In this document: positions 1 through 54,618 of the stretch, in pieces | Layout: the number at the start of each line of letters is the position of its first letter | Numbering within the stretch: the first letter of the stretch is position 1 | Origin: Lachnospiraceae bacterium | GTDB lineage: Bacteria > Bacillota > Clostridia > Lachnospirales > Lachnospiraceae | Length of the DNA stretch: 54,618 nt | Direction: 5' to 3' | Assembly: GCA_011959805.1 (NCBI GenBank) | Contig: BLMC01000014.1 | Coordinates: 1-54,618 of the forward strand | The notes under the pieces: model-generated | The model's database searches: none | Seen by the model: the letters and a program-made list of their open reading frames with translations, nothing else | Told to the model about the DNA's origin: nothing | Made by a program: the position numbers and the translations under genes

Positions 1-178
1 TTATGATAGACGCCCTAGATTCTACAGCATCTATCATTTGATTGGTAATGTTACTCTCAACCATAGCAGAAACACGATTTGATACAATCAACCACAACAA
101 CAACATTCCTCCAAAAGTGATTACAGTGGTTATAATGCTGATGCGTGTGGCAAGTTTTCGATTTCCTAGAAATTTCAT
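1..178 (-). CDS. N-terminus of a membrane sensor (chemoreceptor-like), cut by the window edge
   Basis: About 59 codons are visible, reading leftwards from an ATG at 178 and leaving the window still open. The ATG follows a good ribosome binding site (AGGGGTGG, six bases away). The peptide begins MKFLGNRKLATRISI and continues into a hydrophobic stretch (ITTVITFGGMLLLWLIV), then VSNRVSAMVESNITNQM. A short basic tail, one membrane span and then an extracytoplasmic helix is how methyl-accepting chemotaxis proteins and sensor kinases start, and the next gene, divergent, is a chemoreceptor. No signalling domain is in view, so a histidine kinase or a diguanylate cyclase with the same anchor cannot be excluded. 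Confidence 0.7.
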   Translation of the reverse strand, partial: MKFLGNRKLATRISIITTVITFGGMLLLWLIVSNRVSAMVESNITNQMIDAVESRASII

Positions 179-560
179 AAGCCACCCCTTTTACTATATC
201 CTCTTAAAATCATTTTTGGCTAACTAGCCAATGGCGCAGGATATTTTCTCTAATCCCTTTTACCGCAATATACACCTTTTACAATGGATTATTCTAACAT
301 TTATTTGTTATCTTTTCAAGTCCGAAACAAGGACTTCCAAAATAAACACAAGAATCAAAAATTATTGTTTAGACGCTAATTAACGACCTACAAATGATAA
401 TTATTTCACAAGAAAATAGCTTCCTTTCTTGTGCCATATGTGTTATACTGTACAATAAAGCACTTTATTTTACTGGTAGAAAGATATTACTCTTATTTTT
501 GCCAGTAGTATACATGGGCTTTTATTTATTGTTAATAATGCAAAAAGGAGAGAATATATC
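179..560. other. Intergenic region between two divergent receptor genes
   Basis: About 380 bases separate the two divergent starts and must contain promoters for both. I see a small inverted repeat (AAGTCC at 318-323 and GGACTT at 331-336) and a possible -10 box TATACT at 444-449 for the rightward gene, without a convincing -35. I looked for the sigma-D/sigma-28 type motif (TAAA, 15-16 bases, GCCGATAT) used by many chemotaxis genes. Only a partial GCCATAT at 433-439 is present, with no matching upstream box. No convincing ORF lies here. Confidence 0.4.
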
Positions 561-2579
561 GTGATGGGAAATAACACAAACTTCCAACGACGGAAATTCA
601 GACGAAGTCTTAATGGAAGAATATTAAAAAACACAATTTTTAATATCCTCATATTGGTGATTGTATGTTGCGGAATAATGGCATTATCTTTGCAATATCT
701 GGCAACCAGCATCTTGTTGGATAGTTTACAACCTATGGCACGACAATCAGCAAAAACGGTTGAGGCAAATATTCACATGCTTGCGGACCGCATGATGACC
801 CTTGCCGGAAATCCTCGTATGCAATCTGTCATGCTTGATCACAATACTGTGGATACCACAGCAACGCACAAAAATCGTGCAGAGCTCTTAACAGAAACTG
901 CTGAAATTTATGAGTTGCACACCATCGCCTTATATAATTTAGATGGGCAATTGATTCAGGGCATCGAAGGAGCACCACAAGACTTAGAAAAAGACTTCTT
1001 TGCACTCCTTCATGAAACAGACAATTTTACCACCAGTTCATCTACTGTTTTTGAGGGAAAATTAGGTATCACAATGGGAATGCCTGTAAAAGAAAATGGG
1101 GAGACTACTCTGTATGTCGTAGGAGTTTATAAGTATGACACTCTCAATGATGTTATCAGTAGTATTAATCTAGGCAGACACAGCACAGCGTATATGGTTG
1201 ATCACAATGGTATTATCACTGGTCATCCAGACCAATCTCTTGTTTTAGCCCAAAGTACATTATCTCAATTAGGCGGTGAAAATGCAGAGACGCTCAATCG
1301 CATTACTGCCGGTGAAACTGGTGCTGCAGAATTTCCTATTAACGGAGAACATATATTAGTTGCATTTTCTCCTATCCGCGGCACACAATGGTCTCTCGTT
1401 TTACATATCCCTGAATCTGATTACAGCCATACAATTAACAGTGCAATGTTTGTTGCAATCGCATCCACATTCGTAGTATTGATACTTTCTATCCTATTAG
1501 TTTTGCATTTGGCACATTCGATTTCGCGCCCAATCAAGAATGTGACATCTCGTATGGTATCGTTTTCCAATGGTGACTTGCACACCACAGTGACACCAGT
1601 CCGCTCCAGAGATGAGTTGGAAGTGTTGACTCTGACATTAAGCACCACTGTAGAAAGCATTAACAACTACATATTGGATATTCAACAGGTATTGACGCAT
1701 GTAGCAGATGGTGATCTTTGTGTTAGTCCCCAAGTAGACTATAAAGGTGATTTTGCCTTGATTCGCAATAGTCTACGTACAATTATACACTCTATGAACG
1801 AAACAATCACAGATTTTCGCAATGCTACTGCGCGACTTGCCCATATGTCTGAGGAGTTAAGTGACCAATCCAGTCAACTTCATCAAGCTTCCATGAAGCA
1901 GAATCAGTCTACAGAAGAATTGGTATGTGAAGTATCAAATGTGAAAAAGCAACTGTCTAATGTCACAGAGAGCACTAGTCAGACCCGCAGCAAAACAACA
2001 GAAATTGCTCAGTGTATCCAAGATGCAAACAATCACATGTTCTCTCTTTCCGGTGCAATGGACAATATTAATTCCAACGCAGAAGAAATTACAAAAATTG
2101 CCAAAGCGATTGAAGATATTGCTTTCCAGACTAGCATTCTCGCACTTAACGCCTCAATAGAGGCAAGTCGTGCCGGAACTGCTGGGAGAGGTTTTGCAAT
2201 CGTAGCCGCCCAAGTCAAAGATCTTGCTGCCAAAAGCGCCGAGGCCGCGCAGAATGCTACAGAGATGGTGTCACACACTAGTTCTATTATTCAGACAGGC
2301 GTAAAACTGACTGCCGACACTGCTAATTCTCTTCATGCGATTGCTACTGTTTCTGATCAAATTAGCGCAATCTCCGACCATCTTGTCTCGGCTGTTCAAG
2401 GTCAAGAAAACGCTCTGTCTATCATGGATGAAAGAATCGAGACAATCTCTGGCATAGCCGACCAAAATCTCCAGAATGCCAGTGGAATAGAACAATCTAG
2501 TGGATTGTTAGCCCGAGAAGCTGAAGTGCTGCAATCCCATGTAAAAAAATTTACACTAAAAGGAGAGCATAAAAAATGA
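561..2579 (+). CDS. Methyl-accepting chemotaxis protein
   Basis: A transmembrane chemoreceptor that senses an external ligand and controls the CheA kinase. Visible layout of 672 residues: basic N-terminus, membrane span at about 25-48, extracytoplasmic Cache-like sensor at about 50-290, second span at about 295-318, HAMP linker at 319-372 followed by a second HAMP-like segment to about 412, then a coiled-coil signalling domain. The highly conserved hairpin tip is clear at about 518-550 ([19 protein letters not shown], then [15 protein letters not shown]). The start is GTG at 561, ten bases after AGGAG; the ATG at 564 would also work. Its stop overlaps the next gene by four bases (ATGA), so the two are probably translationally coupled. 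The ligand is not predictable from sequence. Confidence 0.93.
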
Positions 2580-3025
2580 AACGAAAATTGCGCTTATCGC
2601 TGTTCTTAGTGCTGCTTGTAACACTCCTGACAGCATGTAGTAATAAAACACCAGAAGCCGAACTTCAAGATGGTTACTATACCGCTCAAGCTGCCGAGTT
2701 TAGCCACGGTTGGAAGGAATATATTACTATTATGGTTAAAGGCGGTAGCATTGTATCAGTAGAGTACAATGCAAAAAACGCCAGTGGCTTTATCAAAAGC
2801 TGGGACAGCAATTACATGCAAAATATGCTTAAAGCACAAGGCACTTATCCAAACGAATACACTCGTTACTATGCTGGTCAATTGCAGAGTGGCCAAGGTA
2901 AAGGTTCCATCGATGCACTGACAGGCGCCACAAGCTCCTATAATTCATTCCAAAAATTATCTGCTGCTGCTGTTGAGCAAGCACGACGAGGAGATTCTAG
3001 TATTGTGATTGTTGATGCATCATAG
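2576..3025 (+). CDS. FMN-binding domain lipoprotein
   Basis: A small exported lipoprotein of 149 residues. The signal peptide ends in the lipobox LTAC, with C21 as the lipidated cysteine. The mature part is a single FMN-binding domain with the motif DALTGAT at 113-119. In this family the last threonine (T119 here) is the residue to which FMN is attached by the flavin transferase ApbE. The pattern DGxY at 32-35 and the segment [20 protein letters not shown] are typical of the domain. It starts inside the stop codon of the chemoreceptor gene, which suggests a joint function, perhaps redox sensing or extracellular electron transfer near the receptor; that link is inference. No ApbE gene is in this window. 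Confidence 0.88.
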
Positions 3026-3065
3026 AACTGTCATAAATGCTAAAAATCTCTATCTTCAAAAGAAG

Positions 3066-3094
3066 TTGCGGACAACCTGAAAATAGGATATAAT
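3066..3094 (+). promoter_or_regulatory. Predicted sigma-A promoter for the small ORF/DUF1622 unit
   Basis: TTGCGG at 3066-3071, a 17-base spacer and a perfect TATAAT at 3089-3094. Transcription would begin near 3101 and give a leader of about 175 bases before the first start codon at 3279. Confidence 0.55.
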
Positions 3095-3143
3095 AAATTA
3101 TTACTTAATTTTATAAAAGATATCAATAAGTTTTAATCAATCC

Positions 3144-3238
3144 AATTCAGGGCGATATGGAAAGTTTTGGTACACAAAAATTGTCCTTCATTCCTGAATT
3201 ATAGTTTAGCAATACACAATATATACGCATTGCTAAAC
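3144..3238 (+). other. Structured leader with two hairpins
   Basis: Two inverted repeats lie between the predicted promoter and the 52-codon ORF: AATTCAGG (3144-3151) with CCTGAATT (3193-3200), and GTTTAGCAAT (3204-3213) with ATTGCTAAAC (3229-3238). Neither is followed by a T-run, so they do not look like terminators. They may form a regulatory 5' leader. I could not match them to a known riboswitch consensus. Confidence 0.4.
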
Positions 3239-3278
3239 CATGAAAAATAACACTATCTTTACAATATAGGAGAAAAAG

Positions 3279-3437
3279 ATGAGCAAATTGAAAAATGTTT
3301 CCCTCAAAAAACGTGTAATTACAACGATTCTTTGTATCACAGTGGCAATCGCATCCTTGTATTTTGCAAAAGTATATTCTAATGTAAAGAGTACCAGATT
3401 AGTTCTAACAAATGAATATCAGACACTTTCTGAATGA
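3279..3437 (+). CDS. 52-residue membrane peptide resembling a truncated receptor N-terminus
   Basis: A short ORF with a good ribosome binding site (AGGAGAAAAAG directly before the ATG). The product begins MSKLKNVSLKKRVITTILCI, continues as a hydrophobic span to about residue 30, and ends KSTRLVLTNEYQTLSE. Basic tail, single span and short outer segment match the first 50 residues of many chemoreceptors, but the frame stops before any sensor domain. It may be a remnant of a deleted receptor or a genuine single-span small protein. The predicted promoter, the intact start signal and close spacing (15 bases) to the DUF1622 gene favour expression. Function unknown. Confidence 0.55.
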   Translation: MSKLKNVSLKKRVITTILCITVAIASLYFAKVYSNVKSTRLVLTNEYQTLSE

Positions 3438-3452
3438 TACTGGAGGTATTTC

Positions 3453-3806
3453 ATGCATTCTGTAATAAAACTTTTAGAATTGTTGCTGACGAATGTTGTA
3501 GAAATATGCACGATTCTTTTAGAACTATTTGGTGTTGCCATTCTTGTCTTTACTGCCATTAAAAGCTTTTGGTATTGGATAAAACAAGATGCCAGAATTC
3601 GATTAGATTTGGCGCAAGGCATCGCGCTGTCGCTTGAATTTAAGATGGGTAGTGAAGTGTTGCGTACTGTTATTGTACGCGAATGGGGTGAACTTGGTAT
3701 CCTTGGTGTAATTATTTTGTTGCGTAGTATTTTAACGTTCTTAATTCACTGGGAAATCAAGCATGAAGAAAAAGCGCTCGCGCTGGATAAAAAAGAAGAA
3801 GATTAA
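3453..3806 (+). CDS. DUF1622 family membrane protein
   Basis: A 117-residue integral membrane protein with three predicted spans (about 13-38, 48-62 and 78-97). The stretches LLELFGVAILVFTAIKSFWYW, RLDLAQGIALSLEFKMGSEVLRTVI and ELGILGVIILLRSILTFLIHWEI match the pattern I recall for DUF1622, a small membrane family of unknown function. TGGAGG lies eight bases before the ATG. It follows the 52-codon ORF closely and is followed by a strong terminator, so the two probably form one transcript. Confidence 0.75.
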   Translation: MHSVIKLLELLLTNVVEICTILLELFGVAILVFTAIKSFWYWIKQDARIRLDLAQGIALSLEFKMGSEVLRTVIVREWGELGILGVIILLRSILTFLIHWEIKHEEKALALDKKEED

Positions 3807-3814
3807 GTAATTAT

Positions 3815-3851
3815 TTTCTGCCTTGGGATTTTCCAAGGCAGAAATTTATTT
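3815..3851 (+). terminator. Rho-independent terminator after the DUF1622 gene
   Basis: A perfect 12-bp stem (TTTCTGCCTTGG at 3815-3826 with CCAAGGCAGAAA at 3833-3844), loop GATTTT, then a T-rich tail. Confidence 0.85.
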
Positions 3852-3933
3852 CTAGTACACTAAAAATTAAGGTTCTGATACATTAACTGTAAAATCATTG
3901 TTTCATATACAAGGCATAAGAATAGGCCATAAT

Positions 3934-3983
3934 AATAACTGGCGCATTGACGAACAATTAGACAAGTCAATGCGCCAGTTATT
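3934..3983 (-). terminator. 18-bp inverted repeat after gpmI, likely terminator
   Basis: AATAACTGGCGCATTGAC (3934-3951) pairs perfectly with 3966-3983 around a 14-base loop. It lies 25 bases past the gpmI stop. The T-tract is weak on both strands, so it may act as a terminator or as an mRNA 3' stabiliser. Confidence 0.6.
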
Positions 3984-4008
3984 TAATATTTAATGTACTA
4001 GTTGATTA

Positions 4009-5550
4009 TTATTTGCGCACTAGCAAAGATTTACCTGTCATCTCTGCTGGCTGCTGCATTCCCATTGTCTGAATTAACGTTGGAACAATGTCTGCAAGGC
4101 ATCCGCCCTCGCGCAGTGTGTACGCTGAATCATAATTTACAAGAATAAATGGAACGGGGTTCGTTGTATGCGCTGTGAACGGTGCACCTGTCTCATAGTC
4201 TACAAGCTGCTCTGCATTGCCGTGATCTGCGCAGATAAACATTGTACCATTTACCTCAAGAATCGCTTCCACTGCTTTTCCAACACACTCATCTACAGCT
4301 TCTACCGCCTTAATTGCAGCCTCCTCAACACCTGTATGTCCCACCATATCTGGATTTGCAAAATTGATAATAATCACATCATACTTTCCAGACTTAATCG
4401 CTTCTATGAGCTTATCACACACAATATAGGCGCTCATTTCCGGCTTCTGATCATAGGTTGCCACTTCCTTTGGAGACGGCACAAGCACTCTGTCCTCACC
4501 CTTGTTTGGTTCTTCCACCCCACCGTTAAAGAAGAATGTAACATGCGCGTATTTCTCTGTCTCAGCGATTCTTGCCTGTGTCATGTTATTTGCAGCAAGC
4601 CACTCGCCAAATGTATTCGTCACTGCAATCTTGTGGAATGCAACAGTTTTATTGGGAATAGTTGGGTCATAGTCTGAGAAGCACACATATTTGATGTCAA
4701 GCCGCTTCCTGTCAAAGCCCTTAAAATCATCATCACAGAAAGCTCTGGTAATCTCTCTTGCACGGTCTGGACGGAAGTTGAAGAAAATAACAGAATCACC
4801 ATCTTTAATGGTAGTAATTGCTTTTCCATTCTCTGCCACAACTGTTGGAAGTACAAACTCGTCTGTCTTGTCATTGTCATAAGACTGTTGTATTCCTGCT
4901 GGTCCTGATACAGCTTGTTCCCCTTTGCCCTCTGTCAGCGCCTCATAAGCTTTCTGTACACGGTCATAGTTATTATCTCTATCCATCGCGTAATAGCGTC
5001 CCATTACAGACGCGATTTTTCCGACGCCAATCTCTGCCATCTTCGCCTCAAGCGCTTCTGCAAAACCCTTGCCTGATGCTGGTGGTGTATCACGCCCGTC
5101 AAGAAAACAGTGTACATAAACATCAGAAAGTCCATTTCTTTTTGCCAGTTCCAACAATCCATACAAATGCGTGTTATGACTATGCACACCACCGTCTGAT
5201 AAAAGCCCAAACAAATGAAGCGCTGTGTTTTTCGCCTTACAATTTTCAACAGCCTCCATCAATGCTGGATTCTCAAAAAAGGTTCCATCTTGAATCTCTT
5301 TTGTAATTCTGGTCAACTCTTGGTACACAATTCTACCCGCACCCATATTTAAATGGCCTACTTCTGAATTACCCATTTGTCCATCTGGAAGTCCTACTGC
5401 CATTCCACTCGCATTGCCCTTCACAAATGGATACTCCTTCATTAACCTGTCCATCACGGGCGTCTTGCCAAGTGCCACCGCATTATGCTCTGTTGTTTCG
5501 TTTAATCCATAACCGTCAAGAATCATTAATACTGTTGTTTTCTTGCTCAT
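4009..5550 (-). CDS. gpmI: 2,3-bisphosphoglycerate-independent phosphoglycerate mutase
   Basis: Interconverts 3- and 2-phosphoglycerate in glycolysis using two manganese ions and a phosphoserine intermediate. The 513 residues are the usual length. The N-terminal metal site MILDGYG (9-15), the catalytic serine S62 in GQMGNSEVGHLNMGAGR, and the C-terminal metal motifs NFANPDMVGHTG and CADHGNAE are all visible. The start is preceded by only a weak purine stretch (GCAGAGTAAG). A small perfect inverted repeat (CATATAC/GTATATG, 5571-5590) sits 20 bases upstream of the ATG. The gene is alone between two gaps, so it is probably transcribed by itself. Confidence 0.96.
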   Translation of the reverse strand: MSKKTTVLMILDGYGLNETTEHNAVALGKTPVMDRLMKEYPFVKGNASGMAVGLPDGQMGNSEVGHLNMGAGRIVYQELTRITKEIQDGTFFENPALMEAVENCKAKNTALHLFGLLSDGGVHSHNTHLYGLLELAKRNGLSDVYVHCFLDGRDTPPASGKGFAEALEAKMAEIGVGKIASVMGRYYAMDRDNNYDRVQKAYEALTEGKGEQAVSGPAGIQQSYDNDKTDEFVLPTVVAENGKAITTIKDGDSVIFFNFRPDRAREITRAFCDDDFKGFDRKRLDIKYVCFSDYDPTIPNKTVAFHKIAVTNTFGEWLAANNMTQARIAETEKYAHVTFFFNGGVEEPNKGEDRVLVPSPKEVATYDQKPEMSAYIVCDKLIEAIKSGKYDVIIINFANPDMVGHTGVEEAAIKAVEAVDECVGKAVEAILEVNGTMFICADHGNAEQLVDYETGAPFTAHTTNPVPFILVNYDSAYTLREGGCLADIVPTLIQTMGMQQPAEMTGKSLLVRK

Positions 5551-6418
5551 ATCTTACTCTGCTACTAAAACATATACAAACATGTATATGCTAGATGATT
5601 TGTTACAATCTCACGATTTGTAATTACTGCTTCAACGTGTAAATTTGATTAAAGTTCAACTACTCACAGGTTCTTGTACACTCCACAGTCGTAAATTCCC
5701 GAATAAGCCATCGGTACCAATTCACAATCACTTACTAATGTGCGTTTGTGAATTTTCATCTAATTCGCTTTTCCTTTCCTAGATTTTTTATTTTGCCCTT
5801 ATTTTTGGGTCTTACCCACTAACCAATTGCACCTACAAAATTGCTGCATCTTTATTCTGTCAGACTGTTTTAACTAGTAATAATATCCTTTCCATGCCTT
5901 TGCCTGCTATAAAGTCAGCACAAACTATATCTTGTATTTTACATACTTTTGAGTCTATTTACTCACTTTTAATGCCAATTTTAATTCCTTAAATTTCCTC
6001 CTTTTCTATTATATAGACTCTTGGAGTCTTTTTGTGCCTGATATTGTGAGAAGATTTTTTGTCAGATGTGCACAAATTTATGAGGCGTACGTGGCACGTA
6101 CGTTGATTAAATTTATGTGCATATGACGGTAAATCTGCCACAATAGCAGGTGCAAGGGAGATTCCGAGAGGCTATTTATTTATTTCTATCGTATTTGAAG
6201 TAATATGACTTGATACTCTTATAAAGTATACACTTTTTTCTAGTTCTACGCAATCATTTTTGTATGGGTTTTATCTCAGTTTCATAAGAATAATCTTGTC
6301 CAAATTTTTGTCAAAGCAAGAATGTCATTCGCACTCTTTGCTTCGACATACAGCAAAATTAACTTTACTGGCACAAAACTAATTTGTACCCATGCAGTAA
6401 TAAACGAATTATATAACA
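5551..6418. other. Long intergenic region upstream of gpmI with several inverted repeats
   Basis: About 870 bases without a convincing gene. Inverted repeats seen: CATATAC/GTATATG (5571-5590, just before gpmI); AATTCACAA (5719-5727) with TTGTGAATT (5746-5754); AGACTC/GAGTCT followed by five T (6015-6033, plus strand, weak terminator); CGTACGT/ACGTACG (6086-6102) nested between GTGCACAAATTTA (6068-6080) and TAAATTTATGTGC (6108-6120). Read on the minus strand, the 5719-5754 hairpin follows an ATCTA/TAGAT hairpin and precedes GGTACCGATGG. The region could be a structured gpmI leader, but it matches no riboswitch class I know well. Some of it may be decayed sequence. Confidence 0.45.
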
Positions 6419-8956
6419 TCACACAAACTCACACGCACACCCTGTTTTTTCTAAAAAAGCATTTGCAATTGCTGCTTGTCTCTCATTATCTACTTCTTTT
6501 GCAATTTTCACCGTAATCACCTTTTTGTCTGGTAAATAAGATGGATTTTTCGCAAGGGTTATCTCATGTTCTGCGCAGAGTGTCCTTATCATTTGAAACA
6601 GTGCATTCTGATTGACCTTATCAGCAATCTGTATCCGCCAGCCAATCTGGTTTGCAATTTGCTGCAATTCTTGCCGATATCGTATACCAACTATCGGTGA
6701 TATAAAACTAAACTCCAAATATTTTCCTCTCTCATCTTGCCGAATACTCTTTTTTTCAATCTGAACTGGAATCCCTGCAAAACTTTGTTCAATACAAGAA
6801 AACGCAAAGTTCTGTTCCACTGGCTGCACAGATGTATTTTCTGGCACAAACTCCATCTCAGATTTCTTTACCGAAATACTTGCATTCATTGTGGAACCTT
6901 TCGCTGCACTTTTACCATTAAAACACTTTCCATTTATATACAGACTCCATCCAGTTTGTTGAAAGAAAGTCTTTGCAACTTCTCGGTCATTCTCCTCCAT
7001 AGCTGACACTGTTACAGAATATTGCTTTTTGTCCACATAATAGGACACCTTTTGTAACCTACTGCCAAATGCAGCATAGAGCAAACTTCCTGCTGCAGTA
7101 TGGTTCATAGAAGGATTTACGCTAATCGTCCAACCTATCCTTTGCTGAAAATCAGATGCTTTTTGTTGAAACAGCACGCTATCAATGTTGTCTGGATAGT
7201 CTAACTGCAAAACGGCTTCTTGCCTCTCTGGATAATAACCAATCTTTCGATAGGAAAATTCTGCAAAAATTTCTTGAATTTGAATCTCCACATCTTGTAT
7301 AGTTTGTGCTTTCGGCGCCAGTGCTTTCTCAATTTCCTCCTGCGTATTTGCCTCAAACAAAAATAGCTGACGCATATTGAGTGAAAAGTAAGGACTTTGC
7401 ATTAATACATTCTGCATATTCTGTAATACAATATCTTCCTGTTGCTGTCCATGCCAGATTATCGCAAGTTGCGACACGGAAAACCTTCTGCCATTGTAAT
7501 TGTCTTTCCAAAAAGTCCATAAAAGTTTTTCGTCCTCTATTGTAAATGGAATATTTTTTTGCATGGTGTATGGCAAAATGTTACTCAACTGCTGGCGCTT
7601 CTTATGGATTTCTACATTGTATGTATGACCACACTCTGGCAGATAAACCTGACGACGATAGTCCTCTATCGCCAGTTCCTTCCCATACTCGTAAATCGTC
7701 TCCTCATTTCCATGCACAAGAAAAACATGACGCGCAGACAAGCGTTCTAACAATGCTGTAATTTCCGATTTATCTCCATGTGCAGACAATCCCACCTGTT
7801 CAACGCGACATTTTACAGGAAATGTTGTTCCATCCAATGTAATTTTGCACTCCTCCTTATTTTCTAACAAATTTAACAACTGTCTTCCTGGCGACTCCTC
7901 ATCTTGGTATCCAGTGATAATAATACATGCATTTTCAGATTGTACCAGTTTTTTTGCATACTCCATGCTTGGCCCTCCTGTCAACATGCCAGAGCTGGAC
8001 ACAATAATAATCGGTCCTTTTGTCTTCAGAAGTTCCTCTCTGTTTTGCATAGGCGCTACCGGTAAGATTTCTTTTGTATAAAAAGGTTCACCGCCTCGCA
8101 TTATGCGCTTTCCAAGGGCATTTTTTAAAAATATTGGATTGCGTGTATAGACAATATTGATATCGCGTACCATACCATCCACATAGATTGGAATTACTGG
8201 AATTTCTTCATTTTGAATTGCGGCGCGCAAAATTAACAAAACTTCCTGTGAACGCCCTAACGCAAAAGCTGGAATCAATACCTTCTGTCCGTTTTTAACG
8301 CACTCTCGCACGCACTCTACCAATCGTCGCTCCTCGACCTGTCTGTTTGCATGAAGCCTATTTCCATAGGTTGTCTCCACAATAGCGACATCTGGCCGCA
8401 ACTTTGGGATATGTATTCCTTCTATTGTGCGCTGCGAAAACCCTGCAAAATCCCCTGAGTAAAATAACGTTCCCTCTTCGGTGACAAGATATGCACATGC
8501 TGCACCAGCAATATGCCCTGCGGGATAAAAAGTAAGTTTCATTTGTTTCAATATTTCAAGTTCCATCTGAAACCGCACTGGCGTGACGCGCCCCAACATT
8601 GCAAGCACATCCTGTTCTGTATAATGCGGTATTTCGTCCTCTCGATATGCCATAATCTTCAAACTATCATAAAGTAGCACTCGCGTTAACTCCGCTGTCA
8701 TAACGGTCATATAAATCCGCGCATTTGGATATGCCTTGCTAATAATTGGAAGTGTGCCAATATGATCCATATGTGCATGGCTGACTACTATCGCATCTAA
8801 TCCCCCTTGTTCTTGTATTGTACGAAAGTCTGGCAACGGGTCCTTTCCACTCGATTGACGGATTCCGCTGTCAAATAAAATGCGCTTCCCTGCAACTTTT
8901 ACATAAATACAGCTTGCGCCAATCTCCATAGCGCCACCTAGAAAAAGAAATTCCAT
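6419..8956 (-). CDS. Metallo-beta-lactamase/beta-CASP nuclease-like protein with duplicated C-terminal module
   Basis: The first 450 residues are a metallo-beta-lactamase fold with a beta-CASP insert and an RNA-specificity (RMMBL) motif, as in RNA-processing nucleases: SHAHMDH (59-65), GHIAG (H148), YSGDF (D169), beta-CASP region about 190-340 with SSSGMLTGG, GLSAHGD (H393) and VHGNEE (H415). All expected metal ligands are present, so it is probably an active RNA nuclease. Residues 470-845 are unusual. Segments about 556-676 and 722-845 align with each other (GWTISVNP/GWRIQIAD; DKKQYSVTV/DKKVITVKI; FFQQTGW/FLEKTGC), so this part looks like an internal duplication, perhaps for RNA or partner binding. 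AGGAAGGG lies about 12 bases before the ATG. It lies 32 bases downstream of the membrane-protein gene on the same strand, so co-transcription is possible. Confidence 0.85.
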   Translation of the reverse strand: MEFLFLGGAMEIGASCIYVKVAGKRILFDSGIRQSSGKDPLPDFRTIQEQGGLDAIVVSHAHMDHIGTLPIISKAYPNARIYMTVMTAELTRVLLYDSLKIMAYREDEIPHYTEQDVLAMLGRVTPVRFQMELEILKQMKLTFYPAGHIAGAACAYLVTEEGTLFYSGDFAGFSQRTIEGIHIPKLRPDVAIVETTYGNRLHANRQVEERRLVECVRECVKNGQKVLIPAFALGRSQEVLLILRAAIQNEEIPVIPIYVDGMVRDINIVYTRNPIFLKNALGKRIMRGGEPFYTKEILPVAPMQNREELLKTKGPIIIVSSSGMLTGGPSMEYAKKLVQSENACIIITGYQDEESPGRQLLNLLENKEECKITLDGTTFPVKCRVEQVGLSAHGDKSEITALLERLSARHVFLVHGNEETIYEYGKELAIEDYRRQVYLPECGHTYNVEIHKKRQQLSNILPYTMQKNIPFTIEDEKLLWTFWKDNYNGRRFSVSQLAIIWHGQQQEDIVLQNMQNVLMQSPYFSLNMRQLFLFEANTQEEIEKALAPKAQTIQDVEIQIQEIFAEFSYRKIGYYPERQEAVLQLDYPDNIDSVLFQQKASDFQQRIGWTISVNPSMNHTAAGSLLYAAFGSRLQKVSYYVDKKQYSVTVSAMEENDREVAKTFFQQTGWSLYINGKCFNGKSAAKGSTMNASISVKKSEMEFVPENTSVQPVEQNFAFSCIEQSFAGIPVQIEKKSIRQDERGKYLEFSFISPIVGIRYRQELQQIANQIGWRIQIADKVNQNALFQMIRTLCAEHEITLAKNPSYLPDKKVITVKIAKEVDNERQAAIANAFLEKTGCACEFV

Positions 8957-8988
8957 AACTTTATCTAACCCTTCCTGAAAAAATATTA

Positions 8989-10230
8989 TTAATATTTATG
9001 TTCTTTATAAGATATATGATTCATTAAATTGCTAATAAGAGCATAGAACAAAACTGCAAAAATACTAGAAGTAAATGAATGTATAGAATGTCTCGACACA
9101 ATCATTACCCACAACACAGGATATATAGAAATAAAAACAAGTGGTATCGTTTTACTGCTTTTACAATTATATCGAACAGACAAAAAAATTAAAATTCCGA
9201 TAAAAATAAAAAATATAGGAAGTTTAATTTTCATTGGTGTTAAACACCTTATTAATTTTTCACCTAAAACATCAAGTCTATCTTGTATTCCCATATTTAT
9301 CCCAAACCACATTAATGCTTCTTCTGTTCCATCCTGTTTTCCGATTACAATTTTAGACAACAATTGTTTTAATATCATAGTGCAACCATACCCCATTATC
9401 CACCAGAATGTATTTAAAACAATCTGTCTCCATAACATGTTCTTATCGACATTTCTATTTTCTAACTGTATCCATAAGACAAGACACATTCCAACAGATA
9501 ACACAGGTGCTACTAAAGGCCCTACTGCATATATCATAGATCCCATAATCATAAATAACAGACTAACCCTATGTACGGTGTTCTTTATTTTATCAGAACA
9601 AATGTATGTCAATATAATCATAAACACAAGTGTAACAAGTATATCCCCAACAAAAGATAAACATATAGCATGTAGTTCTAATAAAGTCATCATAAAAGCC
9701 ACAATAAGGGGAAGGCACCCATAAACACCCTGAAATTTTGAAATACGATATATCAGAAAAAATAATAAGCCTGTTACAATCCAATAAATCAAAAAACGAA
9801 TCTCCGACAAAGACAAAAATGAAAAAAGAATCTTTAAAACGCCTACATTAATATTCCAATAGCGAGAATAATTTTGTTTCGGAGCACTATCTCGGTAATA
9901 AACTGCTGCAACAAGATTCGCCCAAGGAGCATCATTTCCCGAATAATACTCTAACTTAATTGCCTGTATAATAGGATTCTTTCCTGAAACTGTTACCATA
10001 TTAGCCCATATCATATCTGAATAGCTATCCCAGTATAAAGTATTTGTTTTATCAAAAATAGGGGTATCTGTTCCTTCTTGTACATCAACCCATATATCCA
10101 AAGATTTCTCAACATTCTTAACAATTGGAGCTGTTGGAATCAAGAAACAGCCTGACAAAAATAATAAATATATTATATTCAGTGCTATTAATATACCAAT
10201 TTTTTGAATTGCCCGTTTTACAATTTGCAT
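8989..10230 (-). CDS. Polytopic membrane protein of unknown function (possible GT-C-like glycosyltransferase)
   Basis: A 413-residue protein with about ten hydrophobic spans. After the first span comes an outside loop of about 115 residues with YWDSYSDMIWANMV and YSRYWNINVGVLKILFSFLS; further spans follow, ending near RHSIHSFTSSIFAVLFYAL. The overall plan (large loop after helix 1, then many spans) and the segments resembling YSRYWHGY-type motifs suggest the loosely defined membrane glycosyltransferase-like families, but I see no decisive catalytic motif. Codon use looks richer in A+T (many ATA) than the neighbours, which could indicate transfer. AAGGGGGACAT precedes the ATG. It is divergent from the peptide/ABC exporter unit. 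Confidence 0.6.
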   Translation of the reverse strand: MQIVKRAIQKIGILIALNIIYLLFLSGCFLIPTAPIVKNVEKSLDIWVDVQEGTDTPIFDKTNTLYWDSYSDMIWANMVTVSGKNPIIQAIKLEYYSGNDAPWANLVAAVYYRDSAPKQNYSRYWNINVGVLKILFSFLSLSEIRFLIYWIVTGLLFFLIYRISKFQGVYGCLPLIVAFMMTLLELHAICLSFVGDILVTLVFMIILTYICSDKIKNTVHRVSLLFMIMGSMIYAVGPLVAPVLSVGMCLVLWIQLENRNVDKNMLWRQIVLNTFWWIMGYGCTMILKQLLSKIVIGKQDGTEEALMWFGINMGIQDRLDVLGEKLIRCLTPMKIKLPIFFIFIGILIFLSVRYNCKSSKTIPLVFISIYPVLWVMIVSRHSIHSFTSSIFAVLFYALISNLMNHISYKEHKY

Positions 10231-10310
10231 ATATGTCCCCCTTAAAAGTTTTATATTGTAATTTTAAGCATACTCTATAGAAAAACATTTGTAAAGAAAC
10301 AAAATTTAAG

Positions 10311-10339
10311 TTGACATCCAACAAAAATAAGAGTATGGT
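10311..10339 (+). promoter_or_regulatory. Strong sigma-A promoter for the leader ORF and ABC exporter
   Basis: Perfect -35 TTGACA (10311-10316), a 17-base spacer and -10 TATGGT (10334-10339). The transcript would begin near 10346 and carry a hairpin in its 5' end (CATTTGTT at 10361-10368 with AACAAATG at 10378-10385) before the ribosome binding site of the 28-codon ORF. Confidence 0.75.
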
Positions 10340-10409
10340 TAATGAAGTAACCAATAATTGCATTTGTTGGAAAGAATAACAAATGTCAGACAAGAAAGGA
10401 GGTAATACA

Positions 10410-10496
10410 ATGTCTAAACAGTTTAGAAATGCAACAATAAATGAATCTATTATATGTTTCAATTGTAAAATTATCTCCGGGGTATTTTGTATTTGA
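10410..10496 (+). CDS. 28-codon leader peptide (putative attenuator ORF)
   Basis: A short ORF with a near-ideal ribosome binding site (AAGAAAGGAGGT, six bases before the ATG). The peptide begins MSKQFRNATINESIICFN and ends ISGVFCI, with three cysteines and a hydrophobic C-terminal half. It lies between a consensus promoter and an intrinsic terminator, 190 bases upstream of a heterodimeric ABC exporter. This matches the layout of bmrB-bmrCD in Bacillus subtilis, where translation of a small ORF controls read-through into a drug exporter. The end of the ORF (GGGGTATTT, 10479-10487) can pair with the left arm of the terminator (AAAGACCTC, 10529-10537; 8 of 9 positions counting one G-U), which would form an antiterminator. 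A bioactive or modified peptide exported by the ABC pair is an alternative. Confidence 0.6.
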   Translation: MSKQFRNATINESIICFNCKIISGVFCI

Positions 10497-10530
10497 TAAA
10501 AAGCGCGATACAATAAAACGCTATTATTAA

Positions 10531-10565
10531 AGACCTCATGGTAATTTTACCATGGGGTCTTTTTG
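10531..10565 (+). terminator. Intrinsic terminator / attenuator before the ABC exporter
   Basis: Left arm AGACCTCATGGTA (10531-10543), loop ATTT, right arm TACCATGGGGTCT (10548-10560) with one G-U pair, followed by TTTTT. It sits after the 28-codon ORF and before the first exporter gene. No strong second promoter is evident between it and the exporter start, so exporter expression may depend on read-through. Confidence 0.85.
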
Positions 10566-10683
10566 TACCTTTTAGCTATATTATACACCGGAATATTCTT
10601 AAAATTTGTAAGAAAATAACTTGTGGCTCTACATCGATTATTTTTCTACAATTATTTATAATTTGAGGAGGGAACAATCTTTT

Positions 10684-12423
10684 ATGCAAACAAGAAAGAA
10701 ACTATCCACTTACATCTGGGAGTACAAGTGGCACTACTTTTTTGCTGTCTTATCGCTATTGGCCAGTGTCTCTCTTGATATGCTTGCGCCAATGCTCACA
10801 ATGCATATTATTGATGATGTAATATTGGGCGGCAATTTGTCCATATTACCTTATTTACTTGGGGGAATCCTAATTGTTGGTGTGGGACGCTGTATTTTTC
10901 AATACACGAAAGAATATCTTTTTGATACAGTAGGCTCATCGATTGGATCAGATATGCGAAAAAATTTATTTGACCATATTCAAAGCCTAAGCAGCAACTT
11001 TTTTGACAAGACAAATACTGGAGAGCTCATGGCACGTGTAAAGGACGATATTGACAGAATATGGAACACTTTGTCCTATGTAAGTATGTTAATTATAGAA
11101 GTCATTTTTCATACTTGTGTAGTGCTTTTCTGTATGTATCGACTCCATGCGTCGCTCGCAATCATACCGACAATTGCTATGATTTTGTCCGCATTTATCG
11201 CGGTCAGTATGGAACGCCATCTTGGCTCTATCTACGAAGATATCAGTGAAGAAAATGCAATCCTTAATACTGTTGCAGAAGAAAATCTCGCTGGCGTGCG
11301 TACTGTAAAGGCGTTTGCGCGAGAAAAATTTGAAATTCAAAAATTCTTGTCACATAATCAACGTTACTATGAACTAAACATGAAACAGTCAAAAGTGTTT
11401 GTTCGCTATTATCCATACTTACAGATTATTTCAAAGCTATTGCCCATGATTATCCTTCTACTTGGCGGGCGCCTTGTAATTCAAGGAACGATTACGCTTG
11501 GTGTACTTGGCGCTTTTCTTGAATACTCCAACAACATTGTATGGCCTATGGAAATGCTTGGCTGGCTATCAAACGACTTTTCGGCGGGCATTGCTTCCAA
11601 CAAGAAACTTGCTAAAATATATGAACAAATGCCTGTCATTAGAGAAATAGAAAATCCAGTAAACTTAGATAATGTTCAAGGTAAAATTGAATTTTCGCAT
11701 GTTTCTTTTCACAAAGAAGATCAACATGAAATTTTGCACGATATTACATTCCAAGCAGAAGCAGGTTCTACAATCGGCATTATGGGCGCTACCGGTGCTG
11801 GAAAAACGTCTGTAATTCAACTGCTACAAAGACAATATGACGCCACTGATGGCTGTATTCGCCTTGATGGTATTGACATTAGAGAACTATCCTTAAAACA
11901 ACTTCGGAGTAGCATTTCCGTTGTTATGCAAGACGTATTTCTGTTCTCTGACACCATCAACGAGAATGTAAAACTTGGAAAAAAGGAATATATAGATGAA
12001 GCCATTGTTCGCAAAGCTTCCAGAGATGCGCAGGCAAGCAGCTTTATTGAAAAGATGCCTGACGAATATGAAACCATTATTGGGGAACGTGGCGTTGGAC
12101 TTTCTGGAGGACAGAAACAACGCATTAGTATTGCAAGAGCTTTTGCAAAACATACCCCTATTTTAATTATGGATGATTCCACATCTGCATTGGATATGGA
12201 AACAGAACACGAAATTCAAAAAACGTTAAACGCGCTGCCAAACACCACAAAATTGATAATCGCACACCGCATTAGTGCTGTGCGCCACGCAGATGAAATC
12301 CTTGTACTTGAAAATGGCTCCATTGCAGAGCGCGGAACACATGACGAACTTCTAGCCCAAAAAGGCTTATACTATACCACTTATGTATCGCAGTATGGAG
12401 AACCTATGCATTCTGCATCATAG
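10684..12423 (+). CDS. ABC exporter half-transporter 1 (BmrC-like, degenerate catalytic site)
   Basis: A 579-residue half-transporter: six-span membrane domain to about residue 310, then a nucleotide-binding domain. Walker A GATGAGKT (368-375), signature LSGGQ (473-477), Walker B ILIMD (493-497) and H-loop IAHR (H528) are visible. The residue after Walker B, normally the catalytic glutamate, is aspartate (D498, in MDDSTSALD). That is the hallmark of the subunit carrying the degenerate site in heterodimeric exporters such as BmrCD, LmrCD and TM287/288. I chose the ATG at 10684 because GAGGAGGG lies 11 bases upstream; an upstream TTG in frame has no such signal. It probably exports drugs or a peptide together with the next gene. 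Confidence 0.9.
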   Translation: MQTRKKLSTYIWEYKWHYFFAVLSLLASVSLDMLAPMLTMHIIDDVILGGNLSILPYLLGGILIVGVGRCIFQYTKEYLFDTVGSSIGSDMRKNLFDHIQSLSSNFFDKTNTGELMARVKDDIDRIWNTLSYVSMLIIEVIFHTCVVLFCMYRLHASLAIIPTIAMILSAFIAVSMERHLGSIYEDISEENAILNTVAEENLAGVRTVKAFAREKFEIQKFLSHNQRYYELNMKQSKVFVRYYPYLQIISKLLPMIILLLGGRLVIQGTITLGVLGAFLEYSNNIVWPMEMLGWLSNDFSAGIASNKKLAKIYEQMPVIREIENPVNLDNVQGKIEFSHVSFHKEDQHEILHDITFQAEAGSTIGIMGATGAGKTSVIQLLQRQYDATDGCIRLDGIDIRELSLKQLRSSISVVMQDVFLFSDTINENVKLGKKEYIDEAIVRKASRDAQASSFIEKMPDEYETIIGERGVGLSGGQKQRISIARAFAKHTPILIMDDSTSALDMETEHEIQKTLNALPNTTKLIIAHRISAVRHADEILVLENGSIAERGTHDELLAQKGLYYTTYVSQYGEPMHSAS

Positions 12424-12440
12424 TGATTCCTTATTTTATT

Positions 12441-12507
12441 GCGTGTCAATTGGCTGTATACCAGCAAAACTGACACGCACGCCACAACAAAAATGCCGAT
12501 TGGCATT
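12441..12507 (+). repeat. Copy A of a dispersed hairpin element, upstream of ABC exporter gene 2
   Basis: GCGTGTCA (12441-12448) pairs with TGACACGC (12471-12478), and a second small palindrome AATGCC/GGCATT follows (12492-12507). The segment aligns with elements upstream of metF and of the TtcA/LarE fusion (about 37 of 51 positions against the latter by eye), in the same orientation relative to the downstream gene. Shared parts include AATTGG in the loop and CACGCACGCC after the hairpin. Confidence 0.6.
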
Positions 12508-12534
12508 CGCAAATTTAGAAAGGGGAGATTATTT

Positions 12535-14313
12535 ATGGCAGTAAATTCCTATAAGGAAGACGAAAACCTAAATGAAGTGAGCAAACTTAAGACTTTGGGC
12601 AGACTGTTCTCCTACTTGCTCTCGCACAAAGCTTCCATTTTTGTAGTGCTACTAATTATGGCGTATTGTGTGTGTGTAAGTTTGATAAACCCACTCATCA
12701 TAGAATCTGCGATTGACAAACATATTTCAACTGGTGATTATATTGGTTTGTATCGCCTTGTTGTAATAGCACTTATATTAAACGCAATTCTTATTATTTT
12801 GGTAAAAGCACGCATGTATATCATGGCAAAAGTATGTAATAAAGTGTTGGTTACAATCCGTCAGCAACTTTATACACACATACAGACTCTTGACTTTAAA
12901 TTTTTTGATAGTAGACCCACTGGAAAAATACTTGCACGCATTATTGGTGATATCAATTCCCTAAAAGATGTACTTTCCAACAGTGTCACAACCCTAATAC
13001 CAGATTTTATTACAATCTGCGCAGTTGTTGGAATTATGTTTGTCCGAAATGCAAAGCTTGCTGCCGCTGCACTAATCAGCATTCCTTTAATGATTATGGG
13101 CATGTTATTTATACAGATACGCTCACATAAACGCTGGCAAATTTTTCGGAAAAAGTCTTCCAACCTCAACGCCTTTGTCCATGAAGACTTATCAGGTATC
13201 CGAATTATACAAAGTTTTACTGCGGAAAACGAAACCAAAGAAACCTTTCGTACGCTGGTTAATGAACACCAACGCTCCTTTATGAATGCAGTGCTCTACG
13301 CAGATGCATTTGGCTCTGTCATTGATTTCTGTTGGGGACTTGGCAATGTATCTCTCTGGTTTACAGGAATTATGATTCTTGGATTAGATACTGTATCTGT
13401 TGGTACACTTGTCGCATTTGGAACTTATATTTCTATGTTCTGGCAACCCATTATGAACCTTAGTAACTTTTACAACCAACTTATTACAAATATTTCTGGG
13501 GCAGAACGAATCTTTGAAATACTGGATACAAACGCAGAAATTGTTGACGCAAAGAATGTGACACAAATGCCTGCAATAATTGGAGCCGTTGACTTTGAGC
13601 ATGTTTGTTTCTCCTATGAGGAAGGAACAAACGTTTTGAACAATGTTAGTTTTCATATCAATCCCGGTGAAACAATTGCCCTTGTCGGACCTACAGGTGC
13701 TGGAAAAACGACGATTGTAAACTTAATTAGCCGTTTTTATGATATCCAAAAAGGAACTATAAAAATTGATGGACACGATATTAAAAGTGTCAGCATTGAA
13801 AGTCTACGACACCAGATGGGAATTATGACACAAGATAATTTCCTGTTTACAGGTACAATTCGTGAAAATATTGCCTATGGAAAACTAGATGCCACGGACG
13901 AAGAAATCATTGCCGCTGCAAAAGCAGTCCATGCACATGATTTCATCACAAAACTGCCCGATGGTTATGACACAAAACTTGAAGAACGTGGCGGTGGCCT
14001 TTCCGTCGGACAAAAGCAACTTCTTGCATTTGCAAGGACTATGGTCAGTATGCCAAAAATCCTAATTTTGGACGAAGCGACATCAAGCATTGACACTAAG
14101 ACAGAACTAATGGTTCAAGATGGCATTGAAGCCTTGTTAAAAGGACGTACTTCCTTTGTCATTGCACATCGTCTCTCTACAATTCAGAAGGCAGACCGCA
14201 TCTTTGTCATTGACAATGGCGGTATTGTAGAAGAAGGCAACGCAATAGAATTAATGGCAAAGCAAGGAGCTTATTACAGACTCTACACAGCACAGTTGCA
14301 AGATGTTGTATAA
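12535..14313 (+). CDS. ABC exporter half-transporter 2 (BmrD-like, catalytic subunit)
   Basis: A 592-residue half-transporter: cytoplasmic N-terminus, six-span domain to about 325 and nucleotide-binding domain. Walker A GPTGAGKT (385-392), Walker B ILILD followed by the catalytic E514, and H-loop H545 are intact. The signature is LSVGQ (489-493) instead of LSGGQ. Together with partner 1 (aspartate for glutamate, but a perfect LSGGQ) this gives one consensus and one degenerate ATP site, as in known heterodimers. The ATG at 12535 is preceded by AAAGGGGAG; the frame is open further upstream to 12439, but that part overlaps a dispersed repeat. The gap of about 110 bases after gene 1 holds that repeat. 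Confidence 0.92.
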   Translation: MAVNSYKEDENLNEVSKLKTLGRLFSYLLSHKASIFVVLLIMAYCVCVSLINPLIIESAIDKHISTGDYIGLYRLVVIALILNAILIILVKARMYIMAKVCNKVLVTIRQQLYTHIQTLDFKFFDSRPTGKILARIIGDINSLKDVLSNSVTTLIPDFITICAVVGIMFVRNAKLAAAALISIPLMIMGMLFIQIRSHKRWQIFRKKSSNLNAFVHEDLSGIRIIQSFTAENETKETFRTLVNEHQRSFMNAVLYADAFGSVIDFCWGLGNVSLWFTGIMILGLDTVSVGTLVAFGTYISMFWQPIMNLSNFYNQLITNISGAERIFEILDTNAEIVDAKNVTQMPAIIGAVDFEHVCFSYEEGTNVLNNVSFHINPGETIALVGPTGAGKTTIVNLISRFYDIQKGTIKIDGHDIKSVSIESLRHQMGIMTQDNFLFTGTIRENIAYGKLDATDEEIIAAAKAVHAHDFITKLPDGYDTKLEERGGGLSVGQKQLLAFARTMVSMPKILILDEATSSIDTKTELMVQDGIEALLKGRTSFVIAHRLSTIQKADRIFVIDNGGIVEEGNAIELMAKQGAYYRLYTAQLQDVV

Positions 14314-14348
14314 ACCTTAACTTTCCATAAAACATCATAACTAAAATA

Positions 14349-14416
14349 ATTGGGATGGGAACGTTTTTCTAAACAGTCTTACAGGCTCTAAAAATCACTT
14401 TCGTTCCTACCCCAAT
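14349..14416. terminator. Imperfect inverted repeat between convergent genes, possible bidirectional terminator
   Basis: ATTGGGATGGGAACG (14349-14363) pairs with CGTTCCTACCCCAAT (14402-14416), with one mismatch and one G-U. It lies between the ends of the ABC exporter and the M14 peptidase. The loop is long (38 bases) and T-runs are short. Confidence 0.4.
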
Positions 14417-14450
14417 ATCCAAAATTCTACTCGATAAACGATAGCAAAAC

Positions 14451-15719
14451 CTAATCTAACTGTGTCATTCCTCCTACCAAAATCAGCCTATTATCAGCAT
14501 AAATTTCAGGAAACTGACTCATGCTGAGGGGGTTGGTGCCGCGTCCTGCCTCAATTGTGTAACCAGGGCGATTATACGTCTCAATAAACCAATCTTTATA
14601 ACCTGCATACCCCGACGCATAGGGTGTCTCCTCTACTCGATAGCCGCTCACCTTGCCAAAATATTCAGCAATACGTCTTGAGCGCTCTGGCTCATAATCA
14701 AGATATTTCCAATAGATAACTTCCCCCTGTGTATGATATGCCAATATTAATCGAAAATCATGAGCGGTTGTAAAGTGATACATATTGATGCTCTCTACTG
14801 CTGACAGAGGCGCTTCTCCAACAAAATCCCTTGGCGCTGGTGAAGTATAACCCTGCGCAAATTTAATTTCTTTTGCCTTCTCCCAGCCTGCCGGAAACTG
14901 TAAATTCAAATCCACGCCGTTAATATTTGCCTTCCAACCATCAGGATAAGGAATGGATGGATAGTCTGACGAGATTGCCATAGTCTGCTCAACATATTCC
15001 TCATTCCGAATCATTCCATTGACAAGGTCTGCTCCGTCTGGATTAACCATTGGAATTAAAAACAAACTATATTGATTAAACAATGCTTCTGTATCCTCTC
15101 CATAAAGGTCTTCTCCCTCCGCATATGCCTTTGCATACGCCTCTGCAAATTTCAATAAAATTGGCGTTGTTATCCACTCATTCGCATGGAAGCAAGCATT
15201 GTAACTAACCTGTGTTGGTCCTTTGCCAAACTGTAAGTAACACACTTCTTTTCCCATAACGCTCTTTCCAATACACCCTGAAACTAAAAATGGATAACGA
15301 ACTTTTAAGCCTTCCAATATCAAGTCCGTTAAACTTGATGTGTATGGTACACTTTCATCTACTAGCGCAAAAGAAAAAGGAACGTAAATCCGCGTTCCTA
15401 TCTGTAATTTCAAGGCGTCAAGAGATGGATTTGCAGTCAGTATGGCTGACACCAATGTATCGTATGTATCGGCTATTCCCCACAAAGTTTCTCCTGCGGT
15501 AATCACATGGGTTGTATAACCTCTAAGATACGGCGTCAGCTTTGCCCATGCTGCCCTGTCCACATAGCAGCCAACGCCTTCCCCCATAAATTCTTTTAGC
15601 GCATTACAAGTCTCTTTGTCAAATTGACCAGTAATTTCATTTAGATATCCTGCCCTTTTTAACGCCAATTGTAAATATTGTACTGCGACACCAACATCAC
15701 CAACATAAATGTTTCTCAT
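14451..15719 (-). CDS. LysM-containing M14 peptidase (gamma-D-glutamyl-meso-diaminopimelate peptidase I-like)
   Basis: A 422-residue cell-wall enzyme predicted to cut the D-Glu-mesoDAP bond of peptidoglycan stem peptides. Domain order: peptidoglycan-binding-like repeat (about 4-66), LysM (about 70-115, HVITAGETLWGIADTY), M14 carboxypeptidase domain (about 126-422). Zinc ligands H178 and E181 (FHANEW) and H329 (AYHTQGE) and the catalytic E390 (YTIEAGRG) are visible. The segment GVDLNLQFPAGWE replaces the usual VDLNRNFP arginine, as expected for DAP endopeptidases rather than carboxypeptidases. There is no classical signal peptide, which is also seen in spore or intracellular members. The ribosome binding site is weak (GGAAATAGAG). 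Confidence 0.88.
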   Translation of the reverse strand: MRNIYVGDVGVAVQYLQLALKRAGYLNEITGQFDKETCNALKEFMGEGVGCYVDRAAWAKLTPYLRGYTTHVITAGETLWGIADTYDTLVSAILTANPSLDALKLQIGTRIYVPFSFALVDESVPYTSSLTDLILEGLKVRYPFLVSGCIGKSVMGKEVCYLQFGKGPTQVSYNACFHANEWITTPILLKFAEAYAKAYAEGEDLYGEDTEALFNQYSLFLIPMVNPDGADLVNGMIRNEEYVEQTMAISSDYPSIPYPDGWKANINGVDLNLQFPAGWEKAKEIKFAQGYTSPAPRDFVGEAPLSAVESINMYHFTTAHDFRLILAYHTQGEVIYWKYLDYEPERSRRIAEYFGKVSGYRVEETPYASGYAGYKDWFIETYNRPGYTIEAGRGTNPLSMSQFPEIYADNRLILVGGMTQLD

Positions 15720-16016
15720 AAATCTCTATTTCCATCAAATCTAATATTTCTATAATCTATGCTGAAAATATACGAATCATACATCTAAGAAACTGTTCAA
15801 ACATAACTTTTAATATTGCTTGTCTTTTTCTTTGATAACACCACTCAAAAATCAGTTGTGTATCTTGCTATGCGTCTAATTTTCGAGCAGCATTCTCGCC
15901 GAAAAATCCTGTACTCTATTCAACAGCTATTTCTTGATAATTTCTAAAAATCATTTGAAAATAATGTTTTGATTTGTATACCTCTCTAATTACACAAAAA
16001 TTTTATCACAATACAA
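15720..16016. other. Gap between metF and the M14 peptidase
   Basis: About 300 bases without a gene. On the minus strand, GGCGAGAATGCTGC followed by TTAGACGCATAG (about 15867-15901) resembles the GGTGAGAAC and TTTGACGCAGTAG parts of the repeats upstream of metF, so this may be a degraded relative of that repeat family. Nothing else stands out. Confidence 0.3.
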
Positions 16017-16880
16017 CTAAATAATTTTGCACAAACTCTCCTGAATCCCTTTTACAACCTCGGGCTTATTCATAGAATACACATGAATATGTTTGATTCC
16101 GTTGGCAATCAAGTCAATAATTTGGTCTGTAGCATAGATGATACCCGCTTGTTGCATCGCTTCTGGATTCTTGCCAAAACAATCCACAATACTCCGAAAA
16201 CGCATTGGCACATTACAGCCAGATAATCTCACTGCACTGTGTAGTTGTGTCGGTCTGGTTATTGGCATAATACCTGGAATGATTGGAACTCCAATCCCAG
16301 CTTCACGCACACGCGAAAGAAAATTATAGAAAATATTATTATCAAAAAACATCTGTGTAGTTAGATACGCACAACCTGCATCCACTTTTTTCTTTAAATT
16401 CAGGATATCCTCCTGTGTGTTCTCAGACTCAACATGCCCTTCAGGATAACATGCGCCGCCAATACACATGCCGCCAAATTCTTGAATATCCTCTACCAGC
16501 TCCGATGCATAATGGTAATCTATAAAAGGCTCTCCAACAAAATCCTTTGGTCTATCGCCGCGCAGTGCAAGTACATTTTCAATCCCTGCTTCTTTCATAT
16601 CTGAGAGCGCCTGCCGAATTCCCTCCTTCGTTGCGCCGACACAGGTCAAATGCGCAATTGTTGTGACACCATATTCCCTCTGTATTCCCTTTGCTAACTT
16701 TAACGTGTTTCCGCCTGTACTTCCGCCTGCACCGTAAGTCACACTCATATAACTTGGATTTAATTTTGCAACCCCATATGCTGCCTCTTTCACTGACTCA
16801 TAATTTGCTGTAACTTTTGGCGGAAAAACCTCAAAGGACAAAGTTACATCATTTTTTAGTAATATTGTATCTAATCTCAT
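16017..16880 (-). CDS. metF: 5,10-methylenetetrahydrofolate reductase
   Basis: Reduces methylene-THF to methyl-THF for methionine synthesis, or in the reverse direction in acetogenic metabolism, using FAD. The 287 residues are full length. The opening LSFEVFPPK carries the catalytic glutamate (E17), followed by SVTYGAGGS, AHLTCVGAT and LALRGDRP, and later LTTQMFFDN and PIIPGIMPI, all typical of the bacterial enzyme. A moderate AAGGAAG is 9-10 bases upstream. A long leader region with a dispersed hairpin element and direct repeats precedes it, which suggests the gene is regulated at its 5' end. Confidence 0.95.
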   Translation of the reverse strand: MRLDTILLKNDVTLSFEVFPPKVTANYESVKEAAYGVAKLNPSYMSVTYGAGGSTGGNTLKLAKGIQREYGVTTIAHLTCVGATKEGIRQALSDMKEAGIENVLALRGDRPKDFVGEPFIDYHYASELVEDIQEFGGMCIGGACYPEGHVESENTQEDILNLKKKVDAGCAYLTTQMFFDNNIFYNFLSRVREAGIGVPIIPGIMPITRPTQLHSAVRLSGCNVPMRFRSIVDCFGKNPEAMQQAGIIYATDQIIDLIANGIKHIHVYSMNKPEVVKGIQESLCKII

Positions 16881-16919
16881 CTCTTATGCTTCCTTTACTT
16901 TTTCTTTTTTAATATCTTC

Positions 16920-17028
16920 AAAAATGCGATTGGCATTCTTGTTGCAGCGTGCGCGCCAGGTCTATTGACATAAAATCAATTCCGACGTCTGCAATCCTGC
17001 CAGAGGCTTATCTAGGTCGGAAATTATA
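16920..17028 (-). repeat. Copy B of the dispersed hairpin element, upstream of metF
   Basis: Read on the minus strand, this aligns with copy C (27501-27593) along almost its whole length (about 40 of 52 positions in the core by eye), and in part with copy A. The core hairpin is GCAG-a-CGT (16985-16992) with ACGCTGC (16944-16950). A second possible stem is TTCCGAC (16980-16986) with GTCGGAA (17016-17022). It ends about 40 bases before the metF start codon. Confidence 0.6.
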
Positions 17029-17029
17029 C

Positions 17030-17124
17030 CCTACTGCGTCAAACTTGTATTGTTCTCACAATCCCACTCGTAACCGCTGCCAGCACCCTGATAGCCTACT
17101 GCGTCAAACTTGTATTGTTCTCAC
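17030..17124. repeat. Exact 30-bp direct repeat, two copies, 65-bp period
   Basis: Two identical 30-base units at 17030-17059 and 17095-17124 (starting CCTACTGCGTC, ending TTGTTCTCAC) are separated by 35 unrelated bases. The first unit directly adjoins copy B of the dispersed element. The geometry would suit a two-repeat CRISPR, but there are no cas genes, no third unit and no typical repeat end, so I treat it as an intergenic repeat. Confidence 0.75.
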
Positions 17125-17232
17125 CACTGATAGAAACGGGTCCTGTTTATTAAAGAACGAATTGGATACAAACAAATGTGCTTTCTCAATTGGAGTACAA
17201 CAACAATACTTTTGCGCGCACTTTTTGAACCT

Positions 17233-18606
17233 TTATGGACATTTGCACATTAACGCAACAACTGCGCCAATGACAATCACTGCTGGTTTCTGAATCATTG
17301 ATTCTTCCACTTTCGCTATAATATCCGTAAGCGTTCCGCACACACTTTCCACTGACGCATCAAAATTGCCATGAATCACTGCTATCGGGGTCGAAGACTC
17401 CTTTCCAGCACAAATTAAGCCTTCCACAATTTGTTGAAGCTGACTAATCCCCATCAAGAACACTAAAGTTCCCTCAAGTTGAGCAAGTACCGCAAAATCA
17501 AGTCCTAGATTTTCACTCAAATCCCGTCCTGCCAAATGTCCTGTAATTACATGAAAGCTTCTGCTAATCTCCCTATGTGTCACGGGAATTCCTGCAAGAG
17601 CCGGAATTGTGATACACGAGGTAACACCTGGAATATATTCTACACAAATATTTGCTCTACGAAGTGCAAGCATCTCTTCCATACCTCTGCCAAACACAAA
17701 AGGATCTCCTCCTTTTAAACGGACGACCAAACTGCCTTCCTTCGCTTTCTGTACTAATAATGTATTAATTTGCTCTTGTGACATACTATGCTTACCACTG
17801 CGCTTGCCCACATAAATTCGCTCACACCGCTCAGAGGCATGTTCCAAAAGTCTTTGGTCAATCAAATCGTCATACACAAGAACCTGCGCCTGTCGGATTG
17901 CACGCAACCCTCGCATTGTAATCAAGTCAAAACTGCTACAACCTGCGCCAACTAACAACACTTTTGTTGCACTTGTCTTTTCACAATATATGTAAGATTC
18001 CATCCTGCGCATTGTCTCTTGTTCATCAAACACTGCATTACAGTCCATACAGACTCTCGCCATCTCTTTTAGAAATAATGCTCTTTTGCTGTCCTCCTCA
18101 ATATATGTTTTGGCTAAGGTTCTCAAACTTCCTAAATATATAAGAATTGCATCCATATCAGCCGGAACCATAGAGGCAATCCTACTTCTCATTTCCGCCG
18201 CTATCTCAGGACTTGTTCCCTCAGTCGAAATGCCAATACTAAGATTCCCCATCTTTACAAGCGATGGAAATAAAAAACTACATAACTCCTTATTATCTAC
18301 TACATTGACAAGAATATTTTGTTCTCTGCAAAGCCTTCCAATCTCTGCATTTACATCTGCATTATCTGACGCCGCAATGACAAAGTACATCTGCGTCAAA
18401 TCTGATCGTTCAAATAATCGCTCTATCACACAAATATTATTTTCCAGCGCTGTCTGTTTCATATCTACAGATATTTCTGGCGCCACTATCTTTAAAACAG
18501 GTCCATACGGCAGTAATTTTTGCAGTTTATGCAGCGCAATTTTGCCACCTCCTACAATCAAACCATTTCGTCCATCTATATCCACAAAAAAAGGAAAATA
18601 TGCCAT
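17233..18606 (-). CDS. cysG: Fused siroheme synthase: precorrin-2 dehydrogenase/ferrochelatase plus uroporphyrinogen-III C-methyltransferase
   Basis: A two-domain enzyme that makes siroheme (or precorrin-2 for cobalamin) from uroporphyrinogen III. The N-terminal part (1 to about 200) is the CysG-type NAD-dependent dehydrogenase/chelatase: FFVDIDGRNGLIVGGGKIA and STEGTSPEIA. The C-terminal part (about 215-455) is the SAM-dependent methyltransferase: LYD-like VYDDLI, VGKRSGKHS, VRLKGGDPFVFGRG and IPGVTSC. The glycine loop reads VGAGCSSFDL where GxGPGD is usual, a mild departure. I chose the ATG at 18606 because GGAGGG lies six bases before it; the ATG at 18642 adds 12 residues and has no such signal. 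No hemD domain is fused. Confidence 0.92.
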   Translation of the reverse strand: MAYFPFFVDIDGRNGLIVGGGKIALHKLQKLLPYGPVLKIVAPEISVDMKQTALENNICVIERLFERSDLTQMYFVIAASDNADVNAEIGRLCREQNILVNVVDNKELCSFLFPSLVKMGNLSIGISTEGTSPEIAAEMRSRIASMVPADMDAILIYLGSLRTLAKTYIEEDSKRALFLKEMARVCMDCNAVFDEQETMRRMESYIYCEKTSATKVLLVGAGCSSFDLITMRGLRAIRQAQVLVYDDLIDQRLLEHASERCERIYVGKRSGKHSMSQEQINTLLVQKAKEGSLVVRLKGGDPFVFGRGMEEMLALRRANICVEYIPGVTSCITIPALAGIPVTHREISRSFHVITGHLAGRDLSENLGLDFAVLAQLEGTLVFLMGISQLQQIVEGLICAGKESSTPIAVIHGNFDASVESVCGTLTDIIAKVEESMIQKPAVIVIGAVVALMCKCP

Positions 18607-18718
18607 TGGACAACCCTCCAAAAAGAATTTGCGATTTTGCATTTATTCTTCTTACTTAAAAGCAAATAACTTTCTTGCACTATTTCTAAATAAATGTTGT
18701 GTTTTATGCAAATTTATC

Positions 18719-19468
18719 CTAATAAATTCCAAATCGATGCATCAATTCCAATATTATATAAATCGCTGGCTGATGTACCATATAAATCTCAAACGAATGC
18801 TTTCCTATCCATTCTATAGGATACAATACACTTTTTTGTAAAAACAACATTCCTTTTTTATCAGAGACAAACTGATATGTAAAATATCCTGCCATAAACA
18901 AAAATATCCACGGAAATAGAGAAAAATAATCTGTAGAATAAAATTCTTTCTGGGTAAATCCAAGATATGTCATAAAAATATTATTATACAATATCTCAGG
19001 TAATGGTACAATATTCCAGTGTTCAAATCCTAAAAATCCACTATTGATATTTCTTGTTAACAAAAATAGTCCAGCACTCCCCACTATTCCTATTACTGGC
19101 GGTAATTTTCGCATCCATCGATTTAATAATTGCATCAGCAACATGCATGAACCTATTAATGTCAATACACCAAAAATCACTCTGTTTTGTGGCATTGCAA
19201 ACAATGTTACAACTGTGATTATGGCTCCTCCAAGAAAAACAATAATTCCTCGTTTGTACGCATGACCGCCTAACGACCAACAAAAACCAGATAAAAAAAT
19301 AAAAGTCCAACAAATTCCCTGCTGCCAAATATATGCTCCCTCAGACTGATACCAACGCCAGTCAAATTGGTACAAATAAACCAAGTCCCATACCATGTGG
19401 TATAGAACCATATTGAGTAACGCTATCCCACGGATACCATCCAGCTTTTCATATCGGATTTTACTCAT
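18719..19468 (-). CDS. DUF1624 (heparan-alpha-glucosaminide N-acetyltransferase-like) membrane protein
   Basis: A 249-residue polytopic membrane protein. It opens with KLDGIRGIALLNMVLYHMVWDL, the signature of the DUF1624/YeiB-like acyltransferase group, and ends with WIGKHSFEIYMVHQPAIY, the typical last helix with a histidine. About seven spans are visible. Family members are predicted to transfer acetyl groups across the membrane, perhaps onto wall or surface sugars; the substrate is unknown. AAGGAG lies about 12 bases before the ATG. Confidence 0.85.
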   Translation of the reverse strand: MSKIRYEKLDGIRGIALLNMVLYHMVWDLVYLYQFDWRWYQSEGAYIWQQGICWTFIFLSGFCWSLGGHAYKRGIIVFLGGAIITVVTLFAMPQNRVIFGVLTLIGSCMLLMQLLNRWMRKLPPVIGIVGSAGLFLLTRNINSGFLGFEHWNIVPLPEILYNNIFMTYLGFTQKEFYSTDYFSLFPWIFLFMAGYFTYQFVSDKKGMLFLQKSVLYPIEWIGKHSFEIYMVHQPAIYIILELMHRFGIY

Positions 19469-19494
19469 ATAAAGTGCCTGCTCCTTCTCGGACA

Positions 19495-19530
19495 GTAAAA
19501 AATCGCATAGGGATTTTACCGTTCCCTATT
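19495..19530 (-). terminator. Terminator overlapping the end of the Na/Pi cotransporter gene
   Basis: ATAGGGA (19507-19513) pairs with TCCCTAT (19523-19529). Read on the minus strand the stem is followed by GCGATTTTTTAC, a good T-run. Confidence 0.55.
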
Positions 19531-21322
19531 TGCCATCTTTATTTTTCTTCATCTTTTTAAGTTTACTGATATTATACTTCATCTCGTATGCCTCAAAAAG
19601 TTCTTGATATATCATATTATTCATCTCACGAATCCCCTTCTGATACTCGTGAATGTCAAAATCCTCTGCCTCGGATTCTAGGAGTGCAACCGCAACATTA
19701 GAACAGTGTGCGCCAATTCGTTCAAAATCTGTCAAAATATTATTAAATGCAAATCCTTGTTTTAACTCACACTTACCATTCCGAAGTCTTGTAATATGCC
19801 TTGATTTCAACTCATTGCAAAGTACATTGATCAGTTCTCGCAACGGTTCGACATGCGTTGCAAGCTCCACATCATCCTCCGAAAAAGAATTGACTGTAAT
19901 CTCAAGAATTTCCCTAACTGCACCACTTAAAACAGCCAACTCCGATGTCGCCTCATCAGAAAAGGATATCCTCTTTTCGTAAAGCTCATTTGCCGATCTT
20001 GATAAATTTACTGCATGATCACCCAAACGCTCAAAATCACTGATTGTATGTAAAAAAATAGATACCTGTTTGGACTGATTCTCTGTCATGTCACGTCCTG
20101 TTAACTGCATTAGGTACGTCCCCAACTTATCCTCATACTTGTCAATCAGATTTTCTTTCTCCTGAACCTTGTTATATCGGTCCTCTGAATAATTCTCAAA
20201 CAATCCCATTGCACGCCCGATATTTTTTCTTGCTTTCCGCGCCATACCATTAATCGCAGTGTGGCTTTGTCGAATCGCAAGCGCAGGATATTTCAAGAAA
20301 CGCTCTTCTAGCAAATCAAAATCTGCTTGCTCTTCCCGATCTTCCTCAGTATCTTTCACAAGGGTAAATACTAACTTTTCAATCCATCGAATAAACGGAA
20401 ATAAAATCATTACTGTTGCCAGTCTAAACACTGTATTAAGAATTGCAATGGCAATCGGACTCATTGTCATTTCCATAAAGTCAAATTGAACAATCGCGTT
20501 GACAGAGTAGAACACTACCGCCCAGAAAATCATACCAAACAAGTCATTCATCAGATAAATTAGCGCTGTTCTTTTTCCATTTTTGTTTGTTCCAATCGAC
20601 GACAACAAAACTGGACACGCAGCGCCAACACCGATACCAAGAGTAATTGGAAATGCAGAGGCAAACGTAATCGCCCCTGTCACAGACAATGCTTGCAAAA
20701 TACCAATGGACGCAGAGGCGCTTTGCAATACTGCTGTAAACGCAATCCCCACTAAAATTCCCATAAAAGGATTGGAAAACATTGTCAACATGTTCACAAA
20801 ATGCGGATTCTCTTTTAGTGGAGATACCGCACCGCTCATGCTCTGCATACCAAACATCAGTATGGAAAATCCAAGCATAATATCTCCAATATTTTTGTAT
20901 GTACTTTTCTTGGAAATCATCTTAAACAAAATACCAATAATCGAGACAACTGCTGATATCGTAGTAGTTGACAAGAGCTGTGCAATTCCTCCTGACCCTT
21001 CGATATAAGACAGGCAGAGAATCCACCCCGTAATACTCGTACCAATATTGGCTCCCATTATGATACCGATTGCCTGCGCAACCTTCATCATGCCGGAGTT
21101 TACAAAACCAACCACCATGACTGTTGTAGCAGAAGAAGACTGTATAATTGCTGTAACTGCTGTTCCCAGCAAAACACCTTTCATCGGTGTATTGGTAAGC
21201 TTATACAATATCAGTTCCAGTTTTTCTCCTGCTGCTTTTTTTAGTCCATCTCCCATGAGAGACATACCAAACAGGAAAAGTGCCACGCCGCTAAGTAACG
21301 ATAAAATCGATGATATCCCCAT
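19526..21322 (-). CDS. Na+/phosphate cotransporter with C-terminal PhoU-like domain
   Basis: A 598-residue transporter. The first 320 residues are two Na/Pi-cotransport repeats with the family motifs IIQSSSATTVMVVGFV and VLQSASASIGILQAL and eight or more membrane spans. The rest is a cytoplasmic helical PhoU-like domain (about 340-565, including ISDFERLGDHAVNLSRSA and LTDFERIGAHCSNVA). This is the bacterial NptA/YjbB type, which moves phosphate together with sodium. AAGGA precedes the ATG by 12 bases. Confidence 0.92.
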   Translation of the reverse strand: MGISSILSLLSGVALFLFGMSLMGDGLKKAAGEKLELILYKLTNTPMKGVLLGTAVTAIIQSSSATTVMVVGFVNSGMMKVAQAIGIIMGANIGTSITGWILCLSYIEGSGGIAQLLSTTTISAVVSIIGILFKMISKKSTYKNIGDIMLGFSILMFGMQSMSGAVSPLKENPHFVNMLTMFSNPFMGILVGIAFTAVLQSASASIGILQALSVTGAITFASAFPITLGIGVGAACPVLLSSIGTNKNGKRTALIYLMNDLFGMIFWAVVFYSVNAIVQFDFMEMTMSPIAIAILNTVFRLATVMILFPFIRWIEKLVFTLVKDTEEDREEQADFDLLEERFLKYPALAIRQSHTAINGMARKARKNIGRAMGLFENYSEDRYNKVQEKENLIDKYEDKLGTYLMQLTGRDMTENQSKQVSIFLHTISDFERLGDHAVNLSRSANELYEKRISFSDEATSELAVLSGAVREILEITVNSFSEDDVELATHVEPLRELINVLCNELKSRHITRLRNGKCELKQGFAFNNILTDFERIGAHCSNVAVALLESEAEDFDIHEYQKGIREMNNMIYQELFEAYEMKYNISKLKKMKKNKDGK

Positions 21323-21555
21323 GTCAATCTTAATCCTTCGTAATCGTTCTGTTCTTGAACAGTTACATTCCTTCTCTAATTTGATTTTGTTAATTTTTTA
21401 ACTGATCTAAAAATTACAGTCTAATCATAGCAGATTCTACAAAGTGTGTAAAGCCTTGATTCAAAACTGTTGTTTCTCCAGAATAACAGTTTAGCCATAA
21501 CTACTCATTCTGTGTCTGATTATACTGCTGACAACTTATTTCCTGTTAAGCCTAT

Positions 21556-21620
21556 AAAGTTAAAGACACAAATTGCCTTTTATGTGTAAATTCTCAATAT
21601 CATTTTGTATCTTTAACTTT
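21556..21620 (-). terminator. 17-bp inverted repeat at the end of the DUF815 gene
   Basis: AAAGTTAAAGACACAAA (21556-21572) pairs with 21604-21620 with a single mismatch (G-U tolerant) around a 31-base loop; the right arm includes the gene's stop codon. Probably a terminator or 3' processing signal, although the T-run is poor. Confidence 0.4.
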
Positions 21621-22932
21621 GTATAGCCAAACTGCACCCCTCCAGATAATTAACAAACTGTTGTGCCGTGCGCCCAGAAATACCACCGTGACTTAACTCC
21701 CACTTGTTTGCTTCGGATTTTAACTTTTCGTCAGACATTGCAATTTTTTGTCTGTGCGCAAGTGCAAGTACAATCTGAAAATACTCCTTCTGAGAAGGCT
21801 TTGCATAATTGATTGTCACGCCAAAACGATTTACAAGTGAAAGTTTCTCCTCCATCGTATCCGAACGATGCATACCATTATCAACCTCTATATCGCTTCG
21901 ATCATTCCATGTTTCCTTGATTAGATGTCTGCGATTAGATGTTGCATAAATCAAGATATTATCTGGTTTTGTCTCCACTCCACCTTCAATAACTGCCTTA
22001 AGAAACTTATATTCAACCTCAAACTCTTCAAATGACAAATCATCCATATAAATAATAAACTTATAATTTCGATTCTTAATCTGCGCTATAACATTCGACA
22101 AATCCTTAAACTGATGTTTATAAATTTCAATCATGCGAAGCCCTTGTGGATAAAATGCATTCACAATTGCTTTGACACTAGTAGATTTTCCAGTTCCACT
22201 ATCGCCAAACAGCAATACGTTATTCGCCTTTCTACCCTCCACAAACGCTTTCGTGTTATCAATTAATTTCTTCTTCTGTAGTTCATATCCAATAAGATCA
22301 TCAAGCATCACCTTGTCCATATTATTAATGGGCAAAAATTCTATCGCTCCCTCAGCCTTTTCTCGAATACGAAATGCCTTGTTCAGCCCAAACATTCCAA
22401 CACCAAAATCCCTGTAAAATGCTGTCACACAATCAAAAAATGCATCCTCATTTGACGCTTGTTCTAACTGTGTACTTAATGCAATAATCTTTTCGCTCAC
22501 ATTTTTATTATACATCAACTCTTTCTTGTCAATTGCCTTGTAATCTGATAATTGTGTAAAACAATCTATACCAAGCTCCTTTTCTATAATAGAAAAGTCA
22601 AAGTCAAACAAATTTTTAAACACGCTAAAATCATTCTTTGCAAAATGATTGACACTCCCGTCATTCGCACCTACCTTCTCGCAAGTGATGCTAAACGGAT
22701 TCTCATTTGTCACCATAAAAAACGTAAGATAATTATGCCAGAGATTGTAGTTAAACCCGTAATCGGTCGCCACAATTAAAAGCCTTTTTAACTGGGTATA
22801 AATATCTTGAATCAGCTTAGGTTTTGCACTTGACTTCTCGTCAAAGCGCCGGAAAATCTCTCCAAACTGGTACAAAATACAATCTTTGTCCATATCCCCA
22901 TACAAAATCAATTTTGCAATCTCTTGGTACAT
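21613..22932 (-). CDS. DUF815 family AAA ATPase
   Basis: A 439-residue ATPase of unknown role. Walker A GDSGTGKST is at about 243-251, the Walker B region KFIIYMDDLSFEE follows, and the stretch PDNILIYATSNRRHLIKETW is characteristic of DUF815. The N-terminal 200 residues are less conserved. TAAGGAGG precedes the ATG. It follows the GH27 gene after only 12 bases and probably shares its transcript, though no functional link is obvious. Confidence 0.85.
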   Translation of the reverse strand: MYQEIAKLILYGDMDKDCILYQFGEIFRRFDEKSSAKPKLIQDIYTQLKRLLIVATDYGFNYNLWHNYLTFFMVTNENPFSITCEKVGANDGSVNHFAKNDFSVFKNLFDFDFSIIEKELGIDCFTQLSDYKAIDKKELMYNKNVSEKIIALSTQLEQASNEDAFFDCVTAFYRDFGVGMFGLNKAFRIREKAEGAIEFLPINNMDKVMLDDLIGYELQKKKLIDNTKAFVEGRKANNVLLFGDSGTGKSTSVKAIVNAFYPQGLRMIEIYKHQFKDLSNVIAQIKNRNYKFIIYMDDLSFEEFEVEYKFLKAVIEGGVETKPDNILIYATSNRRHLIKETWNDRSDIEVDNGMHRSDTMEEKLSLVNRFGVTINYAKPSQKEYFQIVLALAHRQKIAMSDEKLKSEANKWELSHGGISGRTAQQFVNYLEGCSLAIQS

Positions 22933-22944
22933 ACTTTTTCCTCC

Positions 22945-24258
22945 TTATGCGCCTGCACATAGATAGACTTTCACTCCATGAGCCGGTATCTGTGTTTCAA
23001 TCATCTGATGTTCTGTCTGTACCTTAAAATCCTCCCACAAATCCCACAACTCTAATTCCTCATCCTCTGTAGTACCTTCTACAAATTCCTTAAAATCAAT
23101 AGAAAGTTTTGCAGCAGAATCCTTTAAATTAAACAATGCCACACACAAAGCACCACCATTTTCGCTCTCGTTTATCCACATTGCATACTCGTCTGTTCTT
23201 GCAATTTGTCTGCCATGGCGGTCCTCTTTTAATAAAGAGAGCAATGAGCGATTTGTGATCAGTGACCGTGTCCATTCATCAAGCTTTGTCAACTCACAAC
23301 CAAGCATCAACGGTGAACGGAACATACACCACAATGTCATCATTGTCTGCTGTTCCTCATGGGTGAGACCACACTTCCACTCATGTCCAAAACCTTTTCC
23401 TAAATACCCTAGCGGAAGCATATCACAATCAGGATAACATCCTTTTTTTACATGGTCTTGCCAATTCTCACAGCGCCAAAACATTTCTTTTATTAGCTCC
23501 CATTTATCCCATAAATCATCCGTAATACGCCACATATTTGCATTCTGTGCATAATGCCATGCACGGTCAATGTGGGCTGGACCAGGTGATAGACTCAACA
23601 CAATAGGTCTGCCACATTTTGTAATCGCTCGATGTAACATCTCTGTCTCATGCCAGCCAGAAAATACAAGTGGTTTCCGATACAATCTGCTATCGCAAAT
23701 ATCATCACATTTTATAAAATCCACACCCCAGTCGGCATACATAGAAATAATCGAATCATAATATGCCTGCCCTGCTGTATTGTCGCGAATTCCATACATA
23801 TCTGGATTCCAGACACAGATAGATGCCGCATCTGCTGCTTCATCCGCGGTAAAATTACTCTGGAAAATTGGCAAGTGATTCTGTGCTGCTCCTCTTGGAA
23901 TCCCACGCATAATGTGTATACCAAATTTAAGTCCCAGATTATGCACATACTCTGCAAGCGGTGCAAAACCCTTTCCGCCTACCGACGATGGAAATCTATC
24001 TGGTGCAGGCTGTAGTCTGCCATATACATCCATCTCATCATCCCCGAATGGAATATACTGAAACTGATCTCTTTTGGTCCCAGCGTCATTAGAATACCAC
24101 TCAATATCAATCACTACATACTCCCAACCATACTGCTTTAAATTCGCAGCCATATAGTCCGCGTTGGCCTTTACCTGCTGCTCGTTGACTGTTGTATCAT
24201 AGTAGTCATAACTGTTCCAGCCCATAGGAGGAGTCGGTGCAAATTCATTTTTATTCAT
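22945..24258 (-). CDS. Glycoside hydrolase family 27 (alpha-galactosidase-like)
   Basis: A 437-residue retaining glycosidase. It starts with APTPPMGWNSYDYYD, the GH27/GH36 entry motif, followed by the beta/alpha barrel. DFIKCDD contains the likely nucleophile D185 (equivalent of KYDN), and WRITDDLWDKW the likely acid/base D248. There is no signal peptide, so it acts inside the cell on imported alpha-galactosides or related sugars. Length and C-terminal beta domain (about 350-437) are normal. GH27 also contains isomaltodextranases and alpha-N-acetylgalactosaminidases, so the exact substrate is uncertain. GAAAGGAAG precedes the ATG. Confidence 0.88.
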   Translation of the reverse strand: MNKNEFAPTPPMGWNSYDYYDTTVNEQQVKANADYMAANLKQYGWEYVVIDIEWYSNDAGTKRDQFQYIPFGDDEMDVYGRLQPAPDRFPSSVGGKGFAPLAEYVHNLGLKFGIHIMRGIPRGAAQNHLPIFQSNFTADEAADAASICVWNPDMYGIRDNTAGQAYYDSIISMYADWGVDFIKCDDICDSRLYRKPLVFSGWHETEMLHRAITKCGRPIVLSLSPGPAHIDRAWHYAQNANMWRITDDLWDKWELIKEMFWRCENWQDHVKKGCYPDCDMLPLGYLGKGFGHEWKCGLTHEEQQTMMTLWCMFRSPLMLGCELTKLDEWTRSLITNRSLLSLLKEDRHGRQIARTDEYAMWINESENGGALCVALFNLKDSAAKLSIDFKEFVEGTTEDEELELWDLWEDFKVQTEHQMIETQIPAHGVKVYLCAGA

Positions 24259-24282
24259 TGTCTATCTTCCTTTCTCAATTTT

Positions 24283-24960
24283 TCAATGCCCAAAAAGTGC
24301 TGCAGCTTCATCGAGTGAAGTACCATCTTGCCACTCTCCACAATAACGCAAGTATTCTGCTTCTGTAATCAAGAAACTTTCAGCATTTGGCGGCAGTATA
24401 ATTGACTCTATCGTACTATCAAGAAAGCGAAAAACATAAATCACTTTTCTACAGTTCAAAAATACCCAATCAAAATGCTGTATGCACTCTTTTTGCTGCT
24501 GTTTCATATATTCAAACAAATGTTTAGTATCCATTGTGCTTTCCTCGATTGGGTGCAGAAAAAGGTACAATCCATTGTATCGTTTCTGCTGATAATTTGT
24601 ATTCAACTTCTCGAGTTTTTTATCAAATCGATATTTTGCCTTAAACAAGTAATCTTGGTGCGTCATATTATCTGGCAGAACTGCCCAAAATCGCCCGTTA
24701 TAAAAATTTAACCGTTCTCCATAACGTTCAAATGCAGCAGGCGGAAGTTCTTCCTTCCTACAGCCCAGATATTGCTCAATAAAATTTTTTGTTTGCCCAT
24801 CATCCGGCAAAAGTGCCTGACTAACTTCTAGCCCTAAATTCATTGTTTCATTAATCCAATCTGGTGATTCACTTTTCACAAAAGATGGCTGATACTCCTT
24901 CCAAAGAAATTTTAAGGAGACAACCGCATAGATTTCATTTAGCAGCTTTTCATATACCAT
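24283..24960 (-). CDS. Conserved protein of unknown function, coupled to tcdA
   Basis: A 225-residue soluble protein I do not recognise. It is rich in aromatic and acidic residues, has no membrane segment or signal peptide, and contains EYQPSFVKSESPDWIN near the start and LYLFLHPIEESTMDTKHLF in the middle. The start overlaps the end of tcdA by 11 bases, with AGGGAG upstream inside tcdA, which indicates translational coupling. The GH27 gene follows after 24 bases. Confidence 0.65.
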   Translation of the reverse strand: MVYEKLLNEIYAVVSLKFLWKEYQPSFVKSESPDWINETMNLGLEVSQALLPDDGQTKNFIEQYLGCRKEELPPAAFERYGERLNFYNGRFWAVLPDNMTHQDYLFKAKYRFDKKLEKLNTNYQQKRYNGLYLFLHPIEESTMDTKHLFEYMKQQQKECIQHFDWVFLNCRKVIYVFRFLDSTIESIILPPNAESFLITEAEYLRYCGEWQDGTSLDEAAALFGH

Positions 24961-25723
24961 AATCGCCGTCTCTCCCTGTCAACTTGCATGCCTCACTTTT
25001 TAGAATATCTTTCACCACTTCACCTGCTAGAATCAGCCCTACCACTGATGGGACAAAAGCAATACTTCCTGGTATTCGCTTTTTCATTTCCACACCACAG
25101 TCCAAAATCTCCTCAGATAATATTACATCGGCGGACAACATTGCTGGCACTTCCTCCGAGTAAACGACCTTTAATTTCTGAATCCCTCGTTTCTTCAACT
25201 CCCGACGCATTACTTTTGCCAGCGGACAGACTTTTGTATTATAAAGGTCCGCCACTTTAAATGCAGTCGGATCTACTTTGTTCCCAGCTCCCATAGAACT
25301 AATGATTGGAGTATGTGTTTTCTCCGCCTGCAAAACAAGTTGAATTTTTCCTGTCACAGTATCTATGGCATCCACCACATAGTCATATTGCGAAAAGTCA
25401 AAGAGGCCTGCTGTTTCGGGCATATAAAATGTTTTATAGATATGGACATTGATGTTTGGATTGATATCCAATATTCGCTCTTTTGCCACCTCTACTTTAT
25501 ATCTGCCAATCGTGCTGTGCACTGCGATAATCTGGCGATTAAGATTTGTAAGACACACCTTGTCATCATCAATCAAATCCAGTGTTCCAATACCACTTCG
25601 CGCAAGTGCTTCCACTGTATATCCACCGACACCCCCAATTCCAAACACTGCCACGCGGGCATTTTGAAGGCATTTTATTCCCTGCGCTCCTATCAAAAGC
25701 GCTGTTCTGGAAAATTGGTTCAT
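24950..25723 (-). CDS. tcdA: tRNA threonylcarbamoyladenosine dehydratase (TcdA/YgdL)
   Basis: An E1/MoeB-like enzyme that cyclises t6A at position 37 of ANN-decoding tRNAs to ct6A using ATP. At 257 residues it is normal length. Visible: Rossmann motif VFGIGGVGGYTVEALARSGIG, the acidic/arginine segment DDDKVCLTNLNRQI, DAIDTVTGK, and SSMGAGNKVDPTAF. It overlaps the upstream PP-loop fusion by four bases (ATGA) and the downstream unknown gene by eleven. The neighbouring TtcA-like domain supports a role in tRNA modification. Confidence 0.93.
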   Translation of the reverse strand: MNQFSRTALLIGAQGIKCLQNARVAVFGIGGVGGYTVEALARSGIGTLDLIDDDKVCLTNLNRQIIAVHSTIGRYKVEVAKERILDINPNINVHIYKTFYMPETAGLFDFSQYDYVVDAIDTVTGKIQLVLQAEKTHTPIISSMGAGNKVDPTAFKVADLYNTKVCPLAKVMRRELKKRGIQKLKVVYSEEVPAMLSADVILSEEILDCGVEMKKRIPGSIAFVPSVVGLILAGEVVKDILKSEACKLTGRDGDYGI

Positions 25724-27465
25724 TGCGTTAATACCTCATTCATACTTCCTGTGCGATACCCTTGCAAATCAAAAGTAATATAGTCAAAACCATATTCTTT
25801 TAGTTTTTGGATTACCTTTTGTCGAACTTCCTTTTGCATCATACGGTCAAAATCTACTTCTGGTATTTCAATTCGTGCCAAGGTGCCATGTACTCGTACA
25901 CGCATCTGCACAAATCCGCTTTCTATCAAATATTGTTCCGCCTTTTCAACCATAGAAAGCTTTTCTGTGGTAATTTTTTCTCCATACGCAAAGCGCGACG
26001 CAAGGCAAGCATAAGACGGTTTATCCCACGAAGCTAGTTGATACTCTTGTGAGAGTGCTCTAATTTCCTTTTTATATAGTTTTACCTCTTGCAACGGACT
26101 TTTAATGCCAAGTTCCGCAACAGCCCGCATCCCAGGACGATAGTCCCCCAAGTCGTCCATATTGGAGCCTTCAATTATAGATGCAATTTTATGTGCTTGC
26201 GCAATTTTCTGAATCCCTCTAAAAAGTTCCCTTTTGCAATGATAACAGCGGTCAAAAGGATTCTCCGCAAATCCATGAATTGCAAGCACATCTGCCTCAT
26301 AATGGTACTGTAAAATCCCTTCTTTTCGACAAAAGAAATCTGCCTCGGAAGCTTCCCGAACTGGAAATACACAAGATTTCACTGTAACTGCAATCGCTCT
26401 ATCTCCAAGGACATCTTGTGCCACTTTTAGTAGGAATGTTGAATCCACTCCACCTGAGAACGCCACCGCAACACTGCCAAGTTCGCGCAAATAATTTTTT
26501 AAATGCAACAATTTTTCGTTCGCTGTTGTCATACTTAAAACATCTGTTTGCTTTTCTTTCTGTTCCAAAGATACTGTATTTTGTTGTAGCACTCTACTTG
26601 CACTTTCATTTTCTGTTTTTTTATAATTGCTTAGAAAATGATGTCGCTTCCCATCCTGTTTATACGCGATTACTGTACTTAAATTTACATTCTCAACACT
26701 TTTAAAAATATTGTTCTCCACAAAAGGATTAATCTGCCTCAAATGTCGAATTAGTTGCTTAATTTCTCGACGCTTTGAGGTATTTTCCAAATCACCGCGA
26801 AAAGTGCTGTTCTCTGTAAATTTACATGCGCACTGCAAAAAACGCAGGTGGTTATAATCCCGCCATGCTTCAATATGTTCCTCCCGAATTAAATACATCG
26901 GTCGAATCAACTCCATCCCTTCAAAATTTGTACTGTGAAGTTTTGGCATCATCGTTTGTACTTGTGCTCCATACAACATTCCCATCAAAATTGTCTCAAT
27001 CACATCATCAAAGTGATGTCCTAACGCAATCTTATTGCAACCCATTTCCTGCGCTTTGCTGTACAGATAGCCACGCCGCATTCTAGCGCACAGATAACAA
27101 GGAGAATTTTCTATATTATATACTGATGCAAAGATATCAGAGGAAAAAACAGTCAGTGGAATATTTAGGCGTTTGGCATTTTGTTCAATTAGTTGTCTAT
27201 TTTCCGTTCTGTAACCTGGGTCCATCACCAAAAATTCTATATCAAACGCAAACTTATTGTGTCTTTTGAGTTCTTGAAACAATTTTGCCATCAACATAGA
27301 ATCTTTACCACCTGAAATGCAAACTGCAATTTTATCTTTCTCCTGCACAAGTTCGTATTCTCGTATTGCCTTGGTAAATTTGCACCAGAGATTTTTCCGA
27401 TATCGTTTTCTTAAATCTTGTTCAATCTCCAAATAATTTTTGTCTTTTTCTGACACTTGTGTCAT
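25720..27465 (-). CDS. Fusion of a TtcA-like tRNA thiolase domain and a LarE-like sulfur transferase domain
   Basis: 581 residues in two PP-loop ATPase halves. Residues 1 to about 230 resemble TtcA: PP-loop SGGKDS (51-56), C123xxC126 (SPCYLCARMRRG), GHHFDDVIET, and C212/C214 near QCACKF, the cysteines that in TtcA hold an Fe-S cluster. A linker of about 80 residues follows. Residues about 315-581 resemble LarE, which donates sulfur to the nickel-pincer cofactor of lactate racemase: PP-loop SGGVDS (337-342), C407xxC410 (DRCYHCKRELF), GSNMDDLGDYRPG, and KPSYACLASR (C487). No larA, larB or larC is nearby, so the second half may have another sulfur-transfer role. AAAGGAG precedes the ATG. The leader holds copy C of the dispersed element. 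Confidence 0.85.
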   Translation of the reverse strand: MTQVSEKDKNYLEIEQDLRKRYRKNLWCKFTKAIREYELVQEKDKIAVCISGGKDSMLMAKLFQELKRHNKFAFDIEFLVMDPGYRTENRQLIEQNAKRLNIPLTVFSSDIFASVYNIENSPCYLCARMRRGYLYSKAQEMGCNKIALGHHFDDVIETILMGMLYGAQVQTMMPKLHSTNFEGMELIRPMYLIREEHIEAWRDYNHLRFLQCACKFTENSTFRGDLENTSKRREIKQLIRHLRQINPFVENNIFKSVENVNLSTVIAYKQDGKRHHFLSNYKKTENESASRVLQQNTVSLEQKEKQTDVLSMTTANEKLLHLKNYLRELGSVAVAFSGGVDSTFLLKVAQDVLGDRAIAVTVKSCVFPVREASEADFFCRKEGILQYHYEADVLAIHGFAENPFDRCYHCKRELFRGIQKIAQAHKIASIIEGSNMDDLGDYRPGMRAVAELGIKSPLQEVKLYKKEIRALSQEYQLASWDKPSYACLASRFAYGEKITTEKLSMVEKAEQYLIESGFVQMRVRVHGTLARIEIPEVDFDRMMQKEVRQKVIQKLKEYGFDYITFDLQGYRTGSMNEVLTQ

Positions 27466-27500
27466 ATTTCGTCTTTCACTCCTTTTGCCTGTGCATCAAC

Positions 27501-27593
27501 TTGCTGCGGCGTGCGTGCCAGCTCTGTTTCCATAGAACCAATTCGCACGCCTGCTGTAATCCTACCGAAGGCTTTTCTCAGTCAAAAATGGTA
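27501..27593 (-). repeat. Copy C of the dispersed hairpin element, upstream of the TtcA/LarE fusion
   Basis: On the minus strand, GGCGTGCG (pairs 27544-27551) and CGCACGCC (27508-27515) form an 8-bp stem around a loop containing AATTGG. The element aligns with copies A and B and lies 35 bases before the start codon. Against copy A, one stem pair changes from T-A to C-G, a compensatory change. Farther upstream (27665-27672) the word TTGACGCA also occurs in the metF repeats. Confidence 0.6.
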
Positions 27594-27747
27594 CTTCTCT
27601 TGCGATAAAATTATATTATCTGTACCGCTTATAAAAGTAGTAATCTTCCTTAGCTAAGGTAAATTGCGTCAAGATTTCTGAGATACCTTGATTTATTATA
27701 CTTCAATATCTTATAGATAGCAATTATAAAATAACTTACATAGTTGC

Positions 27748-28665
27748 TTAAATCTTCATTATCTTTTGCTCTTCTCGGTCGTATAAATACAGTGAATAAG
27801 AAAGAATCTCCTCTACACTAACCTGCGTATCATTAATTTCTTGAATCATACTCTTAATTTCCTGACTCTCCTCAAAGTGTTTTGTCGGCAAAAGTAACAA
27901 CTCATGTATGGAAGATGGAATGATATAAAAACTACTTTGAATCGCCTCTGCAAAATCTTGAATTAGATTAGGATACAGCATACATGCAGCCCCTTCTACC
28001 CTACTTTTATTGCTTAAAACATACATGGGTACATTTCCTGAATAGGAACAGATGCCGTCTTCCTCCGTAAAATTTTCTGAATCTTCCGCTTTCATAATCT
28101 CACTCAAAACCTCTGTTATGCCTTTAATCTCATATCCCTGAAGTTGTTGTGTATTTTCTTTTGCTGATTGATAGAGCATTTCTACGGATGCTTCCCATAA
28201 CTTTAAATGCACATTATGAATTAAAATAGATGCTCTGCCAAAGTCTTCCTGCGCAATAAGACACTGAAAAACAATAGACAAATCAAGAAATTCTATATGT
28301 GGAATATCTGCTAATAACTCCTTATTTTTCTCAGTATTGACAAGCTTATAGATAATTCTCTGTCTCACGCTTTCATAGTTTAGAAAGTAACGCATATCTA
28401 CACTTTGATTGACCTTATTTCTGTGATAAGTGTCCATTACATCATTGACAACATTGATAAGCGTGGCCCTTCCTCGAATATACTCCTCGTAATAACTATT
28501 GAGATATATGGTTGGTGAAATATTACTGTCGTTTTGCGTTACTGTGAGTCCTCTAAGCACAACGCCATTATTTTTGCGAACATCATCAATCCGCACTTTA
28601 TAGCATTCTCCAGTTCGTTTTTCCACTTCTTCTCTCACTAACATTGTAAAATTTGAAAACTCCAT
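27748..28665 (-). CDS. DUF5688 family protein
   Basis: A 305-residue soluble protein of the DUF5688 type, common in Lachnospiraceae and of unknown function. The segments VRKNNGVVLRGLTV and NISPTIYLNSYYEEY are the recognisable N-terminal signature; the later stretch YVLSNKSRVEGAACMLYPNLI and SSIHELLLLP also fit. There is no signal peptide or membrane span. It stands alone, with a gap on each side. Confidence 0.8.
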   Translation of the reverse strand: MEFSNFTMLVREEVEKRTGECYKVRIDDVRKNNGVVLRGLTVTQNDSNISPTIYLNSYYEEYIRGRATLINVVNDVMDTYHRNKVNQSVDMRYFLNYESVRQRIIYKLVNTEKNKELLADIPHIEFLDLSIVFQCLIAQEDFGRASILIHNVHLKLWEASVEMLYQSAKENTQQLQGYEIKGITEVLSEIMKAEDSENFTEEDGICSYSGNVPMYVLSNKSRVEGAACMLYPNLIQDFAEAIQSSFYIIPSSIHELLLLPTKHFEESQEIKSMIQEINDTQVSVEEILSYSLYLYDREEQKIMKI

Positions 28666-28762
28666 TATTCTTTATACTCCTTTTTTACAAATCTTTTTAA
28701 TCCCCTCCTGCCATTCTGTACTATCGGTGCACACTCTTATAAAGATTTCTATTTACACACAT

Positions 28763-28814
28763 ACAAAAAAGACAACAAGAAAAATATACTACAAAACATT
28801 TCTCTCATTGTCTT
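28763..28814 (-). terminator. Probable terminator after efp
   Basis: Read on the minus strand, AAGACAA (complement of 28808-28814) pairs with TTGTCTT (complement of 28769-28775) across a 32-base loop, followed by six T. The long loop makes it a moderate candidate. Confidence 0.4.
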
Positions 28815-28847
28815 ATCTCATTCTCTGGTTTTATTACGATAAACTAA

Positions 28848-29405
28848 CTATACTCTTGACAGATATTCCCCTGTTCTAGTGTCAATCTTAATCACATCAT
28901 TTGTGTCAACAAATAATGGAACATACACTGTCGCACCAGTCTCAACAGTCGCCGGCTTTGTCGCACCTGTTGCAGTGTCACCCTTAAATCCTGGTTCTGT
29001 ATCGGTAATTGTCAATTCTACAAATAAAGGCGGCTCAATTGCAAATACATTGCCATTATGCGAACATACTTTTACCATCTCATTTTCCTTGACAAACTTA
29101 AGAGCATCGCCTACCTTGTCCGCATTGAGACCAATCTGTTCATAGTTCTCTGTATCCATAAAATAGAATAAATCACCATCTGCATACAAATATTGCATCT
29201 CTTTTCTATCAATACGCGCCTGTGGACACTTTTCAGTTGGTCGAAAAGTCTTCTCCACAACACCACCACTAATAATATTCTTAAGCTTTGTTCTGACAAA
29301 TGCGGCACCTTTACCCGGCTTTACATGCTGGAATTCGATAATCTGATAGATGCTGTTCTCATATTCTATCGTAATACCATTTCTGAAATCGCCTGCTGAT
29401 ATCAT
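28848..29405 (-). CDS. efp: Elongation factor P
   Basis: The translation factor that rescues ribosomes stalled on polyproline. Its 185 residues comprise the three expected beta-barrel domains. The loop KPGKG is at 29-33, with K32 at the position that is modified or interacts with the peptidyl-tRNA in many bacteria. The C-terminal motif GEYLSRV is normal (consensus GEYxxR). TAGGAGGAAC precedes the ATG. It is the last gene of a cluster with aroQ, aroK and aroE, a frequent arrangement in Firmicutes. Confidence 0.97.
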
Positions 29406-29488
29406 AAAAATTGTTCCTCCTAATATTCACTTTTCACGTTTATAAATCCGTTAATCATTTTATAACAAAATGCGTGAGATTTCAACCA

Positions 29489-29926
29489 TTATTTTTTACA
29501 TTTCGCAAGAACAAAGTCAATCGCCATTCGATATCCCTCTAGTCCCTGTCCATAAATTTGATGATCGCACACTTCTTTTGTGACAGAGACACGTCGAAAT
29601 TCTTCCCGCTGTGTAATATCGGAAATATGAATCTCTACCTTGGGAACTGTGATACTTGCAAGTGCATCTCGTATCGCATATGAATAATGTGTGAATGCGC
29701 CTGGATTAATAATAATGCCCTCTGTCCCATCAAAATATGACTCTTGTATTCTATCGATAATGGCCCCTTCATGATTTGACTGAAAACATTCAATCTCACA
29801 GTTTGTCTCCCTTGCTTTATTTTGTATCATATCTACAAGGTATTGGTAATCCTGTGTTCCATAAATACCTTTTTCCCGAATTCCTAAAAAATTTAGATTT
29901 GGTCCATTTATCACCAATAGTTTCAT
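29489..29926 (-). CDS. aroQ: 3-dehydroquinate dehydratase, type II
   Basis: Third step of the shikimate pathway: dehydroquinate to dehydroshikimate. The 145 residues are the usual length of the dodecameric type II enzyme. LVINGPNLNFLGIREKGIYG at the start carries the active-site loop and tyrosine, and FQSNHEGAIIDRI, NPGAFTHYSYAIRDAL and EIHISD are conserved. AAGGGATAG precedes the ATG. It is flanked by aroK upstream and efp downstream. Confidence 0.96.
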   Translation of the reverse strand: MKLLVINGPNLNFLGIREKGIYGTQDYQYLVDMIQNKARETNCEIECFQSNHEGAIIDRIQESYFDGTEGIIINPGAFTHYSYAIRDALASITVPKVEIHISDITQREEFRRVSVTKEVCDHQIYGQGLEGYRMAIDFVLAKCKK

Positions 29927-29973
29927 TTTTACTATCCCTTCTTTATAATAATCAGTCCTTCTAATTTAAGATT

Positions 29974-30483
29974 TTATTTACATTTCTCTATAATTTTCAA
30001 TGTTGTCTCCGACTGTCTTAACACATTGACATCCACCACAATTATCGCACCTTGCTCATACAAAGGCTCCCTTGCTACAATCATTTCCTCAATCCGTTTC
30101 ATTGGATTCTCGCATTGCAAAAGTGGTCTAGTAGTATCTCCTTTAATTCTATTATAAATTGTTTGAGGACTCGCTTTTAGATATACAACTTTTCCAAGGC
30201 GCGCCAAGAGTTGCCTATTCTCTGCGCGCAGAGGCATTCCACCTCCTGTCGAGATAACCATATGTTCTTTTTTTTCAGCAATTAGTTGTCGCAGTAATGC
30301 AGTTTCCATATCCCGAAATGCCTGCTCACCGTCTATCGCAAAAATTTCATTAATACTTTTATGCTGCTGTTCTACAATCATCTCATCTGTATCGACAAAC
30401 GTATATTTTTTTTTCTTTGCGAGATTTTTTCCGACTGTTGTTTTGCCGCTTCCCATGTAACCTGTCAAAATAATATTTTCCAT
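29974..30483 (-). CDS. aroK: Shikimate kinase
   Basis: Phosphorylates shikimate with ATP. Walker A GYMGSGKTT is at 8-16, DTDEMI provides the substrate and magnesium aspartates, and STGGGMPLR and TRPLL are the other family motifs. I chose the ATG at 30483 (MENIILTGYMGSGKT) because AGGAATGGGG precedes it at correct distance; an ATG four codons earlier abuts AGGA directly and is less likely. With this start the protein is 169 residues, typical for the family. The aroE stop lies 18 bases upstream. Confidence 0.95.
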   Translation of the reverse strand: MENIILTGYMGSGKTTVGKNLAKKKKYTFVDTDEMIVEQQHKSINEIFAIDGEQAFRDMETALLRQLIAEKKEHMVISTGGGMPLRAENRQLLARLGKVVYLKASPQTIYNRIKGDTTRPLLQCENPMKRIEEMIVAREPLYEQGAIIVVDVNVLRQSETTLKIIEKCK

Positions 30484-30501
30484 AAAAATCCCCATTCCTA
30501 C

Positions 30502-31395
30502 TCACACCACTGCATCTTGAAGCTTTTTATAGACCTTATCAGCAAGTTCTTTGGTCACTTTACAGCCTGTCCACATTTCAAAAGCCTCTATTCCCTGATA
30601 TAGAAGCATTTTCAGCCCATTGTATGCCACACCACCATTTGCTGTTACGAACCGCATAAACTCAGTCTCCCAAGGTGTATAAATTAGGTCATATCCAAAT
30701 TTTACATAATGATAAAAATCATTATCCTCAATCACTACATCATCCACATTTGGCGCAAGTCCTACACTGGTACATTGGAGCACAATATATCTATTTTCTG
30801 CCCCTGTCAAAAGCTTCTTATAGTCAGCAAGTGCCATCGCTGTCACGCAATCTTTTCCGGATTGACGAAGGCTGCTATTAACTTTTGCAGCTACCTCATC
30901 CGCCTTTGCAACATTGCGGTTAAGCAGATAAACTTGTTGCGCATCGCTGTCTGCACACAAAAATGCTATCGCGCGCCCAACACCTCCTGCACCAAGAACA
31001 ATAATTTGCTCATTTTTGAGTGATATTCCATCTTCTTGCATAGCACGCCAAAGTCCACTCATATCAGTATTGTAACCGATAAAACCAGCTTGGTTTTCCC
31101 GTTCGTCACGCACAAGCGTATTGACAGAACCTGCTATTTGCGCGCGTTTATCGATTTGTGTCAAAAAAGGAATCACAGCATTCTTGTATGGCACTGTGAT
31201 ATTCATACCGCAAATATTTAACGCATATGCCCCCTTTATTGCTGCCTCAAGTTGTCCCTTTGCTACTTGAAAAGGTACATATACCATATCAATCCCCAAC
31301 GCATCTGCAAGTGTGCTGTGAATGCGTGGCGACATCGTATGCTCTATTGGATTTCCAATAATACCATATAATTTCGTTTTTCCGTTAATCTCCAT
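30502..31395 (-). CDS. aroE: Shikimate dehydrogenase
   Basis: NADP-dependent reduction of 3-dehydroshikimate to shikimate. 297 residues. GNPIEHTMSPRIHS binds shikimate (SxS-like region), MNITVPYK contains the catalytic lysine, LGAGGVGRAIA is the nucleotide-binding loop, and NGLKMLLYQGIEAFEMWTG is the conserved C-terminal helix. AGAGGAAC precedes the ATG. It lies directly upstream of aroK and aroQ, consistent with one shikimate transcript. Confidence 0.95.
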   Translation of the reverse strand: MEINGKTKLYGIIGNPIEHTMSPRIHSTLADALGIDMVYVPFQVAKGQLEAAIKGAYALNICGMNITVPYKNAVIPFLTQIDKRAQIAGSVNTLVRDERENQAGFIGYNTDMSGLWRAMQEDGISLKNEQIIVLGAGGVGRAIAFLCADSDAQQVYLLNRNVAKADEVAAKVNSSLRQSGKDCVTAMALADYKKLLTGAENRYIVLQCTSVGLAPNVDDVVIEDNDFYHYVKFGYDLIYTPWETEFMRFVTANGGVAYNGLKMLLYQGIEAFEMWTGCKVTKELADKVYKKLQDAVV

Positions 31396-31491
31396 CTACA
31401 CGTTCCTCTTCAATATAGGATATGTTTCTCATTTTCTTGTTTGGTATACCCCATTTTTTCTTGTAAATTCCTAGTCTTTTAAAAGATAATA

Positions 31492-32007
31492 TTAAACATT
31501 TGTTTGTTTTTTGCGCATATATCTCTGATATGCAATTAATACAATTTTTTCAAAATACCTTTTTATGACAATTTGTATCTCTTCTTTTGGATGAATTGGT
31601 TTTACCAAAATAGAATAAATACCTGCTTTGTTTGCCCCCCACACATCTGTGAAAATCTGGTCGCCAACAAACAAAGTATTTTTTTCATTCGTCCCCATAT
31701 TCCTCATTGCCTTTTTGTAGTTTTCTGGATTGGGTTTCCCCGCTCTATAAATATATGGCGCATTCACCACATCACAAAACATTTTCACGCGCGGCTCCTT
31801 GTTGTTGGAGAGCATAGTTACTTGATATCCTATTTTTTTTAAACGCAAAAATAGCGCTATCGCGCGCTCATCTGCCGGAAGACCATGTGGCACCAGCGTA
31901 TTGTCAATGTCAAAAATAATCCCCCTATAACCCTGTTCATACTTTTTTTCAAAGTCAATCAGATACGTAGAATCTAAGTATTCTTTTGGGTAAAAACATT
32001 CTAGCAT
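31492..32007 (-). CDS. yqeG: YqeG family HAD-IIIA phosphatase
   Basis: A 171-residue haloacid-dehalogenase-type phosphatase. The nucleophile motif FDIDNTLV (D33, D35) is present, as are MLSNN (motif II), the lysine in RAGKPNPENY (motif III) and VGDQIFTDVWGAN (motif IV). The substrate is unknown; Bacillus YqeG lies near aroE and yqeH in a similar setting. I chose the ATG at 32007 (MLECFYPKEYL) because GGGAGGACAC lies upstream and the length then matches the family; the frame is open for 37 more codons into the oppF end without a start signal. Confidence 0.9.
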   Translation of the reverse strand: MLECFYPKEYLDSTYLIDFEKKYEQGYRGIIFDIDNTLVPHGLPADERAIALFLRLKKIGYQVTMLSNNKEPRVKMFCDVVNAPYIYRAGKPNPENYKKAMRNMGTNEKNTLFVGDQIFTDVWGANKAGIYSILVKPIHPKEEIQIVIKRYFEKIVLIAYQRYMRKKQTNV

Positions 32008-32023
32008 AAAAATGTGTCCTCCC

Positions 32024-32797
32024 TCATAAATTTGCCGCCTCGAGCAATAGACGAGTATAATCAGAAACAGGATTTGCATAAACCTCCTCAACCTTGCCTT
32101 GCTCAAGAATCTCACCATTTTTCATAATAATTACCCTGTCACACATTTGATATACGACACGAAGGTCATGCGAAATAAAGAGAATTGAAATTCCAAGTTC
32201 TCTATGAAGATTTAATAAAAGTTTGACAATTTGTGCCTGTATTGTCACGTCAAGCGCCGACACTGGCTCGTCCGCAATCAGAAAACTTGTATCGCATAAA
32301 AGCGCCGCCGCAATTGCTACGCGCTGCCGCTGTCCCCCTGAAAGTTCTGTTGGGTAATGTTCTTTTAATTTTTTGTCTAACCCCACGCGCGCAAGCATCT
32401 GATCAACTTTCTTGGCGCGCTCCGCCTTAGAAAATCCTGCTTTGTTCCTTTCCTTTCGGTCTTTCATACGAAGCGGTTCCTCCAATATCCATCCAATCTT
32501 TTTAGAAGGATTGAGCGAACTATATGGATCCTGAAAAACCATTTGTGGATTTGGGCAATCGAGTGTAATTGTACCATTATATTGCTTCTGCATCCCTAAA
32601 ATTGCCTTGGCAAGCGAGGTCTTTCCACAGCCGCTCTCACCGACAAGACCAAGCACCTCCCCTTTTTTCATATCAAAACTTACATTCTTTAGGACATGTT
32701 GCAAACATACTTCCGACCTTCCACGAAAACGATTCATCAAATTTCCTTTATTTTTGTAATATACATTTAAGTCTTTTACATTCAGTATCTTTTCCAT
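32024..32797 (-). CDS. Peptide/nickel ABC transporter ATP-binding protein (OppF/DppF-type)
   Basis: A 257-residue ATPase of the oligopeptide/nickel importer family. Walker [11 protein letters not shown]-loop [12 protein letters not shown] (the OppF/DppF hallmark), signature LSGGQRQR, Walker [12 protein letters not shown] and H-loop ISHD are visible. The start at 32797 is set by GGAGG five bases upstream; an ATG 13 codons earlier lacks such a signal. The OppD-like partner lies upstream on the same strand but is separated by an unrelated 327-residue gene. No binding protein or permease is adjacent. Confidence 0.92.
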
Positions 32798-32862
32798 ATC
32801 GTCCTCCATCTTGATACAAAAAATGCCTGCTTTCACTCAGATTTTAACAAAACTTTTTCTTA

Positions 32863-33846
32863 TCATTTACAATATCGGTCAACATATTTTTGATGATCTT
32901 CAACAAGAAACACATTATAACACTGATTGATTTCTTCCTCGGTAACTCCTCTCGAACAATAAAGCATTTCTATCATAGTCAAAGCTTCTTGTATTACAAA
33001 AAAAGTTCCCGAAACAATCTCATGTCCTGAAGAAGACATAATCATAAATATATTGTTGTTACAGATAAGTTTATTTGTAACAAATCCAAAAGGCATTGGA
33101 ATCCCATCTCGCGTTCCAATATATTCTTCTGTTTTCCATTCTGCTCTAATAAAATAGAGTGCACTTCTCTGTATTCTTGTATTATTATCTGCTGTTTCCT
33201 CAATCAATTTATGATCTATAGACACACAAAATTGCTGTTGCGCCACCGCCAGCATATTGCCTTCATCATCAAATGCGTAGAAAATCCCATTCTTTTTGGC
33301 CCATTCGGAAACTTCTACATCTTTCTCTTTCGATACATTACTAATTTCTAACAAAAGTTGGTGTATATTTTCTATTACCTTTCCCTTATATACTCCCTCC
33401 TCATTTACAAAAATAGCTACTTCTATACAATGACAATGTTCAAAGAAAAAGGCCTCAGTATCAATATATATCCAAGCGAATGCCTCTTTTGGTATTCCAT
33501 TTTGTATATCAATTTGAATTTTAATTTTCCTTAGGGTTTTACCAGTTATGGCAAAGCCATATTGCATTTGAAGCATGTGATTCTCTAAAATAATCTTCTG
33601 AATATATTCTTTATGTTCTGCTATCCATTCCAAATATGTGTCTGCCGTATCTATACATCGTGTAATAGCCTGCTCATCATATCCATACGCTGCATACTCC
33701 TCCCAACAGGAAATCAAAATATTAGTTCTATTTCCCCAAAGAACCACCTCAGTTTCACATTGGTACATCCCCATATCAATTTGCTCAAAATCTTCGGATT
33801 TTATAATCTGGTCTCGTTGAATTAACATTACTTTTTTCCTGTTCAT
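32863..33846 (-). CDS. Unrecognised protein inserted between oppD and oppF (possibly DUF2262-like)
   Basis: A 327-residue soluble protein with no signal peptide or membrane span. The segment AFAWIYIDTEAFFFEHCHCIEVAIFVNEEGVYKG and the N-terminal WEEYAAYGYDEQAI, then ADTYLEWIAEHKEYIQK are reminiscent of DUF2262, a family sometimes found among toxin-immunity-like genes, but this is a weak impression. Its A+T-rich composition and weak ribosome binding site differ from the flanking transporter genes, so it may be a later insertion splitting an oppD-oppF pair. Confidence 0.55.
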   Translation of the reverse strand: MNRKKVMLIQRDQIIKSEDFEQIDMGMYQCETEVVLWGNRTNILISCWEEYAAYGYDEQAITRCIDTADTYLEWIAEHKEYIQKIILENHMLQMQYGFAITGKTLRKIKIQIDIQNGIPKEAFAWIYIDTEAFFFEHCHCIEVAIFVNEEGVYKGKVIENIHQLLLEISNVSKEKDVEVSEWAKKNGIFYAFDDEGNMLAVAQQQFCVSIDHKLIEETADNNTRIQRSALYFIRAEWKTEEYIGTRDGIPMPFGFVTNKLICNNNIFMIMSSSGHEIVSGTFFVIQEALTMIEMLYCSRGVTEEEINQCYNVFLVEDHQKYVDRYCK

Positions 33847-33944
33847 TCGTTATTTTATTAATCTCTTTTACAACGCAAATTTATTTCAAATATTGATATA
33901 ACCAACACACAAAAATAATCTTAAAATAGTTATTAAAAGTATCT

Positions 33945-34760
33945 TTAACTAATCTTCTCAAGTTTTGGTATTGCATTAATCAATTCTTTTGTATATTCCT
34001 CTTTCGGGTGATAGAATATCTCTTCTGTTGCTCCTGTCTCCACCATATTTCCATTATGCATTACAATAATTTTGTGACACAGGCGTTTTACAAGACTTAA
34101 GTCATGAGAGATAAACAAAACTGCCATCTGTTTTTCTTGATTCAAACGCTGTAAAAGCTTGACAATCTGCAACTGTATGGTTACATCGAGCGCGGTAGTT
34201 GGCTCATCTGCAATCAAAAGCTTTGGCTCACAGATCATTGCTGAAGCAATCATCACTCGTTGCCTCATTCCACCCGAAAGCTCATGTGGATACTTTTTAC
34301 AGACAAGCTGCGGATTATCAAGCTCTACATTCTCAAGCACCTCAATCACACGTCGATTGCGCGCCTCCTTTTCCATTTCTGGTCTGTGAATACGAAGACT
34401 TTCTTCCACCTGCCATCCAATACGTTTTACTGGATTCAAAGATGTCATAGGTTCTTGAAATACAATACCAATCTCATTGCCCTGAATCTGTCGAAGCACC
34501 TCTCGATTTTCATGCAAAAGTTCCCTTCCCTCAAACAGAATCTTCCCTTGCATTTTCATATCATGACGCCGTAAAAGCCCAGCAATCGCCATCGCTGTCA
34601 TGGACTTTCCAGAACCAGATTCCCCGACAATCCCAAGGATTTCTCCCTGTCGAAGCTCCATATTCAAATGATTTACAACACGCTCTGGCACATCATGGTC
34701 ATGAAATTCAATTGTCAAGTCTTCTACTTTTAATAATAGTTGTTCCATTGTCTTTTTCAC
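33945..34760 (-). CDS. Peptide/nickel ABC transporter ATP-binding protein (OppD/DppD-type)
   Basis: A 271-residue ATPase. Walker A GESGSGKSM, Q-loop IVFQEPMTSLNPV (the OppD/DppD hallmark), signature LSGGMRQR, Walker B LIADEPTTALD and H-loop ISHD are all present. The start is probably the GTG at 34760, ten bases after AAAGGAA; the ATG at 34748 is farther from the signal. The ends YTKELINAIPK are typical. It pairs functionally with the OppF-like gene; the membrane subunits must be elsewhere, possibly the set at 50.8-54.5 kb. Confidence 0.92.
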   Translation of the reverse strand: MKKTMEQLLLKVEDLTIEFHDHDVPERVVNHLNMELRQGEILGIVGESGSGKSMTAMAIAGLLRRHDMKMQGKILFEGRELLHENREVLRQIQGNEIGIVFQEPMTSLNPVKRIGWQVEESLRIHRPEMEKEARNRRVIEVLENVELDNPQLVCKKYPHELSGGMRQRVMIASAMICEPKLLIADEPTTALDVTIQLQIVKLLQRLNQEKQMAVLFISHDLSLVKRLCHKIIVMHNGNMVETGATEEIFYHPKEEYTKELINAIPKLEKIS

Positions 34761-35275
34761 ATCTGAACAGTTCCTTTCTCTTGGCCACGGATATGTTTTT
34801 TATTTGTTACTTTTCACACCCACACCAAAGTAGTGGGAATCATGCGCCAAAATGCTAAAAACTTTAGCATTTTGTGTGCAAAATCTGTTATAATTCACAC
34901 CTGAGTAACCTATAGGCTGATAAATGGCATGGGTGTGAATTGTAACGTGTTTTATTGTAGTAATTACATAAATTATAGATAAGCGGCGTATGTTAATAGG
35001 GTATCTATCACCGTAAAAATGTGTTTTAGAAACTTTTCACAAAGAAATCACAAAGAATATGTTGATTTATGCCCTTTGAAACCCTATAATTATAGTTGCG
35101 ATTTATTCACATAGGCATCACTTTGCATCAGGAAGTGCCCTGATGGATGGCGTGAAATTTTAATTTCACGCCGAAAAACGCTAAAGATAGGCGTTTTTCC
35201 TCTTGATTTGAGATTCCGCGAAGCGGAATCATGGAGGTTAGTATGACATAAATTTAGAAAGGATACTACAGGAAA
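34761..35275. promoter_or_regulatory. Divergent control region of oppD and ftsH with many inverted repeats
   Basis: About 515 bases without a gene. Elements from left to right: a 12-bp stem CAAAATGCTAAA/TTTAGCATTTTG (34848-34874); a perfect TATAAT at 34889-34894; AATTCACACC (34892-34901) facing GGTGTGAATT (34932-34941), a large inverted repeat overlapping that -10 box, with a third TCACACC half-site near 34815; then in the ftsH leader three successive hairpins: GGCGTGAAATT/AATTTCACGCC (35149-35172), AAAAACGC/GCGTTTTT (35174-35198, terminator-like) and GATTCCGC/GCGGAATC (35212-35230). Just before ftsH there is a two-codon ORF (ATGACATAA at 35243-35251) with its own GGAGG. Confidence 0.6.
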
Positions 35276-37807
35276 ATGGACAATAATCAAGTCAATAATT
35301 ATGACAACAATTCCAACCGAAATAATAGCGGACCCGGAAACGGCGGAAACGGCGGCAATGGGGGGAATAACAATAATAATGGAAAAGACCCAAAGAAACA
35401 AAGCATTATTATTATGATTACAGCGGCAGTCTTGTCGCTTTTGTGTATTAGTTATTTTACTCGTGCTGTGACAGGCGCTACCACTGTTGAGATTTCGTAC
35501 AATAAATTTATCGAGATGGTTGAGTCTGGTAAAATTGAATCAGTCAAGATAGAATCGAACCAGATTGAGATTAAACCAGTTTCGAGCGCACAGGAAAAAG
35601 ACAATCCCAACAGTTTGTTAGCATCGGCGGTCAGGGTGACATATATCACTGGAAAGGTAGAGGATGATGAGACACTTACACAACGACTACTTGATGCGGG
35701 AATTGAAGTTCGGGGAACAGTTCCAGATGGATCAGGTATTATCCTTTCTCTTCTATATTATATAGTGCCAATTCTTTTGATGTGGGGACTTTTGAGCCTT
35801 TTGTTCCGCAAGATGACAGGTGGTGGCGGTGCATTTAGTATGGGAAAGAGTACCGCAAAGGTATATGTGCAGAAAGAGACAGGGATTACTTTTCGCGATG
35901 TTGCTGGTGAGGATGAGGCAAAGGAATCGCTTCAGGAGGTCGTGGACTTTTTGCATAATCCGGGCAGGTATGTCAAAATCGGTGCAAAACTTCCTAAAGG
36001 AGCATTGCTTGTAGGACCTCCTGGTACAGGTAAAACAATGCTTGCTAAGGCAGTTGCAGGCGAAGCGAAGGTTCCATTCTTTTCCCTTGCAGGTTCTGAT
36101 TTTATTGAGCTATATGTCGGTGTCGGTGCATCGCGCGTGCGCGATTTATTTAAAGAGGCAGAAAAAAACGCCCCATGCATTATTTTTATTGATGAGATTG
36201 ACGCTATCGGTAGAAGTCGTGACTCGAAATACGGCGGTGGCAACGAGGAACGCGAACAGACTTTAAACCAGTTGCTCTCTGAGATGGATGGTTTTGATGG
36301 CAAGAAGGGAATTATTATTCTTGCTGCTACCAATAGACCAGAAATTCTTGATAAAGCGCTTTTAAGACCAGGACGTTTTGATAGGCGTATTATTGTAGAT
36401 AAGCCAGATTTAAAGGGACGTGTCAATATTCTCAAAGTACATGCGAAAGATGTGTTGATGGATGAGACTGTGGATCTTGATGCGATTGCACTTGCGACAA
36501 GCGGTGCAGTGGGTGCGGACCTTGCCAACATGATTAATGAAGCGGCAATCAATGCTGTCAAGGAAGGCAGGGAATTTGTCAGCCAGAAAGATTTATTTAA
36601 CGCGGTGGAAGTGGTACTTGTCGGCAAGGAGAAAAAGGACCGTATTATGAGCAAAGAGGAGCGCAAAATTGTCTCCTATCATGAGGTTGGTCATGCGTTG
36701 ATTAGCGCATTACAGAAAAATTCTGAGCCAGTGCAAAAGATTACGATTGTACCCCGCACAATGGGCGCACTTGGCTATGTGATGCATGTCCCAGAAGATG
36801 AAAAATATCTCAATTCTCAGAATGAGTTGCATGATATGATTGTTGGCCTTTTGGGAGGACGCGCTGCGGAAGAAATTGTGTTTGACACAGTGACAACAGG
36901 CGCTTCAAATGATATTGAGAAAGCCACAGGTATTGCACGTTCAATGATTACGCGCTATGGTATGAGTAAGAAGTTTGGGCTGATGGGGCTTGAGACAGTT
37001 GAGAGCCAGTATTTGGAGGGGAGAAGTTCCCTTAACTGTGCAGACAATACGGCAGCTGAGATTGATACAGAAGTGATGAATATGCTTAAGGAGTGCTATG
37101 AAGAAGCACTTGCAATGCTGCGTGAGAACCGTGAAGTGATGGATAAAATTGCTGTACACCTAATTGAGAAAGAGACAATCACTGGAAAAGAGTTTATGAA
37201 GATTTATCGGGAAGCGAAGGGGTTGCCGGAGCCAGAGGAGAAAAAGGACGATATTGAAACCAAGGAGTTAGATACTTTGAAGGAAAATGTTGGTGTAGTA
37301 GAGCAGAAAAAAGAGGCGCAAATACCCACACAAAATGCATTTTCAGACAAGATGCAGCAGCCAGCATTCACAGCACAACCGCCAGAAAAATCATGGACTA
37401 TGCCACCAGCATATGACTGGAATCCAGCGGCGATGGAACAGAAACAATCGCAAAATGCTTCTGTACAACAACATTCCCAGAATGTAAATTTACAGCAATC
37501 GCAAGGCTCACAGATACAAAATATTATTGAACAACAAAATCAGAGTGTTACGTTGCAGAATATTTCTGCACAACAAGAACTGCAGAATCCAACACAACAA
37601 AATGAGAATTTGCAAGTACCTAATTTTGAAACACAACAAAATCAGCAAAATACAGTAAAACAGCAATATCCTCAGCCCTCACAGAATGCAGCGCTGCCAG
37701 AAGACAATGGCAACAATGGAGAAACATCTCGATTTGGTGCTTTGTGGGACAGATCAGTAAATGGAGATCGCAATAACAGTAATCACAATAATGAGAACCG
37801 ATGGTAA
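35276..37807 (+). CDS. ftsH: ATP-dependent zinc metalloprotease FtsH with long Q/N-rich tail
   Basis: A membrane-bound AAA protease that degrades unneeded or misfolded proteins. Layout of 843 residues: N/G-rich cytoplasmic start (1-40), span 1 (about 43-64), external domain, span 2 (about 155-177), AAA domain with Walker A GPPGTGKT (247-254), Walker B IIFIDEIDA (302-310) and the arginine-rich second region (ATNRPEILDKALLRPGRFDR), peptidase domain with zinc motif HEVGH (469-473) and D546 in GASNDIEKA. The enzyme normally ends near residue 650. Here about 165 further residues are rich in Q and N (such as QQHSQNVNLQQSQ), which is unusual. Long hairpin-rich leader upstream, strong terminator downstream. 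Confidence 0.95.
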   Translation: MDNNQVNNYDNNSNRNNSGPGNGGNGGNGGNNNNNGKDPKKQSIIIMITAAVLSLLCISYFTRAVTGATTVEISYNKFIEMVESGKIESVKIESNQIEIKPVSSAQEKDNPNSLLASAVRVTYITGKVEDDETLTQRLLDAGIEVRGTVPDGSGIILSLLYYIVPILLMWGLLSLLFRKMTGGGGAFSMGKSTAKVYVQKETGITFRDVAGEDEAKESLQEVVDFLHNPGRYVKIGAKLPKGALLVGPPGTGKTMLAKAVAGEAKVPFFSLAGSDFIELYVGVGASRVRDLFKEAEKNAPCIIFIDEIDAIGRSRDSKYGGGNEEREQTLNQLLSEMDGFDGKKGIIILAATNRPEILDKALLRPGRFDRRIIVDKPDLKGRVNILKVHAKDVLMDETVDLDAIALATSGAVGADLANMINEAAINAVKEGREFVSQKDLFNAVEVVLVGKEKKDRIMSKEERKIVSYHEVGHALISALQKNSEPVQKITIVPRTMGALGYVMHVPEDEKYLNSQNELHDMIVGLLGGRAAEEIVFDTVTTGASNDIEKATGIARSMITRYGMSKKFGLMGLETVESQYLEGRSSLNCADNTAAEIDTEVMNMLKECYEEALAMLRENREVMDKIAVHLIEKETITGKEFMKIYREAKGLPEPEEKKDDIETKELDTLKENVGVVEQKKEAQIPTQNAFSDKMQQPAFTAQPPEKSWTMPPAYDWNPAAMEQKQSQNASVQQHSQNVNLQQSQGSQIQNIIEQQNQSVTLQNISAQQELQNPTQQNENLQVPNFETQQNQQNTVKQQYPQPSQNAALPEDNGNNGETSRFGALWDRSVNGDRNNSNHNNENRW

Positions 37808-37870
37808 GAAAAGTGTGATAGTGTAGAAAAGGAATTGATAGAAAAAGGTTTTTGAACGTACAATTTAGTG

Positions 37871-37910
37871 AAGGGAGTACACATAGATTTCAAACGTGTA
37901 CTCCCTTTAT
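37871..37910 (+). terminator. Terminator after ftsH
   Basis: A perfect 12-bp stem AAGGGAGTACAC (37871-37882) with GTGTACTCCCTT (37896-37907), 13-base loop, short T-tail. Confidence 0.75.
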
Positions 37911-37960
37911 CAATATAATATCCTAATTAGAATATTGATGATGAAAAGGAGTGATTAGAA

Positions 37961-39967
37961 ATGTCAGATACAAAACAAAAGATAGACGAAAATAACGAAT
38001 TTGAAGTCAACCAATCTGAAATTATCGAATCTGAAAATATAGAAGTTGAATCCAATCAATCAAAAGTCATAGAATTAGGCGAGGATGAATCTGACAGTGA
38101 AGAATTTAATGTAAAGGAGGAGCTTCAAAAGCTTCCCAAGAAACCAGGTGTCTATATTATGCATGATGCTAATGATATTATTCTTTATGTAGGGAAAGCA
38201 AAAAATCTTTATAATCGTGTGCGTTCGTATTTCAAGGAAAATATAGGGCGTGGACCACAGATTGATAAGATGGTCTCTTTGATTGTACGATTTGAGTATA
38301 TTGTGACAGATTCTGAGATAGAAGCGTTAGTGTTAGAAAATAATTTAATCAAAGAGCATTTGCCCAAATATAATACATTGTTGAAAGATGATAAGACATA
38401 TCCCTATATTAAGGTGACACTGGGAGAGGATTATCCACGTATTATGATAGTGCATCAGATGAAGAAGGACAAAGCAAAGTATTTTGGTCCTTTTACTAAT
38501 GGAGGCGTAAAGGAAAGTATTGATTTGATTAACAAGTTATATCAATTGCGGACATGCAACAGAAAACTTCCAAAAGACTGTGGCAAGGAGCGTCCCTGTT
38601 TGAATTATCATATAGGACAATGTTGTGCGCCCTGTCAGGGTGAAATCTCAAAAGAAGCATATGCAGAACAAATTGAAAAAGCGATAGATTTCCTAAATGG
38701 AAAACAACAGTCTGTCATCAAAGAATTAAAGGAAAAAATGCAACAGGCTTCAGAGAAAATGGATTTTGAGGAAGCAATTCGATATCGAGATTTAATTGAG
38801 AGTGTAAAAAAGGTTAGCAAGACACAGAAAATGTCCGACAATGTGGGAGAAGACAAGGATATTATTGCACTTGCAATCGATGGAAATGAGACTGTAGTGC
38901 AAGTGTTTTTTCTACGCAATGGCAAGTTGATTGGCAGAGAACATTTTTATATGACACAGATTGAGGAGCTTACGGCGGACAATATTTTGACAAGTTTTGT
39001 CAAGCAGTTTTACGCGGGGACACCGTTTATTCCGCGGGAAATCATATTGCAGGAGCCAATTGAAGATATGGAGTTAGTGGAGCGATGGTTGAGCAATAGA
39101 AAGGGAACGCGAGTTTATTTAAGGGTACCACAGAAGGGGACAAAGGAACGACTTGTGGATTTGGCAGCAAGAAATGCCCAACTTGTGTTAAGTCAAGACC
39201 GAGAACGCATTAAGCGCGAGGAAGGCAGAACGATTGGGGCGGTGAAGGAGATTGAGGAAATCCTTGGCGTTAGCCCACTAACACGCATGGAGGCATTTGA
39301 CATCTCAAATACCAGTGGGTTTGCCAATGTAGGTTCTATGGTCGTGTATGAGAAAGGGAAGCCTAAACGCAGCGATTACCGGAAATTTCGCATGAAAACA
39401 GTCGCAGGTCCTGATGACTATGCCTGCATGTACGAAGTCTTGACAAGACGTTTTCAACATGGTCTGGATGAGCGTCAGGAAATGATGTTGGACGAAAACA
39501 GTGTCGGGGAGGATTTTGGAAGTTTTACGAAGTTTCCAGACTTACTTTTGATGGACGGTGGGCGCGGTCAGGTAAATGTTGCACTGCAAGTGCTTGATGA
39601 GTTAGGCATCAGTATTCCAGTCTGTGGTATGGTGAAAGATGAAAATCACCACACAAGAGGATTGTATTTTAATAATGTAGAGCTGCCAATTGATACGCGC
39701 AGTGAAGGTTTTAAATTAATTACGCGCATACAAGATGAAGCGCACCGTTTTGCGATTACCTATCATCGTTCCCTTCGCAATAAAGCACAGGTACACTCTG
39801 TACTCGAGGAAATACCAGGTGTGGGACCCAGCCGCAGAAAAGCGTTAATGAAATATTTTAAGTCCATTGAAGAGCTGCGTGCTGCAGATGCCACTAAGAT
39901 TTCAGAAGTACCTGGAATTACAGCAGTTGTAGCGGAGGAAATTTATCGATTTTTTCAGAGCAATTAA
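37961..39967 (+). CDS. uvrC: Excinuclease ABC subunit C
   Basis: Makes both incisions in nucleotide excision repair. The GIY-YIG domain begins at about residue 58 ([26 protein letters not shown]); the UvrB-interacting helix pair is at about 250-285; the RNase H-like nuclease carries [17 protein letters not shown] and HHTRG; tandem helix-hairpin-helix motifs end the protein ([13 protein letters not shown]). 668 residues include a 50-residue acidic N-terminal extension (rich in E, S, N) absent from typical UvrC. The ATG has a good GGAGTG signal, so the extension is probably translated. Confidence 0.96.
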
Positions 39968-40017
39968 GGATTTTTTAATATTTCTTTTCTTATAATATGG
40001 ATAAATAAACGGTTCTT

Positions 40018-40068
40018 AATAACCTTTGGTAATAACTTGTTGAAGACTATATCACAAAGGTTATTTTT
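40018..40068 (+). terminator. Terminator after uvrC
   Basis: AATAACCTTTG (40018-40028) pairs with CAAAGGTTATT (40055-40065), followed by a T-run TTTTTG; loop of 26 bases. Confidence 0.65.
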
Positions 40069-40126
40069 GAACAGTTTCCAAGAAAGGAGAGGGACTATTA
40101 TAAAGTAGTCTCAAGAAAAGAAATAT

Positions 40127-42505
40127 ATGTGGATTGAAATACTGAAAAAAGATTTGATGAAGCAAAAAGGGATTAATGTAATTTTGTTTTTGTTTATCAC
40201 ACTATCGACAATATTCCTTGCCAGCAGCGTCAATAATATTTATTTGGTTACAAACGGACTCAATACATATATGGAATATGCCAATGTTAGCGATGTGATG
40301 GTAGTGTTTGGCGGTGGTGCAGAAAGAGAACAATTTCAAGAGTGGATAAAAAGTCGTAGTGAGATTACAGAATATGACTGTGAAGAATTATGTGAGATTA
40401 AAGCGGAGGATATTACAATAAAGCAGGCCGATGCCACAAGTACACTCAAGACAAATGGGGCAAGTCTTTATCTGGCAAGTATTGGTTCCAAGTATGCGAA
40501 ACCACTTGATAATAAGGGAAATGAATTGTCACTTGCTCCTGGAGAAGTCGCGGTAACATCATGGATGATGGAGAAAAATGCACTTCATATTGGAGACAAG
40601 ATTGAGGTTTACATTTCTGACAAAGCATATTCTTATCAAATTGCTATACAAAGCAGAGACATTATGTACGGAAATGAGATGAGCGGAATGGCGCGATTTA
40701 TTTTCTGTAAGGACGATTACAATAAAATGGTTTCCGGCAGCACAAACAGAAAGATTGAAGTTTATGGTTATAATACAACCAATCCCAAAAAGACTCTCGA
40801 CGCTATGAACCAGCAAGAATTTAAGTTTCTTGTAAACGCTTTTGAACGCAGTATTTATTCATTATTGTATGTGTTTGATATGATTGTTGCTGCACTGCTA
40901 ATTGTAGTTGGATTTTGTCTGATTTTAATATCACTTATGATTCTAAAGTTTTCTCTTAGTTTTACAATGGAGGAAAATTATCGGGAAGTCGGAGTAATGA
41001 AAGCAATTGGGATGCGGAATTTTTCGATACGAAAAATATATCTTGTAAAGTATTTTGCTCTGGTGGTGACAGGAGCAATCGTGGGATTTTTAATCAGCAT
41101 TCCATTTGGTAAGGGTATGATGGATAGCGTCAGCAAAAATATGGTTTTAGGCGACAGTACAAATACTGCTGTCATTAATCTAGTTTGTAGTATTGTGATA
41201 ATATTGTTTGTGACAGGAATGTGTGTTGTCTTTACCGGAAAATTAAAGAAAATCTCTGCGATTGAAGCGATACGAAGTGGGGATAGTGGCGAACGATATC
41301 AAAAACGCAGAGGGTTATGCCTTTATAAGAGAAAATATATGGGGACGATATCCTTTCTTGGATTAAATGATATTCTTTGCAATACAAGGCGTTATCTTGT
41401 TTTATTCTTTACATTTTGTATCAGTTTTGTGCTGATTACAGTTCCGCTTAATACATTGACAACGATGGAGAGTGATGAAATGGCATCTAAGTTTAACTTG
41501 AATCCTGATGCGGCGATTTATTTGGAAACAGTTGAGGAACAAGGGGCTGCGCCATATCATAACACGAAGGACTTGGAACATGCGTTGCGTCGTATAGAAA
41601 AGGAGATGGCAGCAAAAGGCTATACGGCACAGTTAAGTGTTGGAGCACTGTGTTTTATAGAATATACAATAAATGATGTGGGTGATGTTATAAAGCCTCT
41701 TTCCAATTATCCGATTGGCAAGAATGGAAGCTTTTGCGAATATCAGGCGGGTTTAGCGCCAAAATTAAGCAATGAGGTCGCTTTTTCTAAAAAGATTATG
41801 GAGGAAAATAATCTTGAAATTGGAGATATTGTTATTGTTAAAATTGGAGGAAAGGAACAAAAACTGATTATTACAGGGTATTACAGTGATTATATGCAAC
41901 TTGGAAAAAGTGCTCGACTAAATCCAGCAATTGATATAAGTGATGAAATTTTATCAGGATATTGGAAGGCCACCGTTGAGATGGAGACAGCTTTGACGCA
42001 GCAGGAACTAGCAAGTGTACTAAAAAAAGAGTTTCCCCAATACAATTGGGTTACAGCGCAAGAAGCACTGGATGCGAATATTGGTTCGATTAAAAGTACA
42101 ATGCAGATACTACAGATTCCAATGACAATAATGTTGTGCATCCTGATTATGCTGATTTCCTTGCTAATGATGAAATTATTTATTGTGCGAGAGAAGGGAC
42201 AACTTGCCATGCTCAAAAGTATAGGTTGGCGCAACAAAGCAATTCGGTTGTGGTTAGTTATGCGGATGGTATGGGTTGTAATTTTGTCTATGATTGTTGC
42301 AGTTCCATTGTCTATGCTGTGCAATCGGTTTGTGCTAAGAAATATTTTTGCAATTATGGGAGCAGAACTTCAGATACAGGTCGAGCCGCAAAAGGCATAT
42401 GTTTTATATCCTGTAATTTTACTTGTGGGAATTATGTTTGCAACGTATTTTGCGACTGGAAGTGTAAAAAGAATCAGTACCAATGATATGAAAATAGCAG
42501 AATAA
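40127..42505 (+). CDS. FtsX/MacB-type ABC transporter permease
   Basis: A 792-residue permease with two FtsX repeats. Span 1 is near residues 15-35, followed by a large external domain (about 40-240), then three spans to about 375 ending with KKISAIEAIRSGD. The second half repeats the plan: span near 415, external domain, then three spans with MLKSIGWRNKAIR and a C-terminal SVKRISTNDMK. This type exports or senses peptides and lipids rather than importing. With the ATPase, response regulator and kinase that follow it resembles modules for antimicrobial-peptide resistance. The strong AAAGGAGAGG lies about 35 bases upstream, beyond a small hairpin; the proximal signal is only AAGAAAAG. Confidence 0.88.
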   Translation: MWIEILKKDLMKQKGINVILFLFITLSTIFLASSVNNIYLVTNGLNTYMEYANVSDVMVVFGGGAEREQFQEWIKSRSEITEYDCEELCEIKAEDITIKQADATSTLKTNGASLYLASIGSKYAKPLDNKGNELSLAPGEVAVTSWMMEKNALHIGDKIEVYISDKAYSYQIAIQSRDIMYGNEMSGMARFIFCKDDYNKMVSGSTNRKIEVYGYNTTNPKKTLDAMNQQEFKFLVNAFERSIYSLLYVFDMIVAALLIVVGFCLILISLMILKFSLSFTMEENYREVGVMKAIGMRNFSIRKIYLVKYFALVVTGAIVGFLISIPFGKGMMDSVSKNMVLGDSTNTAVINLVCSIVIILFVTGMCVVFTGKLKKISAIEAIRSGDSGERYQKRRGLCLYKRKYMGTISFLGLNDILCNTRRYLVLFFTFCISFVLITVPLNTLTTMESDEMASKFNLNPDAAIYLETVEEQGAAPYHNTKDLEHALRRIEKEMAAKGYTAQLSVGALCFIEYTINDVGDVIKPLSNYPIGKNGSFCEYQAGLAPKLSNEVAFSKKIMEENNLEIGDIVIVKIGGKEQKLIITGYYSDYMQLGKSARLNPAIDISDEILSGYWKATVEMETALTQQELASVLKKEFPQYNWVTAQEALDANIGSIKSTMQILQIPMTIMLCILIMLISLLMMKLFIVREKGQLAMLKSIGWRNKAIRLWLVMRMVWVVILSMIVAVPLSMLCNRFVLRNIFAIMGAELQIQVEPQKAYVLYPVILLVGIMFATYFATGSVKRISTNDMKIAE

Positions 42506-42523
42506 GCGTGAAGGAGGATTGCA

Positions 42524-43285
42524 ATGAAGGCGTTAAAGGCAAGAGATTTGTGTAAGACGTATATTGTGAACAGGAGACATAACAATGTGCTTAGAAATGT
42601 AAATTTGGAGATTGAAGAAGGCGAAATGGTGGGAATTATGGGTCCTTCTGGCTCTGGAAAAACAACTCTGTTATATACAGTCAGTGGAATGGATACTGCT
42701 ACAGCAGGTGATATTGAGTTTTTTGGAGAGGAATTGACAAAGCTATCGGCAGACCAAGTGAGCGATTTGCGCCTAAAACGAATGGGATTTGTTTTTCAAC
42801 AGATGTATATGCTAAAAAATCTCTCGATTTATGATAATATTATCTTGCCTGCATATCAGGCAGATTCCAGAAAAGAGCAACGAAGAAAAATCAACGAGCG
42901 CGCAAAGGTTTTAATGGCAAAACTTGGTATTAGCGAGGTTGCGGACAATGATATCAGCGAAGTATCTGGCGGGCAATTACAGAGAGCTTGCATTGCCCGA
43001 AGTATGATTAACAATCCTAAAATTATTTTTGCCGATGAGCCAACAGGAGCATTAAATAAGCAAAACTCCGAGGAAGTTATGAAGGAGTTAAACAAATTAA
43101 ATGAAGATGGAACAACAATTATGATGGTGACACATGATGTAAAAGTGGCTTCTCGATGCGAGCGAGTATTTTATATAGAGGATGGTAATATTCGTGAAGA
43201 AAAGCATCTTGGAAAATACAAAGAAGATATGGCGAGAGAACGAGAAAGAGAATTAAACAACTGGTTGATGAAACTTGGATGGTAG
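42524..43285 (+). CDS. ABC transporter ATPase (LolD/BceA-type)
   Basis: A 253-residue ATPase partner of the FtsX-type permease. Walker A GPSGSGKTT, VFQQMYMLKNLSIYDNI (the characteristic Q-loop of this class), signature VSGGQLQR, Walker B IIFADEPTGALN and H-loop VTHD are present. The C-terminus carries an extra charged helix (KYKEDMARERERELNNW). GAAGGAGG precedes the ATG. The gene lies 18 bases after the permease, and its end overlaps the reading frame of the response regulator. Confidence 0.93.
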   Translation: MKALKARDLCKTYIVNRRHNNVLRNVNLEIEEGEMVGIMGPSGSGKTTLLYTVSGMDTATAGDIEFFGEELTKLSADQVSDLRLKRMGFVFQQMYMLKNLSIYDNIILPAYQADSRKEQRRKINERAKVLMAKLGISEVADNDISEVSGGQLQRACIARSMINNPKIIFADEPTGALNKQNSEEVMKELNKLNEDGTTIMMVTHDVKVASRCERVFYIEDGNIREEKHLGKYKEDMARERERELNNWLMKLGW

Positions 43286-43305
43286 GTTTTGATGAGGTAG
43301 TGAGT

Positions 43306-43986
43306 GTGTTTGATATTTTAATGGTGGAAGATGAAAAAGAGTTAGCAAAGCTGTTAAAAATTTATATAGAAAGAGCAAACTATACCTTTCAATTGGTGAC
43401 TTCGGGAGAAGAAGCGCTCGACTTTCTAAAAAATAATACAGTGAAAATGTTACTTTTAGACATTACACTTCCTAACCTTGATGGTTTTGTTGTGTGCAGA
43501 GAAGTACGCCGAATGGGCAGTATACCAATTTTAATAATTAGTGCGCGTGTGAGCAAAGAGGATCAATTAAATGGTTTTCGGCTAGGCGCGGATGATTATC
43601 TGGAAAAACCTGTTGATCCAGATTTGCTGGTGGCAAAAATTAATTCACTTTTTACACGTGTCTACGGTGTACACATAGAGAAAGAGATTTTATATTCAGG
43701 TAATTTGATGATTGATAAGTCCGCCAGAAAAGTTTACAAAGAAAAGACATTGGTGGAACTTAATGCGAAGGAATATGAATTGTTACTGATAATGGTTGAA
43801 AATTCTGGAAAGACGCTTGATAAAGACTTTTTGTTTTACAAAATTTGGGGAGTAGACAGTTTTAGTGAAAATCAAACATTGACGGTACATATCAATATGC
43901 TGCGCAATAAAATTGAGGAGAATCCAAAGAAGCCATTGCGTATCAAGACTGTGTGGGGAATAGGATATCGCTATGAAGAACTATAA
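43306..43986 (+). CDS. OmpR-family response regulator
   Basis: A two-domain DNA-binding regulator of 226 residues. The receiver has the acidic pair E8-D9, phospho-acceptor D52 (LLLDITLPNLDGF) and the lysine in YLEKPVDP. The winged-helix domain follows (about 130-226) with ELNAKEYELLLIMVENSG and HINMLRNKIEENP. I prefer the GTG at 43306 (MFDILMVEDE), with TGAGG eight bases upstream; an ATG at 43279 in the same frame would add nine residues and overlap the ATPase stop. It probably controls the upstream transporter genes together with the kinase. Confidence 0.92.
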   Translation: MFDILMVEDEKELAKLLKIYIERANYTFQLVTSGEEALDFLKNNTVKMLLLDITLPNLDGFVVCREVRRMGSIPILIISARVSKEDQLNGFRLGADDYLEKPVDPDLLVAKINSLFTRVYGVHIEKEILYSGNLMIDKSARKVYKEKTLVELNAKEYELLLIMVENSGKTLDKDFLFYKIWGVDSFSENQTLTVHINMLRNKIEENPKKPLRIKTVWGIGYRYEEL

Positions 43987-45247
43987 TAGTCTTATTATTT
44001 TTTCTCTTTTGTTTTATCTTACAATGACAGTTTGTATAGGTATTTTATTGTTTACTAACATAGAAAAAAATGAAAAATACTATAAGGTGGAGATAAATCG
44101 AATTATGGCAGAGATAAAACAGCCAGAAGATTTAGATAAAATTAACTGGGAACACTATCATGAGATTCAGTCGGTTTCTTATCTTTCAAATTCTGAAATA
44201 GACAGAGATAAAGTGATGGACTTTTACAGCGGAGAGAATAAAAAATCTAGTATGATTGTTCCTTTAATCGTTGATGGAGATGGCATCAAGGGATTTTTGC
44301 GGTTTGATTATGAAAAGAGTACAAATACAATGCAGTGTCTTTTCTGGATAGAAGGGACACTCTTTTTGATGGAATTATTTCTAGTGGTAGTATTACTTTA
44401 TTTAAAAAAGCATTTGATACAGCCTTTTCATCGAATGGAAGATATGACTTATGAGCTGTCTAAAGGGAATTTGCAAGGGGAAATGAAAGCAGAGAGAAAT
44501 CAATATTTTGGTAGATTTCTTTGGGGATTAAATGGATTGCGAGATGAACTTAAAATAAGCCGTAAGCGGGAGTTAGAGTTACAGAGAGAGAGAAAACTTT
44601 TATTACTTTCTCTGTCACATGATATAAAGACCCCACTCAATATGATAAAATTATATACAAAGGCATTGACTGATGGTATATATACTACAAATGTAGAGCG
44701 ACGAAATGCATATTGTCAGATAGGACAAAAGGCAGAGCAGATTGAAAAATTTGTCCATGAGATTGTAAAAACTTCTAAGGAGGATATTGTTTCTATTGAA
44801 GTGGAAAAAGGTGCGTTTTATTTAAAAGAATTGGTACAGTGGATTGAGCAATTTTACGGGGAAAAGTGTGCATTACGCAAATGTAATTTATCCATCGGAA
44901 ATTATCAAAACCGAATATTGCAAGGAGATTTAAACCGATTATTTGAAGTGTTTGAGAATCTTTTGACAAACGCTTTTAAATATGGAGATGGACGTTTTAT
45001 AGAACTTACGTTTTATGAGGAGGATTACTGCCAACTTATCAAAGTATATAATACAGGAGAACCAGTTTCACAGAAAGATTTTGTGCATTTGTTTGATAGT
45101 TTTTTTCGTGGGGAGAACACAAGAGGGCAGCAAGGAAATGGTCTGGGATTATATATCTGCCGCGAAATTATGCATAAAATCGACGGAGAGATTTTTGCTG
45201 TGTGTGAGGCGGAAGGAATGGCATTTATTGTCGTTTTGCCGATGTAA
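43973..45247 (+). CDS. Sensor histidine kinase
   Basis: A 424-residue membrane kinase. Two spans (about 7-28 and 124-144) enclose an external domain of about 95 residues. HisKA motif LSLSHDIKTPLN has the phosphorylated H216; the ATP-binding domain shows ENLLTNAFKYG (N box) and GNGLGLYICREI (G box). The start overlaps the regulator gene by 14 bases, so the two are coupled. Kinases of the Bce type lack a large sensor and rely on the transporter for input; this one has a moderate external domain, so it may sense by itself. Confidence 0.92.
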   Translation: MKNYNSLIIFSLLFYLTMTVCIGILLFTNIEKNEKYYKVEINRIMAEIKQPEDLDKINWEHYHEIQSVSYLSNSEIDRDKVMDFYSGENKKSSMIVPLIVDGDGIKGFLRFDYEKSTNTMQCLFWIEGTLFLMELFLVVVLLYLKKHLIQPFHRMEDMTYELSKGNLQGEMKAERNQYFGRFLWGLNGLRDELKISRKRELELQRERKLLLLSLSHDIKTPLNMIKLYTKALTDGIYTTNVERRNAYCQIGQKAEQIEKFVHEIVKTSKEDIVSIEVEKGAFYLKELVQWIEQFYGEKCALRKCNLSIGNYQNRILQGDLNRLFEVFENLLTNAFKYGDGRFIELTFYEEDYCQLIKVYNTGEPVSQKDFVHLFDSFFRGENTRGQQGNGLGLYICREIMHKIDGEIFAVCEAEGMAFIVVLPM

Positions 45248-45255
45248 GAGATTGC

Positions 45256-45284
45256 TTGAAATGATACATGGTATTGCGTATAAT
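45256..45284 (+). promoter_or_regulatory. Predicted sigma-A promoter for the peptide deformylase gene
   Basis: TTGAAA (45256-45261), 17-base spacer, perfect TATAAT (45279-45284), about 70 bases before the start codon. Confidence 0.65.
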
Positions 45285-45356
45285 AAAATCACAGACAATA
45301 ATTTCTTAAAATAAAGATATAAGAAGAATATTTATTAGAAAGTTAGAGGGATTATT

Positions 45357-45767
45357 ATGGTGAGACCAATTATAAGGGATATTTTTTTCTTAAATCAAAA
45401 ATCAGAACCTGCAACAAGAGAAGATGCACAAGTAGTTACAGATTTGCTTGACACGCTGAAAGCAAATCAGGCTGGATGTGTTGGAATGGCGGCAAATATG
45501 ATTGGTGTGCGAAAACGAATTATTGTGGTAAATATGGGGTTTATGAATATACCAATGATAAATCCAGTAATTACAAAGAAAACAGATGCGTACGAAGTTG
45601 AAGAAGGATGTCTGTCCTTGGATGGAGTGCGTACAACAACGCGATATCGAGAGATTGAGGTAGAGTTTTTTGATGCTGTATGGAAAAAGCAGAAGCAGAA
45701 ATATTCTGGATGGATTGCACAGATTATACAACATGAATGCGACCATTTGGAAGGAATTATTATATGA
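45357..45767 (+). CDS. def: Divergent peptide deformylase
   Basis: Predicted to remove the formyl group from N-terminal methionine, using a metal held by C85 (EGCLS, 83-87), H126 and H130, with catalytic E127 (HECDH). The 136 residues are short but include all three blocks. Motif I reads CVGMAANMIG (41-50) where active enzymes have GxGxAAxQxG: the first glycine and the glutamine that stabilises the reaction are replaced (M48 at the glutamine position). The protein may be a specialised second deformylase with altered activity. A consensus promoter and GAGGG ribosome binding site are present; the YunG-like gene follows after 13 bases. Confidence 0.85.
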   Translation: MVRPIIRDIFFLNQKSEPATREDAQVVTDLLDTLKANQAGCVGMAANMIGVRKRIIVVNMGFMNIPMINPVITKKTDAYEVEEGCLSLDGVRTTTRYREIEVEFFDAVWKKQKQKYSGWIAQIIQHECDHLEGIII

Positions 45768-45780
45768 AAAGAGGTAAATA

Positions 45781-46215
45781 ATGAAAGAATACAAATTTTA
45801 TGGCTGGGAACAGGCACATTGTCAATCTGTGACAGAGCAATATGCAAAAATTAAAACACCAATTGATTTATACAATGCACTCTCAGAAATCTGGTGTGCT
45901 GATACCTGTGCACCAAGAATGCGGGGAAACTGGACACCAGAGAATAAAACATTGGGACAGTGTTCAATTACAGCATTTTTGGCGCAGGATATTTTTGGTG
46001 GTAAAGTATATGGAATACAACGACCCGATGGAAATTATCATTGTTATAATGTAGTTGATGGTTGTTGTTTTGATTTAACGAGCGAACAATTTGGCGATGA
46101 AATTTTAAATTATAAAAACAATCCAGAGCAATTACGGGAAGTACATTTTGCAAAAGAAGAAAAGCGTCAGCGCTATGAGTATCTAAAGAAAATGCTTCTC
46201 CTGATGGAATCGTGA
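45781..46215 (+). CDS. YunG-like protein
   Basis: A 144-residue soluble protein of the YunG group, of unknown function. Recognisable segments: LYNALSEIWCADTCAPRMRGNW, LGQCSITAFLAQDIFGG, HCYNVVDGCCFDLTSEQF. The conserved cysteines and histidine (TLGQC, YHCYN) recall a papain/transglutaminase-like fold, but that is a guess. AGAGGT precedes the ATG. Its last 33 bases overlap the end of the amino acid transporter ATPase gene on the other strand. Confidence 0.75.
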   Translation: MKEYKFYGWEQAHCQSVTEQYAKIKTPIDLYNALSEIWCADTCAPRMRGNWTPENKTLGQCSITAFLAQDIFGGKVYGIQRPDGNYHCYNVVDGCCFDLTSEQFGDEILNYKNNPEQLREVHFAKEEKRQRYEYLKKMLLLMES

Positions 46216-46980
46216 CAAAAACTGTCGTGTGCGTTCTTCTTTTGGATTTTCTATGACTTCCTTTGGCGTTCCCTGCTCCAAGATGGTTCCATTGTCCATA
46301 AAGATAATATGGTCGGCGACATCGCGCGCAAATGCCATCTCATGTGTAACAATAATCATAGTGGTTTCCTTGGCAGCAAGTTCTTGAATCACATGTAGGA
46401 CTTCGCCTGTCAGCTCTGGGTCAAGCGCGGAAGTTGGTTCATCGAAACATAATATATCAGGGGTCAGTGCCAATGCGCGCGCAATTGCAACACGCTGGCA
46501 TTGACCACCGGAAAGTTGGTGCGGATAATTTTCCATTCTGTCTGCAAGTCCCATTTGATGTAACAGTTCTTTTGCCTGCAATTCAATTTCGAGCAGTTTT
46601 TCTTTTTTGTGTGCTTTAAAATCAGGTGCTTCCTTTGCAAGTAGCTGTCCTGCTAACATAACGTTTTGCAGCGCAGTGTACTGTGGAAATAGATTAAACG
46701 ATTGGAATACAAGACCAAAATGTAGGCGTTTCTTGCGGATTTCACTTTCTTTTCCTGTGGATGGATCGGCAGAGTCAAAAAGTGTTTCTCCATTTACGCG
46801 AATGATGCCAGTGTCTGGTTTTTCCAAAAAGTTTAGGCAGCGCAGAAGGGTTGTCTTGCCGCTTCCAGAGGAGCCAATAATGGATACTGTCTGCCCTTTT
46901 TCCATAGAGAAACTAATATCTTTTAAGACTTGTGTCTTTTCAAATGTTTTTTGAATGTGTTGTACTTCTAAGACAGCCAT
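46183..46980 (-). CDS. Polar amino acid ABC transporter ATP-binding protein (GlnQ-type)
   Basis: A 265-residue ATPase. Walker A GSSGSGKTT, Q-loop LVFQSFNLFPQYTALQNV (the GlnQ/HisP hallmark), signature LSGGQCQR, Walker B LCFDEPTSALDPE and H-loop VTHE are visible. AAGGGGGAA precedes the ATG. Together with the next two genes it forms a complete importer. The substrate is a polar amino acid, possibly cystine or glutamine; sequence alone does not decide. Confidence 0.94.
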   Translation of the reverse strand: MAVLEVQHIQKTFEKTQVLKDISFSMEKGQTVSIIGSSGSGKTTLLRCLNFLEKPDTGIIRVNGETLFDSADPSTGKESEIRKKRLHFGLVFQSFNLFPQYTALQNVMLAGQLLAKEAPDFKAHKKEKLLEIELQAKELLHQMGLADRMENYPHQLSGGQCQRVAIARALALTPDILCFDEPTSALDPELTGEVLHVIQELAAKETTMIIVTHEMAFARDVADHIIFMDNGTILEQGTPKEVIENPKEERTRQFLSRFHQEKHFL

Positions 46981-46992
46981 GTCAATTCCCCC

Positions 46993-47679
46993 TTACTTAA
47001 AGTAATCTAATCGTTTTTCAAGATACCCCAAAAGAGTAGTAAGAATACCGTTCCAGATTAGATAATAGACCGCAGTGAAAAACAGTGGCCAGATGGCGCC
47101 AGAAATTCCCTGTGAACCTTTTAGAAAAGATTGTCCTGCCCAAATAATTTCTTGCAGAGCAATAATGCGGGAAAGAGAAGTATCTTTTACCAGTGTGATA
47201 ATTTCATTGGACATTGGCGGAACAATTCGTTTTACCATTTGAAGCAATTTAATTTTTACAAAAATTTGCTGCTTGGTCATACCTAGTACAAGCCCAGCCT
47301 CTGTTTGACCGACAGGAATAGACTGAATACCACCGCGATAAATTTCAGAGAAATAACATGCATAATTTAAAATAAAAGAAACGCTGGCGGCTAGAAAACG
47401 ACCGCTTTCCCCGCTGCCCCAGATAGGCGTATGTAGTATTAATCCCGGAAAATAATATATGATTAGTAGCTGAATCATAAGGGGAGTTCCTCGTATAATC
47501 CATACAAGGAACCTTGAAAGGTATTTTATGGGTCTGAAATGGGACATGGAGCCAAACGCAATGACCAAACCGAGCGGAAATGCGCCAATGAGTGTGACAA
47601 AAAATAACTTTAAAGTTTGTAGGAAACCAATATTTAATGAGCGAATAACAATTGGAAATTGTTCGATGATCAGTTGCAT
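46993..47679 (-). CDS. Polar amino acid ABC transporter permease
   Basis: A 228-residue membrane subunit of the HisM/GlnP type with five spans. The conserved EAA loop QTEAGLVLGMTKQQIFVKIKLLQ contacts the ATPase. GFLQTLKLFFVTLIGAF and RGTPLMIQLLIIYYFPGL are the typical N-terminal half, and LVKDTSLSRIIAL the last helices. AGGAGA precedes the ATG. The ATPase gene starts 12 bases after its stop. Confidence 0.94.
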   Translation of the reverse strand: MQLIIEQFPIVIRSLNIGFLQTLKLFFVTLIGAFPLGLVIAFGSMSHFRPIKYLSRFLVWIIRGTPLMIQLLIIYYFPGLILHTPIWGSGESGRFLAASVSFILNYACYFSEIYRGGIQSIPVGQTEAGLVLGMTKQQIFVKIKLLQMVKRIVPPMSNEIITLVKDTSLSRIIALQEIIWAGQSFLKGSQGISGAIWPLFFTAVYYLIWNGILTTLLGYLEKRLDYFK

Positions 47680-47714
47680 GAGAATCTCCTGTTTATAATG
47701 TTGTTATCTTTCGA

Positions 47715-48632
47715 TTACTGTTCAATAAGAGTAGCTTGAACACCATATTTTTCTGCGATTGCAAGCATACTGCCATCTTGAGAACTAGTAGCAAAAAAGT
47801 CGTTTAGTGCGGCTGCAAGGTCAGAACCTTTTCTAAAACCAACGCCATATTCTTCATCATTTAACCCAACGGTATAGGTAAGATTTGCGTATCCAGTGCC
47901 TTCCCCTACCATAGCAGCAGCCATCAGAGAATCAATAATGGCTGCATCAGAAGTACCAGCAGCTACTTCCATTAGTGCGTCCGCCTGTGTTGCGACAGGG
48001 GTATGTTCAAGTTCCAGTGCAGATGCTTGCGCTTCACCAGCACTTCCAGCCTCCACAGCAAAGCTAACTTCTGGAATGTTGTCTTTGTCTTGGAAACTGT
48101 CAGCTTTATCAACAGGTACAACAATAACTTGTGCATTGTTACAGTAGGCATTGGAACATTCCATAGCGCTTGTAACTTCCTGTGTGAGTGTCATCCCATT
48201 CCATACACAGTCGATGGTTTGACCTTCAAGCTCCATAACTTTATTATCCCATTCAATTTCTACAAATTCTGCGGTGACGCCAAGACTCTCTGCAAAAGCT
48301 GTTGCCATATCCGCGTCAAAACCAATCCATTCACCATTTTCATCCTTGTAATCCATCGGTTCAAAGTCTGTGATTCCGACCACTAAAGTGCCTTTGTTTT
48401 TAACATAGTCAAGATCAGATTGCATTTTACTTTGTGCATCTGCGGAGTTAGAAGTCGTATTGGAATCTTGTGTATCTGTGGAATTTTCAACTTGTGTGTT
48501 TTGCGTGTTATCTTCTTGTGTGGGTGTAGAATTGTTTGTGGATGTTGCAGGAGTGCTGCCGCATCCTGTAATTGCTACTGATAGCAGTAGTGCAGTGGTT
48601 AAGGCCATAGCTTTTACAATCTTATTTTTCAT
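47715..48632 (-). CDS. Polar amino acid ABC transporter substrate-binding lipoprotein
   Basis: A 305-residue periplasm-equivalent binding protein anchored by a lipid. The signal peptide ends in ITGC (C24). A long S/T/N/Q-rich linker (about 25-70) precedes the SBP_bac_3 domain: GTLVVGITDFEPMDYKDENGEWIGFDADMA is split here only for description (KNKGTLVVGITDFEPM, then GEWIGFDADMATAFA). The Venus-flytrap fold continues to TSSQDGSMLAIAEKYG. GGAGGAG precedes the ATG. First gene of the importer operon, read divergently from the DUF1963 gene. Confidence 0.94.
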   Translation of the reverse strand: MKNKIVKAMALTTALLLSVAITGCGSTPATSTNNSTPTQEDNTQNTQVENSTDTQDSNTTSNSADAQSKMQSDLDYVKNKGTLVVGITDFEPMDYKDENGEWIGFDADMATAFAESLGVTAEFVEIEWDNKVMELEGQTIDCVWNGMTLTQEVTSAMECSNAYCNNAQVIVVPVDKADSFQDKDNIPEVSFAVEAGSAGEAQASALELEHTPVATQADALMEVAAGTSDAAIIDSLMAAAMVGEGTGYANLTYTVGLNDEEYGVGFRKGSDLAAALNDFFATSSQDGSMLAIAEKYGVQATLIEQ

Positions 48633-48675
48633 AATACTCCTCCATAAATTAGCAAATAGTTTTTATTACGTTATC

Positions 48676-48720
48676 ATGTTAGCAGTTTACTTTACTAAAG
48701 TCAATAGCAAATCTGCTATT
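48676..48720 (-). promoter_or_regulatory. Promoter with overlapping inverted repeat for the amino acid transporter
   Basis: On the minus strand: -35 TTGACT (48699-48704), 17 bases, -10 TAACAT (48676-48681). AATAGCA-AATC-TGCTATT (48703-48720) overlaps the upstream edge of the -35 box and is a plausible repressor or activator site; I cannot name the regulator. Confidence 0.5.
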
Positions 48721-48826
48721 TTTCAAGGTCATTGTACGATATTAACTTAGCGCAATTTGTTTGTAGAAAGTATAAACAATAATTTTTAGATGCTATTGTT
48801 TATGTTGAATATCAGACTTTCAATGG

Positions 48827-48870
48827 TTGCTTTCGTATCATTTTTTTCGTATAATAAAGGAAAAAATGAT
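48827..48870 (+). promoter_or_regulatory. Promoter flanked by inverted repeat for the DUF1963 gene
   Basis: TTGCTT (48827-48832), 17 bases, perfect TATAAT (48850-48855). ATCATTTTTT (48837-48846) and AAAAAATGAT (48861-48870) form a perfect 10-bp inverted repeat around the -10 box. Confidence 0.55.
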
Positions 48871-48909
48871 AATAAATATATTGGTACGAATTAGAACAGA
48901 GAGGTACAT

Positions 48910-50214
48910 ATGCAATACAAAGAGAGAACAATTGACCCATATCTTTTTCGGGCAATTGTAAGGACAACTGGCAGGATTCCCCTGATTCCATATGATTTAA
49001 AAAAAATTAAGACGTTAGAGATTTATGATCGGTATAGAAGAATGCCTAGTTATGAAACAATCTCTTTTTTTCGTTTTAAGGAACATGACTTTTCTGTACT
49101 TGGGGAAATGGAAAATCTACATACGTTGAGAATCTATATCCTTGAACCACCGTTGATTATTGCAGATTTTTCTTTTTTAAAAAAGTGCAAAAAAATAAAG
49201 AAATTAGATTTGGCAGAGACAAATTTTACAGACTGTGCGTTTTTGTCATATCTTTCAGAACTTGTGTATGTGCGTCTGCCAAAAGAGAAAGACCTTATTA
49301 ATAAACAAGTTTTGGATACCCTTCACGCAAAGATTGAATTTGATGAGGAAAAAATTCAAGATTATCCAATTGTGGAGGTTGTAGAGCAGATAAAAGAGCA
49401 GACCAAAAGAGCAGCGTATACATTGACCTTGCGAAAGGGTGTCGTGCCAGATTTATTTGACAGTAAGTTTGGCGGTCTGCCCTATTGGAATCCGAAAATG
49501 GCGTATCCATTGGACAAGACTGGACAAAAGATGACGATGATAGCGCAGATTAATTTTGACAAGGCTACAGTAGATGAAAGACTGCCACAACAGGGAATGT
49601 TACAGTTTTTTATTGCGTTAGATGACGATGACGGCTATCTGTATGGGTATGATAGTGAAGTGCCAGATAGACAGGAAATGTTTCGTGTAGTGTATCATGA
49701 GACAGTGGACTATAATGTTACAAAAGAGCAGGTTTTGGGATTAGAGATTCCAGTGTGTACGGACCCAGAACTTGATGAATATTCGCCTGTTTGGTATGAG
49801 ATTGGTTTTGATATTGTGCCGCAAGAAGTTTATATGCATCCGGATGATAGGCACTTTATGGAGCGATTACAAGAAACGGAAATTGCCGTAATAGGAAAAG
49901 ATGTTAGAGGACGATATTTTTTTAGCAAGGAAGAAAAGGACTACTTTTATCACACGTTGCCTTATTATGGAAGTCATATGCTAGGGTATCCGCTTTGGCT
50001 TCTTTTTACTCCTAAAAAGATTGTCAATAAAATGGAAAAGTATGATATAATGTTATTGCAGATTCATTCAGAAGTCAAGGAAAATGCAGACCGTGTGCTC
50101 TGGTCAGGCAGCGGTGCACTTCAGTTTTTTATTGATAGTGAGGCGCTTGCGAAGCGAGATTTTAGCAAGGTATTGTATTATTGGGGGTGTACAAATAAAG
50201 ACCATGTAGTGTAA
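48910..50214 (+). CDS. DUF1963 (YwqG-like) protein with leucine-rich N-terminal part
   Basis: A 434-residue soluble protein. Residues 1 to about 150 contain short leucine-rich repeats (LGEMENLHTLRIY, LKKCKKIKKLDLAETNF, LSYLSELVYVRLP). Residues about 170-430 form a DUF1963 domain: SKFGGLPYWNPKMAYP, MTMIAQINFD, MLQFFIALDDDDGYLYG and VLWSGSGALQFFIDSEALA, then FSKVLYYWGC. DUF1963 has no established function; members often occur near toxin-immunity or cell-surface loci. AGAGAGG precedes the ATG. It stands alone on its strand. Confidence 0.85.
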   Translation: MQYKERTIDPYLFRAIVRTTGRIPLIPYDLKKIKTLEIYDRYRRMPSYETISFFRFKEHDFSVLGEMENLHTLRIYILEPPLIIADFSFLKKCKKIKKLDLAETNFTDCAFLSYLSELVYVRLPKEKDLINKQVLDTLHAKIEFDEEKIQDYPIVEVVEQIKEQTKRAAYTLTLRKGVVPDLFDSKFGGLPYWNPKMAYPLDKTGQKMTMIAQINFDKATVDERLPQQGMLQFFIALDDDDGYLYGYDSEVPDRQEMFRVVYHETVDYNVTKEQVLGLEIPVCTDPELDEYSPVWYEIGFDIVPQEVYMHPDDRHFMERLQETEIAVIGKDVRGRYFFSKEEKDYFYHTLPYYGSHMLGYPLWLLFTPKKIVNKMEKYDIMLLQIHSEVKENADRVLWSGSGALQFFIDSEALAKRDFSKVLYYWGCTNKDHVV

Positions 50215-50412
50215 TTTCAAGTGGTTTGTAAGCTATAATTTGCAGTAATTGTAAAGTGCTGTGGTGAAATTATAACGATGAATTTACAGAGTGATAAGAA
50301 AGGTTTTATGCAATACACAAAATTGATTCGTTAGAGAAGTCTACACATTTCTGGGCAGATGTAAAAAAGGAAATATTGTTGGAGCTACTGTATTCCTTTA
50401 TTGTTGGTGTAG
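50215..50412. other. Gap with possible decayed coding sequence
   Basis: Within this stretch a frame reading FWADVKKEILLELLYSFIVG (near 50350-50410) runs into the next ORF's region in a different frame and then stops. Together they look like a gene broken by a frameshift. I do not recognise the product. Confidence 0.25.
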
Positions 50413-50625
50413 ATGTATGGGAGACAGGACGCGATTATTGATTGTATTGATATTAAATTTAAGAATGAAGTGATTGCATTGTCCGCACAGCAGGCAGCGT
50501 TATCTTCGCTTTGCAATTCAGGTATGTATAGCTTGGAAGACTGGTCTGGCACGAACAACTGGCATAAACAAAATTTAAAAGAAACACTAAAAGCATTAAA
50601 AGCAATGGGGAGTGTACAAAAATAA
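50413..50625 (+). CDS. Hypothetical 70-residue ORF, possibly a gene fragment
   Basis: The ORF starts MYGRQDAIIDCIDIKF and ends LKALKAMGSVQK, with SLEDWSGTNNWHKQN in the middle. It has no clear ribosome binding site, and the upstream sequence is open in a neighbouring frame, so this may be the tail of a frameshifted gene. No family recognised. Confidence 0.3.
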   Translation: MYGRQDAIIDCIDIKFKNEVIALSAQQAALSSLCNSGMYSLEDWSGTNNWHKQNLKETLKALKAMGSVQK

Positions 50626-50661
50626 CCCCTCCCCCCGCTTACGAAAAAAATTTGTATGGGA

Positions 50662-50713
50662 TATAATGGATTTCAGTATGATACTCGGATGGGGTACTGT
50701 GCTGAAATTTTTT
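50662..50713 (+). terminator. Hairpin with T-run upstream of the Opp-type operon
   Basis: ATTTCAG (50670-50676) pairs with CTGAAAT (50702-50708), with an inner AGTA/TACT, followed by six T. A perfect TATAAT (50662-50667) lies immediately before it. It may terminate upstream transcription or attenuate a transcript starting here. Confidence 0.5.
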
Positions 50714-50801
50714 GCATATAGAGATATTGTACCAACTGATTTGTAATCGTTTGAGTGGATACTAAATTGTGTAGTAACATTTATATAAAGGGGGGATAAA
50801 A

Positions 50802-52487
50802 ATGCAGAAATTTCAAGATTTATATTTCTGCAATAACCTAATTGATAAAAGAGATAACTGTTATCACTATAAGTACATATTTATTTTCCGATTCTACTGG
50901 ATGGTTATTATCGTGATGGCGATAGGCGTGTTTTCTGGCTGTTCCTCACGGCAAAGGGAAGCCTCGAAAGAAACTGTGTATGGTAAGATGCAACAAGAAC
51001 AAGTTGTCGTTGCCATTTCTACAGAGCCATCTACCTTAGACCCATGTCAAGGTTGGGGACATGGGAACATGCCACTAATACAGAGCACGCTTATTAAATA
51101 TAATGATGAGATGTCTTTTGAGTATGATTTGGCGGTTAATTATAGCCTTGATGAGACAGGGCTGGTATGGACATTTAAGTTGCGTGATGACGCAAAGTTT
51201 ACAGACGGGGAAGCAGTCACAGCGGAGGATGTGGCGTTTACCTTTGAGACAGCAAAGGCAGCGCAGGCATCTATTGACTTAACTTTTCTGGAAAAGGTAG
51301 AGGCAATAAATGACACGACTGTCACTTTTTTGTTATCTAAACCAACCTCTGTATTTCTAAATACAATTGCGTCGGTGGGAATTATCCCAGCACATGCCTA
51401 TGGCGCAGATTATGGAATGAATCCGATTGGCTCAGGTCCTTGGAAGTTTGTTCAGTGGAATCCACAGGAACAATTAATTTTGGAGGCAAATGAGGATTAT
51501 TATGGAATTGTCCCGCCTATAAAAAAGGTGACAATTGTCTTTATGACGGAGGAGGCTGCGTTTGCGGCAGTGCAGGCAGGACAAGTTGATGTGGCGTTGA
51601 CAGCAGCAACGCTTGCGAACAAAACAATTCAAGGTTATCATCTGGAGCGTGTCACGTCTGTAGATAATCGCGGATTTACGCTCCCTGTACTACCCAATGA
51701 GGGAAATGTTACTGAAGACGGATATCCGATTGGAAATAATGTGACCTGTAATTTGGAAATTCGACAGGCGATTGCTTATGCGATAGACAGGGAATTGGTT
51801 GCTGAGGTTGCACTAAACGGATTTGCAACGCCATGCTACTCTGAGAATGACAAGATGCCTTGGAATAATCCTTCGGTGATGATTGAGACCGATGTAGATT
51901 ATGCGAAAAAATTGCTCACAAGTGCTGGATGGTTGGATAGTGATGAGGATGGGATTGTAGAAAAAGATGGGGTTGTGGCAGCATTTACAGTTTTGTATCC
52001 CAGTGGGGATTCTGTTCGCCAAGCAGTTGCAATGGCTGTCGCAGAACAGGTAAAACAAATTGGTATTCAAATCACAGTGGAGGGCACAAGCTGGGACGAT
52101 TTGTCAAAGCGTATGTTTTCCAATGGTGTTATGATGGGTTGGGGCGCCGCAAATCCTTATGAGAGTTACTGTCTATATTACAGCAAGGGTGCATTTCAGG
52201 AAGATTTTTATAATCCTGAAGGGTATCAATCAGAGAAAACAGACAAGTATCTATCTGCGGCTATGGAGGCGCTAACAATAGAAGCGGCATATGAAAATTG
52301 GCAACTTGCACAGTGGGATGGCGAGACAGGAACTTGTATGAAAGGTGTCTGCCCGTGGGTATGGATTGTTAATGTAGACCATTTATACTATGTGCGCGAC
52401 GGATTGGATATTGGCAGGCAGCAGCTTCACCCACATGGTGCTTCCATGCCGCTTTTACAGAATCTACATACATGGCGATGGATATGA
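50802..52487 (+). CDS. Peptide/nickel ABC transporter substrate-binding lipoprotein (SBP_bac_5)
   Basis: A 561-residue extracellular binding protein of the Opp/Dpp/Nik family. Lipobox VFSGC gives C47. The mature domain shows AISTEPSTLDPCQGWG, the LKDDAKFTDGEAVTAEDVAFTF-type motif (here LRDDAKFTDGEAVTAEDV), IGSGPWKF and the pseudo-EF segment DSDEDGIVEKDG. The start with AAAGGGGGG is strong, yet it gives an unusually long 34-residue cytoplasmic tail with two cysteines before the signal span; an internal ATG (MVIIVMAIGVFSGC) would be more conventional but lacks a signal. The substrate could be peptides or nickel. It leads an operon with two permeases. Confidence 0.92.
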   Translation: MQKFQDLYFCNNLIDKRDNCYHYKYIFIFRFYWMVIIVMAIGVFSGCSSRQREASKETVYGKMQQEQVVVAISTEPSTLDPCQGWGHGNMPLIQSTLIKYNDEMSFEYDLAVNYSLDETGLVWTFKLRDDAKFTDGEAVTAEDVAFTFETAKAAQASIDLTFLEKVEAINDTTVTFLLSKPTSVFLNTIASVGIIPAHAYGADYGMNPIGSGPWKFVQWNPQEQLILEANEDYYGIVPPIKKVTIVFMTEEAAFAAVQAGQVDVALTAATLANKTIQGYHLERVTSVDNRGFTLPVLPNEGNVTEDGYPIGNNVTCNLEIRQAIAYAIDRELVAEVALNGFATPCYSENDKMPWNNPSVMIETDVDYAKKLLTSAGWLDSDEDGIVEKDGVVAAFTVLYPSGDSVRQAVAMAVAEQVKQIGIQITVEGTSWDDLSKRMFSNGVMMGWGAANPYESYCLYYSKGAFQEDFYNPEGYQSEKTDKYLSAAMEALTIEAAYENWQLAQWDGETGTCMKGVCPWVWIVNVDHLYYVRDGLDIGRQQLHPHGASMPLLQNLHTWRWI

Positions 52488-52545
52488 CTGTATGTTAAGA
52501 ATACGACAAATCGGTGTAAGATGATAATAAGAGTTTGAGCAAATA

Positions 52546-52559
52546 TGACATTCGTGTCA
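52546..52559 (+). other. Small intercistronic hairpin
   Basis: TGACA-TTCG-TGTCA with a UUCG-type loop lies between the binding-protein and permease genes. It could stabilise the more abundant binding-protein message. There is no T-run. The rest of the 154-base gap holds nothing evident. Confidence 0.35.
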
Positions 52560-52641
52560 GAAGTAAAGACAAGATTCGTATAGACAATGATTATAAAAGA
52601 TGGGGAATAGGACATTTGTGTTAGAAATGAGGTGAATTGGC

Positions 52642-53634
52642 GTGAGAAACACGGCTGGGCGGATTGGTTTATTATTTTTGAAAAACAGTGTACGAATGTT
52701 GTCATTACTCTTTGCAGTTAGTATTATTTCCTTTGTGTTGGTGAGTGCCTCGCCAATCGACCCAGTACAGCAGTATATTATGGGAATCGGACCTGTGTCG
52801 GAGGAGCAACGGGCTGAGATTACAATATATTGGGGGATTGATAAGCCACCAGTTACGCGGTACATTTACTGGTTGCGTGCTTTGCTTCAAGGAGATTTAG
52901 GTATTTCGCTATTATATCGTAGACCTGTGATTGAAATTATTGTAGAGCGCTTTCAAAATTCGCTTGCTCTGATGTTGTGTGCGTGGATATTTTCGGGAAT
53001 TATTGGGTTTTCACTCGGCTGTATAATGGGCGTATATCGTGGTCAATGGCAGGATAAAGTAATTCGGAAGTGCTGTTATCTTTTGAGCAGCGTGCCAATT
53101 TTTTGGCTGGGGCTTGTTTTATTGTTAGTATTTTCTGTAAAACTAGGCTGGTTTCCAATTGGATTTTCAATGCCAATCGGTATGCTGGACAGTGAGGTAA
53201 GCATCTGGCAACGATTGCACCATCTGGTGTTGCCAGCGGTTACGTTGAGTCTGACGTCTTTTTCTAATATTGCGCTTCACACAAGACAGAAAATGATTGA
53301 TGTGATGAACAGCGCATACATTTTGTTTGCGCGTGCACGCGGAGAGAGTGGATGGACGTTGTTTTTCCGCCACGGGTTACGCAATACAATTCTGCCAGCT
53401 TTGACCTTGCAGTTTGCATCGTTTGCAGAACTTTTTGGCGGTTCGGTACTTGCAGAGAATATATTTTCTTATCCAGGGCTTGGCTCTGCGGTCTCTGCGG
53501 CAGGACTCAATTCAGATGTGCCACTTTTGTTGGGAATTACGCTGTTTTCGACATTGTTTGTCTGTGTGGGGAATATGATTGCGAATCTGCTGTATGGCGT
53601 TATTGACCCTAAAATGAGAGATTGTGAAAAATAA
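52642..53634 (+). CDS. Peptide/nickel ABC transporter permease (OppB/NikB-type)
   Basis: A 330-residue membrane subunit with six spans. The N-terminal RMLSLLFAVSIISFVLVSASPIDPVQQY matches the OppB start pattern, and YILFARARGESGWTLFFRHGLRNTILP is the conserved EAA loop that docks on the ATPase. It ends with NLLYGVIDPKMR, typical for this class. The start is GTG at 52642 with GAGGTG eight bases upstream. The partner permease follows after 25 bases. Confidence 0.93.
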   Translation: MRNTAGRIGLLFLKNSVRMLSLLFAVSIISFVLVSASPIDPVQQYIMGIGPVSEEQRAEITIYWGIDKPPVTRYIYWLRALLQGDLGISLLYRRPVIEIIVERFQNSLALMLCAWIFSGIIGFSLGCIMGVYRGQWQDKVIRKCCYLLSSVPIFWLGLVLLLVFSVKLGWFPIGFSMPIGMLDSEVSIWQRLHHLVLPAVTLSLTSFSNIALHTRQKMIDVMNSAYILFARARGESGWTLFFRHGLRNTILPALTLQFASFAELFGGSVLAENIFSYPGLGSAVSAAGLNSDVPLLLGITLFSTLFVCVGNMIANLLYGVIDPKMRDCEK

Positions 53635-53659
53635 AAGAAAACAACTTTAGGGGGATGAG

Positions 53660-54517
53660 ATGGAACAGTTGAAACGAAAGCGAGAAAATTACTGGGATTG
53701 TCTGAATGGAAGAACGAGTACACTTGTATTGATTGTTATTTTATGCCTTATTATTCTTGTTATCTATGTGGCTGGTATGTTGATTCCGCAGGAAGTGATT
53801 GCGACAGACTTTATCCATGCAAAACAATCTCCATCGTGGCAGCACCCGTTTGGTACAGACAATCTGGGGCGCGATATTTTGATGCGCACTTTAAAAGGGA
53901 TGTCAGTTAGTGTGACAGTGGGGATTGTGGCTTCGTGTATTAGTGCGGTGATTGGTATTTTGATTGGGATTGCGGCAGCAGTGGGGTCCCGTTTTTTGGA
54001 TGGCGTAATAAATTGGATAATTGATTTGATGATGGGGATTCCGCATACTATTTTTATTATATTAATTTCTTTTGCTTTGGGAAGGGGACTCAAAGGGTTG
54101 TTTGTTGGAATTGCGGCAACACACTGGACAAGCCTTGCAAGGCTAATACGAGAAGAAGTAATGCAGCTTCGCAGTCAACATTATATTGCAGTTTCACGCC
54201 GTTTGGGCAAATCAAATAGCTGGATTTTAATGCATCATTTATTGCCACACTTAGCACCACAGTTTTTAGTAGGCCTGATTTTAATGTTTCCTCATGCTAT
54301 TTTGCACGAGGCATCTATTTCTTTTCTTGGATATGGGGTGCCGCCAGAACAGCCTGCGGTTGGCATTATTTTGGCAGAAAGTATGACCTATATTTCATCA
54401 GGAATATGGTGGATGGCAGTGTTTCCAGGGGGATTTTTGGTGCTGATAGTATGGTTGATAGACCGCTTAGGAGAGCGTTTGCGCAGGGTAATTGATCCGT
54501 TTAGCGCACAAGAGTAG
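53660..54517 (+). CDS. Peptide/nickel ABC transporter permease (OppC/NikC-type)
   Basis: A 285-residue membrane subunit. WQHPFGTDNLGRDILMRTL is the hallmark N-terminal motif of OppC/NikC, and YIAVSRRLGKSNSWILMHHLLPHLAP is the EAA loop. EASISFLGYGVPPEQPAVGIIL and the C-terminal DRLGERLRRVIDPF are also typical. GGGGGATGAG precedes the ATG. No ATPase follows before the window ends, so the ATP-binding genes are either just outside or are the unlinked OppD/OppF-like genes near 32-35 kb. Confidence 0.94.
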   Translation: MEQLKRKRENYWDCLNGRTSTLVLIVILCLIILVIYVAGMLIPQEVIATDFIHAKQSPSWQHPFGTDNLGRDILMRTLKGMSVSVTVGIVASCISAVIGILIGIAAAVGSRFLDGVINWIIDLMMGIPHTIFIILISFALGRGLKGLFVGIAATHWTSLARLIREEVMQLRSQHYIAVSRRLGKSNSWILMHHLLPHLAPQFLVGLILMFPHAILHEASISFLGYGVPPEQPAVGIILAESMTYISSGIWWMAVFPGGFLVLIVWLIDRLGERLRRVIDPFSAQE

Positions 54518-54547
54518 AATAAAAAAGATATTAATATTATGATACCA

Positions 54548-54611
54548 GGGTCAAAAGGTCAAGAAATCCGATGCAAGCTTGCTTGCAAGAGGATTTTTGA
54601 ACTTGGGACCC
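54548..54611 (+). repeat. Long imperfect palindrome at the right edge
   Basis: GGGTC (54548-54552) pairs with GACCC (54607-54611), then TCAAGAAATCC with GGATTTTTGA (one bulge), and GCAAGC with GCTTGC at the tip (54573-54586). The stem is about 64 bases long overall and is followed by CGCAAAAA, not a T-run. It looks like an intergenic palindromic repeat unit, or a terminator for the opposite strand (read leftwards there is no T-run either). Confidence 0.5.
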
Positions 54612-54618
54612 GCAAAAA

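Follow-up and report, generated by a model that had tools for sequence, protein, structure and literature searches.

Ribosome-mediated transcription attenuation is a known mode of control, with bmrB, vmlR and cplR as the described examples closest to the locus considered here. In the bmrB-bmrCD system of Bacillus subtilis, a 53-codon leader ORF that contains the terminator stands, together with an antiterminator, ahead of a heterodimeric multidrug ABC exporter; ribosome inhibitors induce the system and translation of the leader is required (PMC4191407, in the portion available). The available text on vmlR of B. subtilis describes an anti-antiterminator, antiterminator and terminator, a three-codon uORF that lies within the first helix with its Shine-Dalgarno sequence (SD) single-stranded ahead of that helix, a stalled uORF ribosome that blocks the first helix and, in read-through RNA, a pairing behind the terminator (PMC9226507). 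The cplR and lmo0919 (VgaL) leaders have a three-codon uORF, an antiterminator and a terminator that sequesters the SD of the main gene, and an anti-SD element is named in a figure legend of the part of the report at hand (PMC10201436). Finally, rli80-hflXr of Listeria combines anti-antiterminator, antiterminator and terminator with a 14-codon ORF that carries an RLR arrest motif, and is induced by lincomycin and erythromycin (PMC6310831, as far as its accessible text goes). A 2010 survey of premature terminators also predicted ABC-leaders before ABC transporters, one of them before a multidrug export operon of lactobacilli; a Lachnospiraceae exporter leader was not found in the survey text that was available (PMC2965389).

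The window analysed here, 54,618 nucleotides of contig BLMC01000014.1 from a Lachnospiraceae bacterium, carries a leader that shares parts with these systems; in it, a translatable ORF with an SD precedes an intrinsic terminator, an alternative antiterminator and a pair of ABC exporter genes. Since a leader ORF with a strong SD is conserved along with the exporter, as are a terminator and an antiterminator that exclude one another, bmrB-like logic is the best reading, and the mechanism class that the first-pass annotation had drawn from bmrB is thus well supported; the helix that we regard as the key one, between the leader's own SD and an anti-SD inside the ORF, was nevertheless absent from that annotation. 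Unlike bmrB, where the terminator is within the ORF, the window ORF stops at 10496 and the hairpin starts at 10531, so we class the leader as working like bmrB and not as a bmrB-type member. The two are further set apart, by description, in that the SD is a competing strand here and the bmrB text available to us mentions no leader SD as strand 1 (PMC4191407). Compared with vmlR, the SD is itself a strand, with its partner about 60 nt on in a 28-codon ORF, instead of an approximately three-codon uORF inside the first helix (PMC9226507, in part); the same difference in length separates it, again by description, from cplR and lmo0919 (PMC10201436, in part). As for rli80-hflXr, the RLR motif is not a conserved feature of the leader peptides listed in our comparison (PMC6310831, in part). 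In the accessible portions of the bmrB, vmlR, cplR, hflXr and 2010-survey literature we found no leader described whose own SD serves as strand 1 and pairs with an anti-SD of the coding region as strand 2, although so limited a body of text is no proof of absence. We accordingly class the attenuation logic as known and the self-SD architecture as new with respect to those texts.

The features of the leader and the exporter all lie on the + strand. A promoter of the form TTGACA-17-TATGGT, as first annotated, is present at 10311-10339, and its −35, −10 and most of its spacer are kept across 12 aligned loci of the same genus; transcription is expected, from the promoter position, to start near 10346. 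A promoter scan gave 31 sites against 20.5 ± 4.0 in shuffles, and hence a promoter match by itself means little. Within the spacer, 10318-10333, chiefly AAATAAGAG ahead of the −10, conservation in the 12 loci almost matches that of the hexamers. Folding and alignment place a 5' hairpin (GCAUUUGUU...AACAAAUGC) at 10360-10386, absent from L010 and L011. The near-perfect ribosome binding site, GAAAGGAGGTAAT, is likewise present and supplies strand 1, SD1 (GGAGGUAAU, 10398-10406), whose partner is 10470-10478. The predicted 28-codon ORF (MSKQFRNATINESIICFNCKIISGVFCI, 10410-10496) is confirmed, with codons at 10410-10493 and TGA at 10494-10496. Strand 2, which we call E, is the anti-SD and antiterminator strand within the ORF (10465-10483); 10470-10478 pairs with SD1, and 10465-10475 plus 10479-10483 pair with strand 3, the left arm and loop of the terminator (10533-10550). 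The intrinsic terminator itself (10531-10564) consists of a hairpin of strands 3:4 (10531-10560) followed by a T-run, and is as strong as had been proposed: 10500-10570 has a folding energy of −25.1 kcal/mol (z −6.1; 0/200 shuffles as stable), and 10345-10570, whose fold contains the SD1:E helix, one of −55.1 kcal/mol (z −4.8; 0/200 shuffles as stable). A simple terminator scan did not list the hairpin 10531-10560. No + strand site between 10566 and 10684 reached the cut-off in a consensus promoter scan, in keeping with the first-pass annotation. The exporter SD (SD2) is at 10665-10672. When the whole window was scanned with Rfam 15, no family reached its gathering score within 10290-10700; there were eight weak matches, the best at 23.2 bits against a threshold of 59.

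The two ABC half-transporters downstream (10684-12423 and 12535-14313; searches with the second were taken from 12529) have Walker B motifs ending in MDD and LDE, respectively; the MDD of the first is the form expected of the degenerate subunit in heterodimeric ABC exporters. Bacterial matches of the two subunits include BmrC/BmrD (YheI/YheH) chains, and judging from sequence the exporter is a probable drug-export pump. On the other side of the leader, 8989-10230 of the − strand encodes a divergent 413-residue probable membrane protein with no Pfam or NCBIfam match; in relatives, at loci L002-L012, its gene was not found next to the leader.

We favor the possibility, to which we give a probability of roughly 0.77, that the leader attenuates transcription in response to ribosomes by means of RNA strands that pair in alternation, the leader's own SD being strand 1, and that the position of a stalled ribosome switches the exporter. 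Comparison and folding support SD1:E, E:strand 3 and 3:4 as alternatives. If no ribosome is on the leader, SD1:E would form, the terminator would follow and the exporter would be off. In normal growth ribosomes would reach the stop codon, about 14 nt past E, and mask E, again with termination and the exporter off. An inhibitor that holds a ribosome at or shortly past the start codon (over about the first dozen codons, as estimated from a ribosome footprint) would, in contrast, leave SD1 unable to hold E; the freed E would then capture strand 3 as it emerges, the terminator would fail and the exporter genes would be transcribed. The signal would be where the ribosome is and not which peptide it has made. 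By analogy with trp, bmrB and vmlR, we infer that in the cell the block is a ribosome stalled by a drug, and that E is masked by ribosomes completing the ORF; induction of the exporter by drugs is likewise suggested by analogy. Consistent with this idea, mutation of the bmrB start codon gives a low level and no induction (PMC4191407, in the portion available), which is the outcome that the self-SD logic predicts.

Evidence for the first helix comes from a comparison of 51 exporter upstream regions. Our rules identified no leader in L089 and L123, which abut contig edges, or in L130, which retains a terminator but has lost the leader. They identified no terminator in L093, L102, L103 and L127, the SD1:E pair being visible nonetheless in L093 and L102. 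After L087 (leader not seen) and L114 (a near copy of L113) were dropped, 42 loci entered the SD1:E test; L101 had no terminator in a second scan, leaving 41 for the E:strand 3 test. An earlier choice of leaders by pairing energy was circular for counting, and the analysis was repeated with the ORF picked by SD strength alone (15-64 codons allowed) and SD1 then paired to the ORF interior; relatives with a leader have 24-54 codons. The duplex of SD1 with its ORF beat dinucleotide shuffles at p≤0.05 in 37/42 loci and at p≤0.01 in 27/42, the five failures being L122, L131, L085, L095 and L097, and it did so at p≤0.05 in 21 of the 24 testable loci from other genera. Cognate SD1:E pairs scored −12.5 kcal/mol versus −10.3 for swapped ones (permutation p 5e-5 over 28 representatives, related loci not being independent samples). 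The pair occurs as GGAGGUAA:UUACCUCC, AGAGGUAA:UUACCUCU and GGAGGCAGA:UCUGCCUC, among other versions. In an anchored count of 39 of the 44 leaders, with the register set for maximal pairing, six central positions formed standard pairs in 39/39, and paired changes went from U-A to C-G in 7 and from A-U to G-C in 7. The 3' end of the anti-SD lies 8-27 nt 5' of the stop codon in 41/42 loci (102 nt in L084). From these sequence comparisons, the key competing helix appears to be leader SD with anti-SD in the ORF, covarying across leaders.

The antiterminator, E:strand 3, is in the window a duplex of 11 pairs, an internal loop and 5 pairs (−16.5 kcal/mol, shuffle p 0.025). Its main 11 pairs, GUAAAAUUAUC (10465-10475) with GGUAAUUUUAC (10540-10550), had been missed by the first-pass annotation, whose first pairing, GGGGTATTT:AAAGACCTC, nevertheless caught GGGGU:ACCUC, the outer 5 of the 16 pairs, which are present in near relatives. 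The proposed exclusivity of terminator and antiterminator stands, conserved and with covariation, although the antiterminator is longer than, and mostly different from, the one originally drawn. By locus, E:strand 3 reached p≤0.05 in 15/18 of the same genus, in 10/14 at 59-75% exporter identity and in 4/9 below that; permutation gave p 5e-5 (n=19) and 0.0064 (n=9), with the caveat that related loci are not independent samples. The first ten positions were standard-paired in 23-31 of the 31 loci of an anchored count (L095 skipped, register maximising pairing), and most of these positions showed several types of pair. The second pairing first proposed, TTTTGTAT:ATACAATAA, can be found in the sequence, but such a duplex of ORF tail and spacer reached p≤0.05 in only 1/17 same-genus loci (window p 0.13). 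A comparison of relatives had been suggested for both of the original helices and the peptide; it bore out the ORF, SD1:E and E:strand 3 as conserved and covarying, but left the second helix at chance level and the peptide confined to near relatives.

Folding of the nascent RNA up to the terminator loop, with or without a ribosome-sized block on SD1 and the start codon, indicates that SD1:E overlaps the antiterminator and can be blocked by a leader ribosome. In the window the block reduced the expected SD1:E pairs from 8.5 to 0 and raised those of E:strand 3 from 1.5 to 16.4. Among the 34 of the 41 loci that were folded, the block raised E:strand 3 pairs in 28, and the blocked value exceeded 4 pairs in all 34; unblocked SD1:E exceeded 4 pairs in 25/34 and was not the favoured nascent state without a ribosome in 9/34. 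Against shuffles of the ORF interior, the real sequence won at p≤0.05 in 11/20 loci for 2:3 and 12/20 for 1:2, so folding alone is weaker evidence than covariation. Another scheme could be drawn from the first helix, in which E just sequesters the leader SD in an autoregulation of leader translation that senses no drug, and read-through tracks general translation or growth rate. SD1:E is indeed the best supported helix and is found also before RsgA-like genes (see below), where E:strand 3 is singly weak; under such a scheme, however, the covariation of E:strand 3 in exporter leaders would be without use, and we regard it as very unlikely.

The clearest evidence that the constraint is on RNA pairing comes from the reading of E in three frames within unlike peptides. 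Leaders of other genera encode unrelated peptides, yet the anti-SD recurs at the ORF end, where it is translated as I-T-S, as V-C-L or S-C-L, or as L-P-P or L-P-S. The conserved feature, by this comparison, would be the RNA pairings, with the peptide kept only among near relatives, which argues that drug sensing should lie in the position of the stalled ribosome and not in a special arrest peptide. We did weigh an arrest of the ErmC or MsrD kind, in which the nascent tail KIISGVxCI, on binding a drug or metabolite within the exit tunnel, would halt the ribosome close to the stop codon, since the K-I-I-S-G tail and the final I are invariant in 11 near relatives. However, (i) codons 20-24 (AAA ATT ATC TCC GGG) are identical in the 12 main-group leaders, silent sites included, while codons 2-19 vary; (ii) codon 19 changes in its first base and amino acid and keeps its last two bases; (iii) peptides of other genera are unrelated, with E in three frames; and (iv) stalling at the tail would place the ribosome over E and promote termination. 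Arrest by a specific peptide is therefore quite unlikely, the peptide was rejected as the sensor, and no conserved stalling peptide of the Erm, MsrD or RLR type was found in the leader. L114, a near-duplicate outside the 12-leader count, differs at a silent position of codon 22. What the ribosome-position reading suggests is that stalling can be sensed without an arrest peptide, the SD itself being the switch strand and its partner usable in three reading frames.

The leader ORF and its alternative helices are kept in relatives that have the exporter. A search with the leader peptide in 60 genomes, the window's own included, placed 11 relatives directly 5' of an exporter ortholog, down to E 0.045; L026 (E 0.0079) and the remaining fetched matches were not in front of an exporter. 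An exporter ortholog was present at E≤1e-180 in 22 of 38 genomes of the genus, and GTAAAATTATYTCCGGGGYAT DNA (≤2 mismatches) in 15/38, the same 15 whose exporter identity is at least 90% (own genome included). The other 7 exporters of the genus (78-82% identity) comprise, as judged by eye, 6 with changed leaders, among them L127, which is truncated by a contig edge, and L130. This last locus has lost the leader and retained promoter-like sequence and a terminator; its exporter may be permanently low or based on read-through. Across 84,980 species genomes, GTAAAATTATYTCCGGGG occurred in 32 records, 14 of them a leader before the exporter and 18 other sequence, and it had no occurrence in viral contigs; among named records, the leader is shared by metagenome assemblies of Lachnospiraceae and by a cultured commensal, Lachnospiraceae bacterium A4. 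Four of the 18 unrelated records (L051, L052, L080, L082) resemble HIT genes in their motifs. An origin of the CxxCKIISG string from HIT/HinT was discarded as coincidence, leader relatives being mostly without cysteines and the conservation being at the DNA level. Further afield, the exporter was found at E≤1e-180 in 37/200 genomes of the family (7 of these matches were left out of the upstream comparison) and at E≤1e-170 in 3/196 genomes drawn from the class, all three Lachnospiraceae. The E string failed as a wider element of the order: at ≤1 mismatch it was in 5/392 genomes, as the own leader and 4 times in unrelated sequence. Five loci with exporter identity of 53-58% (L104, L105, L107, L110, L112) have GGAGGCAG as SD and CUGCC as its partner; some of them carry a second hairpin, and their 2:3 pairing extends into the terminator loop.

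Behind the terminator there is a possible fifth strand, D (AUACACCGGA, 10583-10592), which may pair with the 3' half of E (10476-10485; 9 pairs and 1 mismatch). D ends 20-41 nt 5' of the exporter start in 15/18 same-genus loci and 90 nt in the window. Cognate E:D pairs beat swapped ones (permutation p 5e-5 in 17 same-genus loci and 0.0028 in 23 others, related loci not being independent), the striking single cases being L108 (−34.8 kcal/mol), L106 and L100; singly, E:D reached p≤0.05 in 7/18 and 7/23 loci, respectively, with p 0.16 in the window. Our guess is that D would keep the anti-SD E off other SDs in read-through RNA. D was rejected as an opener of the exporter SD, whose predicted openness is the same whether the leader is free or stalled (means of 0.51 and 0.52). 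One could propose that control is mainly at the level of translation, with D or the exporter SD as the site by which E, as an anti-SD, works on the exporter message, and with the terminator as no more than a leaky barrier. The preference for cognate E:D would fit, and in vmlR and cplR attenuation does operate on translation as well as on transcription (PMC9226507 and PMC10201436, in the portions available), but single-locus significance is confined to the minority of loci given above and does not extend to the window, the openness of the exporter SD is constant, and the pairing of E with strand 3 has no need of such a role. We hold translation-level control to be unlikely as the main mechanism and continue with attenuation of transcription.

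The SD1:E design is, by sequence, not limited to exporters, as it seems to recur before genes for RsgA-like GTPases in some other genera. One pattern match, L140, has it before such a gene (TIGR00157, 148 bits versus a cut-off of 100). Among 120 genomes there are 19 RsgA-like orthologs; the GTPase motif allowed 15 to be placed, and such a leader with a terminator precedes 6 of the 15 (L155, L156, L158, L160, L163 and L164, all, like L140, in other Lachnospiraceae genera). For this set together with L151, a new leader of the same design found through a covariance model, 1:2 reached p≤0.05 in 8/8, a biased count as the leaders were chosen by eye with the pairing in view, and 2:3 in only 1/8. The block raised 2:3 pairing in 7/8; in the exception, L158, the choice of hairpin is probably wrong. 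A tentative extension of our model, and one that we think is somewhat more likely to be wrong than right, is that the leader serves Lachnospiraceae as a portable switch for translation stress, in which an occupied start and a free end would report early-elongation arrest on any peptide, with a small regulon made up of the exporter and, in some other genera, the RsgA-like GTPase as a drug-induced ribosome factor, of a kind that resistance proteins are not yet known to include, and with the fifth strand coupling E to expression of the exporter message. The leader is a defined and testable candidate for a family-wide sensor with which common gut bacteria would detect ribosome inhibitors, and the RsgA-like GTPase is flagged as a candidate stress-induced ribosome factor.

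With regard to finding further leaders, a plain SD...anti-SD pattern proved unspecific, giving 8 matches in 8/150 genomes versus 21 matches of the reversed control in 16; three of the 8 were known exporter leaders (G461, G513, G498) and one, L140, was new. A looser pattern, applied to the own genome, returned the own leader and one palindromic match within a longer reading frame. The covariance model R1, which failed to find other exporter leaders, was built on alignment A5, whose divergent rows do not keep the register; for the latter reason the MAFFT alignments A3-A5 were kept out of the covariation counts. In 120 genomes R1 found 11 sequences: the own leader, 5 known exporter leaders, 4 chance-like matches (L149, L152, L153, L154) and L151. 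Elsewhere in the window, the − strand at 5624-5689 carries a RAGATH-18 RNA, which scored 51.5 bits against an Rfam gathering score of 44.9.
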